Made by a program: the position numbers and the translations under genes | Shown here: positions 1 through 64,000 of the stretch, piece by piece | How positions within the stretch are numbered: position 1 is the stretch's first letter | How the letters are laid out: every line of letters begins with the position of its first letter | The notes under the pieces: model-generated | Databases searched by the model: none | Told to the model about the DNA's origin: nothing | The model's input: only the letters and a program-made list of their open reading frames with translations | NCBI RefSeq assembly: GCF_014270065.1 | Contig: NZ_JACNME010000001.1 | Span: 62,001-126,000, forward strand | Direction: 5' to 3' | From: Quadrisphaera sp. RL12-1S | Lineage (GTDB): Bacteria > Actinomycetota > Actinomycetes > Actinomycetales > Quadrisphaeraceae | DNA: 64,000 nt

Positions 1-2
1 TC

Positions 3-650
3 GCGCCCAACGTGGTCATCGGGTTCGGGCGCGTGGAGGGGCACTCCGTCGGCGTCGTCGCCAACCAGCCCGCCCGGCTGGCGGGCACGCTCGACATCGA
101 CGCCTCCGAGAAGGCCGCGCGGTTCGTGAGGCTGTGCGACGCGTTCGGCATCCCGGTCATCACGCTGGTGGACACCCCCGGGTTCCTGCCGGGCACCGAG
201 CAGGAGTGGAACGGCATCATCCGCCGCGGCGCCAAGCTGCTGTACGCCTACGCCGAGGCCACCGTCCCCAAGATCACCGTGATCACGCGCAAGGCGTTCG
301 GCGGGGCGTACATCGTCATGGGGTCCAAGCACCTCGGCGCCGACGTCAACCTGGCCTGGCCGACGGCGCAGATCGCGGTGATGGGCGCGCAGGGCGCGGT
401 GGAGATCGTGCACCGCCGCACGCTGTCGGCCGCCGCCGAGCAGGGCCACGACGTCGCCTCCGTGCGCGCCGGGCTGGTGCAGGAGTACGAGGAGCGCCTC
501 GCCACGCCGTACGTGGCCGCCGAGCGCGGCTACGTCGACGACGTCATCGAGCCCTCCCAGACCCGCGCGCACGTGGTGCGGGCGCTGCGCGCGCTGCGCA
601 CCAAGCGCGAGCAGCTGCCCGCCAAGAAGCACGGGAACATCCCGCTGTGA
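3..650 (+). CDS. Acyl-CoA carboxylase beta (carboxyltransferase) subunit, C-terminal part
   Basis: The frame is open at the window edge, so the N-terminal half is missing and 215 sense codons remain. What is left is the C-terminal crotonase-fold lobe of a PccB/AccD-type carboxyltransferase, with the blocks [40 protein letters not shown] and [14 protein letters not shown] and a KKHGNIPL tail. The family transfers CO2 from carboxybiotin on the alpha chain to an acyl-CoA. The epsilon subunit follows with a 4-bp GTGA overlap, so the two are translationally coupled, and a biotin-bearing alpha chain lies at 18237. The acyl-CoA preference (propionyl, acetyl or longer) cannot be read from this fragment. 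Confidence 0.93.
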
Positions 651-886
651 GCGTGTCCGGCACCTCGGGCCCCTCCGAGGACGACGTCGTCAAGGTCGTC
701 GCCGGAGGGCCGACCGAGGAGGAGGTCGTGGCGCTGGTCGCGGCGCTCGCCGCCGCGGCGTCGGTGCGCGGCGGAGCGGTGGAGCCCGACCCGGGCCCGG
801 ACCTGTGGGCTGACAAGCCCACCCTCCTGCGCGTGCCCCCCGCCCCGGGCCCCGGCGCGTGGCGCGCCGCCGCCTGGCGCCGCTGA
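647..886 (+). CDS. Acyl-CoA carboxylase epsilon subunit
   Basis: A 79-residue protein whose GTG start overlaps the stop of the beta subunit (GTGA). It has an acidic N-terminus, a central helix-like stretch ([18 protein letters not shown], about residues 17-34) and a C-terminal tail with [10 protein letters not shown] and [10 protein letters not shown]. This matches the small actinobacterial epsilon subunits that stabilise the alpha-beta carboxylase complex. The sequence is weakly conserved in the family, so the call rests on the [13 protein letters not shown] motif, the W-rich tail and the position directly behind the beta subunit. Confidence 0.85.
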
Positions 887-982
887 CGCCGCCCGACGCC
901 GCCCGGGCCCTGGCACCTGGCCGCGGCTGACGCGGCTGGGCCTGGCACCTGGCTCGCGGCTGGTCGCCACACCCGCCTGCAG

Positions 983-1250
983 GTGACCGAGGTCAGTCGC
1001 GGACGCACCCCCGCACGAACGACGCACCCCCGCACCTGACCCCGGTCAGCTGCGGACGCACCGCCCCAGCAAGCACACACCGCACCTGACCGAGGTCACC
1101 CCCAGAAGTGACCGAGGTCAGTCGCGGACGCATTCCCGCACGAGCGACGCACCCCCGCACCTGACCCCGGTCACCTGCGGACGCACCGCCCCAGCAAGCA
1201 CACACCGCACCTGACCGAGGTCACCCCCAGAAGTGACCGAGGTCAGTCGC
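983..1250. repeat. 125-bp tandem repeat array (2.1 copies) with TGACCNNGGTCA palindromes
   Basis: Copies begin at 983, 1108 and 1233 with GTGACCGAGGTCAGTCGC, giving a period of exactly 125 bp; the first two are complete and nearly identical, the third stops after about 18 bp. Each unit carries the quasi-palindrome TGACCGAGGTCA or TGACCCCGGTCA several times. The rest of the 887-1480 gap holds a short direct repeat, CTGGCACCTGGC at 910 and 942, and nothing else that I recognise. A second locus of the same palindrome family lies at 38609-38706. Confidence 0.9.
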
Positions 1251-1480
1251 AGGCGTCGACGACCGGTCAGCGACACGCGTCGGGCGCGAGCCGGCGCTGC
1301 ACGGCCGCACTCGTCGTCGTCCCGGTCTGTCCTCGGCTGGTCCTCGGCTGGTCTGAGCCGGCGCTGGGACACCCTGCGCCCGAGCGGGGACGGGGACGGC
1401 GGAGGACGACGACGCGGGCCGGGTCCGGCGGTGCGGGCGCCCCGTGGACGGCGCCCGGGCGGCCACGGGAGGATCGGCGG

Positions 1481-3580
1481 GTGCCCCGCACCGCCCCCGC
1501 GCGCAGCCTGACGGCCGCCGTCCTCGCCCTCGTCTGGTCGCTCGTCGGCTTGCTGTGGCTGGCCGCACCGGCGCTCGCCGAGCCGCCGCAGCGCCTCGAC
1601 AGCGCGATCACCGACACCGCCGGTGTGCTGGACGAGACCGCCACCCAGCAGCAGCTGGAGACCCTGCGCGACGCGGCGGGCATCGACCTCTCCGTGGTCT
1701 TCGTCGACTCCTTCGACGGCGAGCAGGGGCCGCAGTGGGCTCGCCAGACCGCGCAGGAGAGCGGCCTCAGCGGCAGCGACGTCCTGCTGGCGGTGGCGGT
1801 GCGGGACCGGTCCTTCGGGTACGAGGGGTTCAGCGGCGGCCGGCTCACCGAGTCGCAGGTGTCCTCCGTGATGGAGGGCGACGTCAAGCAGGCGCTGGGC
1901 CGCAGCGACTGGAACGGCGCCGTCACCGCCGCGGTCAACGGCCTGGGCCGCGCCGCCGACGGCAGCGGCTCCGGGACCTCGGCCAGCGGCGGCTCGAGCG
2001 GCTCGGGGTTCCCGGTGGGGCTCGTCGTCGTCGGGGTCGTGGTGGTGCTGGGCGTGGCCCTGCTGGTGCTGGGCCTGCTCTCCAGCGCGTCTCGCAGGCG
2101 ACGCCGCGCGGGCCTGGCCGGCCCCCCCGGCGGTCCCGGCGCTCCGGGCGCCGGCGGGGGCGCGCCCCAGGCGCCGCCGGTGCCGCTGCCGGAGCTGGAG
2201 CGGCGGGCGTCGGCGGCGGTGGTGGCCGCCGACGACGCCCTCGACGGCTCCGACGCGGAGCTGGGCTTCGCCCGCGCGGAGTTCGGCGACGCGGCCACCG
2301 CCCCCTTCGTCGCCGCCGTCGAGCGCGCCCGCTCCGAGCTCGCCCAGGCGTTCGCGATCCAGCGCCGCCTGGCCGACGGCGCCGCCGCCGACCCCGTCGG
2401 CCGGCCGCTGGACGACGACGACCGCCGCGCCCTGCTCACCCAGCAGCTGCAGCACGCGCAGGCCGCCGACGCCGCCCTCGACGAGCAGAAGGACGCCTTC
2501 GAGGCGCTGCGCGACCTCCAGCGCCGCCTGCCCGACGTGCTGCCCGCCCTCGAGGCCGACCGCTCCCGCCTGGCCGACCGGCTGCCTGAGACCCGCCGGC
2601 GGCTGACGGACCTGCAGGCGCGCTACGCGCCGGCCGCGGTGAGCAGCGTCGACGGCGACGACGAGCACGCCTCCCGCCTGCTCGACCTGGCCGCCCAGGG
2701 CCTGGCCACCGCCCGCGAGCGCCAGGCCGCGGGGGCGGCCGGGGAGGCCGCCGTGGCCGTGCAGGCGGTGCGCGACGCGCTGCGGCGGGCCGGTGAGCTG
2801 CTCGACGCCGTGGACGCCCTCGGCCGCGACCTGCAGAGCTCGGTGGACTCGCTGCCGAGGGCGCTGGCGGAGCTGGACGCGGACCTCGCCGAGGCGCGCG
2901 CGGTGCTGGCGGCCGGCGGCGGCGCGTCCAGCAGCGACCTGGCCGGTGCCGTGGGGCGCGCCGAGCAGGCGGGGTCCTCCGCGCGGACGGACGGACAGCG
3001 GGACCCGCAGACGGCGCTGCGGCGCGTGCACGAGGCCGACTCCGGGCTGGACGCGGCACTGGCCGGTGCCCGCGAGGAGGGTCAGCGCGCCTCCCGGGCC
3101 CGGGCCCAGCTGGAGCAGGCGCTGCCGGCGGCCCGGGCCGAGGTGGCTGCCGCTCGGGCGGTGGTGCGCACGCGCCGCGGGGCGGTCGGCGGGCAGGCTC
3201 GGGCGCTGCTGGCGGGCGCCGAGGAGCAACTGGCCAGCGCCGAGCAGCTGGCCGGACCGGACCCGGTGCGGGCGCTGGCGGCGGCCCAGCAGGCCGACGC
3301 CCTGGCCGAGCGGGCCCAGCGCGAGGCCGACGACGACCTGGGCTCCTGGTCGGGCTGGGGCGGTGGGGGCGGGTCCCGCTACGGCAGCCGGTACGGCAGC
3401 AGCGGCTCCTTCGAGGGCGCGGTGATCGGCGGCGTCCTCGGCGGGATCCTGTCCGGAGGGGGCGGCGGGCGCTCCGGCGGCTTCGGCGGCAGCAGCAGCT
3501 GGGGCGGAGGTGGCGGAGGCTTCGGCGGTGGCGGAGGCTTCGGTGGTGGTGGGTCCTTCGGCGGCGGCGGGAGCTTCTGA
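1481..3580 (+). CDS. TPM-domain membrane protein with long helical region and glycine-rich tail
   Basis: A 699-residue protein. Residues 1-33 form a signal peptide ending APALA, followed by a TPM (YgcG-type) domain at about 40-150 (RLDSAITDTAGVLDE, IDLSVVFVDSF, LLAVAVRDRSFGYEG). A Gly/Ser linker leads to one membrane helix at about 178-202, then a long Ala/Glu/Arg-rich helical, coiled-coil-like region to about 600 and a Gly/Ser-rich tail (about 618-699). The expected topology is extracytoplasmic TPM domain and cytoplasmic helical region. TPM domains occur in photosystem repair factors and in bacterial proteins of unclear function, so no reaction is assigned. A GGGAGG site precedes the GTG start. 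The SMP-30 gene starts 1 bp after the stop, so the two are probably co-transcribed. Confidence 0.82.
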   Translation: MPRTAPARSLTAAVLALVWSLVGLLWLAAPALAEPPQRLDSAITDTAGVLDETATQQQLETLRDAAGIDLSVVFVDSFDGEQGPQWARQTAQESGLSGSDVLLAVAVRDRSFGYEGFSGGRLTESQVSSVMEGDVKQALGRSDWNGAVTAAVNGLGRAADGSGSGTSASGGSSGSGFPVGLVVVGVVVVLGVALLVLGLLSSASRRRRRAGLAGPPGGPGAPGAGGGAPQAPPVPLPELERRASAAVVAADDALDGSDAELGFARAEFGDAATAPFVAAVERARSELAQAFAIQRRLADGAAADPVGRPLDDDDRRALLTQQLQHAQAADAALDEQKDAFEALRDLQRRLPDVLPALEADRSRLADRLPETRRRLTDLQARYAPAAVSSVDGDDEHASRLLDLAAQGLATARERQAAGAAGEAAVAVQAVRDALRRAGELLDAVDALGRDLQSSVDSLPRALAELDADLAEARAVLAAGGGASSSDLAGAVGRAEQAGSSARTDGQRDPQTALRRVHEADSGLDAALAGAREEGQRASRARAQLEQALPAARAEVAAARAVVRTRRGAVGGQARALLAGAEEQLASAEQLAGPDPVRALAAAQQADALAERAQREADDDLGSWSGWGGGGGSRYGSRYGSSGSFEGAVIGGVLGGILSGGGGGRSGGFGGSSSWGGGGGGFGGGGGFGGGGSFGGGGSF

Positions 3581-3581
3581 C

Positions 3582-4565
3582 ATGGGTGACGACGACGACG
3601 CAGCCGCGGGCGCGGGCGCCCAGACCGGCGTCGACGAGGCGCTGGCGCCCCTGCTCGCCCCCGGCGCGCGGCTGGAGCACCTGGTGGGCGGGTCCACCTG
3701 GACCGAGGGCCCGGTGTGGCTGCCCGACGAGGGGAACGGCGGCGTGGTGAGGTTCAGCGACATCCCCGGGGACCGCATCCTCTTCTTCGAGCCCGCCACG
3801 GGTGCCAGCGGCGTGCACCGCAGCGGGGTGGAGCACACCAACGGCCGCGCCCGGTGGCCGGGCGGAGGCGTGGTGCAGTGCTCGCACGGGCTGCGCCGCG
3901 TCGAGCTCGAGCAGACCGGCCCGGACGGCGAGCCGGTGGTCACCGAGCTGGTCTCCTCCTACCGCGGGGCGCGGCTCAACTCCCCCAACGACGTCGTCGT
4001 CGACGCGGCTGGCTCGGTGTGGTTCACCGACCCCACCTACGGGCTGTTCCAGCCCGGGGAAGGGCACCCGGGCGAGCGCGAGTACGGCGGCTGCCACGTC
4101 TTCCGGCTCGACCCCGACGGACAGCTGGAGGCCGTGGCCACGGACTTCGAGCAGCCCAACGGCCTGGCCTTCTCCCCGGACGAGGCTCGCCTGTACGTGG
4201 CCGACACCGGCGTGATCAGCGACCGCGCCGGCGACAGCGCCCACCACGTGCGCGCGTTCGACGTCGTCGTCGGTGACGACGGCCGCCGGCACCTCACCGG
4301 CGGAGCCGTGCTGCACGTGTGCGAGCGGGGCGTGGTGGACGGGTTCCGGGTGGACGCCGAGGGCCGCCTGTGGTGCTCCAGCGAGGACGCGGTGCTGGTG
4401 CTCGCGCCGAGCGGCGCGCTGCTCGGGCGCATCGCGGTGCCGGAGAAGGTCTCCAACGCCTGCTTCGGCCCCGACAACGCCTCCGGCGGGCAGGACCTGT
4501 ACGTCACCGCCTCGACGTCGCTGTACCGGATCGCCACGGCCGTGCGCAGCGCCGAGCCCCGCTGA
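3582..4565 (+). CDS. SMP-30/gluconolactonase/LRE family protein
   Basis: A 327-residue beta-propeller protein without a signal peptide. Family marks are the opening WTEGPVWLPDEG (metal-binding Glu), LNSPNDVVVDAAGSVWFTDPTYG, a central EQPNGLAFSPDEARLYVADT and VVDGFRVDAEGRLWCSS, which hold the Asn and Asp ligands of the divalent metal. Members hydrolyse sugar lactones such as gluconolactone, but the substrate is not predictable here. The ATG at 3582 lies 1 bp after the preceding stop; the N-terminus MGDDDDAAAGAGA is low-complexity and may not be conserved. It is followed by a convergent chemotaxis gene. Confidence 0.85.
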   Translation: MGDDDDAAAGAGAQTGVDEALAPLLAPGARLEHLVGGSTWTEGPVWLPDEGNGGVVRFSDIPGDRILFFEPATGASGVHRSGVEHTNGRARWPGGGVVQCSHGLRRVELEQTGPDGEPVVTELVSSYRGARLNSPNDVVVDAAGSVWFTDPTYGLFQPGEGHPGEREYGGCHVFRLDPDGQLEAVATDFEQPNGLAFSPDEARLYVADTGVISDRAGDSAHHVRAFDVVVGDDGRRHLTGGAVLHVCERGVVDGFRVDAEGRLWCSSEDAVLVLAPSGALLGRIAVPEKVSNACFGPDNASGGQDLYVTASTSLYRIATAVRSAEPR

Positions 4566-4610
4566 GCGCACGGCTCAGCGGGTCTCGGCGGGGCTCGGCG
4601 GAGCAGCGCG

Positions 4611-5579
4611 TCAGCGGCGCATGCCGCTGAGGAGCTCGACCACCTGCTGCTCCAGCTGGCGGGCGGTGTCGGCCAGGCCGCGGACCCTGCCCTGGGCGGC
4701 GGTGTCGCCGCCGTCCACCGAGGTGGCCATGTCGGCGATGACCTCGCTCATCTGGGCGATGGTGTCGACCACCCGCGTGATGACGGCGACGGCGGAGCCG
4801 CTGGCCTGCTGGACGGCGTCGACCTGGGCCGTGACCTGCTCGGTGGCCCGGCCGGTCTGGTCGGCGAGGTCCTTGACTTCCGAGGCGACCACGGAGAAGC
4901 CCTTGCCGGCCTCCCCCGCGCGGGCGGCCTCGATGGTCGCGTTGAGCGCGAGCAGCCGGGTCTGGGAGGCGATGGAGCCGATGACGGCCACCACCTCGCG
5001 GATCCGGTCCGAGGAGGCCGAGAGGTCCTCCATGGTGCGGCGGGCGGCGTCCGCCTCGTCCGCGGCGTGCTGCGCGGAGGTGGTGGCCTGCGCGGCGGCC
5101 GCGCTGAGCACCTGCGTGGCCGCACCGACCTCGCGGGTGGTGGACACCGCTGACGCCTCGAAGTCGTCGGCGAGGGCGAGCCGCGCCACCCCGGCGCTGG
5201 CGACGTCCTCCGCGGCCCGGCGGACGGCGTCACCGCCGGAGTTGATGGTGATGGCGGCGGAGCGGAACGAGCCCGGCATGCCGCGCAGCAGGAAGCGGCG
5301 GTGGAAGCGGCCCTCCGCCGCGGCGGTCAGGGACGCGCTGGACTCGCGGACGAAGGCGTCGGCCACGTCGAGCGCGCCGTTGACCTCGTTGCGCAGGGCG
5401 TGGAGCTCGTCGGCGTGGGCGGCGTCCTCCAGGCCGGGGACGGACCGCACCCGCGCCTCGAGGTCGCCGGAGGCGACCGACTGGCAGGTGCGGCGCACCT
5501 CGGCGAGCAGCGCGCGGTGGACCTCCAGCTCGGCGGCCGTTCCCCCGCCCGCCTGGCCGCGGCGGAACAGCGGGCTCAC
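4611..5579 (-). CDS. Soluble methyl-accepting chemotaxis protein (signalling domain only)
   Basis: A 322-residue protein with no transmembrane segment. The C-terminal two-thirds is an MCP signalling hairpin; its tip is clear at about residues 200-245 ([25 protein letters not shown]), followed by [22 protein letters not shown]. The N-terminal 100 residues are helical and lack a ligand-binding domain. The GTG start overlaps the stop of the upstream PAS gene by 4 bp (GTGA), so the two proteins should be made in equal amounts and probably work as one receptor: PAS sensing, MCP signalling to CheA/CheW. No che gene is in the window. Confidence 0.88.
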
Positions 5580-6112
5580 CGCGCACCCGCCAGCTGCGGC
5601 TCGAGGGACCACACGAACTCGTCGTAGGAGCCGTGCGAGGCGGTGGCGAGCTGGGACAGCAGCGCCGCGCCGGCCGCCGTGGCCGCGCGGGCACCGGAGT
5701 GCTTGGCCTCCTCGGCCAGCACCCGCTGGTAGACGGGCTTGATGGCGGCCAGCGCCGCCGGGTGGGGGCTGCGGCGGTTGGAGTGGTACCCCACCACCGC
5801 GCCGGAGGCGTCGAAGGACGGCGTCACGTGGGCGAGCACCCAGTAGTGGGCGCCGTCGGCAGCGAGGTTCACCACGTAGGCGAACAGCTCCTGCTTGGCC
5901 TGCACCGTGTCCCAGAGCAGCTTGAAGACCGCGCGGGGCATGTCGGGGTGCCGGATCAGGTTGTGCGGCTTGCCGATCACCTGGTCCTCGGTGAAGGCGC
6001 CGATGCGGAGGAAGGACTCGTTGGCGTAGGTGATCCGGCCCTGGAGATCGGTCTTGCTCACGATGAGCTCGTCCGCCCCCAGCATCCGCTCCACCCCTGA
6101 AGGACTGGGCAT
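5576..6112 (-). CDS. Aer-like PAS-domain sensor protein
   Basis: A 178-residue protein. Residues about 10-115 are a PAS fold of the aerotaxis-receptor type: [24 protein letters not shown], then the near-diagnostic [20 protein letters not shown] and [13 protein letters not shown]. In Aer this PAS binds FAD and senses redox state. The C-terminal 60 residues are helical. It overlaps the soluble MCP gene by 4 bp. The chosen ATG ([11 protein letters not shown]) is supported by the onset of homology; an in-frame start at 6229 would add 39 residues that do not look like PAS sequence. Confidence 0.85.
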
Positions 6113-6296
6113 GGTGGTTCTTCGGTGGACCACAAGATCGACTGAAGCCGCTGCGGCGACCGGCATCAGGACGGCGCGCAAGTGGGGACCTTGGTCCCGG
6201 TGCGGACACGCCTGGCGGCGCGTCCGCACCGTCGGCCATGCTGGGCGCGGTCACCGGTCGCAGCCGCGGCCGGCGCGGCGCGACGTGGGAGATGGC

Positions 6297-7019
6297 ATGG
6301 CGCAGCAGTCGCTGCTGGGACGGGTCGGGCAGCTGGTCCGGGCGAACATCAACGCCCTGCTGGACCAGGCCGAGGACCCGCAGAAGATGCTCGACCAGAT
6401 GGTCCGCGACTACACGCAGGCCATCCGCGAGGCCGAGCAGTCGGTGGCGCAGACCATCGGCGACCTGCGCCTCATGGAGGACGACCACGCCGAGGCGGTC
6501 GCCACCGCGAAGGAGTGGGGCGGCAAGGCGGCCGCCGCCTCCCGCAAGGCCGACCAGCTGCGCGGGGAGGGCAACGGCACCGAGGCCGACAGGTTCGACC
6601 AGCTGGCCCGCGTCGCCCTGCAGCGCCAGATCGACGCCGAGGGCCACGCGAAGGGCTTCGAGCCGCAGATCGCCTCCCGCACCGAGGTGGTCGAGAAGCT
6701 CAAGACCGGCCTGGAGGGCATGCGCCGCAAGCTGGAGGAGCTGAAGTCCAAGCGCGACGAGCTGGTGGCCCGCTCCCGGATGGCCGCCGCCCAGTCCCAG
6801 GTGCACGACGCCGTCAAGGCGGTCGACCTGCTCGACCCCACCAGCGAGGTGTCCCGCTTCGAGGAGAAGGTGCGCCGCGAGGAGGCCCGCGTGCGCGGCC
6901 AGGAGGAGCTGGCCGCCTCCAGCCTCGACGCGCAGTTCGAGGCGCTGGAGGCCGACGGGGACCAGACCGAGGTCGAGCTGCGGCTGGCCGCCCTCAAGGG
7001 CGGCACCTCCACCGACTGA
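6297..7019 (+). CDS. pspA: PspA/IM30 family membrane-stress protein
   Basis: A 240-residue, almost entirely alpha-helical protein. It has the family N-terminus [49 protein letters not shown] and long heptad-rich coiled coils to the end ([31 protein letters not shown]). PspA/Vipp1 proteins assemble on the inner face of the membrane and protect it under stress. The ATG at 6297 places this N-terminus correctly. It is divergent from the PAS gene. No pspB/C-like partner is adjacent; the next gene is an AAA ATPase behind its own dyad element. Confidence 0.9.
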
Positions 7020-7022
7020 GGG

Positions 7023-7079
7023 CTTGACAGGATTAGCGGAGATTATCTGTTGTTGATAAACTTTGCTAATCCTGTCAAG
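7023..7079 (+). promoter_or_regulatory. 57-bp AT-rich dyad (candidate operator) before the AAA ATPase gene
   Basis: Perfect 15-nt inverted arms, CTTGACAGGATTAGC at 7023-7037 and GCTAATCCTGTCAAG at 7065-7079, surround a second inverted pair, TTATC (7043-7047) and GATAA (7055-7059). Both pairs share the same centre at 7051. The segment is far richer in A+T than its surroundings. It ends 8 bp before the GTG of the ATPase and each outer arm contains TTGACA, a -35-like hexamer, once on each strand. It may be an operator, or a structured leader of the ATPase mRNA; I could not place a convincing -10. Confidence 0.7.
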
Positions 7080-7087
7080 ATCGAGGG

Positions 7088-8278
7088 GTGGACCGCGCGC
7101 GCAACCCCTACACGCCCAACGCCGGCGCACCCCCGCGGCACCTCGCAGGCCGCGCCTCGGAGGTGGAGGACTTCCGGACCCTCCTGAAGCGCCTCCAGCG
7201 CGGGTACACGGAGAAGTCCGTCGTCATCACAGGCCTTCGCGGCGTGGGGAAGACAGTGCTGCTGGGCGAGTTCCAGCGCATCGCCGACGACGAGAACTGG
7301 GTGGCGGTCGAGACCGAGGTCTCCAAGACGACCCGCTTCGGGCCGCAGATGGCGAACCTCGCCCGACGGGCCCTGCTCAAGACCTCACCCCGAGCCCGTT
7401 GGACCGAGCGCGTGACAGCAGCCGCCGCGGTGGTGAAGTCGTTCTCGTTGACCGTCCAGCCCGGCGGTTCCCTGACCGGCGGGCTCGACATCGAAGCCGA
7501 GCCCGGAGCAGCGGACACCGGTGACCTCAACGAAGACCTGGCCGACCTCTTCGAAGCCGTGGGCCGAGCGGCGAAGGCCCAGGGCCGAGGCGTGGTCTTC
7601 CTCTTCGACGAGGTCCAGTTCCTCGGGAAGCAGGAACTCGAAGCGCTCATCGGCGCCGTTCACCGCACCGTCCAGCGCCAGCTCCCCGTGACGTTCGCGG
7701 GGGCGGGACTACCTCAGCTCCCGGGACTGGCCGGTGACGCCAAGTCCTACGCCGAACGCCTCTTCCGCTTTCCCACCATCGGTGAGCTCGCAGGACCAGC
7801 GGCCGTCGACGCGCTGATCCAGCCGGCTCGTGCGGAGGGGGTCGCCTACGAGGACCGGGCGGTCGACCACATCGTCGACTACACCGAGGGGTACCCCTAC
7901 TTCATCCAGGAGTACGGGCGGGCCGTCTGGGACCTGGCACAGGGGCGTTCCATCACGCACACCGATGCGGTCGAGGCACAGACCTTCGTCGAAGCAGAAC
8001 TGGATGAGAGCTTCTTCAAGACGCGCGTGCAGCGCTCCACCCCCGAGGAGCTCCGGTACATGCGCGCCATGGCCGAGCTCGGTGCGCAGGCGCAGAAGGC
8101 CTCCGACGTCGCGGAGGTGCTCAACCGCACCTCAGAGCAGGTGGCGCCCCTGAGGGCGCGGCTCATCAACAAGGGCCTCCTGTACACGCCGCGCTACGGC
8201 TTCGCGCGGTTCACCGTCCCCCAGTTCGACAGGTTCATGCGGCGCCACATGGATCTGGACGCCGCACCGCCTGCCTGA
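7088..8278 (+). CDS. AAA-type ATP-binding protein, function unknown
   Basis: A 396-residue protein. The N-terminal motif [17 protein letters not shown] leads into a P-loop NTPase with Walker A GLRGVGKT (about residues 49-56) and Walker [10 protein letters not shown] (about 175-183), then a C-terminal region with winged-helix character ([37 protein letters not shown]). This is the layout of orphan actinobacterial AAA_16-like ATPases, some related to Orc/Cdc6 or STAND regulators; no function is known. Codon use is less GC-extreme than in its neighbours and the gene sits alone behind an AT-rich dyad, which fits an acquired accessory gene. Confidence 0.75.
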
Positions 8279-8352
8279 CGCTCATCCATCGTTCAGCCGG
8301 ATGTCACCGGCCGGGAACGCGGGGACCGAGGGCGCCGACCACGGTGGGGGCC

Positions 8353-9459
8353 ATGACGCTGGACCCCTGGCGCTCGCGCGCGGCCGCGACCGTCTCCACC
8401 CTGCTGGCGGGCCTGGTGCTGGCCGGGACCGTCGCGGGCCCGGTGGCGGTGGCCGCGGCGGGCCCGGAGGCGGCGGCGAGCGACCGCGCTGGCGCCTCGG
8501 CAGCCGGCCGGTGCTCGGCGGCGGTCTCGCTGACCGGGTACTCGGACGCACTCGACGGCACGACCTTCCAGGGGGTACCGGTCAGCGGCCTGTCCGCCCT
8601 GGGCGTGACCGGCCGCGGCGACGTGCTGGCGCTGTCGGACAGGTCGGCCCTGTTCACCCTGGGCCAGCGCTCGCACCGGCCCGAGCGCGTGGTGCGGCTG
8701 GCGGCTCCGGACGGCTCCACCCTCGACAGCGAGGGGCTGGCCGTGGACGGCGACGGCACGGTGTGGGTCTCCTCCGAGACCGGGCCGCGGGTGCTGCACC
8801 TGGCCGCCGACGGCTCCGTGCTGGGCGAGCTGGAGGTGCCGGCGGCGCTGCGGGTGGCCCCGGTGGGACGGGCGCAGGAGAACGCCTCCTTCGAGGGGCT
8901 GACGCTGTCCGCGGACCGGAAGGTCCTGCTCGCCGCCGACGAGGCGTCCCTGTCCGGGGACGCCGACGGCGTGGTGAGGTTCCAGACCTGGACGCGGCCC
9001 GACGCGTCGTCGTCGTTCTCCCCCGGCCCGCAGCTGGCGTACCGCGCGGACCCGGGCCTGGGCGTCTCGGAGGTGCTGCTCGCCCCGGACGGGCGCCTGG
9101 TCGTCCTGGAGCGCGGCTACCTCCCGGCCTACGGCAACACGGTCCGCCTCTACCTGGTGGACCCGCACCTCGCGGACGGGCGCGCGCACGACGTCAGCGG
9201 CACCGCGGAGCTCTCCCAGGACGACGACGCGGTGCTCGGCAAGCAGCTGCTGGCGGACCTCGTCACCTGCCCGTCGGGCGGTGCGAGGGCCCAGCAGCAG
9301 CAGGCGAACCCGCTGCTCGACAACGTCGAGGGCATGGCGCTGGTGGGGGCGGACGGGGACCGGCTGCGCCTGCTGCTCGTCAGCGACGACAACGGCCGGC
9401 CCAGCCAGACCACCCGGCTGCTCGACCTCGTGGTGCGCCTCCCCGCTGCCCACCGCTGA
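8353..9459 (+). CDS. Secreted esterase-like protein of the phytase family
   Basis: A 368-residue protein with a signal peptide (residues 1 to about 32, LAGLVLAGTVAGPVAVAAAG). The mature part resembles the phytase-like esterase family: SGLSALGVTGRGDVLALSDRS, DSEGLAVDGDGTVWVSSETGPRVL, ENASFEGLTLSADRKVLLAADE and a closing NVEGMALV...LLLVSDDN block. These are blades of a beta-propeller with acidic metal-binding positions. A phosphate- or ester-cleaving role outside the cell is likely, but the substrate is unknown. The ATG at 8353 was chosen; a GTG at 8344 would add three residues. Confidence 0.75.
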   Translation: MTLDPWRSRAAATVSTLLAGLVLAGTVAGPVAVAAAGPEAAASDRAGASAAGRCSAAVSLTGYSDALDGTTFQGVPVSGLSALGVTGRGDVLALSDRSALFTLGQRSHRPERVVRLAAPDGSTLDSEGLAVDGDGTVWVSSETGPRVLHLAADGSVLGELEVPAALRVAPVGRAQENASFEGLTLSADRKVLLAADEASLSGDADGVVRFQTWTRPDASSSFSPGPQLAYRADPGLGVSEVLLAPDGRLVVLERGYLPAYGNTVRLYLVDPHLADGRAHDVSGTAELSQDDDAVLGKQLLADLVTCPSGGARAQQQQANPLLDNVEGMALVGADGDRLRLLLVSDDNGRPSQTTRLLDLVVRLPAAHR

Positions 9460-9470
9460 CCGCCGACGCC

Positions 9471-9476
9471 TAGCGT
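9471..9476 (+). promoter_or_regulatory. -10 hexamer TAGCGT for a leaderless DUF885 transcript
   Basis: TAGCGT is followed by six bases and then the GTG at 9483. With initiation about 7 nt after the -10, the mRNA would begin at the start codon. There is no Shine-Dalgarno sequence before this GTG. Confidence 0.5.
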
Positions 9477-9482
9477 GGGGCG

Positions 9483-11222
9483 GTGACCTCGAGCAACGCC
9501 CAGCAGCCCGCCGCGACGTCGAGCCAGCCCCGCCGCACGCCCTCCGCCGTCGACGCCTTCGCCGACAGCTACCTCGAGCAGTCCGTGGCCCTCGACCCCG
9601 ACATGCGGGTCTGGTACGGCCTTCCGGGCCGGTCCGACGAGCCCACGGACGTCTCCCCCGAGGCGATCGGCGCCCGCGCCGACCACGCGCGCCGCACCCT
9701 CTCGGCCCTCGAGGCCCTCTCCGCCGACCCGTCCGTGGAGCTGGACGCCACCGACGAGGTCACCGTCGCCGCCATGCGCGACCGGCTCGGGCTGGAGGTG
9801 GCCGTGCACGACGCCGGCCTCGACGTCGGCGTCCTCAACGTCATCGACTCCCCCGTCCAGGGCACCCAGGAGGTCTTCGACCTCATGCCCACCGACACCG
9901 CCGACCAGTGGGCCGCCATCGCCTCGCGCCTGGGCCGCACGGACCAGCGGCTGGCGCAGTACCGCGCCTCGCTCGCGGCGGGGATCGCCGCCGGGCGCCC
10001 GCCGGCCCGCCGGCAGGTGGAGGCCGTGCTCGGACAGGTCGACGGCTTCGTGGCCGACGACGGCGCCTTCGCGCGGCTCGCGGCCAGCGCCCGCCCCGAC
10101 GGGGCCGAGCCGTCGGCGGCGCTGTCGGCGGACCTGGCCGCGGGCGCTGGGACGGCGCGGGACGCCTACCGGGAGCTGGCCCGGCACCTGCGCGAGGACG
10201 TGCTGCCCGTCGCCCGTGAGACCGACGCCGTGGGCCGCGAGGAGTACGCGCTGCTCAGCCGCCACCACGTGGGCGCCACCCTCGACCTCGACGAGGCGTA
10301 CGCGTGGGGCCTGGAGGAGGTCGCGCGCCTGGAGGCGGAGATGAGCGCCACCGCGCAGCGCATCTCCCCCGGGGCCAGCACCCGCGAGGCGATCGCCCTG
10401 CTGGAGGCCGACCCGTCCCGCCAGGTGGTGGGCAAGGACGCGCTGCAGGCCTGGATGCAGCAGCTCTCCGACAGCGCCGTCGAGGCCCTGGCCGGCACCC
10501 ACTTCGACATCCCCGAGCCGGTGCGGCGCCTGGAGTGCCGCATCGCCCCGAGCTCGTCCGGCGTCATCTACTACACGCCGCCCACGGAGGACTTCTCCCG
10601 GCCGGGCCGCATGTGGTGGTCGGTGCCGCCGGGGGTGGAGCGCTTCGGCACGTGGCGCGAGCGGACCACCGTCTTCCACGAGGGCGTACCGGGCCACCAC
10701 CTGCAGATCGGGCAGACGATGTACCGGTCCGCCACGCTCAACCGCTGGCGCCGGATGATGTGCTTCACCTCCGGCCACGCCGAAGGGTGGGCGCTGTACG
10801 CCGAGCGCCTCATGTCCGACCTGGGCTGGCTGGACGACCCGGCCGACCACCTGGGCATGCTCGACGGGTCGCTGTTCCGGGCGGCGCGCGTCGTCGTCGA
10901 CATCGGCCTGCACTGCGGGCTCGAGGCCCCGGCGGAGCTGGGCGGGGGCACCTGGGACGCCGAGAAGGTGTGGACGTTCCTGTCGGGGCACACCTTCCAG
11001 GCCGAGGAGTTCCTGCGCTTCGAGCACCTGCGCTACCTGGGCTGGCCCGGCCAGGCCCCGGCGTACAAGCTCGGCGAGCGGGTGTGGCTGCAGCTGCGGT
11101 CCGAGGCGCAGCAGCGCGCCGCCGCGTCCGGTGGGGAGTTCGACCTCAAGGCGTGGCACCGGCGCGCGCTCGACGTGGGCTCGGTCCCCCTCGACGTGCT
11201 GCGCCACGCCCTCGCCGCCTGA
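9483..11222 (+). CDS. DUF885 family metallopeptidase-like protein
   Basis: A 579-residue cytoplasmic protein without a signal peptide. The family signature is HEGVPGHHLQIGQ (about residues 399-411), a gluzincin-like HExxxxH zinc site, followed by CFTSGHAEGWALYAERLM (about 422-439), whose Glu is the expected third ligand. Length and motif order match the DUF885 family. Members are presumed peptidases, a few with carboxypeptidase-like activity, but the substrate here is unknown. A TAGCGT hexamer 6 nt upstream of the GTG indicates a leaderless transcript. A perfect inverted repeat follows at 11238. Confidence 0.85.
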   Translation: MTSSNAQQPAATSSQPRRTPSAVDAFADSYLEQSVALDPDMRVWYGLPGRSDEPTDVSPEAIGARADHARRTLSALEALSADPSVELDATDEVTVAAMRDRLGLEVAVHDAGLDVGVLNVIDSPVQGTQEVFDLMPTDTADQWAAIASRLGRTDQRLAQYRASLAAGIAAGRPPARRQVEAVLGQVDGFVADDGAFARLAASARPDGAEPSAALSADLAAGAGTARDAYRELARHLREDVLPVARETDAVGREEYALLSRHHVGATLDLDEAYAWGLEEVARLEAEMSATAQRISPGASTREAIALLEADPSRQVVGKDALQAWMQQLSDSAVEALAGTHFDIPEPVRRLECRIAPSSSGVIYYTPPTEDFSRPGRMWWSVPPGVERFGTWRERTTVFHEGVPGHHLQIGQTMYRSATLNRWRRMMCFTSGHAEGWALYAERLMSDLGWLDDPADHLGMLDGSLFRAARVVVDIGLHCGLEAPAELGGGTWDAEKVWTFLSGHTFQAEEFLRFEHLRYLGWPGQAPAYKLGERVWLQLRSEAQQRAAASGGEFDLKAWHRRALDVGSVPLDVLRHALAA

Positions 11223-11237
11223 CGGGGAAAGTGCACG

Positions 11238-11294
11238 GGAAGTCCATGATCACGGCGGGGAGGGGGTCCCTGCCCTCCGTGATCATGGACTTCC
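11238..11294 (+). terminator. Hairpin of the GTGATCATGG repeat family
   Basis: Perfect 18-nt arms (11238-11255 and 11277-11294; right arm begins CCGTGATCATGG) flank a 21-nt G/C-rich loop. It lies 16 bp after the DUF885 stop and before the co-oriented symporter gene, so it is placed as a factor-independent terminator, but no T-run follows. The unit orientation is reversed relative to the copies at 15299 and 35522. The rest of 11295-11516 holds nothing I recognise. Confidence 0.6.
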
Positions 11295-11516
11295 GAAGCG
11301 CTGTCCGCAGGGTGGTGGCCCCAGGGAACAGATCGGGCTGGCGCGTTGCTGCGCCTCAGGTGCGCGCTGCCTGGGAGGCCTGCGGGCGCCGGGGCGAGGA
11401 GCTGACCCGGCGCCTCCACGTCGACCTCCTGCGTACCGCGAGCGACCGCTGTCGGTGACCGACGGCCCTGCGGGGCTGATCCGCGCCACCCCGTCGCTCG
11501 ACCCGAAGGCTCACCC

Positions 11517-13010
11517 GTGTCCTCCACCGCTGCCCCTGACGCGCCCGCGCGCCCGCGCTCGTCGTCCCCGCTGTCCCGCCTGACGCGCATCCCGTTCGGC
11601 GCGCAGGTCATCGCCGGCCTCGTCCTCGGCGTCGTCCTGGGCCTGGTGGCCCGCAGCTTCGGCGGCGTCGACGCCGACGGCGCCCCCGTCAACTGGCTCG
11701 TCACCACCCTCGACACCGTCGGGTCGACGTTCGTCACGCTGCTCCTGGCGCTCGTGCCGCCGCTGGTGCTGCTGGCGGTCATCACCTCGATCGCCAACCT
11801 CCGGCACGTGGTGGGCGCCGCCCGCCTGGCCGGCCAGACGCTGCTGTGGTTCGCCATCACCGCCGCGGTGTCGGTGGCGATCGGCCTGACCATCGGCCTG
11901 CTCACCGACCCCGGCACCCGCTCTGGCGCCTCGGCCAGCAGCGCCTCCTACGACGGCCGCACGGGCTCGTGGCTGGACTTCCTCACCGGCATCGTCCCGT
12001 CCAACTGGCTCGGGCTGGGCGCGAGCACCTCCACGCAGGTCGCCGGCGACTCGGTGACCAGCCTCGCCGTCACCTCGACGACGTCGCTGAAGTTCAACGT
12101 CCTGCAGCTCATCGTCATCGCGATCGCCGTCGGCGTCGCGGCCCTCAAGACCGGCGAGAAGGCGGAGCCGTTCCTGGCCTTCGCGCGCAGCGCCCTCGCC
12201 GTCGTCCAGACGGTGCTGTGGTGGGTCATCCGCCTCGCCCCGCTCGGCACCGTCGGCCTGCTGGGCACGGCCGTGGCGACCTACGGCTGGGACGCGCTCA
12301 GCCCGCTGGGCGTCTTCGTCGTCGACGTCTACGTGGGCCTGGCGCTGGTGCTCTTCGTGCTCTACCCGGTGCTGCTCAAGGCCCACGGCCTGGGCGTGCG
12401 CCGCTTCTTCGCGGGCGCGTGGCCGGCGATCTCGCTGGCGTTCGTCTCGCGCTCCTCGGTGGGCACCATGCCCGTGACCGAGCGCGTCACCGAGCGCAAC
12501 CTCGGCGTGCCGCGCGCGTACACGAGCTTCGCGGTGCCGCTGGGCGCCACCACCAAGATGGACGGCTGCGCCGCGATCTACCCGGCCATCGCCGCGATCT
12601 TCGTGGCGGGGTTCTTCGGGGTGCCGCTGGACTGGACCGACTACCTGCTCATCGCCTTCGTCTCCGTGGTCGGTTCCGCGGCGACGGCGGGCCTGACCGG
12701 CGCCACGGTGATGCTCACGCTGACGCTGTCGACGCTGGGCCTGCCGCTGGCGGGCGTGGGCCTGCTGCTGGCCATCGACCCGATCCTCGACATGGGCCGC
12801 ACCGCGGTGAACGTGGCAGGGCAGGCGCTCGTGCCGACCATCGTCGCGAAGCGCGAGGGCATCCTCGACCGCGAGCGCTACGACGGCCGCACCGTGCCGA
12901 CGTTCCTGTCCGAGGGCGAGGAGCGGGCTGCCGAGGCCCGCGCCGCCCAGGGCACCGACGACGCGCTCGTCGGCGCCGGCTCGAACGGCTCCCCCGCCGC
13001 ACGCGCCTGA
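11517..13010 (+). CDS. Dicarboxylate/amino acid:cation symporter (DAACS family)
   Basis: A 497-residue membrane protein of the GltP/DctA fold with about eight transmembrane helices and two re-entrant hairpins. Diagnostic stretches are the Ser-rich hairpin SRSSVGTMPVTERVTER (about 317-333), VPLGATTKMDGCAAIYPAIAAIF (about 342-364), where family members have GATxNMDG, and the last-helix DPILDMGRTAVNVAGQA with the substrate-binding Asp and Asn. It should import C4-dicarboxylates or acidic amino acids with Na+ or H+. The GTG start has a weak GAAGG site upstream. The C-terminal 40 residues are hydrophilic. Confidence 0.88.
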   Translation: MSSTAAPDAPARPRSSSPLSRLTRIPFGAQVIAGLVLGVVLGLVARSFGGVDADGAPVNWLVTTLDTVGSTFVTLLLALVPPLVLLAVITSIANLRHVVGAARLAGQTLLWFAITAAVSVAIGLTIGLLTDPGTRSGASASSASYDGRTGSWLDFLTGIVPSNWLGLGASTSTQVAGDSVTSLAVTSTTSLKFNVLQLIVIAIAVGVAALKTGEKAEPFLAFARSALAVVQTVLWWVIRLAPLGTVGLLGTAVATYGWDALSPLGVFVVDVYVGLALVLFVLYPVLLKAHGLGVRRFFAGAWPAISLAFVSRSSVGTMPVTERVTERNLGVPRAYTSFAVPLGATTKMDGCAAIYPAIAAIFVAGFFGVPLDWTDYLLIAFVSVVGSAATAGLTGATVMLTLTLSTLGLPLAGVGLLLAIDPILDMGRTAVNVAGQALVPTIVAKREGILDRERYDGRTVPTFLSEGEERAAEARAAQGTDDALVGAGSNGSPAARA

Positions 13011-13029
13011 CGCTGCAGACTGCGGCCTC

Positions 13030-13515
13030 GTGAGCACCGGTCCCGAGGTCAGCGCCATCACCATCGAGCCCGCGCCGCCGACCGCCCCCGAGGCGGTGGC
13101 GGCGCGGGCGTCGTTCTCCGCGGACGTGTCCGCCGCCATGGGCGCCACCTGGCAGCTGCCGCCTGACGCCGACGGCGACCTGGCCGGCGCCGACGGCGCG
13201 TTCTGGCTCGCCCGGGGTGACGGCGAGGTGCTCGGCTGCGTCGGCGCCCGGGCCGTCGACCTGGCGGACGGGCCGGCCGTGGAGGTGAAGCGCCTGTGGG
13301 TCTCGTCCGCGGCGCGCGGCCTGGGGCTCGGCGGCCGGCTCCTGACCACCGTCGAGGACTGGGCCCGGGCGCGCGGCGTGGCGCGCCTGGTGCTCGACAC
13401 CCGCTCCGAGCTCGGCGCCGCGACGCGGCTGTACCGCCGCACCGGCTGGACCGAGGTGCCCGCGTACAACAACAACGCGGACGCCCAGCTCTGGTTCTCC
13501 AAGCCGCTCGGCTAG
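13030..13515 (+). CDS. GNAT family N-acetyltransferase
   Basis: A 161-residue single-domain GNAT protein. The acetyl-CoA-binding motif A is clear: VEVKRLWVSSAARGLGLGGRLLTTVEDWARARGV (about residues 84-117), with the R/Q-x-x-G-x-G/A loop as ARGLGLGGRL. It is followed by LDTRSELGAATRLYRRTGWTEVPAYN, the usual beta-6/7 region. The acetyl acceptor cannot be predicted. The stop TAG is part of the TAGCGT hexamer that probably serves as the -10 of the next gene. Confidence 0.85.
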   Translation: MSTGPEVSAITIEPAPPTAPEAVAARASFSADVSAAMGATWQLPPDADGDLAGADGAFWLARGDGEVLGCVGARAVDLADGPAVEVKRLWVSSAARGLGLGGRLLTTVEDWARARGVARLVLDTRSELGAATRLYRRTGWTEVPAYNNNADAQLWFSKPLG

Positions 13516-13518
13516 CGT
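13513..13518 (+). promoter_or_regulatory. -10 hexamer TAGCGT for a leaderless maf transcript
   Basis: TAGCGT lies 8 nt before the GTG at 13527 and includes the TAG stop of the preceding acetyltransferase. No Shine-Dalgarno sequence is present. Confidence 0.45.
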
Positions 13519-13526
13519 CGCCGCCC

Positions 13527-14210
13527 GTGACCGCTGCTGCCCCCGCCGCACCCAGCCCCGTGCGCCTCCTGCTGGCCTCCGCCTCCCCCGCCCGCGCCGC
13601 GACGCTGCGCTCCGCCGGCGTGGAGCCGCTGGTGCTCGTCTCGGGCGTGGACGAGCCCGCGGTGGTCGAGCGCTACGGCGTCACCGACCCGCAGGACGTC
13701 GCGCTGGTGCTGGCCAAGGCCAAGGCCGAGGACGTCGCCGCCCGCTGGGAGGAGGCCGACGGCGCCCCGGACGACGGCGTGCTCGTGATCGGGTGCGACT
13801 CCGTGCTGGAGCTGGACGGTGAGGCGTTCGGCAAGCCCGCCGACGCCGCGCAGGCCCTCGAGCGGTGGAAGGGCATGCGCGGGCGCTCTGGCGTGCTCCA
13901 CACCGGTCACTGGCTCATCGACGCTCGCGAGGACGACGACGGCCCGGTCACCGGCGCCACGCTGGGCGCCGTCGCCTCGACCACGGTGCACTTCGCGGAC
14001 GTCTCCGACGCCGAGCTGGAGGCCTACGTGGCCACCGGCGAGCCGCTGGCGGTGGCGGGCGCGTTCACCCTCGACGGCCTCGGCGGCGCGTTCGTGAAGG
14101 GGGTCGAGGGAGACCCGCACACCGTCGTCGGCATCGGGCTGCCGCTGCTGCGCGAGCTGCTCGCCGAGGTCGGCGTCCGCTGGACCGACCTCTGGTCGCC
14201 CCGCGCCTGA
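13527..14210 (+). CDS. Maf-like nucleoside triphosphate pyrophosphatase
   Basis: A 227-residue protein of the Maf/YhdE fold. Visible motifs are LLLASASPARAATLRSAGV (N-terminal S-x-S-P-R nucleotide-binding loop), LVIGCDSVLELDGEAFGKPADAAQA (catalytic Asp and Lys region, residues about 89-113) and EPLAVAGAFTLDGLGGAFVKGVEGDPHTVVGIGLPLL. Maf enzymes hydrolyse dTTP/UTP or modified nucleotides to monophosphates. In many actinobacteria maf sits between the carboxylase epsilon and alpha genes; here 12.6 kb of other genes separates it from epsilon. Confidence 0.9.
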   Translation: MTAAAPAAPSPVRLLLASASPARAATLRSAGVEPLVLVSGVDEPAVVERYGVTDPQDVALVLAKAKAEDVAARWEEADGAPDDGVLVIGCDSVLELDGEAFGKPADAAQALERWKGMRGRSGVLHTGHWLIDAREDDDGPVTGATLGAVASTTVHFADVSDAELEAYVATGEPLAVAGAFTLDGLGGAFVKGVEGDPHTVVGIGLPLLRELLAEVGVRWTDLWSPRA

Positions 14211-14229
14211 CCCCCGCTCCCCCGCTCCT

Positions 14230-14251
14230 CGCAGCCGGGCGCCCGGTTGCG
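14230..14251 (+). terminator. Palindrome of the CGCAGCCG repeat family after maf
   Basis: CGCAGCCGGGC (14230-14240) is followed directly by GCCCGGTTGCG (14241-14251), an 11-nt arm pair with one G-T wobble and no loop bases. It lies 19 bp after the maf stop. Related hairpins with the same CGCAGCCG core occur at 51048 and 62082. Confidence 0.45.
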
Positions 14252-14278
14252 CGCGGAGGGGCTGGGTAGGGGCCGGGC

Positions 14279-15286
14279 ATGTCGTCAGCGACCCCCGCAC
14301 CCTCCGGCCTCAAGGTCGGCTACAAGCTCGCCACCGAGGCGTTCGACCCGAAGGAGGTCGTCCGCCAGGCCGTGGCCGCCGAGCAGGCCGGCTTCGACTT
14401 CGTGGAGATGAGCGACCACTACCACCCGTGGCTGGAGAGCCAGGGGCACTCCGGGTTCACCTTCGCGATGTTCGGGACCATCGCCGCGAAGACCGAGCGG
14501 ATCGGCCTGGTGACCGGCGTGACGTGCCCGTCCTACCGGTACCACCCGGCGATCGTCGCGCAGGCCGCCGCCACCCTGCAGATCCTCTCCGACGGGCGCT
14601 TCACCCTCGGGGTCGGCGCTGGTGAGCGCCTCAACGAGCACGTCATCGGCGAGCCGGCGTTCCGCGGCGTGCACGAGCGCCACGAGCGGTTCCGCGAGGC
14701 CCTCGAGATCATCCGCCTGCTGTGGCAGGGCGGGTACCAGAGCTACTCCGGCAAGCACCTGCAGCTGGAGGACGCCCGCGTCTTCGACCTGCCCGAGACC
14801 CTGCCGGTCATCGCCGTGGCCGGCTCGGGCCCGGCCTCGGCGAAGCTGGCCGCGGACCTGGGCGACGGGCTGTTCGGCACCGAGCCCGACGCCTCGTTCG
14901 TCAGCGCCTGGAAGGGAGACGGCGGCTCCGGTCCCGTCTACGGCGAGGTGCCGCTGGCGTGGGCGAAGACCGAGGGCGAGGCCGTGGACGCCGTGCTGGA
15001 GAAGACGCGCTGGGCCCTGACCGGCTGGAAGGTCATGGCCGAGCTGCCCAACCCCGTGAACTTCGACGCCGCCTCCGCCTTCGTCACGAAGGCCGACGTC
15101 GCGGGGCAGTTCGCGTGCGGCCCGGACCTCGCGAAGCACGTGGCGAACGGCCAGCAGTTCGTCGACGCCGGGTACGACCACCTCGTGGCGCAGAACGCCG
15201 GTCCGGACCCCGACGGGTTCCTGGAGTTCGCGGCCTCCGAGCTGATCCCCGCGTTCCGGGCGCTCACGCCGTCGTCGTCCTCCTGA
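14279..15286 (+). CDS. F420-dependent LLM-class oxidoreductase (TIGR03557-like)
   Basis: A 335-residue protein of the luciferase-like TIM-barrel superfamily. The N-terminal KVGYKLATEAFDPKEVVRQAVAAEQAGFDFVEMSDHYHPW and VTCPSYRYHPAIVAQAAATLQILSDGRFTLGVGAGERLNEHV are typical of the F420-binding G6PDH/Fgd-like subgroup; the VGAGERLNEH loop contacts F420 phosphate. The substrate is not predictable; Fgd-type enzymes oxidise glucose-6-phosphate, other members oxidise alcohols. It shows that the host uses F420, relevant to CofG and the CofH-like gene near 31-35 kb. TAGGGG lies 6 nt before the ATG. Confidence 0.85.
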   Translation: MSSATPAPSGLKVGYKLATEAFDPKEVVRQAVAAEQAGFDFVEMSDHYHPWLESQGHSGFTFAMFGTIAAKTERIGLVTGVTCPSYRYHPAIVAQAAATLQILSDGRFTLGVGAGERLNEHVIGEPAFRGVHERHERFREALEIIRLLWQGGYQSYSGKHLQLEDARVFDLPETLPVIAVAGSGPASAKLAADLGDGLFGTEPDASFVSAWKGDGGSGPVYGEVPLAWAKTEGEAVDAVLEKTRWALTGWKVMAELPNPVNFDAASAFVTKADVAGQFACGPDLAKHVANGQQFVDAGYDHLVAQNAGPDPDGFLEFAASELIPAFRALTPSSSS

Positions 15287-15298
15287 CCCCGCTCCCCT

Positions 15299-15352
15299 CG
15301 TGATCATGGGAGTTGTGCCTACCGGGTGGTAGGCACAACTCCCACGATCACG
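15299..15352. terminator. Bidirectional hairpin built of two inverted 25-nt repeat units
   Basis: Arms at 15299-15323 and 15328-15352 are 25 nt with one mismatch and a 4-nt loop. Each arm starts from the outside with CGTGATC(A/G)TGGGAGTT. It fills the gap between two convergent genes, so it can stop transcription from both sides. Confidence 0.75.
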
Positions 15353-15366
15353 GACGGGAAAGAGGA

Positions 15367-16260
15367 TCAGGGGGTGGGCATGCCACCGGTGATGGAGAGC
15401 GTCGAGCCGGTCGTGTAGCTGGAGTCGTTCGAGGCCAGGTACACGTAGGCGGCGCCGTACTCCGCCGGCTGGCCGGGCCGCGCCAGCGGCGTCTGGGCGC
15501 CGAACTCCGGCAGCGCCGACTCCGGCTGGCCGCCGGCCGGCTGCAGCGGCGTCCACACCGGCCCGGGGGCCACCGCGTTGACGCGGATCCCCTTCTCGGC
15601 CAGCTGCGCCGCGAGCGCCTTGGTGAAGGCGTTGATGGTGGCCTTGGTGCTGGCGTAGTCGACCAGGGTCGGCGAGGGCTGGTAGGCCTGCACGGACGTC
15701 GTGTTGATGACGGAGGCACCCGCCGGCAGGTGCTTCACGGCCTCCTGGGTGATCCAGAACATCGCGTAGACGTTGGTCTTGAACGTCTCGTCGAACTGCT
15801 CGGACGTGATGTCCAGGACCGACTCGCGCGCCTGCTGCTTGCCCGCGTTGTTGACGAGGACGTCGATGCCGCCGAAGGCCTCGACGGTGCTGGTCACCAG
15901 CGACCGGGCGAAGGCCTCGTCCTTGATGTCACCGGGCAGTGCGAGGGCCTTGACGCCCTCCTTCTCGATGAGCGCGATGACCGCGTCGGCGTCCCGCTGC
16001 TCCTCGGGCAGGTAGGAGATGGCGACGTCGGCGCCCTCGCGGGCGAACGCGATCGCCGCGGCGCGGCCGATGCCGCTGTCGCCACCGGTCACGAGCGCGC
16101 GGCGGCCGGTGAGCTTGCCGCTGCCGCGGTAGCTGTCCTCCCCGTGGTCGGGGGTGGGGTCCATGCCCCAGGCCTGGCCCGCGCCGGGCTGGGCCTCCTG
16201 GTCGAACTCGGGCTGGGGGTAGCGGGTGGTCGGGTCGATGAGGTCAGGGGTGCTGGTCAC
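15367..16260 (-). CDS. SDR family oxidoreductase (YhdF/YghA-like)
   Basis: A 297-residue short-chain dehydrogenase with an N-terminal extension typical of the YghA/YhdF/Gsp39 branch (DPTTRYPQPEFDQEAQPGAGQAWGMDPTPDHGEDSYRGSG cut here for length). NAD(P)-binding loop GGDSGIGRA (about 59-67), NNAGKQQ (about 137-143) and the catalytic Ser...YASTK (Tyr/Lys, about 201-205) are intact. It is presumed to reduce carbonyl compounds with NADPH; in Bacillus and Escherichia relatives it is stress-induced. It is convergent with the F420 enzyme across a shared hairpin. Confidence 0.9.
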   Translation of the reverse strand: MTSTPDLIDPTTRYPQPEFDQEAQPGAGQAWGMDPTPDHGEDSYRGSGKLTGRRALVTGGDSGIGRAAAIAFAREGADVAISYLPEEQRDADAVIALIEKEGVKALALPGDIKDEAFARSLVTSTVEAFGGIDVLVNNAGKQQARESVLDITSEQFDETFKTNVYAMFWITQEAVKHLPAGASVINTTSVQAYQPSPTLVDYASTKATINAFTKALAAQLAEKGIRVNAVAPGPVWTPLQPAGGQPESALPEFGAQTPLARPGQPAEYGAAYVYLASNDSSYTTGSTLSITGGMPTP

Positions 16261-16372
16261 CGACGTCCCCTACCCGCCGGACGCCCCTCCACGCTGATCC
16301 AGTGCTGAGACCGGGGACAGCGCGGTGGGGCGGCCGGCGGGCCCGTCCTGCGGCGGCGGCCCGAGCGACCGG

Positions 16373-16546
16373 TCAGCCGCCGAAGAGCTGGCTGGCGCGG
16401 GCGACGGTCTGCACCACCCCGTAGAGCAGACCACCGCTCACCAGCACCCACAGGACGACGGCTGCGGCCTTGGCCGTGCCCTGCCCGGTCCCCGCGCCCG
16501 ACGCCGCCGTCCTGCTCGACCCACCGCTGGTCTGGCTGGTGCTCAC
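16373..16546 (-). CDS. Small single-pass membrane protein, MFS transporter partner subunit
   Basis: A 57-residue open frame, [19 protein letters not shown]... then one membrane helix (AAAVVLWVLVSGGLLYGVV, about residues 27-45) and a short tail QTVARASQLFGG. The GTG start overlaps the stop of the OFA-family MFS gene by 4 bp (GTGA), so it is translationally coupled to it. It matches the tiny proteins found directly behind OFA-type carriers in actinobacteria (annotated as MFS transporter small subunit). A role in stabilising the carrier is inferred from this constant pairing only. Confidence 0.78.
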   Translation of the reverse strand: MSTSQTSGGSSRTAASGAGTGQGTAKAAAVVLWVLVSGGLLYGVVQTVARASQLFGG

Positions 16547-17916
16547 CGGCTCCTCGCCTCCTCGCGCGCCCCCGCGGCGCTGCTGTCGTCAGCGCGCTGC
16601 GCGCGCGGCTCCTGGAACTTCGGGTCCACCGGCTTGACCAGCGCGTTGGCGATGAAGCCGACCACCAGCACGCCGACCATCACCGACAGCGGCAGCCGGT
16701 AGGCCCCGGCTCCGCTGGACTCCCCGCCCGCGGCGTCGACGAGGGTGTTGACGATGAGCGGCCCGGCGACACCGGCCGCCGACCACGCCGTCAGCAGGCG
16801 CCCGTGGATGGCGCCCACCTGCAGACCGCCGAAGAGGTCCTTGAGGTAGGCCGGGATCGTGGCGAAGCCGCCGCCGTAGAAGCTGAGGATGATCCCGGTG
16901 AGCAGCACGAAGACGACGACGGACGAGGTGCCCAGCAGCACCGCGCCGAGGTAGAGGACCGCGCCCACGCCGAGGTACAGCATGTAGATGCGCTTGCGGC
17001 CGATGACGTCCGACGTGGAGGACCACACGAAGCGGCCCGCCATGTTGCACAGCGACAGCACCCCGACGTAGCCGGCGGCCGCGGCCGGCGTGATGCCCGA
17101 GAAGAACGTCTGCACCATGGGCGAGGCGGTCTCGAGGATGCCGATGCCGGCGGTGACGTTGGTGAACAGGACCACCCACAGCAGCCAGAACTGCGGCGTG
17201 CGGAGGGCGTTGCGCGCCGTGACGTCACCGACCGAGCGCAGCCCGCTGGCCTGCTGCGGCGGGGTCCAGCCCGCCGGGCGCCAGTCCTTGGCGGGCACCC
17301 GCACCACGAAGGCGCCGAGCAGCATGAGCACGAGGTAGATGGCGCCGAGGGTCAGGAAGGTCGGTGCGACGGCGTCCTGCGGCTGGGCGGCGTAGGCGCC
17401 GAGCAGGCGGTTGGACAGCGGGCTGGCGATGAGCGCACCGCCGCCGAAGCCCATGATCGCCAGGCCGGTGGCCAGGCCCGGGCGGTCGGGGAACCACTTG
17501 ATGAGCGTGGAGACCGGGGAGATGTACCCCAGGCCCAGGCCGATGCCGCCGACCACGCCGTAGCCGAGGTAGACCAGCCACAGCTGGCCGGCGGCGACGC
17601 CCGCGGCTCCGATGAACAGGCCGCCGCAGAAGAACAGCGCCGCCGCGACCATCGTCTTGCGGGGCCCGTTGCGCTCCACCCAGGTGCCGCCGAACGCCGC
17701 CGCCAGGCCGAGCATGACGATGGCGATCGAGAAGATCACCGCGATCGGCGTCCCCTCCACGCCGAAGCGGTCCTGCAGGGGCGTCTTGAAGACGCTGAAG
17801 GCGTACACCTGCCCGATCGACAGGTGCACCGCCAGGGCCGCCGGCGGGATGAGCCACCGGCTGTAGCCGGGTGGCGCCACGGTCCGCTCACGGTCCAGGA
17901 ACGACAGCGCTGCCAC
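16543..17916 (-). CDS. OFA family MFS transporter (oxalate/formate antiporter-like)
   Basis: A 457-residue, 12-helix major facilitator. The N-terminus [24 protein letters not shown], the loop-2 motif [15 protein letters not shown], and [48 protein letters not shown] identify the oxalate:formate antiporter (OFA) branch. Substrates in this branch include oxalate, formate and pyruvate-like monocarboxylates; which one applies here is open. It forms a two-gene unit with the small membrane protein that overlaps its stop. SD-like GAGGAGG precedes the start; the acc alpha gene is divergent. Confidence 0.88.
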
Positions 17917-18236
17917 CGTCCACCTCCTCGCACCGCGCGACCCCGGGCCACGGCGGCGTCAGACTCCTCGGGCCGGCCCTCGCTGGACGACCCGTCCCGC
18001 GCACTGTGCCCCCGCTGTGGGCTGGCTGCGAGTCGAAGGTGCCCCGGTCGGAGGTCCGTCGACCCTGGACGGGTCGCGGGTGGACGTGCTCGTGGTCGAC
18101 CCCGAGCACCTGGCGGTTAGGCTGCTCCGCCGGGATGCCCGCCGGGGGCGCCCGGAGAGCAGGGCGGAGGCGAGGCGTGGTCACCGAGCGTCGCAGCAGC
18201 GGTGGGCGCACGGGGGGTCGCGAGCAGAGCCGCAGC
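17917..18236. promoter_or_regulatory. Divergent gap between the MFS carrier and carboxylase alpha genes
   Basis: A 320-bp non-coding stretch. The only promoter-like element I can point to is TTAGGCT with -10 hexamer TAGGCT at 18118-18123, upstream of the carboxylase gene; no good -35 is visible. An in-frame ATG at 18135 would extend the carboxylase by 34 residues that have no family similarity. Confidence 0.35.
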
Positions 18237-20075
18237 GTGACCAAGGTCCTGGTCGCCAACCGCGGCGAGATCGCCGTCCGCGTGATCAGGGCCTGCAAGG
18301 ACGCCGGCATCGGCTCCGTCGCGGTCTACGCCGAGCCGGACCGGCACGCCCTGCACGTGGAGCTCGCCGACGAGGCGCACGCCCTGGGCGGCACCACCTC
18401 CGCCGAGTCGTACCTGCGCGCCGACCTCCTGCTCGAGGTCGCGGCCCGCTCCGGCGCCGATGCCGTCCACCCCGGCTACGGGTTCCTCTCGGAGGACTCC
18501 GGCTTCGCCCGCGCCGTGGTCGACGCCGGCCTGACCTGGATCGGCCCGCCGCCCGCCGCCATCGAGGCCCTCGGCGACAAGGTCTCCGCCCGCGAGATCG
18601 CCGAGAAGGTCGGCGCTCCCCTGGTCTCCGGCACGCCCGGCCCCGTCAGCGGCGTGGACGAGGTGCTGGCCTTCGTCGACGCGCACGGCCTGCCGGTGGC
18701 CATCAAGGCCGCCTACGGCGGCGGGGGTCGCGGCCTCAAGGTGGCGCGCACCCGCGAGGAGGTCGGCGAGCTGTACGAGTCGGCCGTCCGCGAGGCCGTG
18801 GCGGCCTTCGGGCGCGGCGAGTGCTTCGTGGAGCGCTACCTCGACGAGCCCCGGCACGTGGAGACGCAGTGCCTGGCGGACTCCCACGGCGGCGTCGTCG
18901 TCGTGTCCACCCGCGACTGCTCGCTGCAGCGCCGTCACCAGAAGCTGGTGGAGGAGGCGCCCGCGCCCTTCCTCACGCAGGCGCAGGAGACGTCGCTGCG
19001 CGAGGCGTCCAAGGCGATCCTGCGCGAGGCGGGCTACGTCGGCGCCGGCACCTGCGAGTTCCTCGTGGCCAAGGACGGCACGGTCTCCTTCCTCGAGGTG
19101 AACACGCGCCTGCAGGTGGAGCACCCGGTGACCGAGGAGGTCACCGGCATCGACCTGGTGCGCGAGCAGTTCCGCCTGGCCGCCGGCGAGCCGCTCGGCT
19201 ACGACGACCCGCCCGCGCGCGGCCACAGCTTCGAGTTCCGCATCAACGGCGAGGACCCGGGCCGGGGCTTCCTGCCCGCCCCCGGCACCGTCAGCCGGTT
19301 CGAGGCGCCGTCCGGCCCCGGCGTCCGGGTGGACGCCGGCATCCGCAGCGGCGACGTCGTCTCCGGCGCGTTCGACTCCCTGCTCGCCAAGCTGGTGGTC
19401 ACCGGCGCCACCCGCGAGCAGGCGCTGCAGCGCGCCCGTCGCGCGCTGGCGGAGATGGCCGTGGACGGCATGCCGACCGTGCTCCCGTTCCACCGCCTCG
19501 TCGTGGACGACCCGGCCTTCACCGCGGTCGACCCGGCTGCGGCCGCGTCAGCCCCGTCCTCGGCGGCGGCCGTCGGGCAGGCGGAGCTGTTCCGGGTGCA
19601 CACGCGCTGGATCGAGACCGCCTGGACCGGCTCGACGGCGCCGTGGTCCGGCCCCGCGCCGGAGGCCGCCGACCCGGCGGACGCCGAGCGCTCCACCGTG
19701 GTGGTGGAGGTGGCCGGCAAGCGCCTCGAGGTGACCCTGCCCGGCTGGGTCATGGAGGCCGGCGCGCAGGTCGGCGGTGCCGTGCAGTCGGCGCGCCGGC
19801 AGCAGAAGCGGCCCCGCAACGCCGCGGCCGCCGCGAAGGCCGCCGGCGGCGACGCCCTCGTGGCGCCGATGCAGGGCACGCTCGTCAAGGTGGCCGTCGA
19901 GGAGGGGCAGAGCGTGGTCGCGGGAGACCTCGTCGTCGTCCTCGAGGCCATGAAGATGGAGCAGCCGCTGACCGCCCACAAGGACGGCGTGGTCACGGGC
20001 CTCAAGGCCGCTGTCGGCGACACCCTCACCACCGGCGCCGTGATCTGCACCCTCAAGGACGCCCCGGCCAGCTGA
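18237..20075 (+). CDS. Acyl-CoA carboxylase alpha subunit (biotin carboxylase + biotin carrier)
   Basis: A 612-residue two-function protein. Residues 1 to about 445 are biotin carboxylase: [37 protein letters not shown]-grasp glycine loop [10 protein letters not shown] (about 161-170), [19 protein letters not shown] and [16 protein letters not shown]. The C-terminus is a biotinyl domain with the EAMKM target lysine at about 573. It carboxylates biotin with bicarbonate and ATP for the beta subunit. The GTG at 18237 gives the usual short N-terminus of the family. It is 17.6 kb from the beta and epsilon genes, with lpdA convergent behind it. Confidence 0.93.
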
Positions 20076-20107
20076 CGGCCGGCGCTCGCCGGTCGGCGGT
20101 CAGGCCG

Positions 20108-21529
20108 TCAGGTGGCGACGTGCAGGCGGCGGGCCGCCTCGGCCACCGAGCCGGACAGCGACGGGTAGACCGTGAAGGCGTGCGCCACCTGGTCGACGGT
20201 CAGGCCGTGCTCGACCGCGAGCGCCACCGGGAAGATCAGCTCCGAGGCGCGCGGTGCGCAGACGACGCCTCCGAGCACCCGGCCGGACCCGGTGGAGGCG
20301 AAGAGCTTCACGAAGCCGTCGCGGATGCCCAGCATCTTGGCGCGGGCGTTGCCGGCCAGCGGCAGCATGAGCACCTCGCCGTCCACCTCACCGGACTCCA
20401 CCTGCTCCTGGCTCCAGCCGACGGTGGCGATCTCGGGGGCGGTGAAGATGTTCGCGGAGACCTTGCGCAGCCGCAGCGGGCTGACGGCGTCACCGAGGGC
20501 GTGCCACATGGCGGTGCGCCCCTGCATGGCCGCCACGGACGCCAGCGGGAGCACACCGGTGCAGTCACCGGCGGCGTAGACGCCGCGCGCGGAGGTCCGC
20601 GAGACCCGGTCGACCTCGACGTGCCCGCTCTCGGAGAGCTGCACGCCGGCCTCCTCCAGGCCGATGCCGGCGGTGTTGGGCACCGACCCCACCGCCATGA
20701 GGCAGTGCGACCCGCGCACCTCACGGCCGTCCTCGAGGGTCACCACCACCCGGTCGCCCTCGCGCCGCGCGGCCTTCGCCCGCGAGCGCCCCATGAGCTC
20801 CATGCCGCGGCGGCGGAAGACGTCCTCGATGACCTCGGCCGCGTCGGCGTCCTGCCCCGGCAGCACGCGGTCGCGGCTGGAGACGAGGACGACGTCGGAG
20901 CCGAGCGCGTCGTAGGCGCTGGCGAACTCGGCGCCCGTCACGCCGGAGCCGACGACGACGAGCCGCTCGGGGATGCTCTCCAGCTGGTAGAGCTGCTTCC
21001 AGGTGAGGATGCGCTCGCCGTCCGGTTTCGCGGAGTCCATCTCGCGCGGCGAGGAGCCGGTGGAGACCAGGGTGATGTCGGCCTGCAGGGTCTCGCTGCC
21101 GCCGCCCTCGAGGTCGGCGACCACGCGCTCGGTGCCGTCGAGCCGGCCGGAACCGCGTAGGACGCGCACGCCCTCGGCGGCGAGGCGGCGCTCGATGTCG
21201 GCGGACTGCGCCTCGGCGAGCTTGCGCACGCGGGCGTTGACCCGGCCCAGGTCGACGGTGATGGGCTCCTTGGTCTCCGGGTCGCCATCGCTGCCGGGGA
21301 AGCGCAGCCCCAGCTCCTCGGCCTCGGCGGCGAGGTTCATGACCTCGGCGACGGAGATGAGGGTCTTGGAGGGGACCACGTCGGTGAGGACGGTGGAGCC
21401 GCCCATCCCGGCGCGTTCGACGACGGTGGTCTCGGCCCCGAGCTGCGAGGCGACCAGCGCCGCCTCGTACCCCCCGGGACCTCCACCGATGACCACGACG
21501 CGCGGCGCTCGACCAGGCACGGACGTCAT
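20108..21529 (-). CDS. lpdA: NAD(P)H-quinone dehydrogenase, LpdA type
   Basis: A 473-residue flavoprotein of the disulfide-reductase fold: FAD-binding VVVIGGGPGGYEAALVASQLGA at the N-terminus, NAD(P)-binding VVVGSGVTGAEFASAYDALG (about 187-206), FAD-contacting GVYAAGDCTG and a dimerisation domain ending FTVYPSLSGSVAEAARRLH. At the place of the redox-active CxxxxC pair the sequence reads GGSTVLTDVVPSKTL, with no cysteine. This is the feature of mycobacterial LpdA (Rv3303c), which reduces quinones rather than lipoamide. Start ATG gives a full N-terminal FAD motif. Confidence 0.9.
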   Translation of the reverse strand: MTSVPGRAPRVVVIGGGPGGYEAALVASQLGAETTVVERAGMGGSTVLTDVVPSKTLISVAEVMNLAAEAEELGLRFPGSDGDPETKEPITVDLGRVNARVRKLAEAQSADIERRLAAEGVRVLRGSGRLDGTERVVADLEGGGSETLQADITLVSTGSSPREMDSAKPDGERILTWKQLYQLESIPERLVVVGSGVTGAEFASAYDALGSDVVLVSSRDRVLPGQDADAAEVIEDVFRRRGMELMGRSRAKAARREGDRVVVTLEDGREVRGSHCLMAVGSVPNTAGIGLEEAGVQLSESGHVEVDRVSRTSARGVYAAGDCTGVLPLASVAAMQGRTAMWHALGDAVSPLRLRKVSANIFTAPEIATVGWSQEQVESGEVDGEVLMLPLAGNARAKMLGIRDGFVKLFASTGSGRVLGGVVCAPRASELIFPVALAVEHGLTVDQVAHAFTVYPSLSGSVAEAARRLHVAT

Positions 21530-21650
21530 CTTCGCAGCCCGAGGCGGCCGGGGGTGCAGGCGGCATCCTCACACCGCCCGGACGGTCGACGCACGCCGGC
21601 CTCGTCCGTCCCTCCGGCCCACCCCCGGCCACTCCGCGTGTCCGGTGCAG

Positions 21651-21720
21651 GGTGCTCGGAGGATCGGCCCCTTGGGAGTGACCGGTCCGTCACTCCGAAG
21701 GGGCCGATCCTCCGAGCACC
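21651..21720. repeat. 70-bp hairpin in a divergent intergenic region
   Basis: Perfect 23-nt arms (21651-21673 and 21698-21720, left arm starting GGTGCTCGGAGGATCGG) are extended inward by a second 8-nt pair (21675-21682 and 21689-21696) after a single mismatch, leaving a 6-nt loop CGGTCC. It lies between divergent lpdA and the AbiEi-like gene, upstream of both, so it is not placed as a terminator. The rest of 21530-21819 shows nothing else. Confidence 0.85.
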
Positions 21721-21819
21721 ACGACTCGATCACCCCGCTCCCCTGCCCGAGGGGCGGGCTGCGAGCGCACCTGTGGACGGCGCCAGCGGTGGCCACAGCA
21801 CGGGGGCCAGCCTGGGGCG

Positions 21820-22476
21820 GTGCACCCCGCCTCGCTGCTCCCGCCAGAGCTGGCCGACAGACCGTTCCGGGTCTCCGAGGCCCTGGCGCTCGGTGTGACG
21901 CCGAAGCGCCTGCGCAGCGCCGACCTGTGGGCCCCGTTCCGAGGCGTCCGCGCGCCCGTCTCCCTGGGCTGGAGCCCTCTCCTGCGCGCTCGGGCCGGGC
22001 TGCTCGTCTGCCCGCCGGGGACGTCGGTGGTCGGGCTGCACGCGGTCGCAGCGGCGGGACTCGTCCTGCCGTACGGCTTCGAGGCGGTGCTGGCCGACGA
22101 GCCGCTGCTCGTGCGCGTCCCGCTGTCGACGTGGCACTGGAACTGGTCGCGGGTCGGCTTCGCCGTCGACCCCGCTCCCCTGCCGGCCACCGTGCCCAGG
22201 GTCACCGATGACGGTGCGCGGCGCCCGGCCGACGCCCACCTGTGGGCGCGCGTGGTCGCCTGGCCGTCCCCCCGTCTGCACCGCCTGCGACACCGCCCCT
22301 ACGCGCTCACGCTGGGAGCGCAGGTCGTCGAGCGGCTCGGCGGAGACCTCGCGCCTCTGCAGGACGCCGTCCTCGTGCTCCCCCAGGGGGTGCGGCACCG
22401 GCTGGTGCCGCTCATCGCGGAGCTCGCCAGGACGACGGCGAGGACGGTGGAAGACGGCGGTTCCGGGCGCAGGTGA
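21820..22476 (+). CDS. Hypothetical protein with AbiEi-antitoxin-like N-terminus
   Basis: A 218-residue protein. The start FRVSEALALGVTPKRLRSADLWAPFRGVRAP resembles the winged-helix AbiEi N-terminal domain seen in many actinobacterial proteins, where a gene-regulatory or DUF559 nuclease-like domain usually follows. Here the C-terminal half (RRPADAHLWARVVAWPSPRLHRLRHRPYALTL...) has no recognisable nuclease motif and the protein ends in a basic tail. No AbiEii-like toxin gene is adjacent. CAGCCT lies 6 nt before the GTG, a weak leaderless -10. Function is unknown. Confidence 0.6.
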   Translation: MHPASLLPPELADRPFRVSEALALGVTPKRLRSADLWAPFRGVRAPVSLGWSPLLRARAGLLVCPPGTSVVGLHAVAAAGLVLPYGFEAVLADEPLLVRVPLSTWHWNWSRVGFAVDPAPLPATVPRVTDDGARRPADAHLWARVVAWPSPRLHRLRHRPYALTLGAQVVERLGGDLAPLQDAVLVLPQGVRHRLVPLIAELARTTARTVEDGGSGRR

Positions 22477-22488
22477 GCGACTGCTCGC

Positions 22489-22494
22489 TACCCT
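22489..22494 (+). promoter_or_regulatory. -10 hexamer TACCCT for a leaderless transcript
   Basis: TACCCT lies 7 nt before the ATG at 22502, and no Shine-Dalgarno sequence is present. It fixes the ATG as the start. Confidence 0.5.
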
Positions 22495-22501
22495 CCCGCT
22501 C

Positions 22502-22978
22502 ATGGCGCTGTACGCGGCGTACGCCAGCAACCTGCACCCCGAGCGGATGTCCGTGCGGGCGCCGCACTCACCCCTGGAGCAGACGGGCTGGCTGCGCGGC
22601 TGGCGCCTGACGTTCGGCGGGGAGGAACGCGGCTGGGACGGGGCGCTCGCCACGGTCGTGGAGGTGCCCCCCTCGGAGGACCCCGACGCCGAGGTCGAGC
22701 ACCAGGTGTTCGTGGCCCTGTACGACCTGACCGACGCCGACGCGGAGCAGCTGGACCAGTGGGAGGGCGTCGACATCGGTCTCTACACCAAGGTCAAGGT
22801 GCGGGTGGACACCCTCGAGGGCGAGCGGCTCGCCTGGACGTACGTGCTCGACGACTACGAGGGCGGCCTCCCGAGCGCCTTCTACCTGGGGATGCTGGCC
22901 GACGCCGCCGAGGCCGCCGGCGCCCCGGACGACTACGTGGCCGAGCTGCGCTCGCGCCCCTGCCGCTCGGTCGGCTGA
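22502..22978 (+). CDS. Gamma-glutamylcyclotransferase-like protein
   Basis: A 158-residue single-domain protein of the GGCT/AIG2-like fold. The opening LYAAYASNLHPERM carries the Y-x-S/A-N-L substrate loop, followed by LRGWRLTFGGEERGWDGALATVVE and EQLDQWEGVDIGLYTKVKVRV; the Glu of WEGV is in the position of the catalytic acid. Family members release 5-oxoproline from gamma-glutamyl amines or peptides; actinobacteria use mycothiol, so a glutathione substrate is doubtful. A TACCCT hexamer 7 nt before the ATG supports this start. Confidence 0.8.
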   Translation: MALYAAYASNLHPERMSVRAPHSPLEQTGWLRGWRLTFGGEERGWDGALATVVEVPPSEDPDAEVEHQVFVALYDLTDADAEQLDQWEGVDIGLYTKVKVRVDTLEGERLAWTYVLDDYEGGLPSAFYLGMLADAAEAAGAPDDYVAELRSRPCRSVG

Positions 22979-23044
22979 CCCCGCACTGAGCCCGCACTGA
23001 GCCCACGGGGCGCCCGCCGCGCAGGGCTCGCGCGCGCCTGCCAG

Positions 23045-23050
23045 TACGGT
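23045..23050 (+). promoter_or_regulatory. -10 hexamer TACGGT for a leaderless punA transcript
   Basis: TACGGT lies 7 nt before GTG 23058. This favours the GTG over the ATG that directly follows it at 23061. Confidence 0.45.
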
Positions 23051-23057
23051 GCCCCGC

Positions 23058-23954
23058 GTGATGGACCCCTTCGACAGCGTCGCGCCGGACCACGCGAACG
23101 ACCCGGCCCACGACCTCGGCGACCCCGGCACCGACCCCTTCCAGGTCGCGGCCTCCGCCGCCCGGGCCATCGCCGAGCGCACCGGCGTCGCGCGCCACGA
23201 CACGGCCCTGGTGCTCGGCTCCGGCTGGCAGGTCACCGCTGACCTGCTGGGCGAGACGACCGCCGAGATCGCCGTCACCGACCTGCCCGGCTTCCCGCCC
23301 GCGGCGGCCCTCGGCCACGTGGGCACGGTGCGCTCGGTGAGCGTCACCGACGACGCGGGCACCGAGCGCCACGTGCTGGTGTTCCTCTCGCGGACGCACC
23401 TGTACGAGGGCCGCGGGGTGCGTCCGGTGGTCCACGCCGTGCGGACGGCCGCTGCGGCGGGCTGCGCGAGCATCGTCCTGACGAACGGCTGCGGCGGCAT
23501 CGACCCGGGCCGCGGTCCGGGCACGCCGGTGCTCATCAGCGACCACATCAACCTCACGGCGACGTCGCCGCTCGAGGGCGCCACGTTCATCGACCTCACG
23601 GACCTGTACTCCTCGCGGCTGCGCGGGCTCGCGCGCCAGGTGCAGACCGAGCTGACCGAGGGCGTGTACGTGCAGTTCCCCGGCCCCCACTACGAGACGC
23701 CCGCCGAGGTCCGGATGGCGGGCCGCATGGGCGGTGACCTGGTCGGCATGTCCACCGCCCTGGAGGCCATCGCCGCGCGCCAGGCCGGCCTGGAGGTGCT
23801 GGGCATCTCGCTGGTCACCAACCTGGCGGCGGGGGTGAGCCCCACCCCCCTGGACGCGCAGGAGGTCATCGACGCGGGGAAGGCGGCGGGCCCGCGCATC
23901 GGGGCGCTGCTGGCGTCCGTCGTGCGCCGCGTCCTCGCCGAGCCGCGCCCGTGA
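23058..23954 (+). CDS. punA: Purine-nucleoside phosphorylase
   Basis: A 298-residue class I (trimeric) purine nucleoside phosphorylase. Motifs: VLGSGWQVTADLL (phosphate loop), GHVGTVRSVSV, HLYEGRGVRPVVHAVRTAAAAG, LTNGCGGIDPG, FPGPHYETPAEVRMAGRMGGDLVGMSTALEAIAARQAGLEVLGISLVTNLAAG (purine and ribose site). It splits inosine and guanosine nucleosides into base and (deoxy)ribose-1-phosphate. The mutase gene behind it overlaps by 4 bp (GTGA) and would convert the sugar-1-phosphate. The GTG start was chosen from the leaderless promoter; the adjacent ATG differs by one residue. Confidence 0.92.
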   Translation: MMDPFDSVAPDHANDPAHDLGDPGTDPFQVAASAARAIAERTGVARHDTALVLGSGWQVTADLLGETTAEIAVTDLPGFPPAAALGHVGTVRSVSVTDDAGTERHVLVFLSRTHLYEGRGVRPVVHAVRTAAAAGCASIVLTNGCGGIDPGRGPGTPVLISDHINLTATSPLEGATFIDLTDLYSSRLRGLARQVQTELTEGVYVQFPGPHYETPAEVRMAGRMGGDLVGMSTALEAIAARQAGLEVLGISLVTNLAAGVSPTPLDAQEVIDAGKAAGPRIGALLASVVRRVLAEPRP

Positions 23955-25771
23955 GCGCCGCCTCCCCCCTGGTCCGCCTCGACGCGCGGACCGCTGACCG
24001 CGTCCGCGCCTGGGCCGCGGGGGACGTCGACGACGACGACCGCGCCGCGCTGCTGGCGCTGCTCGACCGCGCCGAGAGCGGGGACGACGACGCAGCGGCC
24101 GCGGCCGCCGAGGTGGCCTCCGCCGTCGACGGCCACCTGGAGTTCGGCACGGCGGGCCTGCGCGGAGCGCTGGGTCCGGGCAGCAACCGGATGAACCGCG
24201 CCGTGGTGGTGCGGGCCGCCGCCGGCCTGGCCGCCCACCTGCACCGGGTCGCCGCCCCCGGCGACGCCGAGGCGGGCCCGCCGATGTGCGTCATCGGGTA
24301 CGACGCGCGCCGCGGGTCGGCGCAGTTCGCCCGCGACACCGCCGCGGTGATGACCGCGGCCGGGGTGCGCGCCCTGCTGCTGCCGCGCCCGCTGCCCACG
24401 CCCGTGCTGGCCTTCGCCGTGCGCCACCTCGACGCCGACGCCGGCGTCATGGTCACCGCGAGCCACAACCCGCCGCAGGACAACGGCTACAAGGTCTACC
24501 TGGGCGGGCGGTGCACGCCGTCGTCGTCGTCCTCCGGGGCTGCCGGGGGTGCGGACGCCCCCGGGAGGGGTGCGCAGATCGTGCCGCCCGCCGACGCCCA
24601 GATCGCCGCCGACATCGCGGCGCAGCCGCCCGCCCGGGAGGTGCCCCGCGCCGAGAAGGGGTGGTCGGTGCTCGGCGGCGACGTGCTCGAGGCGTACCTG
24701 CACGGGGCCTCGGCGCTGCCCGGACCGCCTCCGGCCGACGGCAGGCGCTCCGCGCTGCGCGTGGTGCTCACCCCCGTGCACGGCGTCGGCGGCGCGGTGG
24801 TGGTGGAGGCGCTGCGCCGGGCCGGTGTCAGCGACGTGTCCGTGGTCCCCGAGCAGGCGGACCCGGACCCCGCCTTCCCCACCACCGCGTTCCCCAACCC
24901 CGAGGAGCCGGGGGTCCTCGACCTGGCGCTCGACCTGGCGCGCCGGCGCGACGCGCACCTGGTCATCGCCGTGGACCCGGACGCCGACCGCTGCGCCGTC
25001 GCCGTGCCCGACGCCTCCCGCGAGGGGGGCTGGCGCGCCCTCACCGGTGACGAGCTGGGCGCGGTGCTCGGGGAGCACGTGGCCTCCGGGGGGCTGGCCG
25101 GACCGGGCGGCGCGCTGCCCCGTGACGCCGTGCTGGCGTGCTCGCTGGTCTCCTCCAGCCTGCTGGGCCGGATCGCCGCGGCGCACGGCCTCGGCCACGC
25201 CGAGACCCTCACCGGGTTCAAGTGGATCTCCCGTGCGCCGCGCCTCGCGTACGGCTACGAGGAGGCCATCGGCTACTGCGCGGCGCCCGCGCTGGTGCGC
25301 GACAAGGACGGCGTCTCCGCGTCCGTGGTGGTGGCCGCGCTCGCCGCGGACCTGCGGGCCCGCGGACGCACGCTCCTCGACGTCCTCGACGACCTCGCGG
25401 TGCAGCACGGTGTCCACGCCACCGGACAGGTCTCGGTGCGCGTGGAGGACCTCTCGCTCATCTCCGACGCGATGGCGAGGCTGCGGGCCCAGCCCCCGGC
25501 TGAGCTGGCGGGACGCGCCGTCGAGCGCGTGGACGACCTGTCGGAGGGCTCCGTGGAGACCACGGGGGTCCCCGCCACCGACGGCCTGCGCTGGACCGTG
25601 GCCGGCGGCGGCCGGGTGGTCGTCCGCCCGAGCGGCACCGAGCCGAAGCTCAAGTGCTACCTCGAGGTGGTCGTGCCCGTCGACGGCGAGGGCCTGGCAG
25701 CAGCGCGCGCGCTGGCGGACCGGCGCCTCGCCGACCTGGGCACCGCGGTGAGGGCCCTCCTGGCCCTGTGA
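23951..25771 (+). CDS. Phospho-sugar mutase (phosphoglucomutase/phosphomannomutase family)
   Basis: A 606-residue alpha-D-phosphohexomutase. Visible are the active-site serine loop VTASHNPPQDNGYKVY (about 165-180), metal loop DPDADRCAVAVP (about 342-353), sugar loop GYEEAIGY (about 436-443) and phosphate loop RPSGTEPKLKCYLE (about 559-572). A Ser/Gly-rich insertion with SSSSSG follows the active site. Overlap with punA and the presence of deoC 1.2 kb away suggest that it isomerises ribose- or deoxyribose-1-phosphate, as PGM2-like enzymes do, rather than only hexose phosphates. The exact substrate is inferred. Confidence 0.88.
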   Translation: MSAASPLVRLDARTADRVRAWAAGDVDDDDRAALLALLDRAESGDDDAAAAAAEVASAVDGHLEFGTAGLRGALGPGSNRMNRAVVVRAAAGLAAHLHRVAAPGDAEAGPPMCVIGYDARRGSAQFARDTAAVMTAAGVRALLLPRPLPTPVLAFAVRHLDADAGVMVTASHNPPQDNGYKVYLGGRCTPSSSSSGAAGGADAPGRGAQIVPPADAQIAADIAAQPPAREVPRAEKGWSVLGGDVLEAYLHGASALPGPPPADGRRSALRVVLTPVHGVGGAVVVEALRRAGVSDVSVVPEQADPDPAFPTTAFPNPEEPGVLDLALDLARRRDAHLVIAVDPDADRCAVAVPDASREGGWRALTGDELGAVLGEHVASGGLAGPGGALPRDAVLACSLVSSSLLGRIAAAHGLGHAETLTGFKWISRAPRLAYGYEEAIGYCAAPALVRDKDGVSASVVVAALAADLRARGRTLLDVLDDLAVQHGVHATGQVSVRVEDLSLISDAMARLRAQPPAELAGRAVERVDDLSEGSVETTGVPATDGLRWTVAGGGRVVVRPSGTEPKLKCYLEVVVPVDGEGLAAARALADRRLADLGTAVRALLAL

Positions 25772-25836
25772 CGCCGCGGGCCGCACGACGCGCGGGGGTG
25801 GTGGCCGTCCGGCGGCTCTCCAGGTGAGGCTCCGCC

Positions 25837-26982
25837 GTGCCGATGCACGGACGGAGGTCGGCGCGCACGTCGTCGACGGCGCAGCCTGGGGGGCACGTGA
25901 CGCAGCGGGCGAGCACCGGCGCCGGTGCTGTGCGACGGCCGTCGCGGGTGCTTGTCGGCGTCGTCGCCGTGGGCGCCCTGGTCCTGACCGGCGCCCTGCT
26001 GGCGGCGGGCTCCGGCCCGCAGGCCGGCCCGTGGCCGGTCCAGGTGGTCCTGTGGGCGGCCTTCGTGGGGCTGCGCCACGACGCTGCCCAGCGCTGGCTG
26101 GCGGGCGGGGGCCTGGACCGGCGGACGGCGCGGCGGGTGCTCTTCGGGCAGGCCCTGGGCGCCGGTGCCGTGGCGTCGAGCGCGCTGCCGGCGCTCGTGC
26201 CGGTGGTGTGCCTGCTGGTGGCCGTGGTGCACGTCGAGTGGCGCTGGCGCCGCGCTCTGGAGGCCGGGGGCCTGGGCACGCTCGTGCTGTCAGGAGCCGC
26301 GACGGCCGGGGTGTCCGCCGGGGTGCTGCCGTCGGCGCACGGCACCGCCGAGCAGGCGGCCGCGCTGGGGCTCGCGTGCCTGGTGCTGGCCAACGTGGCG
26401 GTGCTGGCCCGTCAGCGCGAGCGCGCCGACGCCGCGCTCGAGGCCACGCGGCGCACCCGCCACGACGAGCTGCTGCACGCCGCCCAGCACGACGCCCTGA
26501 CGGGTCTGCTCGGGCGCCGCGGCACCGCGGACGCGCTCGCGGCGGCGTGCGCCGCCGCCGCGCCGGGGGCGCTCGCCGCGGTGGTCTTCTGCGACCTCGA
26601 CGGGTTCAAGCCCGTCAACGACGCCCACGGCCACGCCGTGGGCGACCGGCTGCTCGTGGACGTGGCCCGGCGCCTGGCCGAGGCGGCGGGCCCCTCGGCG
26701 CAGGTGGGCCGCACCGGCGGCGACGAGTTCGTCGTGGTCCTGGGCGGAGCGCACGACACCCGGGCCGTCGAGACCCTCGCGGCGCGCGTGCGGGACTGCC
26801 TCGACGAGCCCGTCGAGGTCGACGGGCTCGTGCTGGCGCTCGGGCTGAGCAGCGGGTGCGCCTGGAGCGACGCCCCGGTGCCGGGTGAGGAGCTGCTGCG
26901 CCGCGCCGACACCGCCATGTACGCGGCCAAGGCGCAGCGGCGAGCCGGTCGCTCCGCCGCCAGGCCCACCCTCCTCGGCTGA
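25837..26982 (+). CDS. Membrane-bound diguanylate cyclase (GGDEF domain)
   Basis: A 381-residue protein. Residues about 38-200 hold five or six hydrophobic helices; the GGDEF domain follows from about 222 (HDALTGLLGRRG, FCDLDGFKPVNDAHGHAVGDRLL) with the catalytic GRTGGDEFVVVL at about 290-301 and ADTAMYAAK near the end. The signature is intact, so it should make cyclic di-GMP from GTP. No RxxD inhibitory site is obvious at the usual place. The GTG at 25837 has AGGTGAGG at a good distance; GTG 25897 is an alternative start. It ends 13 bp from convergent deoC. Confidence 0.88.
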   Translation: MPMHGRRSARTSSTAQPGGHVTQRASTGAGAVRRPSRVLVGVVAVGALVLTGALLAAGSGPQAGPWPVQVVLWAAFVGLRHDAAQRWLAGGGLDRRTARRVLFGQALGAGAVASSALPALVPVVCLLVAVVHVEWRWRRALEAGGLGTLVLSGAATAGVSAGVLPSAHGTAEQAAALGLACLVLANVAVLARQRERADAALEATRRTRHDELLHAAQHDALTGLLGRRGTADALAAACAAAAPGALAAVVFCDLDGFKPVNDAHGHAVGDRLLVDVARRLAEAAGPSAQVGRTGGDEFVVVLGGAHDTRAVETLAARVRDCLDEPVEVDGLVLALGLSSGCAWSDAPVPGEELLRRADTAMYAAKAQRRAGRSAARPTLLG

Positions 26983-26995
26983 CGGGGCGACCGCG

Positions 26996-27727
26996 TCAGT
27001 CCTGCGCCAGCCCGTCCAGCACGGCCGCGGTCCCCGACAGTCCCAGGCGCGTGGCGCCGGCCTCGAGCAGGGCGACGGCGGCCTCCGCCGTCCTGATGCC
27101 ACCGGACGCCTTGATGCCGAGGCGGCCGCCGACGGTGGCGTGCATGACCTCCACGGCGTGCACGCTGGCGCCGCCCGCGGGGTGGAAGCCGGTGGAGGTC
27201 TTCACGAAGTCCGCCCCGGCCTCCTCCGCAGCCCGGCAGACGGCCACGAGGACGTCGTCCGGCAGGGCCGCGCTCTCCACGATGACCTTGAGGACGCCCG
27301 GCGCGGGGACGGCCGCGCGCACGGCGGCGATGTCGGAGCGGACCGCCTCGACCTCGCCCGACAGCGCCGCGCCCACGTCGATGACCATGTCGACCTCGTC
27401 CGCCCCGGCGGCCACGGCGGCGGCGGCCTCGGCGGCCTTCACCTCGCTGACGTGCTTGCCGGAGGGGAAGCCGCAGACCGTCGCCACGACGAGGCCCTCG
27501 GTCGAGCCGGGTCCGGCGGTGTCCTGCAGGGGCAGGAAGGACGGCGAGACGCAGACCGCGAGGACGCCCAGGCGGCGTGCGTCGGCCAGCAGGGCCGCGA
27601 CGTCGGCGGTGGTCGCCTCGGGCTTGAGCAGGGTGTGGTCGACCAGCCGCGCCACGCGGGCCGCCGTCCACGTCGTCGGGGTCGTCGGGGTCGTCCCGGT
27701 GCCGGCGGTGCTGCTGTCCGTGCTCAT
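26996..27727 (-). CDS. deoC: Deoxyribose-phosphate aldolase
   Basis: A 243-residue class I aldolase. [16 protein letters not shown] opens the barrel; [26 protein letters not shown], the Schiff-base lysine in [14 protein letters not shown] and the second lysine in [11 protein letters not shown] are intact. It splits 2-deoxyribose-5-phosphate into glyceraldehyde-3-phosphate and acetaldehyde, the last step after PunA/DeoA phosphorolysis and the mutase. The N-terminus carries a Thr-rich low-complexity stretch ([12 protein letters not shown]). The ATG is preceded by CAAGAT 6 nt upstream, a weak leaderless -10. Confidence 0.92.
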
Positions 27728-27780
27728 GGGGCCATCTTGCCCGCAGGCCGCAGGCCGCAGCCCGCTGCCCGCGGCACCGG

Positions 27781-28881
27781 TCAGGGGGCCGGGCTCGTGC
27801 GGCGGGCGCGGCAGACGACCACCAGGGTGGTCGTCGTCGCCACCGCCCACGCGAGGAGCACCAGGCGCGGCTCCCAGCGCTGGGTGTCGTTGAAGTAGGC
27901 GGCCGCGCGCAGGGCGGAGACGAGCGCGCCGGACGGCAGCACGCGCGAGAGCGTGCTGAACGGCTCCGGCAGCAGACCGGGGGCGACGGCGCCGCCGCTG
28001 GAGGTGTTGCCGAGCAGGATGAACAGCGCCCAGGTGGGCAGGATCGCCCACCGGCCCACCAGCACGCTCATGAGCGCCGCGAACGAGGAGGCCGTGAGCA
28101 CCTGCAGCGCCAGCGCCCACCACGTCTCCCAGAACGGCAGCGGCACCCCGAGCACCGCGATCGCCAGCGTGGTCAGCACGAGCGAGCCGAGCACCACCAG
28201 GGCCCCCGCCACCAGCGCCCACGCGCGCAGCGGCAGCGGGCTGGCGTGGGCGCGCAGCTGGAAGGTGGTGACGAAGCCGAGGATCGTGGCGGTAATGGTC
28301 AGGTAGAAGGCGGCCAGGCCGGAGGGGTCGGCGGAGGGCAGCGGGTGCAGGTCGGCGGTGGTGAGGGCCACCCCGGAGGTGCTCTCGGCGCTCAGCGCCG
28401 CCTGGGTGAGCACGCGGGCCGCTGACGCCCCGGACGCGCTGGACAGCTCCATCCGCACCCCGGACCCCTCGTCCGAGCCGGTGGGGCTGAGGACGGCGTA
28501 GACCTCCTGCAGCTGGACCAGCCGCTCGCCCTCGGCCGCGCTGTCGACGGCGCGCAGCTGCAGCCCCTGGGAGGTGGCGCGCTCGAGCGCGGCGACGAAC
28601 GGCGAGGACTCCGCGCCGGAGACCACCGCCACGGGCAGGGCGCGCGCGACGGGACGGCCCAGCGCGTCGATGTAGCTCAGCGCGAACAACGCCACCATGG
28701 TGGTGGCCACCGCGATGATGACCGCCGCGTGCTTGAAGGAGGGCCGCAGCTCCGCCCACGGCCGGTCCGCCCGGTGCTGGGGGTGGTGGGGCTGGGCGCC
28801 CTGCCCGCCGTCGTCGGCGCTCTCGTCCGGGGCGTCCTGGCGGGCCTGGCCCGTGGGCTCGGACGGGGCCTCCTGCGTCAC
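27781..28881 (-). CDS. ABC-2/DUF3533-like multi-pass membrane protein
   Basis: A 366-residue membrane protein. A hydrophilic N-terminus (1-50) leads to one helix ([21 protein letters not shown], about 50-70), an extracytoplasmic domain of about 115 residues ([21 protein letters not shown]) and then five closely spaced helices. This is the layout of DUF3533/YhgE-like and ABC-2 permease proteins. No ABC ATPase is encoded beside it, so a transport role is uncertain. Its start is only 26 bp from the divergent M13 peptidase. Confidence 0.6.
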
Positions 28882-28888
28882 GCTCGTG

Positions 28889-28894
28889 AGAGTA
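28889..28894 (-). promoter_or_regulatory. -10 hexamer TACTCT for a leaderless transcript of the membrane-protein gene
   Basis: Read on the minus strand, TACTCT is followed by seven bases and the GTG at 28881. The 26-bp gap to the divergent M13 peptidase leaves no room for a longer leader. Confidence 0.4.
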
Positions 28895-28907
28895 GGGAGG
28901 ATGGGGC

Positions 28908-30980
28908 ATGGCCACCTCTCCGACGCAGCCCCCGGTCCGCTCGGGCCTCGACCTCGCCCACGTCGACGTCGCCGCCCGCCCCCAGGACGACCTGTTCGGG
29001 CACGTCAACGGCTCCTGGCTGGCCGCGCACGAGATCCCCGCCGACAGGTCCTCCGACGGTGCCTTCCGGGCCCTGTTCGACGCCGCGGAGGAGCAGGTCC
29101 GCGCGATCGTCGAGGAGGCCGCCGCGAGCGCCCCGGCCGAGACCACCGGGCCCGCCTCGGGCGGCTCGCTGGGACAGGTGGGCCGCGCCTACCGGGCCTT
29201 CATGGACGTCGACCGCGTGGAGGCCCTCGGGGCGGCTCCGCTGCGGCCTCTGCTGGACGAGGTGGCCGCGCTGCGCGACCGCGGCGAGCTCGCCGCGCTG
29301 CTGGGCCGCTACCAGCGCGAGGGGCTGGTGGCGCTGGTGGCCGCGTACGTCTCGCCGGACGCGAAGGACTCCTCCCGGTACGTCGTCTACGCCGAGCAGG
29401 CCGGGCTGGGCCTGCCGGACGAGGCGTACTACCGCCTCGACGAGCACGCCGAGGTCCGCGGGAAGTACGTCGAGCACCTCGACAGGCTGTGCGCGCTCGC
29501 GGGCCTGGAGCCGCTGGGGGCCACGGTGCTGGACCTCGAGACCGCGCTGGCGGCCGTCAGCTGGGACCGGGTCTCGCGCCGGGACGCTCACCGGACGTAC
29601 ACGCTGATGACCTGGGACGCCCTGGTGGCCAGCGCGCCGGGACTGGACTGGGAGGCCTGGCGCGCGGCGCTGCTGGACCTCTCCGACGACACCACCGACG
29701 ACACCACCGACGGCGGGAGCGGAGGGCCGGCGAGCCGCCTGCCGGGTGTCAGCGCCCACGCCCTCGACGAGGTGGTGGTGCGCCAGCCCTCGTTCGTGAC
29801 CGGCGCGGCGCGGCTGCTCGAGGAGCGACCGCTGGAGCAGTGGCGCGCCTGGCTGGCGGTGCGCCTGGTGCGCGGGCTGGCCCCGTACCTGTCGGCCGAC
29901 CTCGTCGAGGAGCAGTTCGACTTCTCGGGCCGCACCCTGTCGGGCACCCCGCAGCTGCGGGAGCGCTGGCGCCGGGGCGTCTCGTTCGTCGAGGGCACCC
30001 TCGGGGAGGCCGTGGGGCAGCTCTACGTGGAGCGGCACTTCCCGCCGCGCTCCAAGGAGCGCATGGTGGAGCTGGTGGCCCACCTCGTCGAGGCCTACCG
30101 CCGGTCCATCTCGGCGCTGGACTGGATGGGCCCGGAGACCCGCGAGAAGGCCCTGGCCAAGCTGGAGGCGTTCACGCCCAAGATCGGCTACCCGGACCGG
30201 TGGAAGGACTACTCCTCCCTCGTCGTGGACGGCGAGGACCTCGTCGGCACGGTGCGCCGGACCGGGGAGTGGGAGACCGCCTTCGAGCTGGCCAAGATCG
30301 GGCAGCCGATCGACAGGTCGGAGTGGCTGATGACGCCGCAGACCGTCAACGCGTACTACCACCCGGTGATGAACGAGATCGTCTTCCCCGCGGCGATCCT
30401 GCAGCCGCCGTTCTTCGACGCGGACGCCGACGACGCCGCCAACTACGGCGGCATCGGCGCGGTCATCGGCCACGAGATCGGCCACGGCTTCGACGACCAG
30501 GGCTCCAAGTACGACGGCTCCGGGAACCTCGTCGACTGGTGGACGCCGTCGGACCGGGAGGAGTTCGAGCGCCGCGCCGCCGCGCTCGTCGCGCAGTACT
30601 CGGCGCTGTCCCCGCGGGAGGCGCCGGACGCCCGCGTCAACGGCGAGCTGACGGTCGGCGAGAACATCGGTGACCTCGGCGGGCTGACCATCGCGCTGAA
30701 GGCCTACCGGATCTCGCTGGAGGAGGCTGGTCTGGCCGACGGCCCGGAGATCGACGGCTTCACCGCCACCCAGCGGGTGCTCATCGGGTGGGCGCAGGTG
30801 TGGCGCACCAAGACCCGCGAGGCGGAGGTGCGGCGCCGGCTCGCGATCGACCCGCACTCCCCCGCCGACCTGCGCTGCAACGCCGTGGTCACCAACCTCG
30901 ACGCCTTCCACGAGGCGTTCGGGGTGGTCGAGGGCGACGCCCTGTTCACCCCGCTGGAGCAGCGGGTGCGCATCTGGTGA
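28908..30980 (+). CDS. M13 family zinc metallopeptidase (neprilysin-like)
   Basis: A 690-residue peptidase. The zinc site [18 protein letters not shown] (HExxH at about 523-527) and the third ligand in [16 protein letters not shown] (about 585-600) are intact, as are [24 protein letters not shown] and the C-terminal NPHSPADLR-like [16 protein letters not shown]. No signal peptide or membrane anchor is present, so it is expected in the cytoplasm, as for many bacterial PepO-like enzymes. An acidic repeat [14 protein letters not shown] interrupts the N-terminal domain at about residues 263-276. GGGAGG precedes the ATG. The CofH-like gene overlaps its stop by 4 bp. Confidence 0.92.
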
Positions 30981-32125
30981 GCCCGCTGCTCCACCTGCTC
31001 GCCCGCTGCGAGCAGGGCGACCCGCAGGACCCGGGGCTCGACGACGACGGCGGCCAGCAGCTGCTGACCGCCGACGGCGACGACCTCGAGGCCCTGTGCG
31101 CCCTCGCCGACGCCGTGCGCGGCCACCGCCCGGGCGCGGGCGAGCTGACGTTCGTGGTCAACCGCAACCTCACGACCGCCGCGGTGGCCGGGCCGCCCGG
31201 CTCGCGGCAGGCGGACCTGCGCGACGCGCTGGTGGACGAGGCGGTGGCGCTGGGCGCGACCGAGCTGTGCGTCCAGGGCCCGCTGCCGGCCGAGGCCGGC
31301 GCCGACGGCTACCTCGACCTCGTGGTGGCCCTGCACGAGCGGGCGCCGCAGCTGCACCTGCACGCCTTCCGACCCGCGGAGGTGCTGGACGCCGCGGCGC
31401 GCTCGGGCCGCACCCCGAGGGAGTGGCTGACCGCCGCGCGGGAGGCCGGGCTGGGCTCGGTGCCCGGCACCGGCGCGCGGGTGCTGGACGACGCGCTGCG
31501 GCCCGCGCTCGCGCCGCCCGGCAGCCCGGACCTCACCTCCCAGCAGTGGCTGGACCTCGTCACCACCGCGCACGAGGTGGGCCTGCGCTCCACCGCCACG
31601 CTCGTCTACGGCCACCTCGAGACGGCGGCGCAGCAGGTGGCGCACCTGCGCCGGCTGCAGGAGGTGCAGCGGCGCACGGGCGGCTTCACCGAGCTCATCC
31701 TCATGCCGTGGGTGCCGGCGCTCACCGCTGCCCTGCCCGACCCGCTGCCCGCGGGCCTGCCGCGCCAGGCCCCGGGCCCGTCGGTGCGGGAGACGCGGGC
31801 GCTGCACGCCGTGGCGCGCCTGCTGCTGTGCCACGGGGGCGGTCAGGCGGCGGGGAGCATCGACCACCTGCAGGTGGCGTGGACCAAGCTCGGCGGCGGC
31901 ACGACCCCGCTGGTGGAGCAGGTGCTGCGCGGCGGCGCCGACGACCTGGGCGGGCTGCTGCTCGACGGCACCACCGCCCCGGAGGCCGGCGCCGAGGCGG
32001 GGCTGGCGCTGTCCGCGGCCGACGTCGTCGTCGTCGCCGGGCGCCTGGGACGCACGCCGCGCCAGCGGACCACCACCTACGCGGACGTCCCTCCGGACCG
32101 CCGCCTCCCCCTCCCCCGTCCGTGA
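30977..32125 (+). CDS. CofH/FbiC-C-like protein lacking the radical-SAM cysteines
   Basis: A 382-residue protein that aligns, from recall of the family, along the whole CofH half of FO synthase: LLTADGDDLEALCALADA, ELTFVVNRN, GATELCVQG, LHLHAFRPAEV, EAGLGSVPGTGARVLDD, TTAHEVGLRSTATLVYGH, RRTGGFTELILMPW, LQVAWTKLG and GGADDLGGLL. The CxxxCxxC cluster motif that should follow VVNRN is absent: the frame reads LTTAAVAGPPGSRQADL instead and the segment is about 15 residues shorter. It cannot bind the usual [4Fe-4S] cluster. The GTG overlaps the M13 stop (GTGA), and the TGA stop lies inside a dispersed repeat. CofG is convergent, 1.6 kb away. Confidence 0.8.
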   Translation: MSPLLHLLARCEQGDPQDPGLDDDGGQQLLTADGDDLEALCALADAVRGHRPGAGELTFVVNRNLTTAAVAGPPGSRQADLRDALVDEAVALGATELCVQGPLPAEAGADGYLDLVVALHERAPQLHLHAFRPAEVLDAAARSGRTPREWLTAAREAGLGSVPGTGARVLDDALRPALAPPGSPDLTSQQWLDLVTTAHEVGLRSTATLVYGHLETAAQQVAHLRRLQEVQRRTGGFTELILMPWVPALTAALPDPLPAGLPRQAPGPSVRETRALHAVARLLLCHGGGQAAGSIDHLQVAWTKLGGGTTPLVEQVLRGGADDLGGLLLDGTTAPEAGAEAGLALSAADVVVVAGRLGRTPRQRTTTYADVPPDRRLPLPRP

Positions 32126-32176
32126 TCATGGGCGATGCGCACACGACCCCCCGTGATCATGGGAGTTCTGCACACC
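32121..32176 (+). repeat. Direct pair of the 25-nt CGTGATCATGGG repeat unit
   Basis: Units at 32121-32145 and 32152-32176 share CGTGATCATGGG, a T at position 16, GC at 19-20 region and CACAC near the end, with a period of 31 nt. Unlike the copies at 15299 and 35522 they are in the same orientation. The first unit contains the TGA stop of the CofH-like gene (32123-32125) and the ATG start of the monooxygenase (32128-32130). Confidence 0.8.
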
Positions 32177-33678
32177 TGGCGGTCGACGTCGCCGTCGTCG
32201 GCGCCGGGGTGGCGGGCCTGGCGACGGCCATCCAGCTGCGCCGCCGGGGCCGCGAGAGCTTCGTGGTGCTGGAGCGCGGCGACGACGTCGGCGGGACCTG
32301 GCGCGACAACACCTACCCCGGGGTCGCCTGCGACGTGCCCGCACCGCTGTACGCGTACACGTTCCGCCCGCAGCCGGCCTGGACGCACCGCTACGCGCGC
32401 GGAGCCCAGGTGCTGGAGTACCTGCGCACCAGCGCCCGCGAGGAGGGCCTCGGGCCGCACCTGCGGCTGCGCACCGACGTCATCGACGCCACCTGGGACG
32501 ACGACGGCGACGGCGTCGCCAGGGCAGGAGGGCGCTGGCACGTGACCGCGGTGACGCCCGACGGGGTGCTGCGGGTCAGCGCGCGGGTGCTCGTCACCGC
32601 GGTCGGCCGGCTCGCCGAGCCGCGCACCCCCGACGTGCCGGGGCTGGACCGCTTCGCCGGGCCGGTGGTGCACACCGCGCACTGGGACGCCGGGCTCGAC
32701 GTCCGCGGTCTCCGCGTGGGCGTGGTCGGCACCGGGGCGTCGGCGGTGCAGGTCGTGCCGCAGCTGGCCGGGGTGGCCGCGCAGGTGGTGGTCTTCCAGC
32801 GGACGGCCCCCTGGGTGGTGCCGCGCCAGGACGCCGAGGTGCCGGCCGCCGAGCGCGAGGCGCTGCAGCGGGACCCGGGCGCGGTGCGCGCACTGCGGGC
32901 GGAGCTGCTCGCCGAGCTCGACGCCGGCATCGCCGCGCGCCGCCGCGAGCGCCCCGCGCTGGAGGCGCTGCGCGCGCGGGCGCTGGAGCACCTGGCGTCC
33001 CAGGTCCCGAAGGGTCCGCTGCGCCGCGCGCTGACCCCGTCGTACGAGGTCGGCTGCAAGCGCGTGCTGCTCTCGGACGACTTCTACCCCGCGCTCCTGC
33101 GCCCCGACGTGCACCTGGAGCCGAGCGCGCTGGCGCGCGTCGAGCCCGGCGGCGCGGTCGCGGGCTCGGGTGAGCGCTTCGGGCTGGACGCGCTGGTGAT
33201 GGCCACGGGGTTCACCACCACGCGGCCGCCGATCGCGGAGCGGCTGCACGGCCGGGGCGGACGCTCCCTCGCGCAGCGGTGGGCCGGGGGGATGTCGGCC
33301 TACGCCTCGACGGCGGTGCCGGGGTTCCCCAACCTCTTCCTGCTCGGCGGGCCGCACGCGGTGCTGGGGCACTCCTCGGCGATCGACGTGCTGGAGGCGC
33401 AGGTCGAGCACGTGCTGGGCGCGCTGGAGCACCTGCGGCGCCTCGGTGCCGGCGCCGCGCCGCTGGAGGTGGCGGAGCGCACCGAAGCCGCGTACCTGCG
33501 GGAGGTCGACGCGATGGCCGCCGGGACCGTGTGGGAGGACGGCGGCTGCACGAGCTGGTACCGCGACGACCGCAGCGGGCGGCTGGCGCTGCTGTGGCCG
33601 GCGTCGGCGGCGGAGTTCCGGGCGCGCAACGCCCGCTTCGACCCCGCCGCCTACGGCACCCACGGCGCCGCGAGCTGA
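32128..33678 (+). CDS. Flavin-containing monooxygenase, Baeyer-Villiger type
   Basis: A 516-residue two-dinucleotide-fold flavoprotein. FAD motif VDVAVVGAGVAGLATAIQLRRRG (about 17-39), ERGDDVGGTWRDNTYPGVACDVPAPLYAYTF, the Baeyer-Villiger signature FAGPVVHTAHWD (F-x-G-x-x-x-H-x-x-x-W, about 176-187), NADPH motif GVVGTGASAVQVVPQLA (about 198-214) and VMATGFTTTRP near the C-terminus. It should oxygenate a ketone or amine with NADPH and O2; the substrate is unknown. The first 16 residues are encoded by two copies of a dispersed repeat, and no later in-frame start exists before the FAD motif. It ends 2 bp from convergent cofG. Confidence 0.88.
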   Translation: MGDAHTTPRDHGSSAHLAVDVAVVGAGVAGLATAIQLRRRGRESFVVLERGDDVGGTWRDNTYPGVACDVPAPLYAYTFRPQPAWTHRYARGAQVLEYLRTSAREEGLGPHLRLRTDVIDATWDDDGDGVARAGGRWHVTAVTPDGVLRVSARVLVTAVGRLAEPRTPDVPGLDRFAGPVVHTAHWDAGLDVRGLRVGVVGTGASAVQVVPQLAGVAAQVVVFQRTAPWVVPRQDAEVPAAEREALQRDPGAVRALRAELLAELDAGIAARRRERPALEALRARALEHLASQVPKGPLRRALTPSYEVGCKRVLLSDDFYPALLRPDVHLEPSALARVEPGGAVAGSGERFGLDALVMATGFTTTRPPIAERLHGRGGRSLAQRWAGGMSAYASTAVPGFPNLFLLGGPHAVLGHSSAIDVLEAQVEHVLGALEHLRRLGAGAAPLEVAERTEAAYLREVDAMAAGTVWEDGGCTSWYRDDRSGRLALLWPASAAEFRARNARFDPAAYGTHGAAS

Positions 33679-33680
33679 AC

Positions 33681-34988
33681 TCAGGCGGCGGGACGGCGGG
33701 GCGCGGCGCCCACCGGGCGGCGGCCCTGCACCGCCAGCCCGTCCGCACCGGCGAGCGCCGCTACGGCCGGGCGGACCACCGGGTCGAGCCAGCGCTCGGC
33801 GTCGAGGGCGTGCTCGGGCTGCAGCGCGAGGCGCTCGCGCAGCTCGAAGCCGCCCTCGGCGGACCAGCGGGCGAGGTCGTCCAGGTGCGGCCAGGGCCGC
33901 TCGGGGTTGACGTGGTCGGGCGTCAGCGGGCTGACGCCGCCCCAGTCGTCCACGCCGGCGCGCAGCAGGAGCGCCAGCTCGGCGCCGTCGTCGTCGGTCG
34001 CGGAGAGGTTGGGCGGCGCCTGGATGCGCAGGTCCGGCCCCAGGAGCAGGCGGGACACGGCGAGCGCGGCCGCGTACTCCTGCAGGGCCAGGTCGGGCTC
34101 GCCGCGCATGGCGGTGCGCGGCTTGGCGCGGAAGTTCTGCACGATCACCTCGCGCACGTGCCCGTGGCGGCGCGCCGTGTCCGCGAGCGCCAGGAGCGAC
34201 TCGACCCGGTCCGCCGGGGTCTCCCCGATGCCCAGCAGCACCCCGGTGGTGAAGGGGACGACGGCGGTGCCGGCGTCCTCGAGCACCTGCAGCCGCACGG
34301 CCGGGTCCTTGTCCGGGCTGCCGAAGTGCGCGGCGCCGCGGCGCTCGAACAGGTCGCGGCTGGTGGTCTCGAGCATCATCCCCATCGACGCCGCGACGGG
34401 GCGCAGGTCGGCGAGCTCGGCGGCGGTCATGACACCCGGGTTGAGGTGCGGCAGCATCCCCGTCTCCTCGCGGACGCGGACGGCGAGGTGGCGCACGTAC
34501 GCCAGCGTGGAGCCGAAGCCGTGCGCCTCCAGCCACTGCCGAGCCTCGGGCCAGCGGGCCTCGGGGCGGTCGCCGAGGGTGAAGAGCGCCTCCTTGCACT
34601 CCAGCGCGGCGCCGTCGCGGGTGAGGGCCAGCACCTCGTCCTCGGTCATGAAGGGGGCGCGGCCGGCGCGCGCCAGCTGCAGGGGCGTGTCGACGAAGGT
34701 GCAGTAGTGGCACCGGTCGCGGCACAGCGTGGTGATGGGAACGAACACCTTGCGCGAGTACGTGACGACGCCGGGGCGCCCGGCCGCGGCCAGCCCCGCG
34801 TCGCGCACCGCTGACGCGACCCGCAGCAGCCTGTCCAGCGGGTCGCCGCCGGCCAGGCCGCGGGCGCCCAGGAGCGCCTCCGCCTGGTGCGGCTCGAGGA
34901 CCGCCCCGGCCTCGGCGACGCGCAGCGCCTCCTGGACGGCGCGCCCGCTCGGCGGTGAGGTCGGGTCCGGCAGTGCGGTGGTGCTCAC
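33681..34988 (-). CDS. cofG: 7,8-didemethyl-8-hydroxy-5-deazariboflavin synthase subunit CofG
   Basis: A 435-residue radical-SAM protein. The cluster motif [14 protein letters not shown] (about 87-100) is intact, with [72 protein letters not shown] and [14 protein letters not shown] typical of CofG/FbiC N-terminal half. Together with CofH it forms the FO chromophore of F420. In most actinobacteria both halves are fused as FbiC; here CofG is a separate gene, convergent with a CofH-like gene that lacks the cluster. TAGCCT lies 6 nt before the GTG, pointing to a leaderless mRNA. Confidence 0.92.
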
Positions 34989-34994
34989 CTCACG

Positions 34995-35000
34995 AGGCTA
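34995..35000 (-). promoter_or_regulatory. -10 hexamer TAGCCT for leaderless cofG
   Basis: On the minus strand TAGCCT is followed by CGTGAG and the GTG at 34988, a 6-nt spacing. Confidence 0.5.
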
Positions 35001-35015
35001 GGTCGGACATGCGCG

Positions 35016-35411
35016 TCACCCTCGGGCGGGCACCTGCTGGAGGATCCAGGCGTTGCCGTCGGGGTCGTTGAAGAACACGAACCGCCCCCAGGCCATCTCG
35101 TCGACCTCGGTGCACTCCACGCCCCGCGCGAGCAGGTCCGCGCGGGCCGCGTCGGCGTCGTCGACCACCGCCTGCAGGCCCTTCTGGTCACCGGGGCGCA
35201 GCGGGGTGATGCCCTGCCCGAAGGCGATGGAGCACGCCGACCCGGGCGGCGTGACCTGGACGAAGCGCAGGTCGTCGGAGACGCGCTGGTCGTGGTCGCA
35301 CCCCCACCCGAGCACCTCGGCGTAGAAGCGCTTGGCGCGGTCGACGTCGGAGACGCCGACCATCACCAGCTCCAGGGAGACCCTCAGCGCGCTGGTGGCG
35401 GGGGTCTGCAT
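35016..35411 (-). CDS. VOC family (glyoxalase/bleomycin-resistance fold) protein
   Basis: A 131-residue single-domain protein with the paired beta-alpha-beta-beta-beta modules of the vicinal oxygen chelate fold: SLELVMVGVSDVDRAKRFYAEVLGWGCDHDQR, then ADLLARGVECTEVDEMAWGRFVFFNDPDGNAWILQQVP. The closing FNDPDGNAW is the usual VOC end. Enzymatic or binding role unknown. The ATG at 35411 gives the normal family length and has GGTGAG upstream; an ATG at 35471 would add 20 residues. Read on its strand, it starts about 110 bp after a repeat hairpin. Confidence 0.8.
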   Translation of the reverse strand: MQTPATSALRVSLELVMVGVSDVDRAKRFYAEVLGWGCDHDQRVSDDLRFVQVTPPGSACSIAFGQGITPLRPGDQKGLQAVVDDADAARADLLARGVECTEVDEMAWGRFVFFNDPDGNAWILQQVPARG

Positions 35412-35521
35412 CGGCTCACCGGTGACAAGGGTGGTGCGCGGACCGGACGGGACGGCGTCGTCGTCGCTCATGCCTCCGCAGGGTGGCACCGCCCACCGAC
35501 ACCCCGGAACCCCCCACCCCT

Positions 35522-35574
35522 CGTGATCATGGGCAGTCGGCCACCTCGCAGGTGGCCGACCGCCCATGATCACG
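35522..35574. terminator. Inverted pair of 25-nt repeat units after the adenosine deaminase gene
   Basis: Arms 35522-35546 and 35550-35574, 25 nt each, one mismatch, 3-nt loop CGC. Each arm starts outside with CGTGATCATGGGC. It lies 19 bp downstream of the add stop and upstream of the VOC gene, so it probably ends the add transcript. Confidence 0.7.
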
Positions 35575-35592
35575 CACGGGGAGCGGGTGGGG

Positions 35593-36681
35593 TCAGTCTG
35601 CCCAGCCGGGGAGGACGACGTGCTCGAGCAGCGCTATCCGCTCGTCCTGGGGGATGAACGCGGCGTCGAGCGCGTCGAGGGTGACCTGGCGGAAGTCGTC
35701 CCAGCCCCAGCCGGCCTCCTCGGCCAGCAGCACCATCTCGTCGGTGAGCGTGGTGCCGGTCCAGAGGCGGTCGTCGCTGCTCAGCGTGATGGTGAAGCCC
35801 AGGTCGCGCAGCGCGGTCACCTGGTGGCCCGCGATGGACGGCGAGGTGCCGGTCTGCGTGTTCGAGCGCGGGCACACCTCCAGCGGCACCTGCCGGTCGC
35901 GCACGTAGGACGCGACGCGCCCGAAGCGCGGGCGGGCCGAGGCGTGACCGCTCCCGTCGTCGTCTCCGACCGTGACGTCCTCCAGCACCCGCACGCCGTG
36001 CCCGAGGCGGCTCGCGCCCACGGCCAGGGCCTGCGCCACCGACTCCGGGCCGACGGCCTCGCCGGCGTGCACGGTGAAGGGGAAGAGGTTCTCGCGCAGC
36101 AGCGCGAACGCCTCGGCGTGGTCCGTGGCGGGGAAGCCGATCTCGGGCCCGGCGATGTCGAAGCCGACCACCCCGGCGTCCCGCCGCGACAGCGCCGCGC
36201 GCGCCGCCTCGAGCGACCTGTCCGCCTGCCGCATGGCGCAGACGACCGCCCCCACGCGGATCGGGCGGCCGGCGTCGGCAGCCTCCGCAGCGCCGGCGTG
36301 CAGGCCGGCGAGCACCGCGTCGAGCACCTCCTCGATGCTCAGGCCCCCTCCCGTGGACAGCTCCGGCGCGAACCGGCTCTCCATGACGACGACGCCGTCC
36401 GCGGCGAGGTCCAGCACGCTCTCGCGCGCCACGCGCTCCAGGGCGTGGGGCGTCTGCAGCACCGCGGTGGTGTGGGAGAACGGCTCGAGGAAGGCCTCCA
36501 GCGAGCCGGAGTCGGCCTGGCGCTGCACCCAGGCGGCCAGCGCCTCGGGGGTGCTCTCGGGCAGGTCGTGGCCGATCTCGTCGGCCAGCTCGAGCAGGGT
36601 GGAGGCGCGCAGGCCGCCGTCGAGGTGGTCGTGCAGCACCACCTTCGGGGCCCGGGCCAGGCGATCGCGCAGGTCAGTCAT
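35593..36681 (-). CDS. add: Adenosine deaminase
   Basis: A 362-residue TIM-barrel deaminase. VVLHDHLDGGLR carries the zinc-binding HxH, FTVHAGEAVGPESV the third His and catalytic Glu, RLGHGVRVLED and CPRSNTQTG the substrate pocket, and ITLSSDDRLWTGTTLTDE the zinc Asp. It converts adenosine and deoxyadenosine to the inosine forms, which PunA can then split. Other nucleoside genes (deoA, cdd, BMP transporter) follow upstream on the same strand. TAGCCT lies 6 nt before the ATG, so the mRNA is probably leaderless and starts here. Confidence 0.92.
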   Translation of the reverse strand: MTDLRDRLARAPKVVLHDHLDGGLRASTLLELADEIGHDLPESTPEALAAWVQRQADSGSLEAFLEPFSHTTAVLQTPHALERVARESVLDLAADGVVVMESRFAPELSTGGGLSIEEVLDAVLAGLHAGAAEAADAGRPIRVGAVVCAMRQADRSLEAARAALSRRDAGVVGFDIAGPEIGFPATDHAEAFALLRENLFPFTVHAGEAVGPESVAQALAVGASRLGHGVRVLEDVTVGDDDGSGHASARPRFGRVASYVRDRQVPLEVCPRSNTQTGTSPSIAGHQVTALRDLGFTITLSSDDRLWTGTTLTDEMVLLAEEAGWGWDDFRQVTLDALDAAFIPQDERIALLEHVVLPGWAD

Positions 36682-36687
36682 GCCGCC

Positions 36688-36693
36688 AGGCTA
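36688..36693 (-). promoter_or_regulatory. -10 hexamer TAGCCT for leaderless add
   Basis: On the minus strand TAGCCT is followed by GGCGGC and the ATG at 36681. Confidence 0.5.
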
Positions 36694-36740
36694 GCCAGCC
36701 CCGCTCAGCGCCCGGCCCGGCCCGTGCCGCGGCCTCCGGC

Positions 36741-37100
36741 TCAGGCGACGAGGTGCGCCAGGGCTGAGGCCTCGTCCGGGAAGGGGACGCCCTTGGCGCC
36801 CTTCCCGACGGCGTTGAAGCCCTTGAGCAGCAGGGCCTTGATGCCGTCGACGCCGACCATGGCCAGCTTGGCCCCCCGAGGACCGAGGACGTCCTCGTTG
36901 AGCTTCTTGCTCTCGGCCATGAAGTCCGGGCCCAGCGCCACCCCGGTGACGTCGGTGAGGATGAGCACGCCGGGAGGCGCGGCCTGGACCTCCTTGGCGA
37001 CCTGCTTCATCAGCGCGACCGTCTCGGCCCCCTTCGAGCCTCGGTAGTCGGCGATCAGCACCTTCTTGCCGGCGTGGGTCTTCCAGGTGACACCAGACAC
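36741..37100 (-). CDS. Small STAS/SpoIIAA-like protein of unknown function
   Basis: A 119-residue cytoplasmic protein: VTWKTHAGKKVLIADYRGSKGAETVALMKQVAKEVQAAPPGVLILTDVTG... The beta-alpha pattern and the ILTDVTGVALGPDFMAESKKLNEDVLGPRGAKLAMVGV region look like the STAS/SEC14 (SpoIIAA-like) fold, but I see no phosphorylatable Ser in the standard place and no partner kinase nearby. GAGGAGGAAGTC precedes the GTG start, a strong ribosome site. It is followed by add after 59 bp, so the two may be read together as well. Confidence 0.6.
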   Translation of the reverse strand: MSGVTWKTHAGKKVLIADYRGSKGAETVALMKQVAKEVQAAPPGVLILTDVTGVALGPDFMAESKKLNEDVLGPRGAKLAMVGVDGIKALLLKGFNAVGKGAKGVPFPDEASALAHLVA

Positions 37101-37241
37101 GACTTCCTCCTCTGCTCGGGAACGACGTGCCGGTCAGATCGGCACGCGCCGCCCGGAGACTGACGGCCTCGGCCCCAGCAGCGGTGCGGAACCACCCGCT
37201 CGGAGGACAGCACCGGGAGACGGTGCCCGGGTGCCCGGGAG

Positions 37242-38585
37242 TCAGCCGATGCGGTCCAGGACGACGTCGACGGCCGAGGTCGTCGCTGCTCCCGCGGGCC
37301 CCACGTCCCAGCCGCCCTCGAGGGCCGCCAGGGCCCGGTCGAAGCGCTCCGGGGTGTCGGTGTGCAGCACGGCGAGCACGTCTCCGGCGCGCACGGCGTC
37401 ACCGGGCTTGGCGCGCAGCTCCACACCGGCCCCGGCCTGCACGGACTCCCCCGCGCGGGCGCGCCCCGCGCCCAGGCGCCAGGCGGCGAGCCCCACGGCC
37501 ATGGCGTCGAGGCGGGTCAGGGTGCCGTCGGCGCCGGCTCGCACCTCGTGGGTGTGACGGGCCACCGGCAGCTCGGCGTCCGGGTCTCCGCCCTGCGCGG
37601 CGACCATCCGGCGCCACACGTCCATGGCGCGGCCGTCGGCGAGGGCGTCGGCGGGGTCGACGTCGCCGCGGCCGGCTGCGGCGAGCATCTCGCGGGCCAG
37701 CGCCAGGGTGAGGTCGACGACGTCGCGCGGTCCCCCGCCGGCGAGCACCTCGACGGACTCCCGCACCTCCAGGGCGTTGCCCGCGGTCAGGCCCAGCGGC
37801 GTGGACATCTCCGTGAGCAGCGCCACCGTGCGCACCCCGGCGTCGGTGCCGAGGTCGACCATGGTGCGGGCGAGCTCCTCGGCGTCCTCCCTCGTCTTCA
37901 TGAACGCGCCCGTGCCGACCTTGACGTCGAGCACCAGCGCGCCGGTGCCCTCGGCGATCTTCTTGCTCATGATCGAGCTGGCGATGAGCGGGATCGCCTC
38001 CACCGTGCCGGTGACGTCGCGCAGGGCGTAGAGCTTCTTGTCCGCGGGGGCCAGCCCGGAGCCGGCAGCGCAGATGACCGCGCCGACGTCCTCCAGCTGG
38101 GCGAGCATCTCCTCGTTGCTCAGCGCCGCGCGCCAGCCCGGGATCGCCTCGAGCTTGTCGAGGGTGCCGCCGGTGTGCCCCAGGCCCCGTCCGGACAGCT
38201 GCGGGACGGCGACCCCGCAGGCCGCCACGAGCGGCGCCAGCGGCAGCGTGATCTTGTCGCCGACACCGCCGGTGGAGTGCTTGTCAGCAGTCGGCCGGCT
38301 CAGGCCGGAGAAGTCCAGCCGCTCGCCGCTGGCGATCATCGCGGCGGTCCAGCGCGAGATCTCGCGGCGGCCCATCCCGTTGAGCAGGACCGCCATGGCC
38401 AGTGCGCTCATCTGCTCGTCGGCCACCGCGCCGCGGGTGAAGGCGTCGACCACCCAGTCGATCTGCGAGTCGGTGAGCTCGTGGCGGTCGCGCTTGGCGG
38501 CGATGACCTCGACGGCGTCGTGGGGCTCGGTCTTCGGGGCTGGCGTCTGCGCGGTCTGCGCCGTCTGCTCGGTCACGCGGCTCAC
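37242..38585 (-). CDS. deoA: Thymidine phosphorylase
   Basis: A 447-residue pyrimidine nucleoside phosphorylase. KRDRHELTDSQIDWVVDAFTRG, the phosphate/nucleoside site DKHSTGGVGDKITLPLAPLVAACG, SGRGLGHTGGTLDKLEAIPGW and MSKKIAEGTGALVLDVKVGTGAFMK are all intact, and the C-terminal alpha/beta domain is complete. It releases thymine or uracil and (deoxy)ribose-1-phosphate. GTG 38585 is used; GTG 38576 has a GGTGAG site and would shorten the protein by three residues. Palindromes of the TGACC family separate it from cdd. Confidence 0.92.
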   Translation of the reverse strand: MSRVTEQTAQTAQTPAPKTEPHDAVEVIAAKRDRHELTDSQIDWVVDAFTRGAVADEQMSALAMAVLLNGMGRREISRWTAAMIASGERLDFSGLSRPTADKHSTGGVGDKITLPLAPLVAACGVAVPQLSGRGLGHTGGTLDKLEAIPGWRAALSNEEMLAQLEDVGAVICAAGSGLAPADKKLYALRDVTGTVEAIPLIASSIMSKKIAEGTGALVLDVKVGTGAFMKTREDAEELARTMVDLGTDAGVRTVALLTEMSTPLGLTAGNALEVRESVEVLAGGGPRDVVDLTLALAREMLAAAGRGDVDPADALADGRAMDVWRRMVAAQGGDPDAELPVARHTHEVRAGADGTLTRLDAMAVGLAAWRLGAGRARAGESVQAGAGVELRAKPGDAVRAGDVLAVLHTDTPERFDRALAALEGGWDVGPAGAATTSAVDVVLDRIG

Positions 38586-38608
38586 CCTGCCACCGCCGCC
38601 CGCCCCGC

Positions 38609-38706
38609 CCGCACCTGACCTCGGTCACCTCCGGAGGTGACCGAGGTCAGGTGCGGATGCGTCGCGCCAGGAACGCCCCACCGGGACTGACCGAGGTCAG
38701 TCCCGG
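38609..38706. repeat. Two palindromes of the TGACCNNGGTCA family between cdd and deoA
   Basis: First, a perfect 48-bp palindrome (arms 38609-38632 and 38633-38656, no loop) holding TGACCTCGGTCA and its complement. Second, 12-nt arms (38681-38692 and 38695-38706) around TGACCGAGGTCA. They fill the gap between the cdd stop and the deoA start and match the core of the 125-bp array at 983. They may terminate cdd or bind a regulator. Confidence 0.8.
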
Positions 38707-38718
38707 GACCGACCGAGG

Positions 38719-39129
38719 TCAGCCGCGCTCGAGCTCCTCCGGGCCGAAGCCCTGCGGCAGCACCTCGGCCATCGTCTGCACGCCCTCCGGCGTCGAGACG
38801 AGCAGCGACCGACCGCCGTGCTCGTAGAGCAGCTGGCGGCACCGCCCGCAGGGCATGATCAGCCGCGCGTCGTCGCCGCCCACGCAGGTGAACGCGACCA
38901 GGCGGCCCCCGCCGCCGGCCACCAGCGACGACACGAGCCCGCACTCGGCGCACAGCGTCACGCCGTACCCGGCGTTCTCGACGTTGCACCCGGTCACCAC
39001 GCGCCCGTCGTCCACGAGCGCCGCTGCGCCCACGTGGAAGCGCGAGTAGGGCGCGTAGGCCCGCTGCTGCACCTCGCGGGCGGCGGTCAGCAGCCCGTCC
39101 CAGTCGACGTCGTCCGAGCGGTCGTCCAC
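38719..39129 (-). CDS. cdd: Cytidine deaminase
   Basis: A 136-residue zinc deaminase. YAPYSRFHVGAAALVDDGRVVTGCNVENAGYG, the zinc site LCAECGLVSSLV and PCGRCRQLLYEH are complete, with CAE supplying the catalytic Glu and first Cys. It converts cytidine and deoxycytidine to uridine forms for DeoA. The GTG at 39129 has an AGGAGG site five bases upstream; a longer frame from 39225 runs through the hairpin region and is not used. Confidence 0.92.
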   Translation of the reverse strand: MDDRSDDVDWDGLLTAAREVQQRAYAPYSRFHVGAAALVDDGRVVTGCNVENAGYGVTLCAECGLVSSLVAGGGGRLVAFTCVGGDDARLIMPCGRCRQLLYEHGGRSLLVSTPEGVQTMAEVLPQGFGPEELERG

Positions 39130-39170
39130 GAGGTCCTCCTGAGGGTCGGTGGGGCCGGGCACGGCGGGTC

Positions 39171-39221
39171 GGTGTCCGGAGCCCGGGGCCCTGTCGGACA
39201 GGGCTCCGGGCTCCGGACACC
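39171..39221. terminator. Hairpin with 25-nt arms between the permease and cdd genes
   Basis: Arms 39171-39195 and 39197-39221 begin GGTGTCCGGAGCCCGG from the outside, with one mismatch (G-T wobble possible) and a single loop base. It lies 26 bp after the NupQ-type permease stop and 41 bp before cdd, so it probably ends the transporter transcript. Confidence 0.7.
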
Positions 39222-39247
39222 TCACCGGTGGCGCCGGGCTCCCGGGG

Positions 39248-40540
39248 TCACTGCTTGACGTAGGGCTGGCCGTCGGCGGCGGGCGCGCGCACCCGGCCGA
39301 CGAGCCCCGCCACGGCGAGCACCGTCGCCAGGTAGGGGGCCATGAGCAGGAACTGGCTCGGCACCGGCGTGGAGATGGAGCTGAGGATGTCCTGCAGGTT
39401 GGTGGCGAGGCCGAACAGCAGCGCCGCGGCGAGCGCGCCCTTGGGCGAGTACCGCCCGAAGATCATGGCGGCGAGGGCGATGTAGCCCTTGCCGGCGCTC
39501 ATGTTCTGCCCGAACGCCAGGCTCGCGCCGAGGGTGAGCATGGCGCCGCCCAGCCCCGCCAGCGCACCGGCGATGAGCACGTTGACGAAGCGGGTGCGGT
39601 TGACGTCGATGCCCACCGTGTCGGCGGCGCGGGGGTGCTCCCCTACGGCGCGCACCCGCAGGCCCCACCGGGTGCGGAACAGCGCGACGTGCACCACCAC
39701 CACGGCCACGTACATGAGGTAGACGATCACGGACTGGTTGAACAGCACCGGCCCGAGCACGGGGACGTCGGACAGCAGCGGGACGGCCACCGGCCCGAGC
39801 CCGGGCGGGGTGTTGAGGGCGCGGTCGGCCGACAGCACCGTGCTGAACAGGTAGTTGGTCAGGCCCAGCACCAGCACGTTGAGCACGACGCCCACGATGA
39901 TCTGGTCGACCAGGTAGCGGATGGCGAAGACCGCCAGCAGCAGCCCGACGAGCACGCCCGCCAGCGGAGCCGCGACGAGCCCCAGCCAGGCGCTCTGCGT
40001 GGCGCTCGCCACGACGGCGGACAGGAACGCGCCGGCCAGCAGCTGCCCCTCGATGGCGATGTTCACCACGCCGGCGCGCTCGGAGACGACGCCGGACAGC
40101 GCCCCGAACACCAGCGGCACGGCCAGCACGAGGCCACCGCCGAGCAGGCCGACCAGGCTGATGCGCTGGCCGGCGACCACCCAGACGAGGAAGCCGACCA
40201 CCCACAGCAGCGCGAACGCCGGCACGGCCCAGCGCGGCGCCGGGCGCCCCGCCCTGCGGGCGAGCTCGACGACGACGACGACCGCCGCGCACAGCAGGCC
40301 CACGAGCCAGCCGGTGGGGCGACCCGGCAGCGGCAGGTCGGGCAGCGCGATGGCCGCTCCCCCGCCGGACAGGGCGAAGGAGGAGCTGCCCGAGGGGCCG
40401 AAGCCGCCGAAGAGCAGCAGCGCCAGCGCGGCGAAGACGGCCAGGACCCACACGGGCCGGGCGCTGGCGCGCTCCGGCACCGGCGCGGGCGCCTGCTGCG
40501 CCGGGTGCGGGGTGGGGTCGACGGGTGCGGTGGTGCTCAC
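39248..40540 (-). CDS. ABC transporter permease, nucleoside (NupQ-like)
   Basis: A 430-residue permease with about ten helices of the BPD_transp_2 type: SLVGLLGGGLVLAVPLVFGALSGVVSERAGVVNIAIEGQLLAGAF, GVVLNVLVLGLTNYLF, RVRAVGEHPRAADTVGIDVNRTRFVNVLIAGALAGLGGAMLTLG. The AxExPxAADTxGIxV loop is the ATPase-coupling EAA-like motif of this branch. The first 110 residues carry an extra pair of helices. The GTG overlaps the stop of the partner permease (GTGA). With that gene, the ATPase and the BMP lipoprotein it forms a nucleoside-uptake ABC system. Confidence 0.88.
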   Translation of the reverse strand: MSTTAPVDPTPHPAQQAPAPVPERASARPVWVLAVFAALALLLFGGFGPSGSSSFALSGGGAAIALPDLPLPGRPTGWLVGLLCAAVVVVVELARRAGRPAPRWAVPAFALLWVVGFLVWVVAGQRISLVGLLGGGLVLAVPLVFGALSGVVSERAGVVNIAIEGQLLAGAFLSAVVASATQSAWLGLVAAPLAGVLVGLLLAVFAIRYLVDQIIVGVVLNVLVLGLTNYLFSTVLSADRALNTPPGLGPVAVPLLSDVPVLGPVLFNQSVIVYLMYVAVVVVHVALFRTRWGLRVRAVGEHPRAADTVGIDVNRTRFVNVLIAGALAGLGGAMLTLGASLAFGQNMSAGKGYIALAAMIFGRYSPKGALAAALLFGLATNLQDILSSISTPVPSQFLLMAPYLATVLAVAGLVGRVRAPAADGQPYVKQ

Positions 40541-41733
40541 GCGGCGGCTCCCTGGCGCTCGGCGGTCGGTGCGGCGGCGTCGGTGCCGCGGCGGCGCTTG
40601 GTCTCGAGGCGGAAGATCGCCCTCACGAGCGGCGGGGCCGCGATGAGCAGGACGATCACCGACTGCACCACGAGGACGATGTCGATGGGGGTGCCGGTCT
40701 GGGCCTGCATGAGCACGCCACCGGCGCGCAGGGCGCCGAACAGCAGGCCCGCCAGCACCACGCCGAAGGGGCGCGAGCGCCCGAGCAGCGCCACGGTGAT
40801 GGCGTCCGGCCCGATGGAGCCGGCGATGCCGCCGGTGAGCGACTTCTCGGTGCCCAGCAGCTGGGCCGCGCCGGCCAGGCCCGCCAGCGCGCCGGCGGCG
40901 ACCATGACGCCCACGTAGGCGGCGGGCACGCTCATGCCCGCGGTCCGGGCGGCGGCCGGGTTGGCGCCCACGGCGCGCCAGCGGAAGCCGAGGGTGCTGC
41001 GCTCCACGAGCCACCAGACGACGGCGGCGGCCACGAGCACCACGAGGAAGCCGAGGTGCAGGCGGAAGCTGTCGCCCAGGAGCAGCGGGAAGGCCGCGGA
41101 GTCGTCCACCGGCGGGCTGATGGGGTTGGAGGCGCCGTCGCGCTGGAAGGTGCTCGTGGTGAGCAGGTACGCCAGCAGGTACAGGGCGACGTAGTTGAGC
41201 ATGATCGTGGTGATCACCTCGGGCGCTCCGGTGCGGGCTCGCAGCACCCCGACCAGACCGCCCCAGAGCGCTCCGCCGACCAGCGCGGCCAGCACGGCCA
41301 CCACGAGGTGGATGCCCGGCGGCAGGTGCAGGCGGAAGCCGACCAGGCCCGCGAGCACCACGCCGATGATGAGCTGGCCCTGGGCGCCGATGTTGAACAG
41401 GCCCACCCGGAAGGCCACGGCGACGCCGAGCCCGGCCGCGATGAGCGGGGTGGCCACGGTCAGCGTCTCGGTGATCGGGCGCCACTGCCGGACGGTGGTG
41501 CTCGCCTGCGGGTCGTAGACCGCGCCGCGCAGCATCGCCCCGTACGCCTCGGTGGCGGCGCGCCAGCCCGAGGTGATGGCGTCGGTGGGACGGGCGAAGA
41601 AGTAGCCCATCGCGTTCTGCGTGTCGGCGTCGGTCAGGGCGATGAGCACCCCGCCGAGCACGAAGGCGACGACGATGGCGAGCAGCGACACCAGCCAGCT
41701 GCTCCGCCGGACGTCCTCCAGCCAGGCCTTCAC
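40537..41733 (-). CDS. ABC transporter permease, nucleoside (NupP-like)
   Basis: A 398-residue permease with about nine helices: LLAIVVAFVLGGVLIALTDADTQNAMGYFF, VATPLIAAGLGVAVAFRVGLFNIGAQGQLIIGVVLAGLVG, EVITTIMLNYVALYLLAYLL and FRWRAVGANPAAARTAGMSVPAAYVGVMVAAGALAGLAGAAQLLG. The GxNPxAARxAGM loop faces the ATPase. It pairs with the downstream permease, which overlaps its stop by 4 bp. GGAGAGGA precedes the start. Next to it lie adenosine, cytidine and thymidine catabolic genes, which supports nucleosides as cargo. Confidence 0.88.
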   Translation of the reverse strand: MKAWLEDVRRSSWLVSLLAIVVAFVLGGVLIALTDADTQNAMGYFFARPTDAITSGWRAATEAYGAMLRGAVYDPQASTTVRQWRPITETLTVATPLIAAGLGVAVAFRVGLFNIGAQGQLIIGVVLAGLVGFRLHLPPGIHLVVAVLAALVGGALWGGLVGVLRARTGAPEVITTIMLNYVALYLLAYLLTTSTFQRDGASNPISPPVDDSAAFPLLLGDSFRLHLGFLVVLVAAAVVWWLVERSTLGFRWRAVGANPAAARTAGMSVPAAYVGVMVAAGALAGLAGAAQLLGTEKSLTGGIAGSIGPDAITVALLGRSRPFGVVLAGLLFGALRAGGVLMQAQTGTPIDIVLVVQSVIVLLIAAPPLVRAIFRLETKRRRGTDAAAPTAERQGAAA

Positions 41734-41785
41734 CGGTCGGTCCTCTCCGTCGTCGACGCGTGCGTCCTGGGGGCGGTGGTGGCGC

Positions 41786-43390
<1,605 letters not shown>

Positions 43391-43468
43391 GCCCGCACCT
43401 CCTTCCACAGCTGCGGCGGGTCCCCCCGGCGCAGCGGTCTGGTCGACCAGCGGACACCAGACGCGCCA

Positions 43469-43497
43469 GGGCCCCTCGGCACGCTACCGAGGGGCCC
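43469..43497 (-). terminator. Hairpin between the BMP lipoprotein and ATPase genes
   Basis: GGGCCCCTCGG (43469-43479) and CCGAGGGGCCC (43487-43497) form perfect 11-nt arms around a 7-nt loop, without a T-run. It lies 19 bp after the BMP stop and about 80 bp before the ATPase start. It could let more binding protein than transporter be made. Confidence 0.6.
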
Positions 43498-43516
43498 GAG
43501 CGCGGTCAGCGGTGCG

Positions 43517-44617
43517 TCACGGGGTGGACTTGGACTCCACCTTGATGGCCCCGCTGGAGATCTGCTCCTGGAGCTTGGTCACCTCGTCCTTGAGCTCCTG
43601 GGGGACCTGCGAGTCGAGGTCGTGGTACGGCGCCAGGGCGACGCCGCCGTTCTGGAGCGTGCCGACGTAGGGCTGGCTGGAGAAGGAGCCGTCCACCTCG
43701 GACTTCACGGCGGCCTGGACGGCGGTGCCGATCTGCTTCACCACGGTGGTGAGGATGATGTTCCGGTAGTCGGGCTGGGTGTTGTACCCGTCCGAGTCGA
43801 CCCAGATGACCTTGACGTCCTTGCCGCCGCCGTTCGCGGCCTTGGCCGCGGCCAGCGTGCCGGCGCCCACCGGGCCCGCCACCGGCAGGATGATGTCGGC
43901 GCCCTGGTCGATGAAGTTCTGGGTGGTGTTGCGGCCCTTGGTGGCGTCGGTGAAGTCACCGGTGAAGGAGCCGGTCTGGGCGTTCTTGTCCCAGCCGAGC
44001 ACCTTGACGCTCTTGCCCTTGTCCTGGTTGTACTTCGCGACGCCGTCGCTGAAGCCGTCCATGAAGATGGTCACGGACGGGATCTGGATGCCGCCGTAGG
44101 TGGCCACGGTGCCGGTCTTGGACATGCCCGCGGCGACGTAGCCGGCCAGGTAGGCGGCCTGCGCGGTGTCGAACAGGAGCGGCTTGACGTTGTCGCGCGC
44201 CGGGTCGACGGTCGAGTCGACGATGGCGAACTGGATGTCCTTGTTGGCGTCCGCGGCCTGGCCGAGGGCGTCGGCCAGGAGGAAGCCGGAGGCGATGACG
44301 AGGTTGCAGTTCTGCGTGACCAGCGACTGGATGTTCGGCGCGTAGTCGGCGTCCGACTTCGACTCCACGGAGGCGATCTGGATGCCGTCCTCGGACTTCG
44401 CCTTCTCCAGGCCCTCCAGGCCGGCCTGGTTGAAGGACTGGTCCTTGAAGCCGCCGCCGTCGGAGACGATGCACCCCTTGACGCTCGAGCCGGAGCCCGA
44501 GGCCGAGGCGGTGGCGGCGCTCGAGCCGCCACCGGTGGAGGTCGTCGGGGCCTGGCCGCACGCGGCCACCAGCGCCAGGGCGCCGGCGGCAGCGACGGTG
44601 CCGAAGATCTTCTTCAC
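43517..44617 (-). CDS. BMP family nucleoside-binding lipoprotein
   Basis: A 366-residue binding protein with a lipoprotein signal: KKIFGTVAAAGALALVAACGQ (lipobox VAAC, Cys about 20). After a Ser/Gly linker comes the BMP fold: CIVSDGGGFKDQSFNQAGLEGLEKA, ESKSDADYAPNIQSLVTQNCNLVIASGFLLADAL, TAQAAYLAGYVAAGMSKTGTVATYGGIQIPSVTIFMDGFSDGVAKYN, IILPVAGPVGAGTL, VIWVDSDGY. These match PnrA/BmpA-type purine-nucleoside receptors. The GTG at 44617 has GGGAGGAA upstream. First gene of the transport unit on this strand; a hairpin separates it from the ATPase. Confidence 0.9.
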   Translation of the reverse strand: MKKIFGTVAAAGALALVAACGQAPTTSTGGGSSAATASASGSGSSVKGCIVSDGGGFKDQSFNQAGLEGLEKAKSEDGIQIASVESKSDADYAPNIQSLVTQNCNLVIASGFLLADALGQAADANKDIQFAIVDSTVDPARDNVKPLLFDTAQAAYLAGYVAAGMSKTGTVATYGGIQIPSVTIFMDGFSDGVAKYNQDKGKSVKVLGWDKNAQTGSFTGDFTDATKGRNTTQNFIDQGADIILPVAGPVGAGTLAAAKAANGGGKDVKVIWVDSDGYNTQPDYRNIILTTVVKQIGTAVQAAVKSEVDGSFSSQPYVGTLQNGGVALAPYHDLDSQVPQELKDEVTKLQEQISSGAIKVESKSTP

Positions 44618-44739
44618 GAGTGGGTTCCTCCCGCAGGCGCTGGGCGCCGAGCGCTGGTCCGGCCCGGGGCGCCGCGGTCGCGGCGCCCGCGGAGGGCGGG
44701 CAGGGGTGCTGGCCGCGCCCTCGGGCGTCATCGGGGGCG

Positions 44740-44745
44740 AGGCTA
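44740..44745 (-). promoter_or_regulatory. Candidate -10 hexamer TAGCCT for the BMP transporter genes
   Basis: On the minus strand TAGCCT lies 122 bp before the BMP start, which would give a leader of about 115 nt. No clear -35 and no recognisable operator. The gap 44618-44884 also holds GCAGCAG and CTGCTGC as an inverted pair near 44832, possibly the end of the amidohydrolase transcript. Confidence 0.3.
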
Positions 44746-44884
44746 GGCGCCGTCTCGCGCGGGGGACGAGGGGGCGGACGCGATCGCAACCGTTCCGTGA
44801 CCCAAGGGCCCCGCGGGAGGTGGATCTCCGGCGCAGCAGGGCTGCTGCCGGTGGTCGGCCGGTCACCGACCGCTGCGGAGCCCG

Positions 44885-46105
44885 TCAGGCCAGCGGCAGC
44901 CGCAGGGCCTCGAGCGCCGCCCCGGCGAGCAGCCGGGCCCCGTGGGCGATGGCCCGCTCGTCGGCCTGGAAGTCCCCGCGGTGCAGGTCGTGGGTGGGTC
45001 CCCCGGGCGTGCGGGTGCCCAACCGGGCCATGGCCCCCGCGACGTGCTGGAGGTACCAGGCGAAGTCCTCCCCGCCCAGGCTCTGGTCGGTGGGGACCGC
45101 CGCCCCCTCCCCCAGCTGCTCCTCGGCGGCGCGCTGCAGCAGCCCGGTGCTCACGGCCTCGTTGACCACGGGCGGCACGCCGCGCTGCAGCTCGACGTCG
45201 GCGCGCACGCCGTAGGGCGCGACCACCTCGCGCACCACCTCCGGCAGCAGGTCGCCGGCGTCCTTCCAGGCGTCCTGGCGCACGCAGCGCAGCGTCCCCT
45301 CGGCCACCCCGATCCGGGGGATGGCGTTGGCGGCCCCGCCGGCGCTGACCCTGCCCCACACCAGCGAGACGCCGGCGCGGGGGTCGAGCCGGCGGGACAT
45401 CACCGCCGGCACCTCGGTGACCACCTTGGCGAGGGCGAAGACGAGGTCGCCCGTCAGGTGCGGCCGCGAGGTGTGGCCCCCGGGACCGTGCAGCTCCACC
45501 TTCACCTGGTCGAAGGCGGAGGTGATGGCGCCCACGCGCAGGCCCACCCGGCCGACGTCGGTGTGGGGGTCGCAGTGCACGGCGAAGATGCGCTCGACCC
45601 CCTCCAGCGCGCCGGCGGCCACCACGCCCAGCGCACCGCCCGGGGTGACCTCCTCGGCCGGCTGGAACACCAGCCGCACCCGGCCCGGCAGCTGGCCCGC
45701 GCGGGCGAGGTCCGCCAGCACCAGGCCGGCCCCGAGCACGGCCGAGGTGTGCACGTCGTGCCCGCAGGCGTGCGCCACGCCGGGGACCGTCGAGCACCAG
45801 GGGCTGGAGGTCTCGTCGGCCAGCGGCAGCGCGTCGAGGTCGGCCCGCAGCGCCACGGTGCGCGGGCCCGTCCCGACGTCGCAGACCAGGCCGGTCCCGG
45901 GCAGCAGGGACGGCTCCAGCCCCGCGTCGCGGAGCTGCTGCGCCACCTGCGCGGTGGTGCGGTGCTCGGCGTGCGAGGTCTCCGGGTGGGCGTGCAGGTC
46001 CCGCCGGAAGGCCACCAGGGCCTCCAGGCGGGGCGCGAGGAGCTCGGTCAGGGTGCGGGGGCGCGACGGCTCGCGCTCCGGGGACCGGCGGACGTGGTAG
46101 GTCAC
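44885..46105 (-). CDS. M20 family metallo-amidohydrolase
   Basis: A 406-residue M20D-type hydrolase. FRRDLHAHPETSHAEHRT opens the catalytic domain; HACGHDVHTSAVLGAG carries two metal-ligand His and the Asp, FQPAEEVTPGGA the catalytic Glu, AVHCDPHTDVGRVGLRVG the next His, and GGEDFAWYLQHV closes the site. The dimerisation domain with HGPGGHTSRPHLTGDLVFAL sits between. Relatives cleave N-acyl amino acids, indole-3-acetyl amides or aminobenzoyl-glutamate, so the substrate is open. CATGAT lies 6 nt before the GTG start. Confidence 0.9.
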   Translation of the reverse strand: MTYHVRRSPEREPSRPRTLTELLAPRLEALVAFRRDLHAHPETSHAEHRTTAQVAQQLRDAGLEPSLLPGTGLVCDVGTGPRTVALRADLDALPLADETSSPWCSTVPGVAHACGHDVHTSAVLGAGLVLADLARAGQLPGRVRLVFQPAEEVTPGGALGVVAAGALEGVERIFAVHCDPHTDVGRVGLRVGAITSAFDQVKVELHGPGGHTSRPHLTGDLVFALAKVVTEVPAVMSRRLDPRAGVSLVWGRVSAGGAANAIPRIGVAEGTLRCVRQDAWKDAGDLLPEVVREVVAPYGVRADVELQRGVPPVVNEAVSTGLLQRAAEEQLGEGAAVPTDQSLGGEDFAWYLQHVAGAMARLGTRTPGGPTHDLHRGDFQADERAIAHGARLLAGAALEALRLPLA

Positions 46106-46123
46106 CGCAGGATCATGCGCGCG

Positions 46124-47275
46124 TCAGACCAGGTCGTCGCGCCCACGCTCGCGCCAGGCCCCCACGAGGCCCTTCACGGACTGCGCGTGCTCACGCGTGG
46201 TGACCAGCAGGGCGTCGGGGGTGTCGACGACGACGACGTCGGGAACGCCCAGCACGGACACGGTCCGCCCGGGCACGCCGCTGCCGGCCACCACCAGGCC
46301 CGTGGCGGCCAGGCCCAGCACGGCGTCGTCGTCACCGAGGACCGCCACCCGCGAGGCGGCGCCCGGCAGGAGGGTGGCCAGGGAGTCCCAGTCGCCCACG
46401 TCGTCCCACCCGAAGGCCCCCGGCACCACGGCCACGCCGCCCGCGGCGGCCACGGGCTCGGCGATGGCGTGGTCGATGGCGATCTTCACCAGGCCCGGCC
46501 ACACCGCGTCCAGGACCCGCTCGCGCCCGTCGGAGTCCCACGCGGCGGCGATCTCGCGCAGCCCGTCCGCCAGCGTCGGCAGCTGCTCGTGGAGGTGGCC
46601 CAGGAGGACCCCGGCGCCCACGACGAACATGCCGGCGTTCCACCGGTAGTCGCCCGAGGCGACGTACCCGGCGGCGGTCGCGGCGTCCGGCTTCTCCACG
46701 AACTCGGCCACCCGCAGGGCGTCGGGGGCGCCGGGCACGGACAGCGGCCCGTCGCTGCGGACGTACCCGAACTGGGCGGCGGGGCCGGTGGGCGTGATGC
46801 CGATGGTCACCACCGCTCCGGTGCGGGCCGTGGCGACGGCCTGCGCGACGGCGTCGCCGAAGGCCTCGTCGTCGTCGATGACGTGGTCGGCGGCGAACGA
46901 GCCGAGCACCGCGTCCGGGCCCTCGCGGTGCTCGAGCACCGCGGCGGCCAGGCCGATGGCGGCCATGGAGTCGCGGGCCGAGGGCTCCAGCAGCAGGTTG
47001 CCCGCCCGCAGGCCCGGCAGCGCGGCCCGCACCGCGTCGGCGTGCGACCGGCCGGTGACCAGCAGCAGGTGCTCCGCGCCGGAGAGCGGCTCGAGGCGGT
47101 CCCAGGTGGCCTGCAGCAGCGACCGGCCGGAGCCGGTGAGGTCGTGCAGGAACTTCGGGGCGCCGGCGCGGGAGAGCGGCCACAGGCGCGTGCCGGCTCC
47201 CCCCGCGGGCACGACGGCGGCGAAGCCGTCGATGCGGGACGCGGCGCGGCCGGGGCGCGTGTCAGCTGACGTCAC
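46124..47275 (-). CDS. manC: Mannose-1-phosphate guanylyltransferase
   Basis: A 383-residue nucleotidyltransferase. The pyrophosphorylase loop AAVVPAGGAGTRLWPLSRAGAPKFL (about 19-43), HVIDDDEAF, RVAEFVEKPDAATA, GDYRWNAGMFVVGAGVLL and FGWDDVGDWDSLATLLP are typical. The C-terminal isomerase domain of two-domain ManC enzymes is absent, as usual in actinobacteria. It makes GDP-mannose from mannose-1-phosphate and GTP for glycans and lipomannans. GTG 47275 was chosen, with CAGGCT 6 nt upstream; a TTG at 47293 would add six residues. Confidence 0.9.
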   Translation of the reverse strand: MTSADTRPGRAASRIDGFAAVVPAGGAGTRLWPLSRAGAPKFLHDLTGSGRSLLQATWDRLEPLSGAEHLLLVTGRSHADAVRAALPGLRAGNLLLEPSARDSMAAIGLAAAVLEHREGPDAVLGSFAADHVIDDDEAFGDAVAQAVATARTGAVVTIGITPTGPAAQFGYVRSDGPLSVPGAPDALRVAEFVEKPDAATAAGYVASGDYRWNAGMFVVGAGVLLGHLHEQLPTLADGLREIAAAWDSDGRERVLDAVWPGLVKIAIDHAIAEPVAAAGGVAVVPGAFGWDDVGDWDSLATLLPGAASRVAVLGDDDAVLGLAATGLVVAGSGVPGRTVSVLGVPDVVVVDTPDALLVTTREHAQSVKGLVGAWRERGRDDLV

Positions 47276-47353
47276 CTCGCCAGCCTGGCACAACGGCGTG
47301 AGGCGTAGGTCACCTCAGCGCGCCGTCCGGGGAGCACGATCTCCCGGCGGCGC

Positions 47354-47359
47354 TACGCT
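47354..47359 (+). promoter_or_regulatory. Candidate -10 hexamer TACGCT for sdhCDAB
   Basis: TACGCT lies 128 bp before the sdhC start, giving a leader of about 120 nt. No clear -35. The leader holds no riboswitch that I recognise. Confidence 0.3.
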
Positions 47360-47486
47360 CACGAGCGACGCCGCAGTCCCGGCCTGACCACAGCGAGGCA
47401 CCAGCCAGCGCTCAGGTCCTCCCGAGGCGGGCGCCCCCTGCACACCTGCAGGGACCACTGGCGCGGGGAACAAGGAGGCGCACTCC

Positions 47487-47894
47487 GTGGCACGCACGCT
47501 GATGCCGACGGTCTCAGGGCCCACCGGCACCCTCTACCGGGGCCGCGAGGGCATGTGGTCCTGGGTCGGCCACCGCATCACCGGGGTGCTGATCTTCATC
47601 TTCCTGCTGGTGCACGTGCTCGACACGGCCCTCGTGGTCGTCTCGCCGGAGTCCTACAACGCCGTCATCGGCAGCTACAAGAACCCCGTGGTGGGCCTGG
47701 GCGAGGCCGGCCTCGTGGCCGCCGTCCTGTTCCACGCGTTCAACGGCATCCGCGTGATGCTCGTCGACTTCTGGTCCAAGGGCCCCCGCTACCACCGCCA
47801 GCTCTTCTGGGGCGTCCTCGCGGTGTGGGTGCTCCTGTTCGTGCCGTTCTTCGTGCGGCACATGATCGTCATCTTCTCCCCCGTCAACGGCTGA
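47487..47894 (+). CDS. sdhC: Succinate dehydrogenase cytochrome b556 subunit
   Basis: A 135-residue membrane protein with three helices. TLYRGREGMWSWVGHRITGVLIFIFLLVHVLDTALV carries the SxxHRxTG motif and a candidate heme-b His in the first helix, and VLFHAFNGIRVMLVDFW the second. Three-helix SdhC anchors SdhA/SdhB to the membrane and helps form the quinone site. AAGGAGG lies at a normal distance before the GTG. sdhD follows 16 bp later; the order sdhC-D-A-B is standard for actinobacteria. Confidence 0.92.
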   Translation: MARTLMPTVSGPTGTLYRGREGMWSWVGHRITGVLIFIFLLVHVLDTALVVVSPESYNAVIGSYKNPVVGLGEAGLVAAVLFHAFNGIRVMLVDFWSKGPRYHRQLFWGVLAVWVLLFVPFFVRHMIVIFSPVNG

Positions 47895-47910
47895 GAGAGG
47901 GGCTCCCGCG

Positions 47911-48390
47911 ATGACCGCACTGCAGTCCACGCCCGGTCCGGCCGAGGCGATCGACGCGCCCCGCTCCCCGTACCGCCGCAGCAAGCCCACCAAGACCAAC
48001 TTCGAGCTGTACGCCTGGGCGTTCATGCGCCTCAGCGGCGTGCTGCTCGTGGTGCTGATCCTGGGCCACCTCCTGGTGAACCTCGTCCTCGGGGACGGCA
48101 TCCACCAGGTCGACTTCGCCTTCGTGGCCGGCAAGTGGGCCTCGCCGTTCTGGAAGGTCTGGGACCTGGCGATGCTCTGGCTCGCCATGCTCCACGGCAC
48201 CAACGGCGTCCGCACGATCATCAACGACTACGCCGAGCGCAACGGCACCCGGTTCTGGCTGAAGGCGCTGCTCTTCACCGCGTTCGCGCTGACCGTCGCC
48301 CTGGGCACCCTGGTGATCTTCACCTTCGACCCGTGCCCGGTCGGTGCCGACCCGTCGCTCGTCCCGAGCTTCTGCTCGGCCGTCCGCTGA
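47911..48390 (+). CDS. sdhD: Succinate dehydrogenase membrane anchor subunit
   Basis: A 159-residue protein with three transmembrane helices. After a hydrophilic N-terminus (1-30) come NFELYAWAFMRLSGVLLVVLILGHLLVNLVL (helix 1 with candidate heme-ligand His), WDLAMLWLAMLHGTNGVRTIINDYAERN (helix 2 with the LHGxNGxR motif) and FWLKALLFTAFALTVALGTLVIFTF (helix 3). It completes the anchor for complex II. GAGAGG lies upstream of the ATG and sdhA starts 35 bp after the stop. Confidence 0.92.
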   Translation: MTALQSTPGPAEAIDAPRSPYRRSKPTKTNFELYAWAFMRLSGVLLVVLILGHLLVNLVLGDGIHQVDFAFVAGKWASPFWKVWDLAMLWLAMLHGTNGVRTIINDYAERNGTRFWLKALLFTAFALTVALGTLVIFTFDPCPVGADPSLVPSFCSAVR

Positions 48391-48425
48391 CCGCTCGCTG
48401 AGCGTCCACCCGAGGAGGACACCCC

Positions 48426-50192
48426 ATGGCTGAGGTCCAGGTCCACAGCTACGACGTCGTCATCGTGGGTGCCGGCGGTGCCGGCATGCGCGCGGCGATC
48501 GAGTCGGGCCAGCGCGCCCGCACCGCCGTGCTCACCAAGCTCTACCCCACCCGCTCCCACACCGGCGCGGCGCAGGGCGGCATGTGCGCCGCCCTCGCCA
48601 ACGTCGAGGAGGACAACTGGGAGTGGCACACCTTCGACACCGTCAAGGGCGGCGACTACCTCGTCGACCAGGACGCCGCCGAGGTCATGTGCAAGGAGGC
48701 CATCGACGCCGTCCTCGACCTGGAGAAGATGGGGCTGCCGTTCAACCGCACCCCCGAGGGCCGCATCGACCAGCGCCGCTTCGGCGGGCACACCCGCAAC
48801 CACGGCGAGGCCGCGGTGCGCCGGTCCTGCTACGCCGCGGACCGCACCGGCCACATGATCCTGCAGACCCTCTACCAGCAGTGCGTCAAGCACGAGGTGG
48901 AGTTCTTCAACGAGTTCTACGTGCTCGACCTGCTCCTCACCGACGTCGACGGCGTCAGGACGACGGCGGGCGTGGTCGCCTACGAGCTCGCCACCGGCAC
49001 CATCCACGTGTTCCGCGCCAAGTCCGTGGTGCTCGCCACCGGCGGCGCCGGCAAGGTCTACAAGACCACCTCCAACGCGCACACCCTCACCGGTGACGGC
49101 ATGGGCATCGCCTACCGGCGCGGCCTGCCGCTGGAGGACATGGAGTTCTTCCAGTTCCACCCGACGGGCCTGGCCGGCCTGGGCATCCTGCTGAGCGAGG
49201 CGGCCCGCGGCGAGGGCGGCATCCTGCGCAACGGCGAGGGCGAGCGCTTCATGGAGCGCTACGCCCCCACCATCAAGGACCTCGCCCCGCGCGACATCGT
49301 GGCCCGCTCCATGGCCAACGAGGTGCGCGAGGGCCGCGGCGCCGGCCCCAACAAGGACTACGTGCTGCTGGACCTGACGCACCTGGAGCCGGCGCACATC
49401 GACGCCAAGCTCCCGGACATCACCGAGTTCGCCCGCACCTACCTCGGGGTGGAGCCGTACACCGAGCCGGTGCCGGTCTACCCGACCGCGCACTACGCCA
49501 TGGGCGGCGTGCCGACCGACGTCACCTCCCAGGTGCTGGCCGACAACGACACCGCCGTGCCGGGCCTGTTCGCCGCCGGCGAGGTGGCGTGCGTGTCGGT
49601 GCACGGCTCCAACCGCCTCGGCACCAACTCGCTCCTGGACATCAACGTGTTCGGCAAGCGCGCCGGCATCGCGGCGGCCAAGCACGCGCTGGCCACCGAG
49701 ACCTTCGCCGACCTGCCGGAGAACCCCGAGGCCGACGTGGTCGCGATGGTCGAGGGGCTGCGCTCCTCCACCGGCACCGAGAACGTCTCCGTCCTGCGCC
49801 GCGAGCTGCAGGAGACCATGGACGCGAACGCCCAGGTCTTCCGCACCGAGACCACGCTGAAGCAGGCCATGGCCGACATCGACGCCCTGCGCGAGCGCTA
49901 CGGCCGCGTCCGGGTCCAGGACAAGGGGAAGCGGTACAACACCGACCTCCTGGAGGCCGTCGAGCTGGGCTTCCTGCTGGAGCTGGCGAACGTCATCTGC
50001 GCGGGTGCGCTGCACCGCACGGAGAGCCGCGGCGGGCACTTCCGCGAGGACTACCCCAACCGCGACGACGCCAACCACATGCGCCACACGATGGCCTACC
50101 GCGCGGTCGACGAGAACGGTCACGAGGGCGTGCGGCTGGACACCAAGCCGGTCGTCACCACCCGCTACCAGCCGATGGAACGGAAGTACTGA
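48426..50192 (+). CDS. sdhA: Succinate dehydrogenase flavoprotein subunit
   Basis: A 588-residue flavoprotein. FAD loop VVIVGAGGAGMRAAIES (about 11-27), the covalent-flavin His in PTRSHTGAAQGGMCAAL (about 42-58), the fumarate/succinate site HPTGLAGLGILLSEAARGEGGIL (about 245-267), and HYAMGGVPTDV and SLLDINVFGKRAG near the FAD base. The C-terminal helical domain ends DTKPVVTTRYQPMERKY. It oxidises succinate to fumarate in the TCA cycle and passes electrons to SdhB. GAGGAGG lies upstream of the ATG. Confidence 0.95.
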   Translation: MAEVQVHSYDVVIVGAGGAGMRAAIESGQRARTAVLTKLYPTRSHTGAAQGGMCAALANVEEDNWEWHTFDTVKGGDYLVDQDAAEVMCKEAIDAVLDLEKMGLPFNRTPEGRIDQRRFGGHTRNHGEAAVRRSCYAADRTGHMILQTLYQQCVKHEVEFFNEFYVLDLLLTDVDGVRTTAGVVAYELATGTIHVFRAKSVVLATGGAGKVYKTTSNAHTLTGDGMGIAYRRGLPLEDMEFFQFHPTGLAGLGILLSEAARGEGGILRNGEGERFMERYAPTIKDLAPRDIVARSMANEVREGRGAGPNKDYVLLDLTHLEPAHIDAKLPDITEFARTYLGVEPYTEPVPVYPTAHYAMGGVPTDVTSQVLADNDTAVPGLFAAGEVACVSVHGSNRLGTNSLLDINVFGKRAGIAAAKHALATETFADLPENPEADVVAMVEGLRSSTGTENVSVLRRELQETMDANAQVFRTETTLKQAMADIDALRERYGRVRVQDKGKRYNTDLLEAVELGFLLELANVICAGALHRTESRGGHFREDYPNRDDANHMRHTMAYRAVDENGHEGVRLDTKPVVTTRYQPMERKY

Positions 50193-50197
50193 CACCC

Positions 50198-50953
50198 ATG
50201 GCCCAGACCGACGCGGCCCCCGAGGCGAAGGTGGGCGCCATCCCGAGCTTCGAGGTCACGGTGCGCATCCGCCGCTACGACCCCGAGCGCGACGAGGCCC
50301 CGCACTGGGAGGACTACAAGGTCCAGGTGCACGGCACCGACCGCATCCTCGACGCCCTCCACAAGGTCAAGTGGGAGCAGGACGGGTCGCTGACCTTCCG
50401 CCGCTCCTGCGCGCACGGCGTGTGCGGCTCCGACGCGATGCGCATCAACGGCGTCAACCGCCTGGCGTGCAAGTCGCTGCTCAAGGACCTCGACCCGTCC
50501 AAGCCCATCACCGTCGAGCCCATCAAGGGCCTGCCGGTGGAGAAGGACCTCGTGGTGGACATGGAGCCGTTCTTCCAGTCCTACCGCGAGGTGATGCCCT
50601 TCCTCATCACCTCCGGGCACGAGCCGACCAAGGAGCGCCTGCAGTCCGCCCACGACCGCGAGCGCTTCGACGACACCACCAAGTGCATCCTGTGCGCGGC
50701 GTGCACGTCGAGCTGCCCGGTGTTCTGGACCGACGGGCAGTACTTCGGCCCGGCCGCGATCGTCAACGCGCACCGCTTCATCTTCGACAGCCGCGACGAG
50801 GGCGCTGACCTGCGCCTGGAGGTCCTCAACGACCGCGAGGGCGTGTGGCGCTGCCGCACCACCTTCAACTGCTCGGAGGCGTGCCCGCGCGGCATCCAGG
50901 TCACCAAGGCGATCGCCGAGGTGAAGCAGGCGCTGCTGCAGCGCAAGATCTGA
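50198..50953 (+). CDS. sdhB: Succinate dehydrogenase iron-sulfur subunit
   Basis: A 251-residue protein with three clusters: [2Fe-2S] in SCAHGVCGSDAMRINGVNRLAC (about 68-89), then CILCAACTSSCPV and CSEACPRGI for the [4Fe-4S] and [3Fe-4S] clusters. It carries electrons from SdhA to quinone at SdhC/D. The ATG at 50198 lies 5 bp after the sdhA stop. A strong hairpin at 50994 ends the operon. Confidence 0.95.
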   Translation: MAQTDAAPEAKVGAIPSFEVTVRIRRYDPERDEAPHWEDYKVQVHGTDRILDALHKVKWEQDGSLTFRRSCAHGVCGSDAMRINGVNRLACKSLLKDLDPSKPITVEPIKGLPVEKDLVVDMEPFFQSYREVMPFLITSGHEPTKERLQSAHDRERFDDTTKCILCAACTSSCPVFWTDGQYFGPAAIVNAHRFIFDSRDEGADLRLEVLNDREGVWRCRTTFNCSEACPRGIQVTKAIAEVKQALLQRKI

Positions 50954-50993
50954 GGCCGGTCCCGGCGCTGCACTCGGCGCCGGTACCGCGTCG

Positions 50994-51029
50994 GGGCCGT
51001 GCCCCTCGCTGCGTCGAGGGGCACGGCCC
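50994..51029. terminator. Hairpin terminator after sdhB
   Basis: GGGCCGTGCCCCTCG (50994-51008) and its complement (51015-51029) form a perfect 15-nt stem with a 6-nt loop, in the gap between convergent sdhB and the S9 peptidase gene. It may act in both directions. Confidence 0.8.
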
Positions 51030-51047
51030 TTCGACGTCCCCACGAGC

Positions 51048-51069
51048 CGCAGCCGGGCGCTCGGCTGCG
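51048..51069. terminator. Second hairpin, CGCAGCCG repeat family
   Basis: CGCAGCCG (51048-51055) and CGGCTGCG (51062-51069) form a perfect 8-nt stem with a 6-nt loop, 14 bp downstream of the S9 peptidase stop (minus strand). The same core recurs at 14230 and 62082. Confidence 0.55.
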
Positions 51070-51083
51070 CAGAGGGCGGTGGG

Positions 51084-53054
51084 TCAGAGGGGGCCGAGGT
51101 GCTCGGCGAGGAACCTCACGACGGCGGCGTGCAGAGCCCGGCGGGAGTCGGCGCGGCGGTAGTCGTGCCCCTCCCCCGCGAGCTCGAGGTACTCCACCGG
51201 TGGCGCGGACTCGTCCAGCTCCGCCCGCTCGCGCAGGGCGGCCACCACCTGGTGGGCCTCGCCGAGGGGGACGTTGGTGTCGTGCTCGCCGTGGACGACG
51301 AGCAGCGGCGCGTCGACGTCGTCCACCGCGCGCAGCGGGGACAGCGCCTCCAGCAGCGCCCGGTCGCGCTCGGGGTGGCCGTACTTGGTCACCGCGACCG
51401 CACCGATCCACGGCTCGGTGTCGCGGTAGAACGTCGTGAGGTCGCTCATGCCGCACACGTCCACCCCGGCGGCGAACACCCCCGGCGAGAACGCCAGCGA
51501 CGCCAGCACGAGGTAGCCGCCGTAGGAGCGGCCGGTCACGGCGATGCGGGCGGGGTCGGCCACGCCCGTCGCGACGAGGTGGTCGGCGGCGGCGAGCACG
51601 TCGGCGAAGGCGTCCCAGCGCTTCTCGACGTCGTCGGCGTGCACGAACTCCCGCCCGAACCCCGACGAGCCGCGGATGTTGGGCGCGAGCACCGCGATGC
51701 CCGCCGCGACCAGCGCCTGGTGCTGGGCGTTGAACGTCGGGCGCTCCTGGGCCTCCGGGCCCCCGTGCAGCCACAGGGCCGCCGGCCCCGGTCCCGCCGA
51801 CCCTCCCGACGACCCTCCCGACGACGACGGCCTCGGCCGGTAGAGCCACCCCGTGAGCGGCAGCCCGTCCCTGCCGGGGAAGCGCACGAGCTCCGGCTCC
51901 ACGAGGGAGGACTCGGGCAGCTCGGGGGCGTGGGTGATCCGCGACCACGCCCCGGTGGTGACGTCGACGTGCCACAGCTCGCGCGGGCGGCGCGGCCCCT
52001 CCACGCCGAGCACCACCGAGGAGCCGTCGCGGGAGAGCACCGGGTCGGCGGCGACCTGCCCGGGCATGCCGGTGATGGGCGTGCGCTGGTGGGTCGAAGT
52101 GTCGAACAGCTCCAGCTCGCTGCGCCCGGCGCAGTTCCACACGAGCAGCAGGAGGCGGCCGGCGTCGTCGGCGTCCAGGCCCTCCAGCTCGGCGTCGTCG
52201 CGCACCGCCAGCGCCCGCGGCTCGCCCTTGAAGCCGTGCGGGCCCAGCGCCGTGCCGATGAGCTGGCGCCGCGCGAGGCCCACGTCGGAGGCGAGGTAGA
52301 CCCAGAGCGGTCCGGAGTCCCCCTCGGGGGCGGGGCGCAGCACGGCCCGGTCGGTGGAGCCGGTGGCGCCGGGCTGCAGCAGCGGGAAGTGGGAGTCCTC
52401 CAGCCGGTCCACCGCCACGCAGAACTGGTGGCCGCGCTCGCCGTCCTTGAGCACGAGGAAGCGCTCCTCGAGGGAGACGTCCAGCACGGTGGTGTTGGCG
52501 CCCTCGGCGAGCGGGTCGAGGCGGCCGGTGGCGGGGTCGGCGAGGAAGGAGCGCGTGGGCCGGCCGGCGCCCGGTGACGGCAGCGTCACCACGAGGCGGT
52601 GTCCGCTGCGGGTCCACGGGCCGAGCGCCGCGTGCTCGGCGCCCTCGCCGTCCGCTGCCCCGGCGCCGCCGGCGATGCGGCGGGCGTCGCTGCCGTCGGG
52701 GCGCACCACCCACACCTCGGTGCGCACGCCGCCGCCGGTGGCGACCTCCACGCCGAGCCAGCGGCCGTCAGCGGCCCAGTTGAGGCCCACCACCGGGTCG
52801 GGGGTGCCCAGCGGCAGGTGGTGGGCGCGCGGCAGCGCGGCGCCCTCGGGCAGGCCGGTGACGACGTCCTGCACCCACACCTGCGGGGAGCCGGACCTGT
52901 CGGAGACGAACGCCACGCGGCGGGCGTCCGGCGTCATGACGGGGCTCCAGCTGCCCCACGCGCCGACGAGGTCGTCCGCGAGCGCCACCGCCGCCTCGAC
53001 CCGGCTGGCGACCGTGCTGCTGGCGACCGTGCTGCTGGCCGCGGTGTCGCTCAC
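51084..53054 (-). CDS. S9 family serine peptidase (prolyl oligopeptidase type)
   Basis: A 656-residue cytoplasmic peptidase. The N-terminal 380 residues form a beta-propeller (SPVMTPDARRVAFVSDRSGSPQVWVQD and later blades). The C-terminal alpha/beta hydrolase has the nucleophile in VTGRSYGGYLVLASLAFSPGVF (Ser about 513), the Asp in VVHGEHDTNVPLGEA and the His in AGEGHDYRR. Loss of any triad residue is not seen. It should cleave short peptides, perhaps acyl-aminoacyl ones. The N-terminus contains a repeated STVAS, and GGSSGGSAG joins the two domains. GGGAGGGG precedes the start. Confidence 0.9.
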   Translation of the reverse strand: MSDTAASSTVASSTVASRVEAAVALADDLVGAWGSWSPVMTPDARRVAFVSDRSGSPQVWVQDVVTGLPEGAALPRAHHLPLGTPDPVVGLNWAADGRWLGVEVATGGGVRTEVWVVRPDGSDARRIAGGAGAADGEGAEHAALGPWTRSGHRLVVTLPSPGAGRPTRSFLADPATGRLDPLAEGANTTVLDVSLEERFLVLKDGERGHQFCVAVDRLEDSHFPLLQPGATGSTDRAVLRPAPEGDSGPLWVYLASDVGLARRQLIGTALGPHGFKGEPRALAVRDDAELEGLDADDAGRLLLLVWNCAGRSELELFDTSTHQRTPITGMPGQVAADPVLSRDGSSVVLGVEGPRRPRELWHVDVTTGAWSRITHAPELPESSLVEPELVRFPGRDGLPLTGWLYRPRPSSSGGSSGGSAGPGPAALWLHGGPEAQERPTFNAQHQALVAAGIAVLAPNIRGSSGFGREFVHADDVEKRWDAFADVLAAADHLVATGVADPARIAVTGRSYGGYLVLASLAFSPGVFAAGVDVCGMSDLTTFYRDTEPWIGAVAVTKYGHPERDRALLEALSPLRAVDDVDAPLLVVHGEHDTNVPLGEAHQVVAALRERAELDESAPPVEYLELAGEGHDYRRADSRRALHAAVVRFLAEHLGPL

Positions 53055-53106
53055 CGGTGCCCCTCCCCCGTCGTCGTGCTGGTCCGCCCCGCCGTCCGGG
53101 GCGCCG

Positions 53107-55632
53107 TCAGGTGAGCAGCCAGGTGTCCTTGGCGCCGCCCCCGCGGGAGGAGTTCACCACCAGGTCTCCCTCGGGGGCCACGCGGGTCAGGGCCACGTCG
53201 GCCACGCGGGCGTCGCCGCGGCCGTCGCCGACCACGTGGGCGAACACCCGCAGGTCCACGTGCCGGGGCACGAGGTCGCCGCCGACCAGCGACGGCAGGG
53301 AGGACAGCTGCACGAGCTCCTGGGCCACCCACCGCTGCGGCGCGGCGGCCACCTCGGCGCGGCGGGCCACCACCTCCGCGGCGCTGGCAGCGGGGCCGAT
53401 CATGACGCCCGCGCCGCCGTGCCCGTCGACGGGCTTGGTGACCAGCTCGCCGATGCGCTCCAGCGCCGCGCGGCGCTCCGCGTCGTCGCCGAGCAGGTAG
53501 GTGGGCACCTGCTCGATGAGCGGGCGCTCGGACAGGTAGTAGCCGATGAGCTCGGGGACGGCGCGGTAGACGGCCTTGTCGTCCGCGACGCCGTTGCCGG
53601 GCGCGTTGGCCAGGACGACCGCGCCGTCGGCGGCCGCGTCGAGCAGCATCGCGCCGACGGGGCGCCCTGCGCCGTCGACGAGGTCAGCGAGGTCGGCGTC
53701 GAGGCGCAGGTAGACCGCCCCGACGCGCTCGGGCCGCCGGTGGCCGCCCGTGGCGAGCACCCGGCCGTCGACGACGTCGAGGTCGCCCGCCCCCAGGAGC
53801 AGCAGGCCGGCACCGGCGGCGAGGGCCTGGTGCTCGTACCAGGCCCCGGAGCCGGGGCCGCTGGACAGCAGCGCGGCGCGGGTGCCGGGGCGGGCGTGCG
53901 CGAGCAGGGTGGCCCGCAGCCGCTCGTAGTACGCGGCCGGTGCGGCGAGCCCGTGCGGGCGTGGCACCTCGGGCACGACGGCGTCGAGGAGGTCGCGGGC
54001 GGCCACAGCGAACGCGGCGCCGCTGGGGTCGCGCAGGTTGTCCTCCAGGACGCGCCAGCCGCCGTCCTCCCCGCGCACGAGGTCGAAGCCGATGACGGTG
54101 GCCCGCACGGCGCCCGGGGGGACGCGGCGCCCCTCCTCGCGCCACCCCGGCGCTCCCACCGCCGCGGAGGCGGGCAGCAGGCCGTCGGTGACCACGCGCT
54201 GCTCGCCGTAGACGTCCCGCAGGAAGCGCTCCAGCGCCACAGCGCGCTGCTCGAGCCCCTCGCGCAGCTGCGCCCACTCGTGGCGGCCCAGGACGCGGGG
54301 GACGAGGTCGACGGCGAAGCGCCTGTCGTGCCCGCCCACCCGGAAGTGCAGGGCGGCGGCGTCGGCCCAGGCGTCGCGGGCGTGCTCGCGCCGGACCAGC
54401 TCGGCGGGACCGAGGTCCTCCAGGGCCCGCAGCACGGGCGCGTACAGGGAGCGCGGCTCCGCCGACGGCGCCACCGCCTCGTCACCGGCGCGCACCCGGT
54501 AGCGGTGCAGCGCCTCGGTGCTGGGGGGACGGCCACCGGCGGGGCCGTGGGTCTCCTCCACGACGAGCCTGACGACGTCGTCGAGGTCCCCGGTCTCGGC
54601 CATCGCGGCGCGCTGGCGGTCGGCGGAGTTGCCGCGGGCCAGGGCCCGCTCGGCCAGCGCGCGGACCTGCTCACCGTCGCCGAGCTCGTCCAGCACCGGC
54701 GCGAGGCGCTCGACGAGGGCGCGGACGACGTCGGCGGCGGCCACCGGGTGCGGGTGCTCGGACCTGTCCAGCAGCCGGCCCCGCAGGCCCCCGCGCGCCG
54801 CCTGCCAGAGGGCTGCGCGGTGCAGCGGTGCGGGCCGGTCGCGCAGCGGGAGGCCGTGCTCGACGGCCACCTCGGCCTCGCGGACCAGCGCGCGGAACAG
54901 CCCGGCGATGAGCACGGCGTCGTCCACGAGGGGGCAGGCGTCGCAGACCCGCAGCTCCAGGGTGGGGGCGTGCGCCGAGGGCCTGACGTCGAAGTACGCC
55001 ATCTTGGCGTCGGCGATGACCCCGGAGCCGATGAGGTCCGCCAGGAGCGCGTCGTACTCGGCGGCCGAGGCCAGCGGCCCGGTGGCGCCGGCGGTGGGCC
55101 AGCGCTGCCACACCGTGGTCCGGATGCTGGCGTAGCCGGTGTCCTGCCCGTTCCAGAACGGCGAGCTGGCGGACAGCGCCAGCAGGACCGGGAGGTCGGG
55201 GGCGATGCGCTGGGCGATGTCCACCGCGAGGTCGCGGTCGGCGACACCGACGTGCACCTGCGTGCCGCAGATGAGCTGCTCGTCCACCAGGAGCCGGTAC
55301 TGCTCCTGCATGCGGCCGTACCGCCCGGTGGCGGTGAGCTCGAAGTCGGGCGGGGTGGAGCGCGGTGCGGTGCCCACCGCCGCCACGCCGAGCCCCTCGC
55401 GCGCGGCCACCTCCACCAGCTGGCGCCGCAGGCGCAGCAGCTCGGTGCGCAGGCCGTCGAGGGTGTCCACCACCGCGGTGTTGGTCTCCACCGTGGTGCG
55501 CTGGATCTCCGCGGAGTAGCCCTCGCGCGGCAGGCGCGAGAGCACCTGGGGGGCCCGGGCCGAGAGCTGCAGCGACTCCAGGTCGATGAGGTGCAGCTCC
55601 TCCTCGGCTCCGAGCGTCAGCGCGGAGGCCAC
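53107..55632 (-). CDS. Fusion of carboxylate-amine ligase (GCS2) and circularly permuted ATP-grasp
   Basis: An 841-residue two-enzyme protein. Residues 1 to about 370 are a YbdK/GCS2-type ligase (LGAEEELHLIDLESLQLSARAP, QRTTVETNTAVVDTLDGLRTEL, DEQLICGTQVHVGVADRDLAV, LELRVCDACPLVDDAVLIAGL). Residues about 395-841 are a circularly permuted type 2 ATP-grasp (LRALEDLGPAELVRREHAR, FDLVRGEDGGWRVLEDNLRDPSGAAFAV, LANAPGNGVADDKAVYRAVPELIGYYL, LVTKPVDGHGGAGVMIGP, VDLRVFAHV). Both form amide bonds with ATP, so a gamma-glutamyl or peptide product is likely, but unknown. No alpha-E or transglutaminase gene, the common partners of this ATP-grasp type, is adjacent. TAGGGT lies 6 nt before the GTG. Confidence 0.85.
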   Translation of the reverse strand: MASALTLGAEEELHLIDLESLQLSARAPQVLSRLPREGYSAEIQRTTVETNTAVVDTLDGLRTELLRLRRQLVEVAAREGLGVAAVGTAPRSTPPDFELTATGRYGRMQEQYRLLVDEQLICGTQVHVGVADRDLAVDIAQRIAPDLPVLLALSASSPFWNGQDTGYASIRTTVWQRWPTAGATGPLASAAEYDALLADLIGSGVIADAKMAYFDVRPSAHAPTLELRVCDACPLVDDAVLIAGLFRALVREAEVAVEHGLPLRDRPAPLHRAALWQAARGGLRGRLLDRSEHPHPVAAADVVRALVERLAPVLDELGDGEQVRALAERALARGNSADRQRAAMAETGDLDDVVRLVVEETHGPAGGRPPSTEALHRYRVRAGDEAVAPSAEPRSLYAPVLRALEDLGPAELVRREHARDAWADAAALHFRVGGHDRRFAVDLVPRVLGRHEWAQLREGLEQRAVALERFLRDVYGEQRVVTDGLLPASAAVGAPGWREEGRRVPPGAVRATVIGFDLVRGEDGGWRVLEDNLRDPSGAAFAVAARDLLDAVVPEVPRPHGLAAPAAYYERLRATLLAHARPGTRAALLSSGPGSGAWYEHQALAAGAGLLLLGAGDLDVVDGRVLATGGHRRPERVGAVYLRLDADLADLVDGAGRPVGAMLLDAAADGAVVLANAPGNGVADDKAVYRAVPELIGYYLSERPLIEQVPTYLLGDDAERRAALERIGELVTKPVDGHGGAGVMIGPAASAAEVVARRAEVAAAPQRWVAQELVQLSSLPSLVGGDLVPRHVDLRVFAHVVGDGRGDARVADVALTRVAPEGDLVVNSSRGGGAKDTWLLT

Positions 55633-55638
55633 GGGCGC

Positions 55639-55644
55639 ACCCTA
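55639..55644 (-). promoter_or_regulatory. -10 hexamer TAGGGT for the leaderless ligase-fusion gene
   Basis: On the minus strand TAGGGT is followed by GCGCCC and the GTG at 55632. Confidence 0.5.
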
Positions 55645-55661
55645 GCCCGAACGGGTGGCCC

Positions 55662-56777
55662 TCAGGTCCTGCGCCTCGAGGGTCGCAGCGCTGCGAGCAC
55701 GCCCCTCGTCCCCCCTACGAGGAGGGCGGCCCCCGTCGCCACCGACGCGCCGAGCACCACGCCCGCGGCCACCTGCACCCGGTCCGCGGCGCGCTCCGAG
55801 TGCGACGGGACGTGGTGCGGCAGCGACGCGCGGGCCAGCGCGGCGTCGGCGGCGGGGCCCACCGGCGGGCCGATGACCGGCTCGCCCTGACCGGCGGTGA
55901 GGTGGGCGACGACGACGGGGTCGGTGGCCGCCCACGCGGCGGTCGTGAGGACCACGCGGAAGAGGATGTTCAGCCAGACCAGCAGACCGGCGATGACGCC
56001 GGCGGTGGCGAGCAGGGGGTTGGACGTCCCGGTGAGGAACCCCAGGCCCTGACCGGCGAGGATCTTCAGGACGCCGAACAGCGCGGCCCCCAGCAGCGCC
56101 GCCGAGCGCAGGTGGCGCCACGGGATGGCGAGCCGGCTGAGCACGCGCAGCAGGATGAGGAAGATCACCCAGTCGACGGCGAACACGATCGCGATGCCGA
56201 GGACGTACAGGAGCGCCTTCGAGACCCAGCTCTGCTGGAGGCCGACCAGTCCCAGGAGCCACGGCGCGGCGGCGTTCACGGTGATCGAGGCGACCGCGGA
56301 GCACAGCAGCGCCAGCCCGAGGGTGATGAGCATCCCCAGGTCGCGCAGCTTCTGCCACCAGATGGCGCGCTGGTCGGTGGCGACGCCGAACATGGCGCGC
56401 ACCCCCTCGCGCAGCGCGTCGATCCAGCCCGTGCCCGCCAGCAGCGCGACCACCAGGGTGATGGCGCCGGTGGTGGACAGCGCGTCGGTGCTGAGCAGCG
56501 CCTGCGGGTCCAGCGCCGCGCCGGAGCCCTTCCCGCCCAGGAGGTTGGGGACGTAGCCGTTGATGGTCCTGACGACGGTGTCGAGCAGCGTCGGATTGGC
56601 CGCCAGCACGCTGCCGGAGACGGTGAAGAGCAGCACGAGGATCGCCGAGAGCGAGAACAGCGCCACGTAGGCCAGGCCGCCGGCGAGGATCTGCCCGCGC
56701 TCACGGCCGTAGTGCGCCAGCGCCCGCCCCAGGTGGCTGGCCTGGTACCTCTGCCACAGCCCGAGGACGGCGCCCAT
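55662..56777 (-). CDS. YihY/BrkB family membrane protein
   Basis: A 371-residue protein with six predicted helices in the core: RGQILAGGLAYVALFSLSAILVLLFTVSGSVLA, TGAITLVVALLAGTGWIDALREGVRAMFGV, LGMLITLGLALLCSAVASITV, VLGIAIVFAVDWVIFLILLRVL, HLRSAALLGAALFGVLKILAGQGLGFL and LLATAGVIAGLLVWLNILFRVVLTTAAWAA. These match the YihY/BrkB family, of unknown transport or envelope function. A C-terminal extension of about 80 residues ends with one more hydrophobic stretch (VQVAAGVVLGASVATGAALLVGG). The next gene upstream, a 2H phosphoesterase, is on the same strand 90 bp away. Confidence 0.85.
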   Translation of the reverse strand: MGAVLGLWQRYQASHLGRALAHYGRERGQILAGGLAYVALFSLSAILVLLFTVSGSVLAANPTLLDTVVRTINGYVPNLLGGKGSGAALDPQALLSTDALSTTGAITLVVALLAGTGWIDALREGVRAMFGVATDQRAIWWQKLRDLGMLITLGLALLCSAVASITVNAAAPWLLGLVGLQQSWVSKALLYVLGIAIVFAVDWVIFLILLRVLSRLAIPWRHLRSAALLGAALFGVLKILAGQGLGFLTGTSNPLLATAGVIAGLLVWLNILFRVVLTTAAWAATDPVVVAHLTAGQGEPVIGPPVGPAADAALARASLPHHVPSHSERAADRVQVAAGVVLGASVATGAALLVGGTRGVLAALRPSRRRT

Positions 56778-56867
56778 CAGCCGGACCTCGGCGCGCAGCG
56801 GACGGAGCGGAGAAGGGCGATCACGCCGTCGATCGTGGCCCAGCCGGGCCCGCGGCGCGCGCCGGGC

Positions 56868-57470
56868 TCAGCCGCCCAGGCGGAACGTCTGCACCGAGCG
56901 CCAGCGGCCGTCGGCGCCCAGCTCGTACAGGTCGACCTCGTCGACGTCGAAGGCGGCGTCGTACCCCGCGAGCTGGTCGCTGGCGAGGTCCAGCGCCTCG
57001 TCCTCCAGCTGCTGGGCCACCGTGACGTGCGGGTGGAAGGGGAAGCGCCGCTGGGTGCCCAGCACCCCGGCGCGCACCCGCTCCTCCAGGGCCGTGCACT
57101 CCCCCGCACCGGCGCTCAGCCGCACGTAGACCACCGGGGTGACGGGCCGGAAGGTGCCGGTGCCGTCGAGCACCACGCGGAACGGGCCCCCCGCCGCCGT
57201 GGCGCGCGCGAGGTGCTCGCGCACCGCGGGCAGGTCAGCGCGCCGCACCGCCGTCGGCGGGACCAGCGTCACGTGCGCGGGCACCGTGCTGCCCAGGGGG
57301 TCCCCGAAGCGCTGGCGCCACGCCTCCAGCTCCGCGGCCCAGGGCTGCGGCACGGCGATCGCCACCCCGATGAGCACCTCCCCCGCCGCGGGGACCACGG
57401 AGAAGACGCCGGTCAGCGCCGCAGCGCCCGCGGCGGGCACCACGCCGGCCGCTGACCTCGTCGTCGTCAC
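56868..57470 (-). CDS. 2'-5' RNA ligase-like 2H phosphoesterase
   Basis: A 200-residue protein of the 2H superfamily. The two H-x-T motifs, VPAHVTLVPPTAV (about 64-76) and FHPHVTVAQQLEDE (about 145-158), are intact and spaced as in LigT/ThpR proteins. Natural substrates may be 2',3'-cyclic phosphate ends of RNA or cyclic ADP-ribose derivatives. The N-terminal 35 residues (AAGVVPAAGAAALTG) are low-complexity and the true start may be later. It sits between trpS and the BrkB gene on the same strand. Confidence 0.82.
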   Translation of the reverse strand: MTTTRSAAGVVPAAGAAALTGVFSVVPAAGEVLIGVAIAVPQPWAAELEAWRQRFGDPLGSTVPAHVTLVPPTAVRRADLPAVREHLARATAAGGPFRVVLDGTGTFRPVTPVVYVRLSAGAGECTALEERVRAGVLGTQRRFPFHPHVTVAQQLEDEALDLASDQLAGYDAAFDVDEVDLYELGADGRWRSVQTFRLGG

Positions 57471-57494
57471 GTCGTCCTCGTCCAGCGCGGTCCC

Positions 57495-59437
<1,943 letters not shown>

Positions 59438-59482
59438 CGGCGGCGTTCGTCGCCGTCCCCACAACGACCAGGAACCACCAAG

Positions 59483-59525
59483 AGCGAACACTTCCGCACA
59501 GCGATGCGCGCGAGTAGCGTTCGCT
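59483..59525 (+). promoter_or_regulatory. Candidate galT promoter with overlapping DeoR-type operator
   Basis: AGCGAAC (59483-59489) and GTTCGCT (59519-59525) are inverted copies; the second is also part of the short palindrome AGCGTTCGCT (59516-59525). TAGCGT at 59515-59520 reads as a -10, overlapped by the right half-site, with galT 50 bp downstream. Repressor binding there would block initiation. No -35 is evident. Confidence 0.45.
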
Positions 59526-59569
59526 GGCAGGCCTGCGGACCGCCGGCCACCAGCTCCAGGAGGACGTCG

Positions 59570-60709
59570 ATGGCGCACGTGCGGCGCACCGACCGGCAGA
59601 TGGCCGACGGACGGCCCATCCACTACTTCGACGACACCGAGCCGTGGCTCTCCGGGGCCCAGGAGCGCTCCGCGGTCGACACCCGCGACCTGCCGGCGGT
59701 GGCCACCACCTCGACCATGAGGTGGGACGTGCTGACGGGCGAGTGGGTCGCCCACGCCGCCCACCGCCAGGACCGCACCTTCATGCCCCCGGCCGACCTG
59801 TGCCCCCTGTGCCCCGCGCGCCCGGGCAAGGAGCCCGGCGAGGTGCCGGAGGCCGACTACGACGTGGTCGTCTTCGCCAACCGGTTCCCCTCCTACGCGG
59901 GGGCGGGCACGGACCTCGCCTCGCAGCCGGAGTCGCTGGTGGACGGCGATGCCCTGTGGCCGGTGCGCCCGGCCGTCGGGCGCTGCGAGGTGGTCTGCTT
60001 CACCGCCGACCACTCCGCCACCTTCGCCTCGCTGCCGGTGTCACGGGTGCGGACCGTCGTGGAGGCGTGGGCCGACCGGACGGCGGAGCTGTCGTCGCTG
60101 GCCGGGGTGCGCGAGGGCGGCGAGGTGTTCGTCTTCGAGAACCGCGGCAAGGAGATCGGGGTGACGCTGCAGCACCCCCACGGGCAGATCTACGCCTACC
60201 CCGCACCCACCCCGCGGACCTCCCAGCTGCTCGTGCAGGCCCAGCGGCACCGCGCCGCGCACGGCACGTCGCTGCTCGCCGACGTGCTCGCCGCCGAGCA
60301 GCGCGCCGGCACCCGGGTGGTGCTGCGGGGCGAGCACTGGACGGCGTACGTGCCGGCCGCCGCGCGCTGGCCCGTCGAGTTCCACCTGGCACCGCACCGC
60401 GACGTGCCCGACCTCGCGGCGCTGGACGCCGGCGAGCGCGACGAGCTGGCGGTCGTGTACTCGGAGATGCTGCAGCGGCTGGACCGCTACTTCGACGGCG
60501 TGGACGCGCTGCCGTACATCTCGGGCTGGCACCAGGCGTCGCTCGGCGCCGACCGGGAGCTGGGGCGGCTGCACCTGCAGGCCTTCTCCGTGCTGCGCCA
60601 GCCGGGCAAGCTCAAGTACCTCGCCGGCTCGGAGTCCGGGGTCGGCGCCTGGATCAACGACACGACGCCGGAGCGGATCGCCGACCGGCTGCGGGAGGTG
60701 GCTTCGTGA
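59570..60709 (+). CDS. galT: Galactose-1-phosphate uridylyltransferase
   Basis: A 379-residue HIT-superfamily transferase. The zinc-binding LCPLCPARPG (about 77-86), VVVFANRFPSYA, EVFVFENRGKEIGVTLQHPHGQIYAYP with the catalytic H-P-H (about 203-205) and a C-terminal DVPDLAALDAGERDEL...GWHQASLGADRELGRLHLQ with zinc and substrate residues are present. It swaps UMP between UDP-glucose and galactose-1-phosphate. AGGAGG lies before the ATG at 59570. galK overlaps its stop by 4 bp (GTGA). No galE is in the window. Confidence 0.93.
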   Translation: MAHVRRTDRQMADGRPIHYFDDTEPWLSGAQERSAVDTRDLPAVATTSTMRWDVLTGEWVAHAAHRQDRTFMPPADLCPLCPARPGKEPGEVPEADYDVVVFANRFPSYAGAGTDLASQPESLVDGDALWPVRPAVGRCEVVCFTADHSATFASLPVSRVRTVVEAWADRTAELSSLAGVREGGEVFVFENRGKEIGVTLQHPHGQIYAYPAPTPRTSQLLVQAQRHRAAHGTSLLADVLAAEQRAGTRVVLRGEHWTAYVPAAARWPVEFHLAPHRDVPDLAALDAGERDELAVVYSEMLQRLDRYFDGVDALPYISGWHQASLGADRELGRLHLQAFSVLRQPGKLKYLAGSESGVGAWINDTTPERIADRLREVAS

Positions 60710-62061
60710 CGACGACGACGACGTCGGACGCTGGGAGCGCAGCGGCGCAGGGCGCGCCGACGTGGCTGGAGGCCGCGCCGCCGTCGGCGGCGGCCGACGC
60801 CGCGGTGGCGCTGTTCGCCGGGCGCTGGGAGGGCCAGGCCGACGGCGTCTGGTCCGCGCCCGGACGGGTCAACCTCATCGGCGAGCACCTCGACTACAAC
60901 GGCGGCCCGGTGCTGCCGCTGGCCCTGCCGCACAGCACGGTGGCCGCGGTGCGCGCGCGCCACGACGGCGTGGTGCGCGTGGTGTCGTCCGCCGACCTGG
61001 GATCGGAGCCGAGCGTGTGGCAGGGGCACCTGTCCGACGTCGGCCCGGGAGCGCCCGAGGGGTGGGCCGCCTACGTGGCGGGCGTGCTGTGGGCGCTGGC
61101 GCAGGCCGGCCACGCCGTCGGCGGTGTGGACGCCGCCGTCGTCTCGACCGTGCCGCTGGGCGCGGGGCTGTCGAGCTCCGCGGCGCTGGAGTGCGTGGTG
61201 GCCCTGGCCGTGGCCGACCTGGGCCGGCTCGGCGAGACCTCGGCCGACGCGTTCCGCGCCGGGCTGGCCGCGGCGTGCGTGCGCGCCGAGAACGAGGTGG
61301 CCCGCGCCTCCACCGGTGGGATGGACCAGGCGGCGTCGCTGCGGTGCACCGCCGAGCACGCGCTGAGGCTCGACAGCGCCAGCGGAGCGGTCACGCAGGT
61401 GCCGCTGCCGCTGGCCGAGCACGGCAGGGCTCTGCTGGTCATGGACACCCGCGCGCCGCACCGCCACGCCGACGGCGAGTACGGCTCCCGGCGCGCTGCC
61501 TCGGAGCGGGCGGCCTCGCTGCTCGGGTACGGGCTGCTGGCGGAGGCGGTGGCCGAGTCGGGCGGGACGGCGGAGGGCGCGTCGGCGGTGCTGGAGCGGC
61601 TCCGGTCTGCGGCCGTGGCGGCCAGCGAGACGCCCGAGCGCGTCGAGGAGCTGGTGCGCCGCACCCGCCACGTCATCACCGAGACCGCCCGGGTGCACCA
61701 GGTGGTGTCGCTGCTGACGTCGGCGGCGCAGGGCAGCTGCGTCGGCGTCAGCGGCGTGGGCGCGGTGGCGTGCATCGACGACGTGGGCCCGGTGCTGTCG
61801 GCGTCGCACGCGTCGATGCGGGACGACTACGAGATCTCCTGCCCCGAGCTCGACGTGGTGTGCGCGGCGGCGGAGGCCGCCGGCGCGCTGGGCGCGCGGA
61901 TGACCGGCGGCGGGTTCGGCGGGTCGGCGGTGGCGCTGGTGCGCGCCGGGACCGAGGAGGCCGTGGCCGCGGCGGTCCGCGCGGCGGCGCTGGAGGCGGG
62001 CCACCCCGAGCCGGCGTTCCTGCGGGCCCTCGCCTCTCCGGGAGCCTCCCGCCTGCGCTGA
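60706..62061 (+). CDS. galK: Galactokinase
   Basis: A 451-residue GHMP kinase. SAPGRVNLIGEHLDYNGGPVLPLAL (about 51-75) is the galactokinase signature, PLGAGLSSSAALECVVALA (about 145-163) the ATP loop and ARMTGGGFGGSAVALV (about 404-419) motif 3. It phosphorylates galactose for GalT. It is 60-70 residues longer than usual: a disordered N-terminus and an added stretch near residues 335-360 (SLLTSAAQGSCVGVSG) before SASHASMRDDYEISCPELD. Core motifs are intact, so activity is expected. The GTG overlaps the galT stop. Confidence 0.92.
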   Translation: MTTTTTSDAGSAAAQGAPTWLEAAPPSAAADAAVALFAGRWEGQADGVWSAPGRVNLIGEHLDYNGGPVLPLALPHSTVAAVRARHDGVVRVVSSADLGSEPSVWQGHLSDVGPGAPEGWAAYVAGVLWALAQAGHAVGGVDAAVVSTVPLGAGLSSSAALECVVALAVADLGRLGETSADAFRAGLAAACVRAENEVARASTGGMDQAASLRCTAEHALRLDSASGAVTQVPLPLAEHGRALLVMDTRAPHRHADGEYGSRRAASERAASLLGYGLLAEAVAESGGTAEGASAVLERLRSAAVAASETPERVEELVRRTRHVITETARVHQVVSLLTSAAQGSCVGVSGVGAVACIDDVGPVLSASHASMRDDYEISCPELDVVCAAAEAAGALGARMTGGGFGGSAVALVRAGTEEAVAAAVRAAALEAGHPEPAFLRALASPGASRLR

Positions 62062-62081
62062 CCACCCTCCTCCTCCCTCGT

Positions 62082-62145
62082 CGCAGCCGAGCGCCTGCTC
62101 GCGGTTCCCGCCCCCTCCGGAACCGCATCCCGGCGCTCGGCTGCG
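62082..62145 (+). terminator. Long two-tier hairpin after galK
   Basis: Outer perfect 14-nt arms (62082-62095, CGCAGCCGAGCGCC, and 62132-62145) and inner perfect 8-nt arms (62101-62108, GCGGTTCC, and 62119-62126) share one centre, leaving a 10-nt C-rich loop. It lies 20 bp after the galK stop and would separate galTK from the ABC genes. TAGCCT at 62197-62202 may be the -10 for the downstream genes. Confidence 0.75.
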
Positions 62146-62259
62146 GTCGTGATGGCTTCGAGATCGGGAGGAAAGGTGCTTACCGGACGGTCGGGTTAGC
62201 CTGATCCAGTCACGGAGCAGGGACGCTCGGTGACCAGGTCCGACGACGAGGAGGTCGAC

Positions 62260-63684
62260 GTGCCCGATCCGTGGACACCGCTCACCCGACCACGCAGCAG
62301 CAGGCGACCGAGCCCACCGCCGACGCGCCGCCAGGTGCTGCGCGCCGCCGGTCTCGGCATCGCGGGCCTGGGCGCCCTCGGTGCCACGGCTGCCTGCGGC
62401 ACCCCCGGCACCGCCCCGGCCGCCGGCGCTCCGCTGCCGGCCGCGAGCCCCGGCGAGGTGGTGAGGCTGCAGTACTGGGCGTGGCTGAAGGACCTGCAGA
62501 AGGTCTGCGACGTGTGGAACGCCAAGAACCCCTCGGTGCAGGTGGAGGCCGTCTGGATCCCCGGTGGCAACTCCGGCGGCTACCAGAAGATCTTCTCCGC
62601 GCTGGCCGCCGGCTCGGGCCCGGACCTCGCGCAGATCGAGGTCCGCACGCTGCCCAGCTACCTGCTCCAGAACGGCCTCGCAGACCTGTCCGCGTACGGC
62701 TTCGGGGACGTCATCGGGTCCTACGACGAGGGCCTGGCCAGCCAGGTCCGCCTGGACGGCAGGCTGTGGGGCGTCCCGCAGGACTCCGGCCCGATCGGCT
62801 TCTTCTACCGCACCGAGAGCCTCGAGGCCGTCGGCGCGCAGCCACCGTCCACGTGGGAGGAGTGGCTGGAGGTCGCGCGTGCCATCCACGGCAACGACGC
62901 CGGCCACTGGATCGACAGCTTCAACGCCGGCGACCCCACCACCTTCATCTCCATCGCCACCCAGGCCGGGGCCACCTGGTTCAAACCGGAGGGCGAGGAG
63001 TGGGTCATCGACATGACCGACGACGCCACCGCCGCCGTCGCGACGCTCTTCGACACCGCTCTCGACGAGGGCCTGCTCAACACCGCCCTCCCCCCGTTCT
63101 CCGTCGGCTGGTTCGCCGCGGCCGGCAGCGGCGCCATCGCCAGCCTGGTGTCCGGCTCGTGGGCCGACGCGCTCATCGAGGGCACCACCGGCGGAGAGGG
63201 CCAGTGGCGCGTCGCGCCGGTGCCCACCTGGGCCTCCGACCCGAGCCTGACGAAGGCCGTCGGCTCGAGCTACCTCGGTGGCTCGACGGCGGCCATCACC
63301 TCCACCTGCGCCCACCCGCGCGAGGCGCTGGCGTTCGCCACCTGGATGACCACCGACCCGGAGGGCATCGACGCGATGATCCAGTACAGCGGCATCGGCT
63401 GGTCGCCGGCCAGCGACTACATCGGGAAGGCCCGCCAGCAGCCGTCGGAGTTCTTCAGCGGCCAGTCCTACAACACCGAGGTCTTCCAGCCGGCCGCGCA
63501 GCAGCAGCGCACCGACTGGACCTGGTCGCCGGTCACGCTGCAGGCCATCAACATCGTGGCTGACGCGTTCCGCGCCCGGCTCACCGGCGGGTACCGCACC
63601 TGCCTGGACGCCCTCGCCGCGGCGCAGCCGCAGGTGGTGGCCGCGCACCGCGACAAGGGCCTGGCCGTGAGGGCCGCCTCGTGA
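62260..63684 (+). CDS. Sugar ABC transporter substrate-binding lipoprotein, Tat type
   Basis: A 474-residue extracellular solute-binding protein (family 1). The N-terminus has a twin-arginine motif TRRQVLRAAG, a hydrophobic helix and the lipobox ATAACG (Cys about 46), so it is exported folded and lipid-anchored. The mature fold begins VVRLQYWAWLKDLQKVCDVWNAKNPSVQVEAVWI and continues with KIFSALAAGSGPDLAQIEV, LWGVPQDSGPIGFFYRTESLEAVG and the closing helices. With galK upstream, galactosides are likely ligands. GTG 62260 was chosen because GAGGAGGT lies four bases before it; GTG 62230 is an alternative. Confidence 0.88.
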   Translation: MPDPWTPLTRPRSSRRPSPPPTRRQVLRAAGLGIAGLGALGATAACGTPGTAPAAGAPLPAASPGEVVRLQYWAWLKDLQKVCDVWNAKNPSVQVEAVWIPGGNSGGYQKIFSALAAGSGPDLAQIEVRTLPSYLLQNGLADLSAYGFGDVIGSYDEGLASQVRLDGRLWGVPQDSGPIGFFYRTESLEAVGAQPPSTWEEWLEVARAIHGNDAGHWIDSFNAGDPTTFISIATQAGATWFKPEGEEWVIDMTDDATAAVATLFDTALDEGLLNTALPPFSVGWFAAAGSGAIASLVSGSWADALIEGTTGGEGQWRVAPVPTWASDPSLTKAVGSSYLGGSTAAITSTCAHPREALAFATWMTTDPEGIDAMIQYSGIGWSPASDYIGKARQQPSEFFSGQSYNTEVFQPAAQQQRTDWTWSPVTLQAINIVADAFRARLTGGYRTCLDALAAAQPQVVAAHRDKGLAVRAAS

Positions 63685-64000
63685 GCGCCGTGGAGGCCTC
63701 CGGGCAGGAGACCAGCAGGACGACGACGGGCGCGCGGTCGGCGCCCGTCCCGCGCCGCCGGCGCGCGGGGGGCGCCCAGCGGAGGGCGCCGTGGCTGCTC
63801 ATGGCGCCGTTCCTGCTGCTCTTCGCGCTGACGTTCGTCGCCCCGGTGCTCTACGCGGTCGGGCAGAGCTTCACGCGGGTGACCCGCGAGGGGCTGTTCG
63901 GGCAGGCCGGCGCGTCGTCGGGGTTCGCCGGGTTCGAGAACTACGCGCGGGCGCTGTCGGACGGCGGCTTCGCCGCGTCGGTGGGCCGCGTGCTGCTGTT
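63681..64000 (+). CDS. Sugar ABC transporter permease, N-terminal part
   Basis: The gene starts with a GTG that overlaps the binding-protein stop by 4 bp and is cut by the window end after 106 codons. A basic N-terminus (PVPRRRRAGGAQRRAP) is followed by the first helix WLLMAPFLLLFALTFVAPVLYAVGQSF and then GFAGFENYARALSDGGFAASVGRVLL, as in MalF/UgpA-type permeases (FxGLxNY motif). It should pair with a second permease beyond the window. Confidence 0.88.
   Translation, partial: MSAVEASGQETSRTTTGARSAPVPRRRRAGGAQRRAPWLLMAPFLLLFALTFVAPVLYAVGQSFTRVTREGLFGQAGASSGFAGFENYARALSDGGFAASVGRVLL

Follow-up and report, generated by a model that had tools for sequence, protein, structure and literature searches.

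The ATPase locus and its upstream dyad

The window, that is the whole stretch of 64,000 nucleotides from Quadrisphaera sp. RL12-1S analyzed here, contains a gene coding for an AAA+ ATPase with an AT-rich dyad directly upstream (Table 1). The outer arms of this dyad, CTTGACAGGATTAGC (7023-7037) and GCTAATCCTGTCAAG (7065-7079), are exact reverse complements of 15 bp each and share their center, position 7051, with an inner pair, TTATC (7043-7047) and GATAA (7055-7059); 8 bp separate the end of the dyad from the GTG codon of the ATPase gene (7088). GC content is 0.386 in the dyad versus 0.751 in the window, and equally AT-rich 57-mers represent 0.0125% of those in the window. The perfect arms, the concentric inner pair, the strong AT-richness and the distance of 8 bp to the GTG had all been claimed in the original prediction and are exact; its description of the element as 15-bp arms plus an inner pair has nevertheless to be recast, the dyad really consisting of six boxes of about 5 bp located roughly one helical turn apart.

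Table 1. Positions in the window of the ATPase gene, the candidate operator with its boxes and the predicted promoter hexamers.
Feature	Position	Strand	Basis and remarks
Six-box palindromic operator (candidate, whole dyad)	7023..7079	.	Center base 7051; exact arms, upstream conservation, genome uniqueness
Box L3, TTGAC	7024..7028	+	TTNNC column block at -27 of the symmetric profile
Box L2, TTAGC	7033..7037	+	Column block at -18
Box L1, TTATC (inner left element)	7043..7047	+	Strongest column block, -8 to -4
Box R1, GATAA (TTATC on the - strand)	7055..7059	-	Profile columns, covariation; overlaps predicted -35
Box R2, GCTAA	7065..7069	-	Symmetric profile columns
Box R3, GTCAA	7074..7078	-	Symmetric profile columns; overlaps predicted -10
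Predicted -35 hexamer, TTGATA	7053..7058	+	Read from sequence; 17 bp before -10
Predicted -10 hexamer, CAAGAT	7076..7081	+	6 nt before GTG (leaderless mRNA model); weak consensus match; TANNNT peak in sister genes
AAA+ ATPase gene, 396 aa	7088..8278	+	AAA_16; STAND/Orc1-Cdc6-like; C-terminal winged helix, recognition helix ~349-361

As a bare inverted repeat, the dyad is neither unique nor exceptional within the window. Indeed, 17 perfect inverted repeats with arms of at least 12 bp occur there (shuffles average 2.4); besides the dyad, five have longer arms and one more has 15-bp arms, and the longest arm across 25 shuffles of the window was 15. The longer-armed repeats (38609-38656, 21651-21720, 11238-11294, 15307-15344 and 39171-39221, with arms of 16-24 bp) are perhaps terminators. 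Since other long perfect repeats are present in the window, the case for the dyad must depend on conservation, and it is by its composition, its position and above all its conservation in homologues that the dyad is distinguished. The arm sequence has a single occurrence in the window (0.17 matches expected at up to three mismatches) and, across the 4.6-Mb assembly, the exact arm is found once, at the ATPase dyad.

The ATPase belongs to the Pfam family AAA_16 (PF13191), with 68.7 bits against a gathering threshold of 32.6 (E 1.1e-18, residues 19-201). Its score is below threshold for the archaeal ATPase family (PF01637; 22.3 against 33.2 bits) and so far below the cut-off of the Orc1/Cdc6 NCBIfam TIGR02928 (20.2 against 181.3 bits) that we do not assign it to Orc1/Cdc6. 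STAND proteins are characterized by a hhGRExE-like motif, Walker A, Walker B and a GxP motif. In the ATPase, Walker A and B are intact and GYP is present; across 77 homologues, G21, R22, K55, D174 and E175 are invariant, and G268 and P270 nearly so. In the AlphaFold model (mean pLDDT 95.2), the AAA+ core is followed, as in Orc1/Cdc6 proteins (matches to 2qby, 2v1u and 1w5t), by a C-terminal winged helix predicted with high confidence, in which we read the recognition helix near residues 349-361. Nearest in fold are archaeal Walker ATPases, Orc1/Cdc6 proteins, matched over the whole length with DNA-bound structures included, and the NTPase modules of NLR/CED-4 proteins, in keeping with a STAND/NLR-like fold (2qen, Z 24.0; NRC4, 19.9; CED-4, 16.9). 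The best whole-length matches, the archaeal Walker ATPases 2qen (P. abyssi) and 2fna (SSO1545; Z 23.1), are 13% identical to the ATPase. The prediction for the protein is a compact AAA+ ATPase of STAND/Orc1-Cdc6-like type that ends in a winged helix. In STAND proteins such as CED-4, the winged helix of the NTPase module is not known to bind DNA, a point against the operator reading proposed below.

Of 394 genomes sampled from the class, 122 have matches to the ATPase family. Relatives also occur on 115 plasmid records, with identities of up to 53%, and one lies on the 5.9-kb record MT837995, labelled as a bacteriophage from human faeces. A defense function was considered and dropped, the best PADLOC match being no better than E 0.012.

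A putative self-contained module

The gene upstream of the dyad (6298-7020), named by sequence reading, is PspA-family-like. Among the relatives examined, a PspA-like gene next to the ATPase is shared only by the sister species Quadrisphaera granulorum, in which dyad and ATPase are at the same place behind this gene. In two congeners (G009 and G010), the PspA-like gene joins sequence matching the window from ~9434-9467, and 7021 to ~9430 is absent. The unit common to the two carriers, the window and Q. granulorum, is about 7023-8278. A crude comparison of neighboring ORFs in the clade revealed no recurrent neighbor gene or operon partner of the ATPase and, together with the empty sites in congeners, this supports the earlier proposal that ATPase and dyad constitute a self-contained module. 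The following region (8279-9430, with a phytase-like gene) is unmatched at the corresponding place in Q. granulorum and is missing with the ATPase in G009 and G010, which suggests a second indel here. In another relative (L037), a sequence resembling a tRNA 3' end is found just upstream of position 3001, directly before the ATPase.

Conservation of a six-box array in homologues

Homologues were collected from one bacterial genome scan (51 loci) and, in far larger number, from family and class searches, and a symmetric profile was fitted on the upstream regions of the 31 genes whose identity to the window ATPase is 50% or more. This profile contains three boxes per half, whose TTNNC blocks begin at -27, -18 and -8 relative to the center and are mirrored on the other side, separated by poorly conserved spacers; in the window, the boxes are spaced by 9, 10, 12, 10 and 9 bp, each about one helical turn. 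When each locus was scored with a profile excluding that locus and anything more than 75% identical to it, the six-box array was recovered upstream of 30 of the 31 homologues, where it scores above every one of 100 dinucleotide shuffles (z 5 to 13), its center being located 42 to 63 bases upstream of conserved Asn-Pro-Tyr codons. The sole exception is a Chloroflexi MAG (L026). Upstream of more distant homologues outside Actinomycetota, a clear array or dyad was mostly not found, and a generic dyad test was passed by 32% of 153 homologue upstream regions, a low rate explained in part by the many imperfect arrays. The original prediction had proposed to look for the same dyad before homologous ATPase genes and had regarded homologues lacking it as evidence against an operator: the expectation holds, at the same place, throughout the clade with one exception, and fails for most of the more distant homologues outside Actinomycetota.

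Moreover, the two halves change in concert. When 20 sites are aligned without gaps, both members have changed in 18 of the 25 mirrored column pairs, and the covariation score reaches 0.328 versus 0.177 in shuffles, with none of 500 shuffles attaining it; this shuffle control is inflated by sequence relatedness, which is retained in a second control where shifting the partner column by 1 to 3 positions lowers the score to 0.08-0.16. Paired cells between the arms amount to 74% versus 65% in shuffles, in a count that admits G-U, no standard pair in DNA. Pairing is strongest in the box columns and poor in some spacers, the column pairs 19/45 and 20/44 being often unpaired (14 of 20 sites for 20/44). 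Such a confinement to the boxes is the trace expected of a protein that recognizes short boxes, and less that of an RNA stem.

The site is also linked to the ATPase gene across genomes. A sequence profile of the site was run against 17 genomes and, in the family of the window, its sole match is the site before the clade ATPase, once per genome (G000, G001, G006, G007 and G008), with no match in the eight family genomes devoid of the clade ATPase. Outside the family, the profile found the ATPase site in G025 and, weakly, in G276 (E 0.77), matched an unrelated place in G118 (E 0.35) and missed G161, and hence loses power at distance. The operator reading put forward originally is strengthened by this pattern, with an array conserved before nearly all clade genes and found solely beside the ATPase in the window's family. 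What the sequence comparison itself establishes is that the array exists, is conserved, has arms that change together, is unique and is linked to the ATPase gene.

The genome of the window encodes an ATPase paralogue (42% identity, G000:C2:444382) with a six-box dyad of its own in 444302-444382. Upstream of this paralogue and of its relatives in three congeners, three TGTAG boxes face CTACA boxes, with spacings of 10, 10, 12, 10 and 10 bp measured on the orthologue L081, and no second TGTAG triple occurs in the genome besides that before the paralogue. In a third subfamily, a large one, the boxes are of the TCTAG type and precede a -10-like hexamer. Across these subfamilies, the layout of the putative operator is retained while the box sequence differs, and the box type follows the family tree. 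A correlation between recognition helix and boxes beyond protein relatedness was set aside as proof, since the relatedness-corrected association of upstream similarity with the recognition helix is weak (partial Mantel, partial r 0.07, p 0.02; r 0.05, p 0.10 when the remainder of the winged helix is also controlled for). Genes of the TCTAG type (e.g., L119, L096 and L151) also share a conserved motif, CGACACG, that lies upstream of their boxes, and remote paralogues (L082, L084 and L059; 26-43% identity) are directly preceded by long, nearly perfect dyads of other sequence.

Regarding the promoter, both predicted hexamers, -35 and -10, fall within the right half of the dyad or at its border. 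In 108 sister genes (35-50% identity), 95 TANNNT occurrences have their first base at -12 to -14 relative to the start codon, with a median of zero elsewhere, a position that corresponds to a leaderless-promoter arrangement. A consensus promoter scan of the window did not report the TTGATA/CAAGAT promoter. Some clade members contain an AAGGAG-like sequence in place of the -10 and, with CAAGAT being itself weak, the promoter map is uncertain.

A candidate autoregulatory operator

We consider it probable (about 0.72) that the dyad is an autoregulatory operator, bound cooperatively by the ATPase and probably repressing its gene. The dyad is a site at the candidate regulator's own promoter, albeit a predicted one, and is conserved with the gene, as an operator should be. 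Six mirrored boxes at a promoter, together with an ATPase of an oligomer-forming type containing a domain of DNA-binding type, point to a cooperative assembly on its own promoter, and the ATPase gene is favored as the target because there are no recurrent neighbors to regulate instead. In the proposed mechanism, the ATPase would bind TTATC-type boxes of about 5 bp through its C-terminal winged helix. Each half offers three boxes on the same helix face at intervals of about one turn, and the two halves face each other, so that a symmetric oligomer made of two groups of three subunits could assemble on the 57 bp. As its right half would cover the predicted -35 and -10, the assembly would shut off transcription, and it is because of this overlap with the promoter that repression is favored. 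The nucleotide state of the AAA+ domain may set the efficiency of assembly. We infer binding by the ATPase, the size of the oligomer, repression as opposed to activation, the cellular role and the nucleotide control, the latter because of the Orc1-2 (PMC9738581) and DnaA (PMC8203912) precedents.

The same protein could use the site as an activator or bistable switch, through positive autoregulation, or as a working platform. The left half lies upstream of the -35, a frequent position for activators, and the site is unique in the genome, leaving the ATPase without another evident DNA target; the right half over the predicted -35 and -10 is a better fit to repression, and we regard this possibility as unlikely. 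Recognition by another regulator, a resident repressor or DnaA, is decidedly less plausible. DnaA boxes do contain TTATC (TTATCCACA, PMC8203912), but no CACA follows the boxes here, the element is not found in family genomes without the clade ATPase, and paralogues have the same layout with unrelated boxes; we thus rejected DnaA boxes, sister clades using TGTAG or TCTAG.

There is a slighter chance still that the dyad is the end of a mobile element or an attachment site, or an origin-like site for an Orc-like initiator, which the presence/absence among congeners, the Orc1/Cdc6-like fold and the plasmid-borne relatives would suit. It is yet a single-copy element, with none at the 3' end of the gene, has no recurrent neighbor such as a recombinase, and is nearly fixed relative to start codon and promoter; an att site or transposon end was discarded, as a second copy was not found. 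Least credible is an RNA hairpin, either a terminator of the PspA-like gene or a hairpin controlling translation. Strong folding of the transcript is predicted (-36.1 kcal/mol, z -7.9), but conservation resides in boxes one turn apart with spacer pairs often unpaired, and a leaderless start would leave the element outside the mRNA. As for a terminator, the candidate was rejected because no terminator-like site was found at the dyad, which has no T run, and because the element goes with the ATPase, the PspA-like gene lacking it in four congeners.

Relation to known systems and significance

Among the fold matches of the ATPase is a STAND regulator of the MalT type (8bob). MalT forms an ATP-dependent oligomer that binds cooperatively to several short boxes; its effector-binding region is separate, its DNA-binding domain is of the LuxR type, and its targets are other genes, which it activates. 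Several short boxes and a cooperative, ATP-dependent oligomer are likewise what we propose for the window ATPase, while the effector-binding region, the LuxR-type domain and the activation of other genes are absent from the proposal. DnaA is likewise an AAA+ ATPase that binds DNA through a C-terminal domain, and it autorepresses its gene, as is proposed here, by way of short boxes that include ATP-specific ones; it differs by its helix-turn-helix, its 9-mer boxes of other sequence and arrangement, and its many other target genes (PMC8203912). Orc1-2 of Saccharolobus is an AAA+ ATPase of the Orc1/Cdc6 fold with a winged helix used as a transcription regulator: this DNA-damage regulator has been footprinted on an ANTTTC motif in its own promoter, and ATP hydrolysis is needed to switch off its regulation (PMC9738581). 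Unlike the window ATPase, Orc1-2 is archaeal and controls several genes via a hexanucleotide motif (PMC9738581), whereas the system described here is bacterial, has its six-box dyad solely at its own gene and is similar to Orc1/Cdc6 proteins below the family cut-offs. In the open-access literature, to which the search was confined, we found no account of this ATPase family or of its site.

A tentative and rather doubtful generalization would be that compact STAND/Orc-like ATPases are widespread single-locus switches of Actinomycetota, in which a nucleotide-gated 3+3 oligomer would assemble on one six-box site per genome, at its own promoter, with paralogues insulated by different boxes on a shared scaffold and the output being the assembly state itself. 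The present analysis turns an unnamed ATPase family into a putative, testable DNA-binding regulator with a defined site, which may provide a natural series for the co-evolution of an AAA+/winged-helix protein and its site and would represent a bacterial counterpart to the archaeal Orc1-type regulators.

Follow-up and report, generated by a model that had tools for sequence, protein, structure and literature searches.

Why should a long and almost perfect DNA hairpin lie exactly where two divergent genes start? The question is raised by a stretch of 64,000 nucleotides from Quadrisphaera sp. RL12-1S (contig NZ_JACNME010000001.1, positions 62,001 to 126,000; here called the window). An earlier note, made from the letters alone, described at positions 21651-21720 a perfect stem of 23 nt and an inner stem of 8 nt.

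The hairpin and its surroundings

This description is correct, and the coordinates are exact. The two arms span 21651-21682 and 21689-21720, each with a length of 32 nt, and are 97% complementary (31/32 pairs); from the outside inwards there are the perfect stem of 23 bp, a single mismatch, the inner stem of 8 bp and a loop of 6 nt. Shuffled sequences have a mean folding energy of -37.8 kcal/mol, whereas the hairpin reaches -75 kcal/mol (z about -10 on both strands); none of 200 shuffles folded equally well. Under one scoring rule, seven hairpins in the window score 16 or more, and this one has the top score of 29.

Both flanking genes start at the hairpin, as the earlier note had said. On the minus strand lies a gene for an LpdA-like NAD(P)H-quinone dehydrogenase (20108-21529), with its start at 21529 in the ORF list and at 21496 according to the gene caller. 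On the plus strand is an ORF of 218 aa (21820-22476). The LpdA protein is 93-97% identical to its homologues in Q. granulorum, Quadrisphaera sp. INWT6 and 'Streptomyces' sp. NP160. The last of these (NZ_VDMJ01000014.1) belongs to Quadrisphaera both by its LpdA protein (97% identity) and by genome grouping, and its record name looks wrong.

Several other hairpins are present in the window. Three of them, at 11238-11294 (with CATGATCA/TGATCATG in the arms), 15299-15352 and 35522-35574 (both with a TGATCATG foot, the latter also a weak match of 27 bits to the model described below), apparently represent a sister type of repeat. Positions 38598-38734 and 974-1183, far apart in the window, share a further inverted repeat (CCTGACCTCGGTCACCT, with close variants), which is possibly another dispersed palindrome. 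The hairpin at 7023-7079 (CTTGACAGGATTAGC) is richer in A+T, resembles none of the others and may belong to an imported element.

A dispersed repeat family in Quadrisphaera

A search of the genome with the arm, as proposed in the earlier note, finds 13 places by BLAST, and 14 when a covariance model is used. The model (R1) was built from 28 copies; the genome of RL12-1S (G000) is a 4.6-Mb assembly. Members are found in all six of the Quadrisphaera genomes, and the 76 copies read are distributed as 14 in G000, 2 in G001, 1 in G002 (NP160), 32 in G003 (Q. granulorum), 22 in G004 (INWT6) and 5 in G005, these being minimum counts because the model scored no more than 150 candidates in each genome. 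The suggestion that the hairpin is a cruciform-forming repeat, related in build to other hairpins, is thus upheld for its repeat part: the palindrome is dispersed, while the three hairpins listed above resemble a sister type.

The repeat is exactly 70 nt long in 72 of the 76 copies. Within it, in the 30 copies listed, is a core of 38 nt (21667-21704 in the window) of the form GCCCCTT...GTGAC...GTCAC...AAGGGGC. In the 28 aligned copies 15 core columns are invariant, namely GCCCC, GT, AC and AGGGGC. The outer arms are typical of the species, being CTCGGAGGATCG in G000, CTGTGnAGnGTTG in Q. granulorum and GCTCCGCAGATGC in INWT6, although each genome also has other types. Both sides vary in 17 of the 29 pairs (14.9 in shuffles), and the number of cells in which both sides have changed is 85, compared with 45.6 when shuffled and at most 31 when the arms are slid. 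Some copies are hybrids, carrying two different arm types. The species-specific arms therefore stay complementary, and palindromy is kept at the level of DNA.

Outside the genus, R1 gives a match in 3 of 143 genomes, at one weak place each, with strict filters that also missed G002. These three were rejected as family members since they fold into other stems, although one (L244) has the GTGAC/GTCAC apex. Separately, two other genera have very long hairpins between convergent genes (L242, about 1001-1052, and L243, about 1001-1056), whose sequences differ from the Quadrisphaera family.

Replication slippage, which corrects quasi-palindromes, might by itself have preserved the pairing of the arms in repeats that have no function and that spread long ago by some means or other. 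The hybrid arms, the species-specific arms and the tandem arrays described below all fit template switching. On the other hand, this explains neither the invariant core nor the bracketing of one gene family by repeats (see below), and we consider it quite unlikely.

Placement of the copies and absence of RNA signatures

Almost all the copies are intergenic (69/76), with four touching a called gene and three at contig edges. The flanking genes are tandem for 29 of the 76 copies, convergent for 22 and divergent for 18; when arrays are collapsed to 62 classified sites, the numbers are 26, 21 and 15. Convergent spacers are thus over-represented (21 of 62 sites, where 9 are expected; P about 6e-5), which could be due to promoter avoidance.

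This excess is also what would be expected if the hairpins were transcribed and served to end or stabilise transcripts, or formed a small RNA, as the earlier note had suggested. However, 15 of the 62 sites are divergent. Moreover, in the tandem copies, read in the orientation of transcription, there are 27 G-U mismatches and 39 A-C; G-U is not above A-C, and so there is no sign that pairing in RNA is being kept. No Rfam match was found up to E = 1 in window positions 20000-24000. The stem is not followed by a run of T: in the 76 copies, the next 12 nt contain about 1 T on average and never more than 4. A Rho-independent terminator was dropped for this reason. The small RNA of the earlier note is not supported either, given the mismatch counts and the presence of copies in every gene orientation. 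Any role as transcribed RNA appears very unlikely.

Palindromic intergenic repeats bring to mind the REP sequences served by RAYT transposases. A search with PF01797 (the Y1/HUH RAYT transposase) was negative in all six Quadrisphaera genomes and positive in 5 of 14 control genomes. Nor are the GTAG and CGTC tags enriched within 8 nt of the foot of the hairpin: GTAG is present at 1 of 152 feet and CGTC at 14, where shuffled means are 5.7 and 17.3. An origin from RAYT was therefore dropped.

Movement and turnover of the copies

There is one clean empty site. At C2:129522 of G000, two genes have 197 bp between them, including the hairpin, where the spacer of the same pair measures just 7 bp (G001) or 13 bp (G002); a duplication of the target could not be established at this single site. 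Two further candidates (L132 and L133) were rejected as empty sites because they are rearranged and not clean. Seven of the G000 copies have 123-187 bp in common with another G000 copy, and one of these longer copies has imperfect inverted ends, as judged by eye.

Other repeat sites are common to several species. In Q. granulorum there is a tandem array of 196-bp units upstream of lpdA, with three hairpins (L022, 2390-2859), at the position that matches the single copy of the window. On comparison at the base level, the hairpins beside lpdA align between G001 and G002, but those of G000 and G003 do not, so that the common position may be due to independent insertion or exchange. We note that INWT6 has pairs of copies 143-204 bp apart (L152, L155, L159, L161 and L168), and that at C1:223083-223152 of G003 (L195, L112) one hairpin is apparently nested in another, as if inserting into its own loop.

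The copies gather on the contig that carries the only dif-like site: 7 of 14 in G000 (contig C2, P = 8e-4) and 9 of 17 sites in G004 (contig C4, P = 6e-5). In these two genomes, the copies therefore show a bias towards the terminus side.

Might the repeats be MITEs, moved by an ordinary transposase? The common 123-187 bp, the inverted ends, the one clean insertion and the clustering on the dif-bearing contig would all suit such miniature transposons, and a bracketed gene would then be one that gathers in the same neutral spacers as the repeats. Like MITEs, the repeats are short, non-coding and dispersed, and the longer ones in G000 have the appearance of insertions. But no matching transposase or target duplication was found: there was no transposase in the 25 families listed of the 189 matched by 120 copy-flanking genes. 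In addition, the G000 matches listed to the element part of one long copy are all copies of the family, and the bracketing (62 of 81 genes against 3 of 384 controls) and genome-specific matching described below are too specific for this, leaving a MITE origin highly doubtful.

The protein groups that recur among the 120 flanking genes consist for the most part of orthologues or of small numbers of paralogues. From this survey a single pairing of repeat and gene, that of the 218-aa gene, became the lead.

The partner gene and its nuclease family

No Pfam family matches the 218-aa ORF above the cut-off, and DUF559 does not match it. The search was extended to its relatives, of which there are 20 stretches across the genus and 118 matches, in 30 of 33 genomes, outside it. 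The distant members are mostly around 300 aa long, with a C-terminal half that resembles DUF559/REase_MTES_1575, often below the Pfam cut-off. Pfam AbiEi_1 matches the member L333 (E = 1.7e-10), and PADLOC identifies AbiEi in L029 (E = 1.5e-7). DUF559 is listed in Pfam as of unknown function.

The predicted structure of L029 has a pLDDT of 85.9. Its C-terminal half is predicted to fold like I-Bth0305I (Z 11.8, 2.4 Å over 95 residues) and Vsr (Z 10.4, 2.2 Å over 98), and its N-terminal half like the AbiEi structure 6y8q (Z 10.1, 6.5 Å over 175 residues), in a ranking that covers the chains proposed by Foldseek, other families being possible. On this model, the family appears to consist of an AbiEi-like half joined to a half resembling Vsr and homing endonucleases. 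There are resemblances and differences on both sides. The C-terminal half is similar to I-Bth0305I/Vsr-like endonucleases (PDB 3r3p, 1cw0) in predicted fold and, weakly, in sequence to 3r3p (E = 0.007), but here it forms one part of a fusion with an AbiEi-like half, in a gene that repeats bracket and that is not intron-encoded. The N-terminal half has the predicted fold of AbiEi antitoxins (PDB 6y8q, 1zel; Pfam AbiEi_1), but full-length members carry a nuclease half.

The 218-aa protein matches the family profile with E = 5.5e-28, over positions 6-186 of 309 only. By this alignment it is without the nuclease half, the AbiEi-like half remaining. Its own predicted structure is poor (pLDDT 58). 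The gene evolves rapidly: between G000 and G001 its pS is 0.51, against 0.14 for lpdA, and its pN/pS is 0.60 against 0.16. It is far more diverged than lpdA, and hence either was not simply inherited beside it or mutates faster. In related genera, it is the downstream flank of lpdA, opposite to that of the hairpin, which carries a full-length nuclease gene (L025, L026, L029 and L033), and lpdA is thus a recurrent neighbour. The lpdA-like gene is probably merely the host site of the hairpin.

In each of the four closest members, that of the window included (G000, G001, G003 and G004), a family hairpin precedes the gene by 61-145 nt; in G004 the close member is away from lpdA and has two family hairpins. 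G002 has no close member, and has a single, decayed hairpin left (33 bits). G005, a 290-contig assembly, has no close relative of the gene, yet has five copies. Presence of the gene can be compared with copy number in six genomes only: those without it have 1 (decayed, G002) or 5 (G005), while G001, with it, has 2.

Repeats bracket the nuclease genes

We read 70 of the 118 members from outside the genus (mostly the stronger and longer ones) and the 20 from within it; 81 of the 90 could be placed, and 9 were dropped. For each, the 250 nt upstream were compared with the 250 nt downstream, a score of at least 40 being taken as a common repeat. One repeat is present on both sides in 62 of the 81 members, compared with 3 of 384 control genes (P about 5e-56, a value that overstates independence because the genes compared are related). 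The controls had been cleared of family genes; before clearing the count was 11 of 408. Bracketed members occur in 16 of 20 genera, the four genera without any having had one member each read. The two repeats are inverted in 42 cases and direct in 20. Many are palindromes or arrays of half-palindromes, while the two highest-scoring (L288 and L290) are not palindromic.

Within the genus, only 9 of 19 members are bracketed. There is no matching downstream repeat at the partner gene of the window or at its three close nuclease-less relatives, where the flanks score 18-28. An upstream palindrome scoring at least 13 is found for 14 of the 19 members in the genus. For members elsewhere that have an N-terminus the count is 14 of 49, and for controls, which may still include family genes, it is 18 of 507. 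Outside the genus, upstream hairpins are no stronger than downstream ones, the median score being 8 on both sides, and this prompted the comparison of the two flanks with each other.

These results bear on the suggestion of a shared operator. AbiEi antitoxins attach to inverted repeats in the promoter from which they are expressed, and the palindromes could accordingly be sites at which AbiEi-like proteins repress their own genes, the dispersed copies being a small regulon or accidental duplicates and the nuclease half serving some other purpose, such as DNA defence or repair. Besides the precedent of the antitoxins, it is in favour of this that the best upstream palindrome of genus members is mostly 50-180 nt before the start, and that the repeat is kept at members without a nuclease. 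Repression does not account for the same repeat being also downstream in most members, for 14, 22 and 32 copies in three genomes, or for the 22 of 76 copies between convergent genes, and the recurring flanking proteins, mostly orthologues or few paralogues, do not look like a regulon. In the window the hairpin may act as a shared operator for lpdA, but the 14 dispersed copies would be left unexplained, and as an account of the family we regard self-repression as unlikely.

Nuclease genes and dispersed repeats match within a genome

The sister repeat, searched for as TGATCATG-N20..50-CATGATCA, is abundant in the six Quadrisphaera genomes, with counts of 27 (G000, strict), 21, 26, 63, 36 and 29. 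Elsewhere, it is found 6-28 times in seven genomes and once in two, and is absent from 24; a reversed control gave 0. Among the matches listed, the inner arms are genome-typical in four genomes other than Quadrisphaera. Five half-sites, chosen by eye among the matches listed and without Quadrisphaera copies (from G016, G034, G027 (two) and G007), have their best match at the nuclease-gene locus of their own genome, with 0, 2, 0, 1 and 2 mismatches, compared with 4-5 in the next genome. The loci concerned (L322, L323, L333, L315 and L267) carry the half-sites within 250 nt of the nuclease gene. In these four genomes, the dispersed repeat is therefore the one that adjoins the genome's own nuclease gene.

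Two further comparisons were made in Quadrisphaera. Some 400 kb of G001 and G002, fetched regardless of hairpins, contain eight strong hairpins, of which three match repeats that flank Quadrisphaera nuclease genes (scores 60, 77 and 98; shuffled at most 36). The three TGATCATG hairpins of the window, compared with nuclease-gene flanks, score 34, 26 and 29, similar to shuffled sequences (29, 28 and 30). The dispersed R1 family also adjoins the 218-aa gene in this genus.

When the TGATCATG label, carried by 12 of 81 rows, is placed on a protein tree from a short search, it requires 4 changes; shuffled labels require 11.3, and in 0 of 500 shuffles was the number as low. Seven of the labelled rows, drawn from four genera, group together as a single clade with full support.

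Comparison with REP systems and a proposed mechanism

The nearest parallel is with REP sequences and their RAYT transposases (REPtrons), as described in the available text of Nunvar 2010 (PMC2817692) and Di Nocera 2013 (PMC3733652). There also, palindromic repeats are intergenic, a copy lies on each side of the gene for the enzyme, often in inverted orientation, covariation links repeat and enzyme, the repeats are species-specific and occur in clusters, and the enzyme gene diverges much faster than its neighbour. Three of the four hallmarks given in the abstract of Nunvar 2010 (PMC2817692) have counterparts here. The enzyme gene is bracketed across the family (62/81), though not at the window's own gene. 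The differences are that the enzyme here is a fusion of AbiEi-like and Vsr-like halves, where RAYT is a Y1 HUH transposase; that there is no GTAG/CGTC tag, and the arms of the strong hairpins are around 20-32 nt; and that the system is found in actinobacteria, a group that goes unmentioned in the available text of both papers. Without a Y1 transposase and a GTAG/CGTC tag, it works like a REP system but is not one by these tests. CGTC repeats have no known enzyme according to the available text of Di Nocera 2013 (PMC3733652).

On the basis of these observations, we consider it somewhat more probable than not that the hairpin represents one copy of a REP-like palindromic repeat scattered through the genome, in a system run by a Vsr-like nuclease that would bind, cut and copy the repeat. 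The AbiEi-like half would recognise the repeat (here through the core GCCCCTT...AAGGGGC), either as a palindromic duplex or as an extruded hairpin, and the nuclease half would cut at or near it. Repair of the break could then copy repeats into new sites, and the same repair might homogenise the arms within a species and turn over the nuclease gene. Since the partner gene of the window is without the nuclease half and without bracketing repeats, what the locus shows is most likely such a unit in decay, with a hairpin that is most likely a relic, or a putative binding site of the 218-aa protein that remains.

A wider proposal, which we put forward tentatively and at somewhat less than even confidence, is that this is a second and independent REP-like solution, in which a homing-endonuclease-like enzyme with an AbiEi-derived DNA reader cuts its own palindrome and spreads it through break repair across the order that includes Quadrisphaera. 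Rapid co-evolution of repeat and reader would give each species its own repeat words, and the window would represent the last stage of the process, with the nuclease gone and its reader and repeat still present.

In the open literature, subscription papers and preprints being outside the search, no paper was found on this pairing of repeat and nuclease, and the DUF559 papers there make no connection to repeats in the title or at the start of the abstract. The pairing suggests a way for repeats to spread that has not been described. If it is causal, it would provide a function for the AbiEi/DUF559 genes and would explain a class of palindromes in several genera. It would also provide a second type of enzyme with which REP-like spread, and the co-evolution of enzyme and repeat, could be tested.
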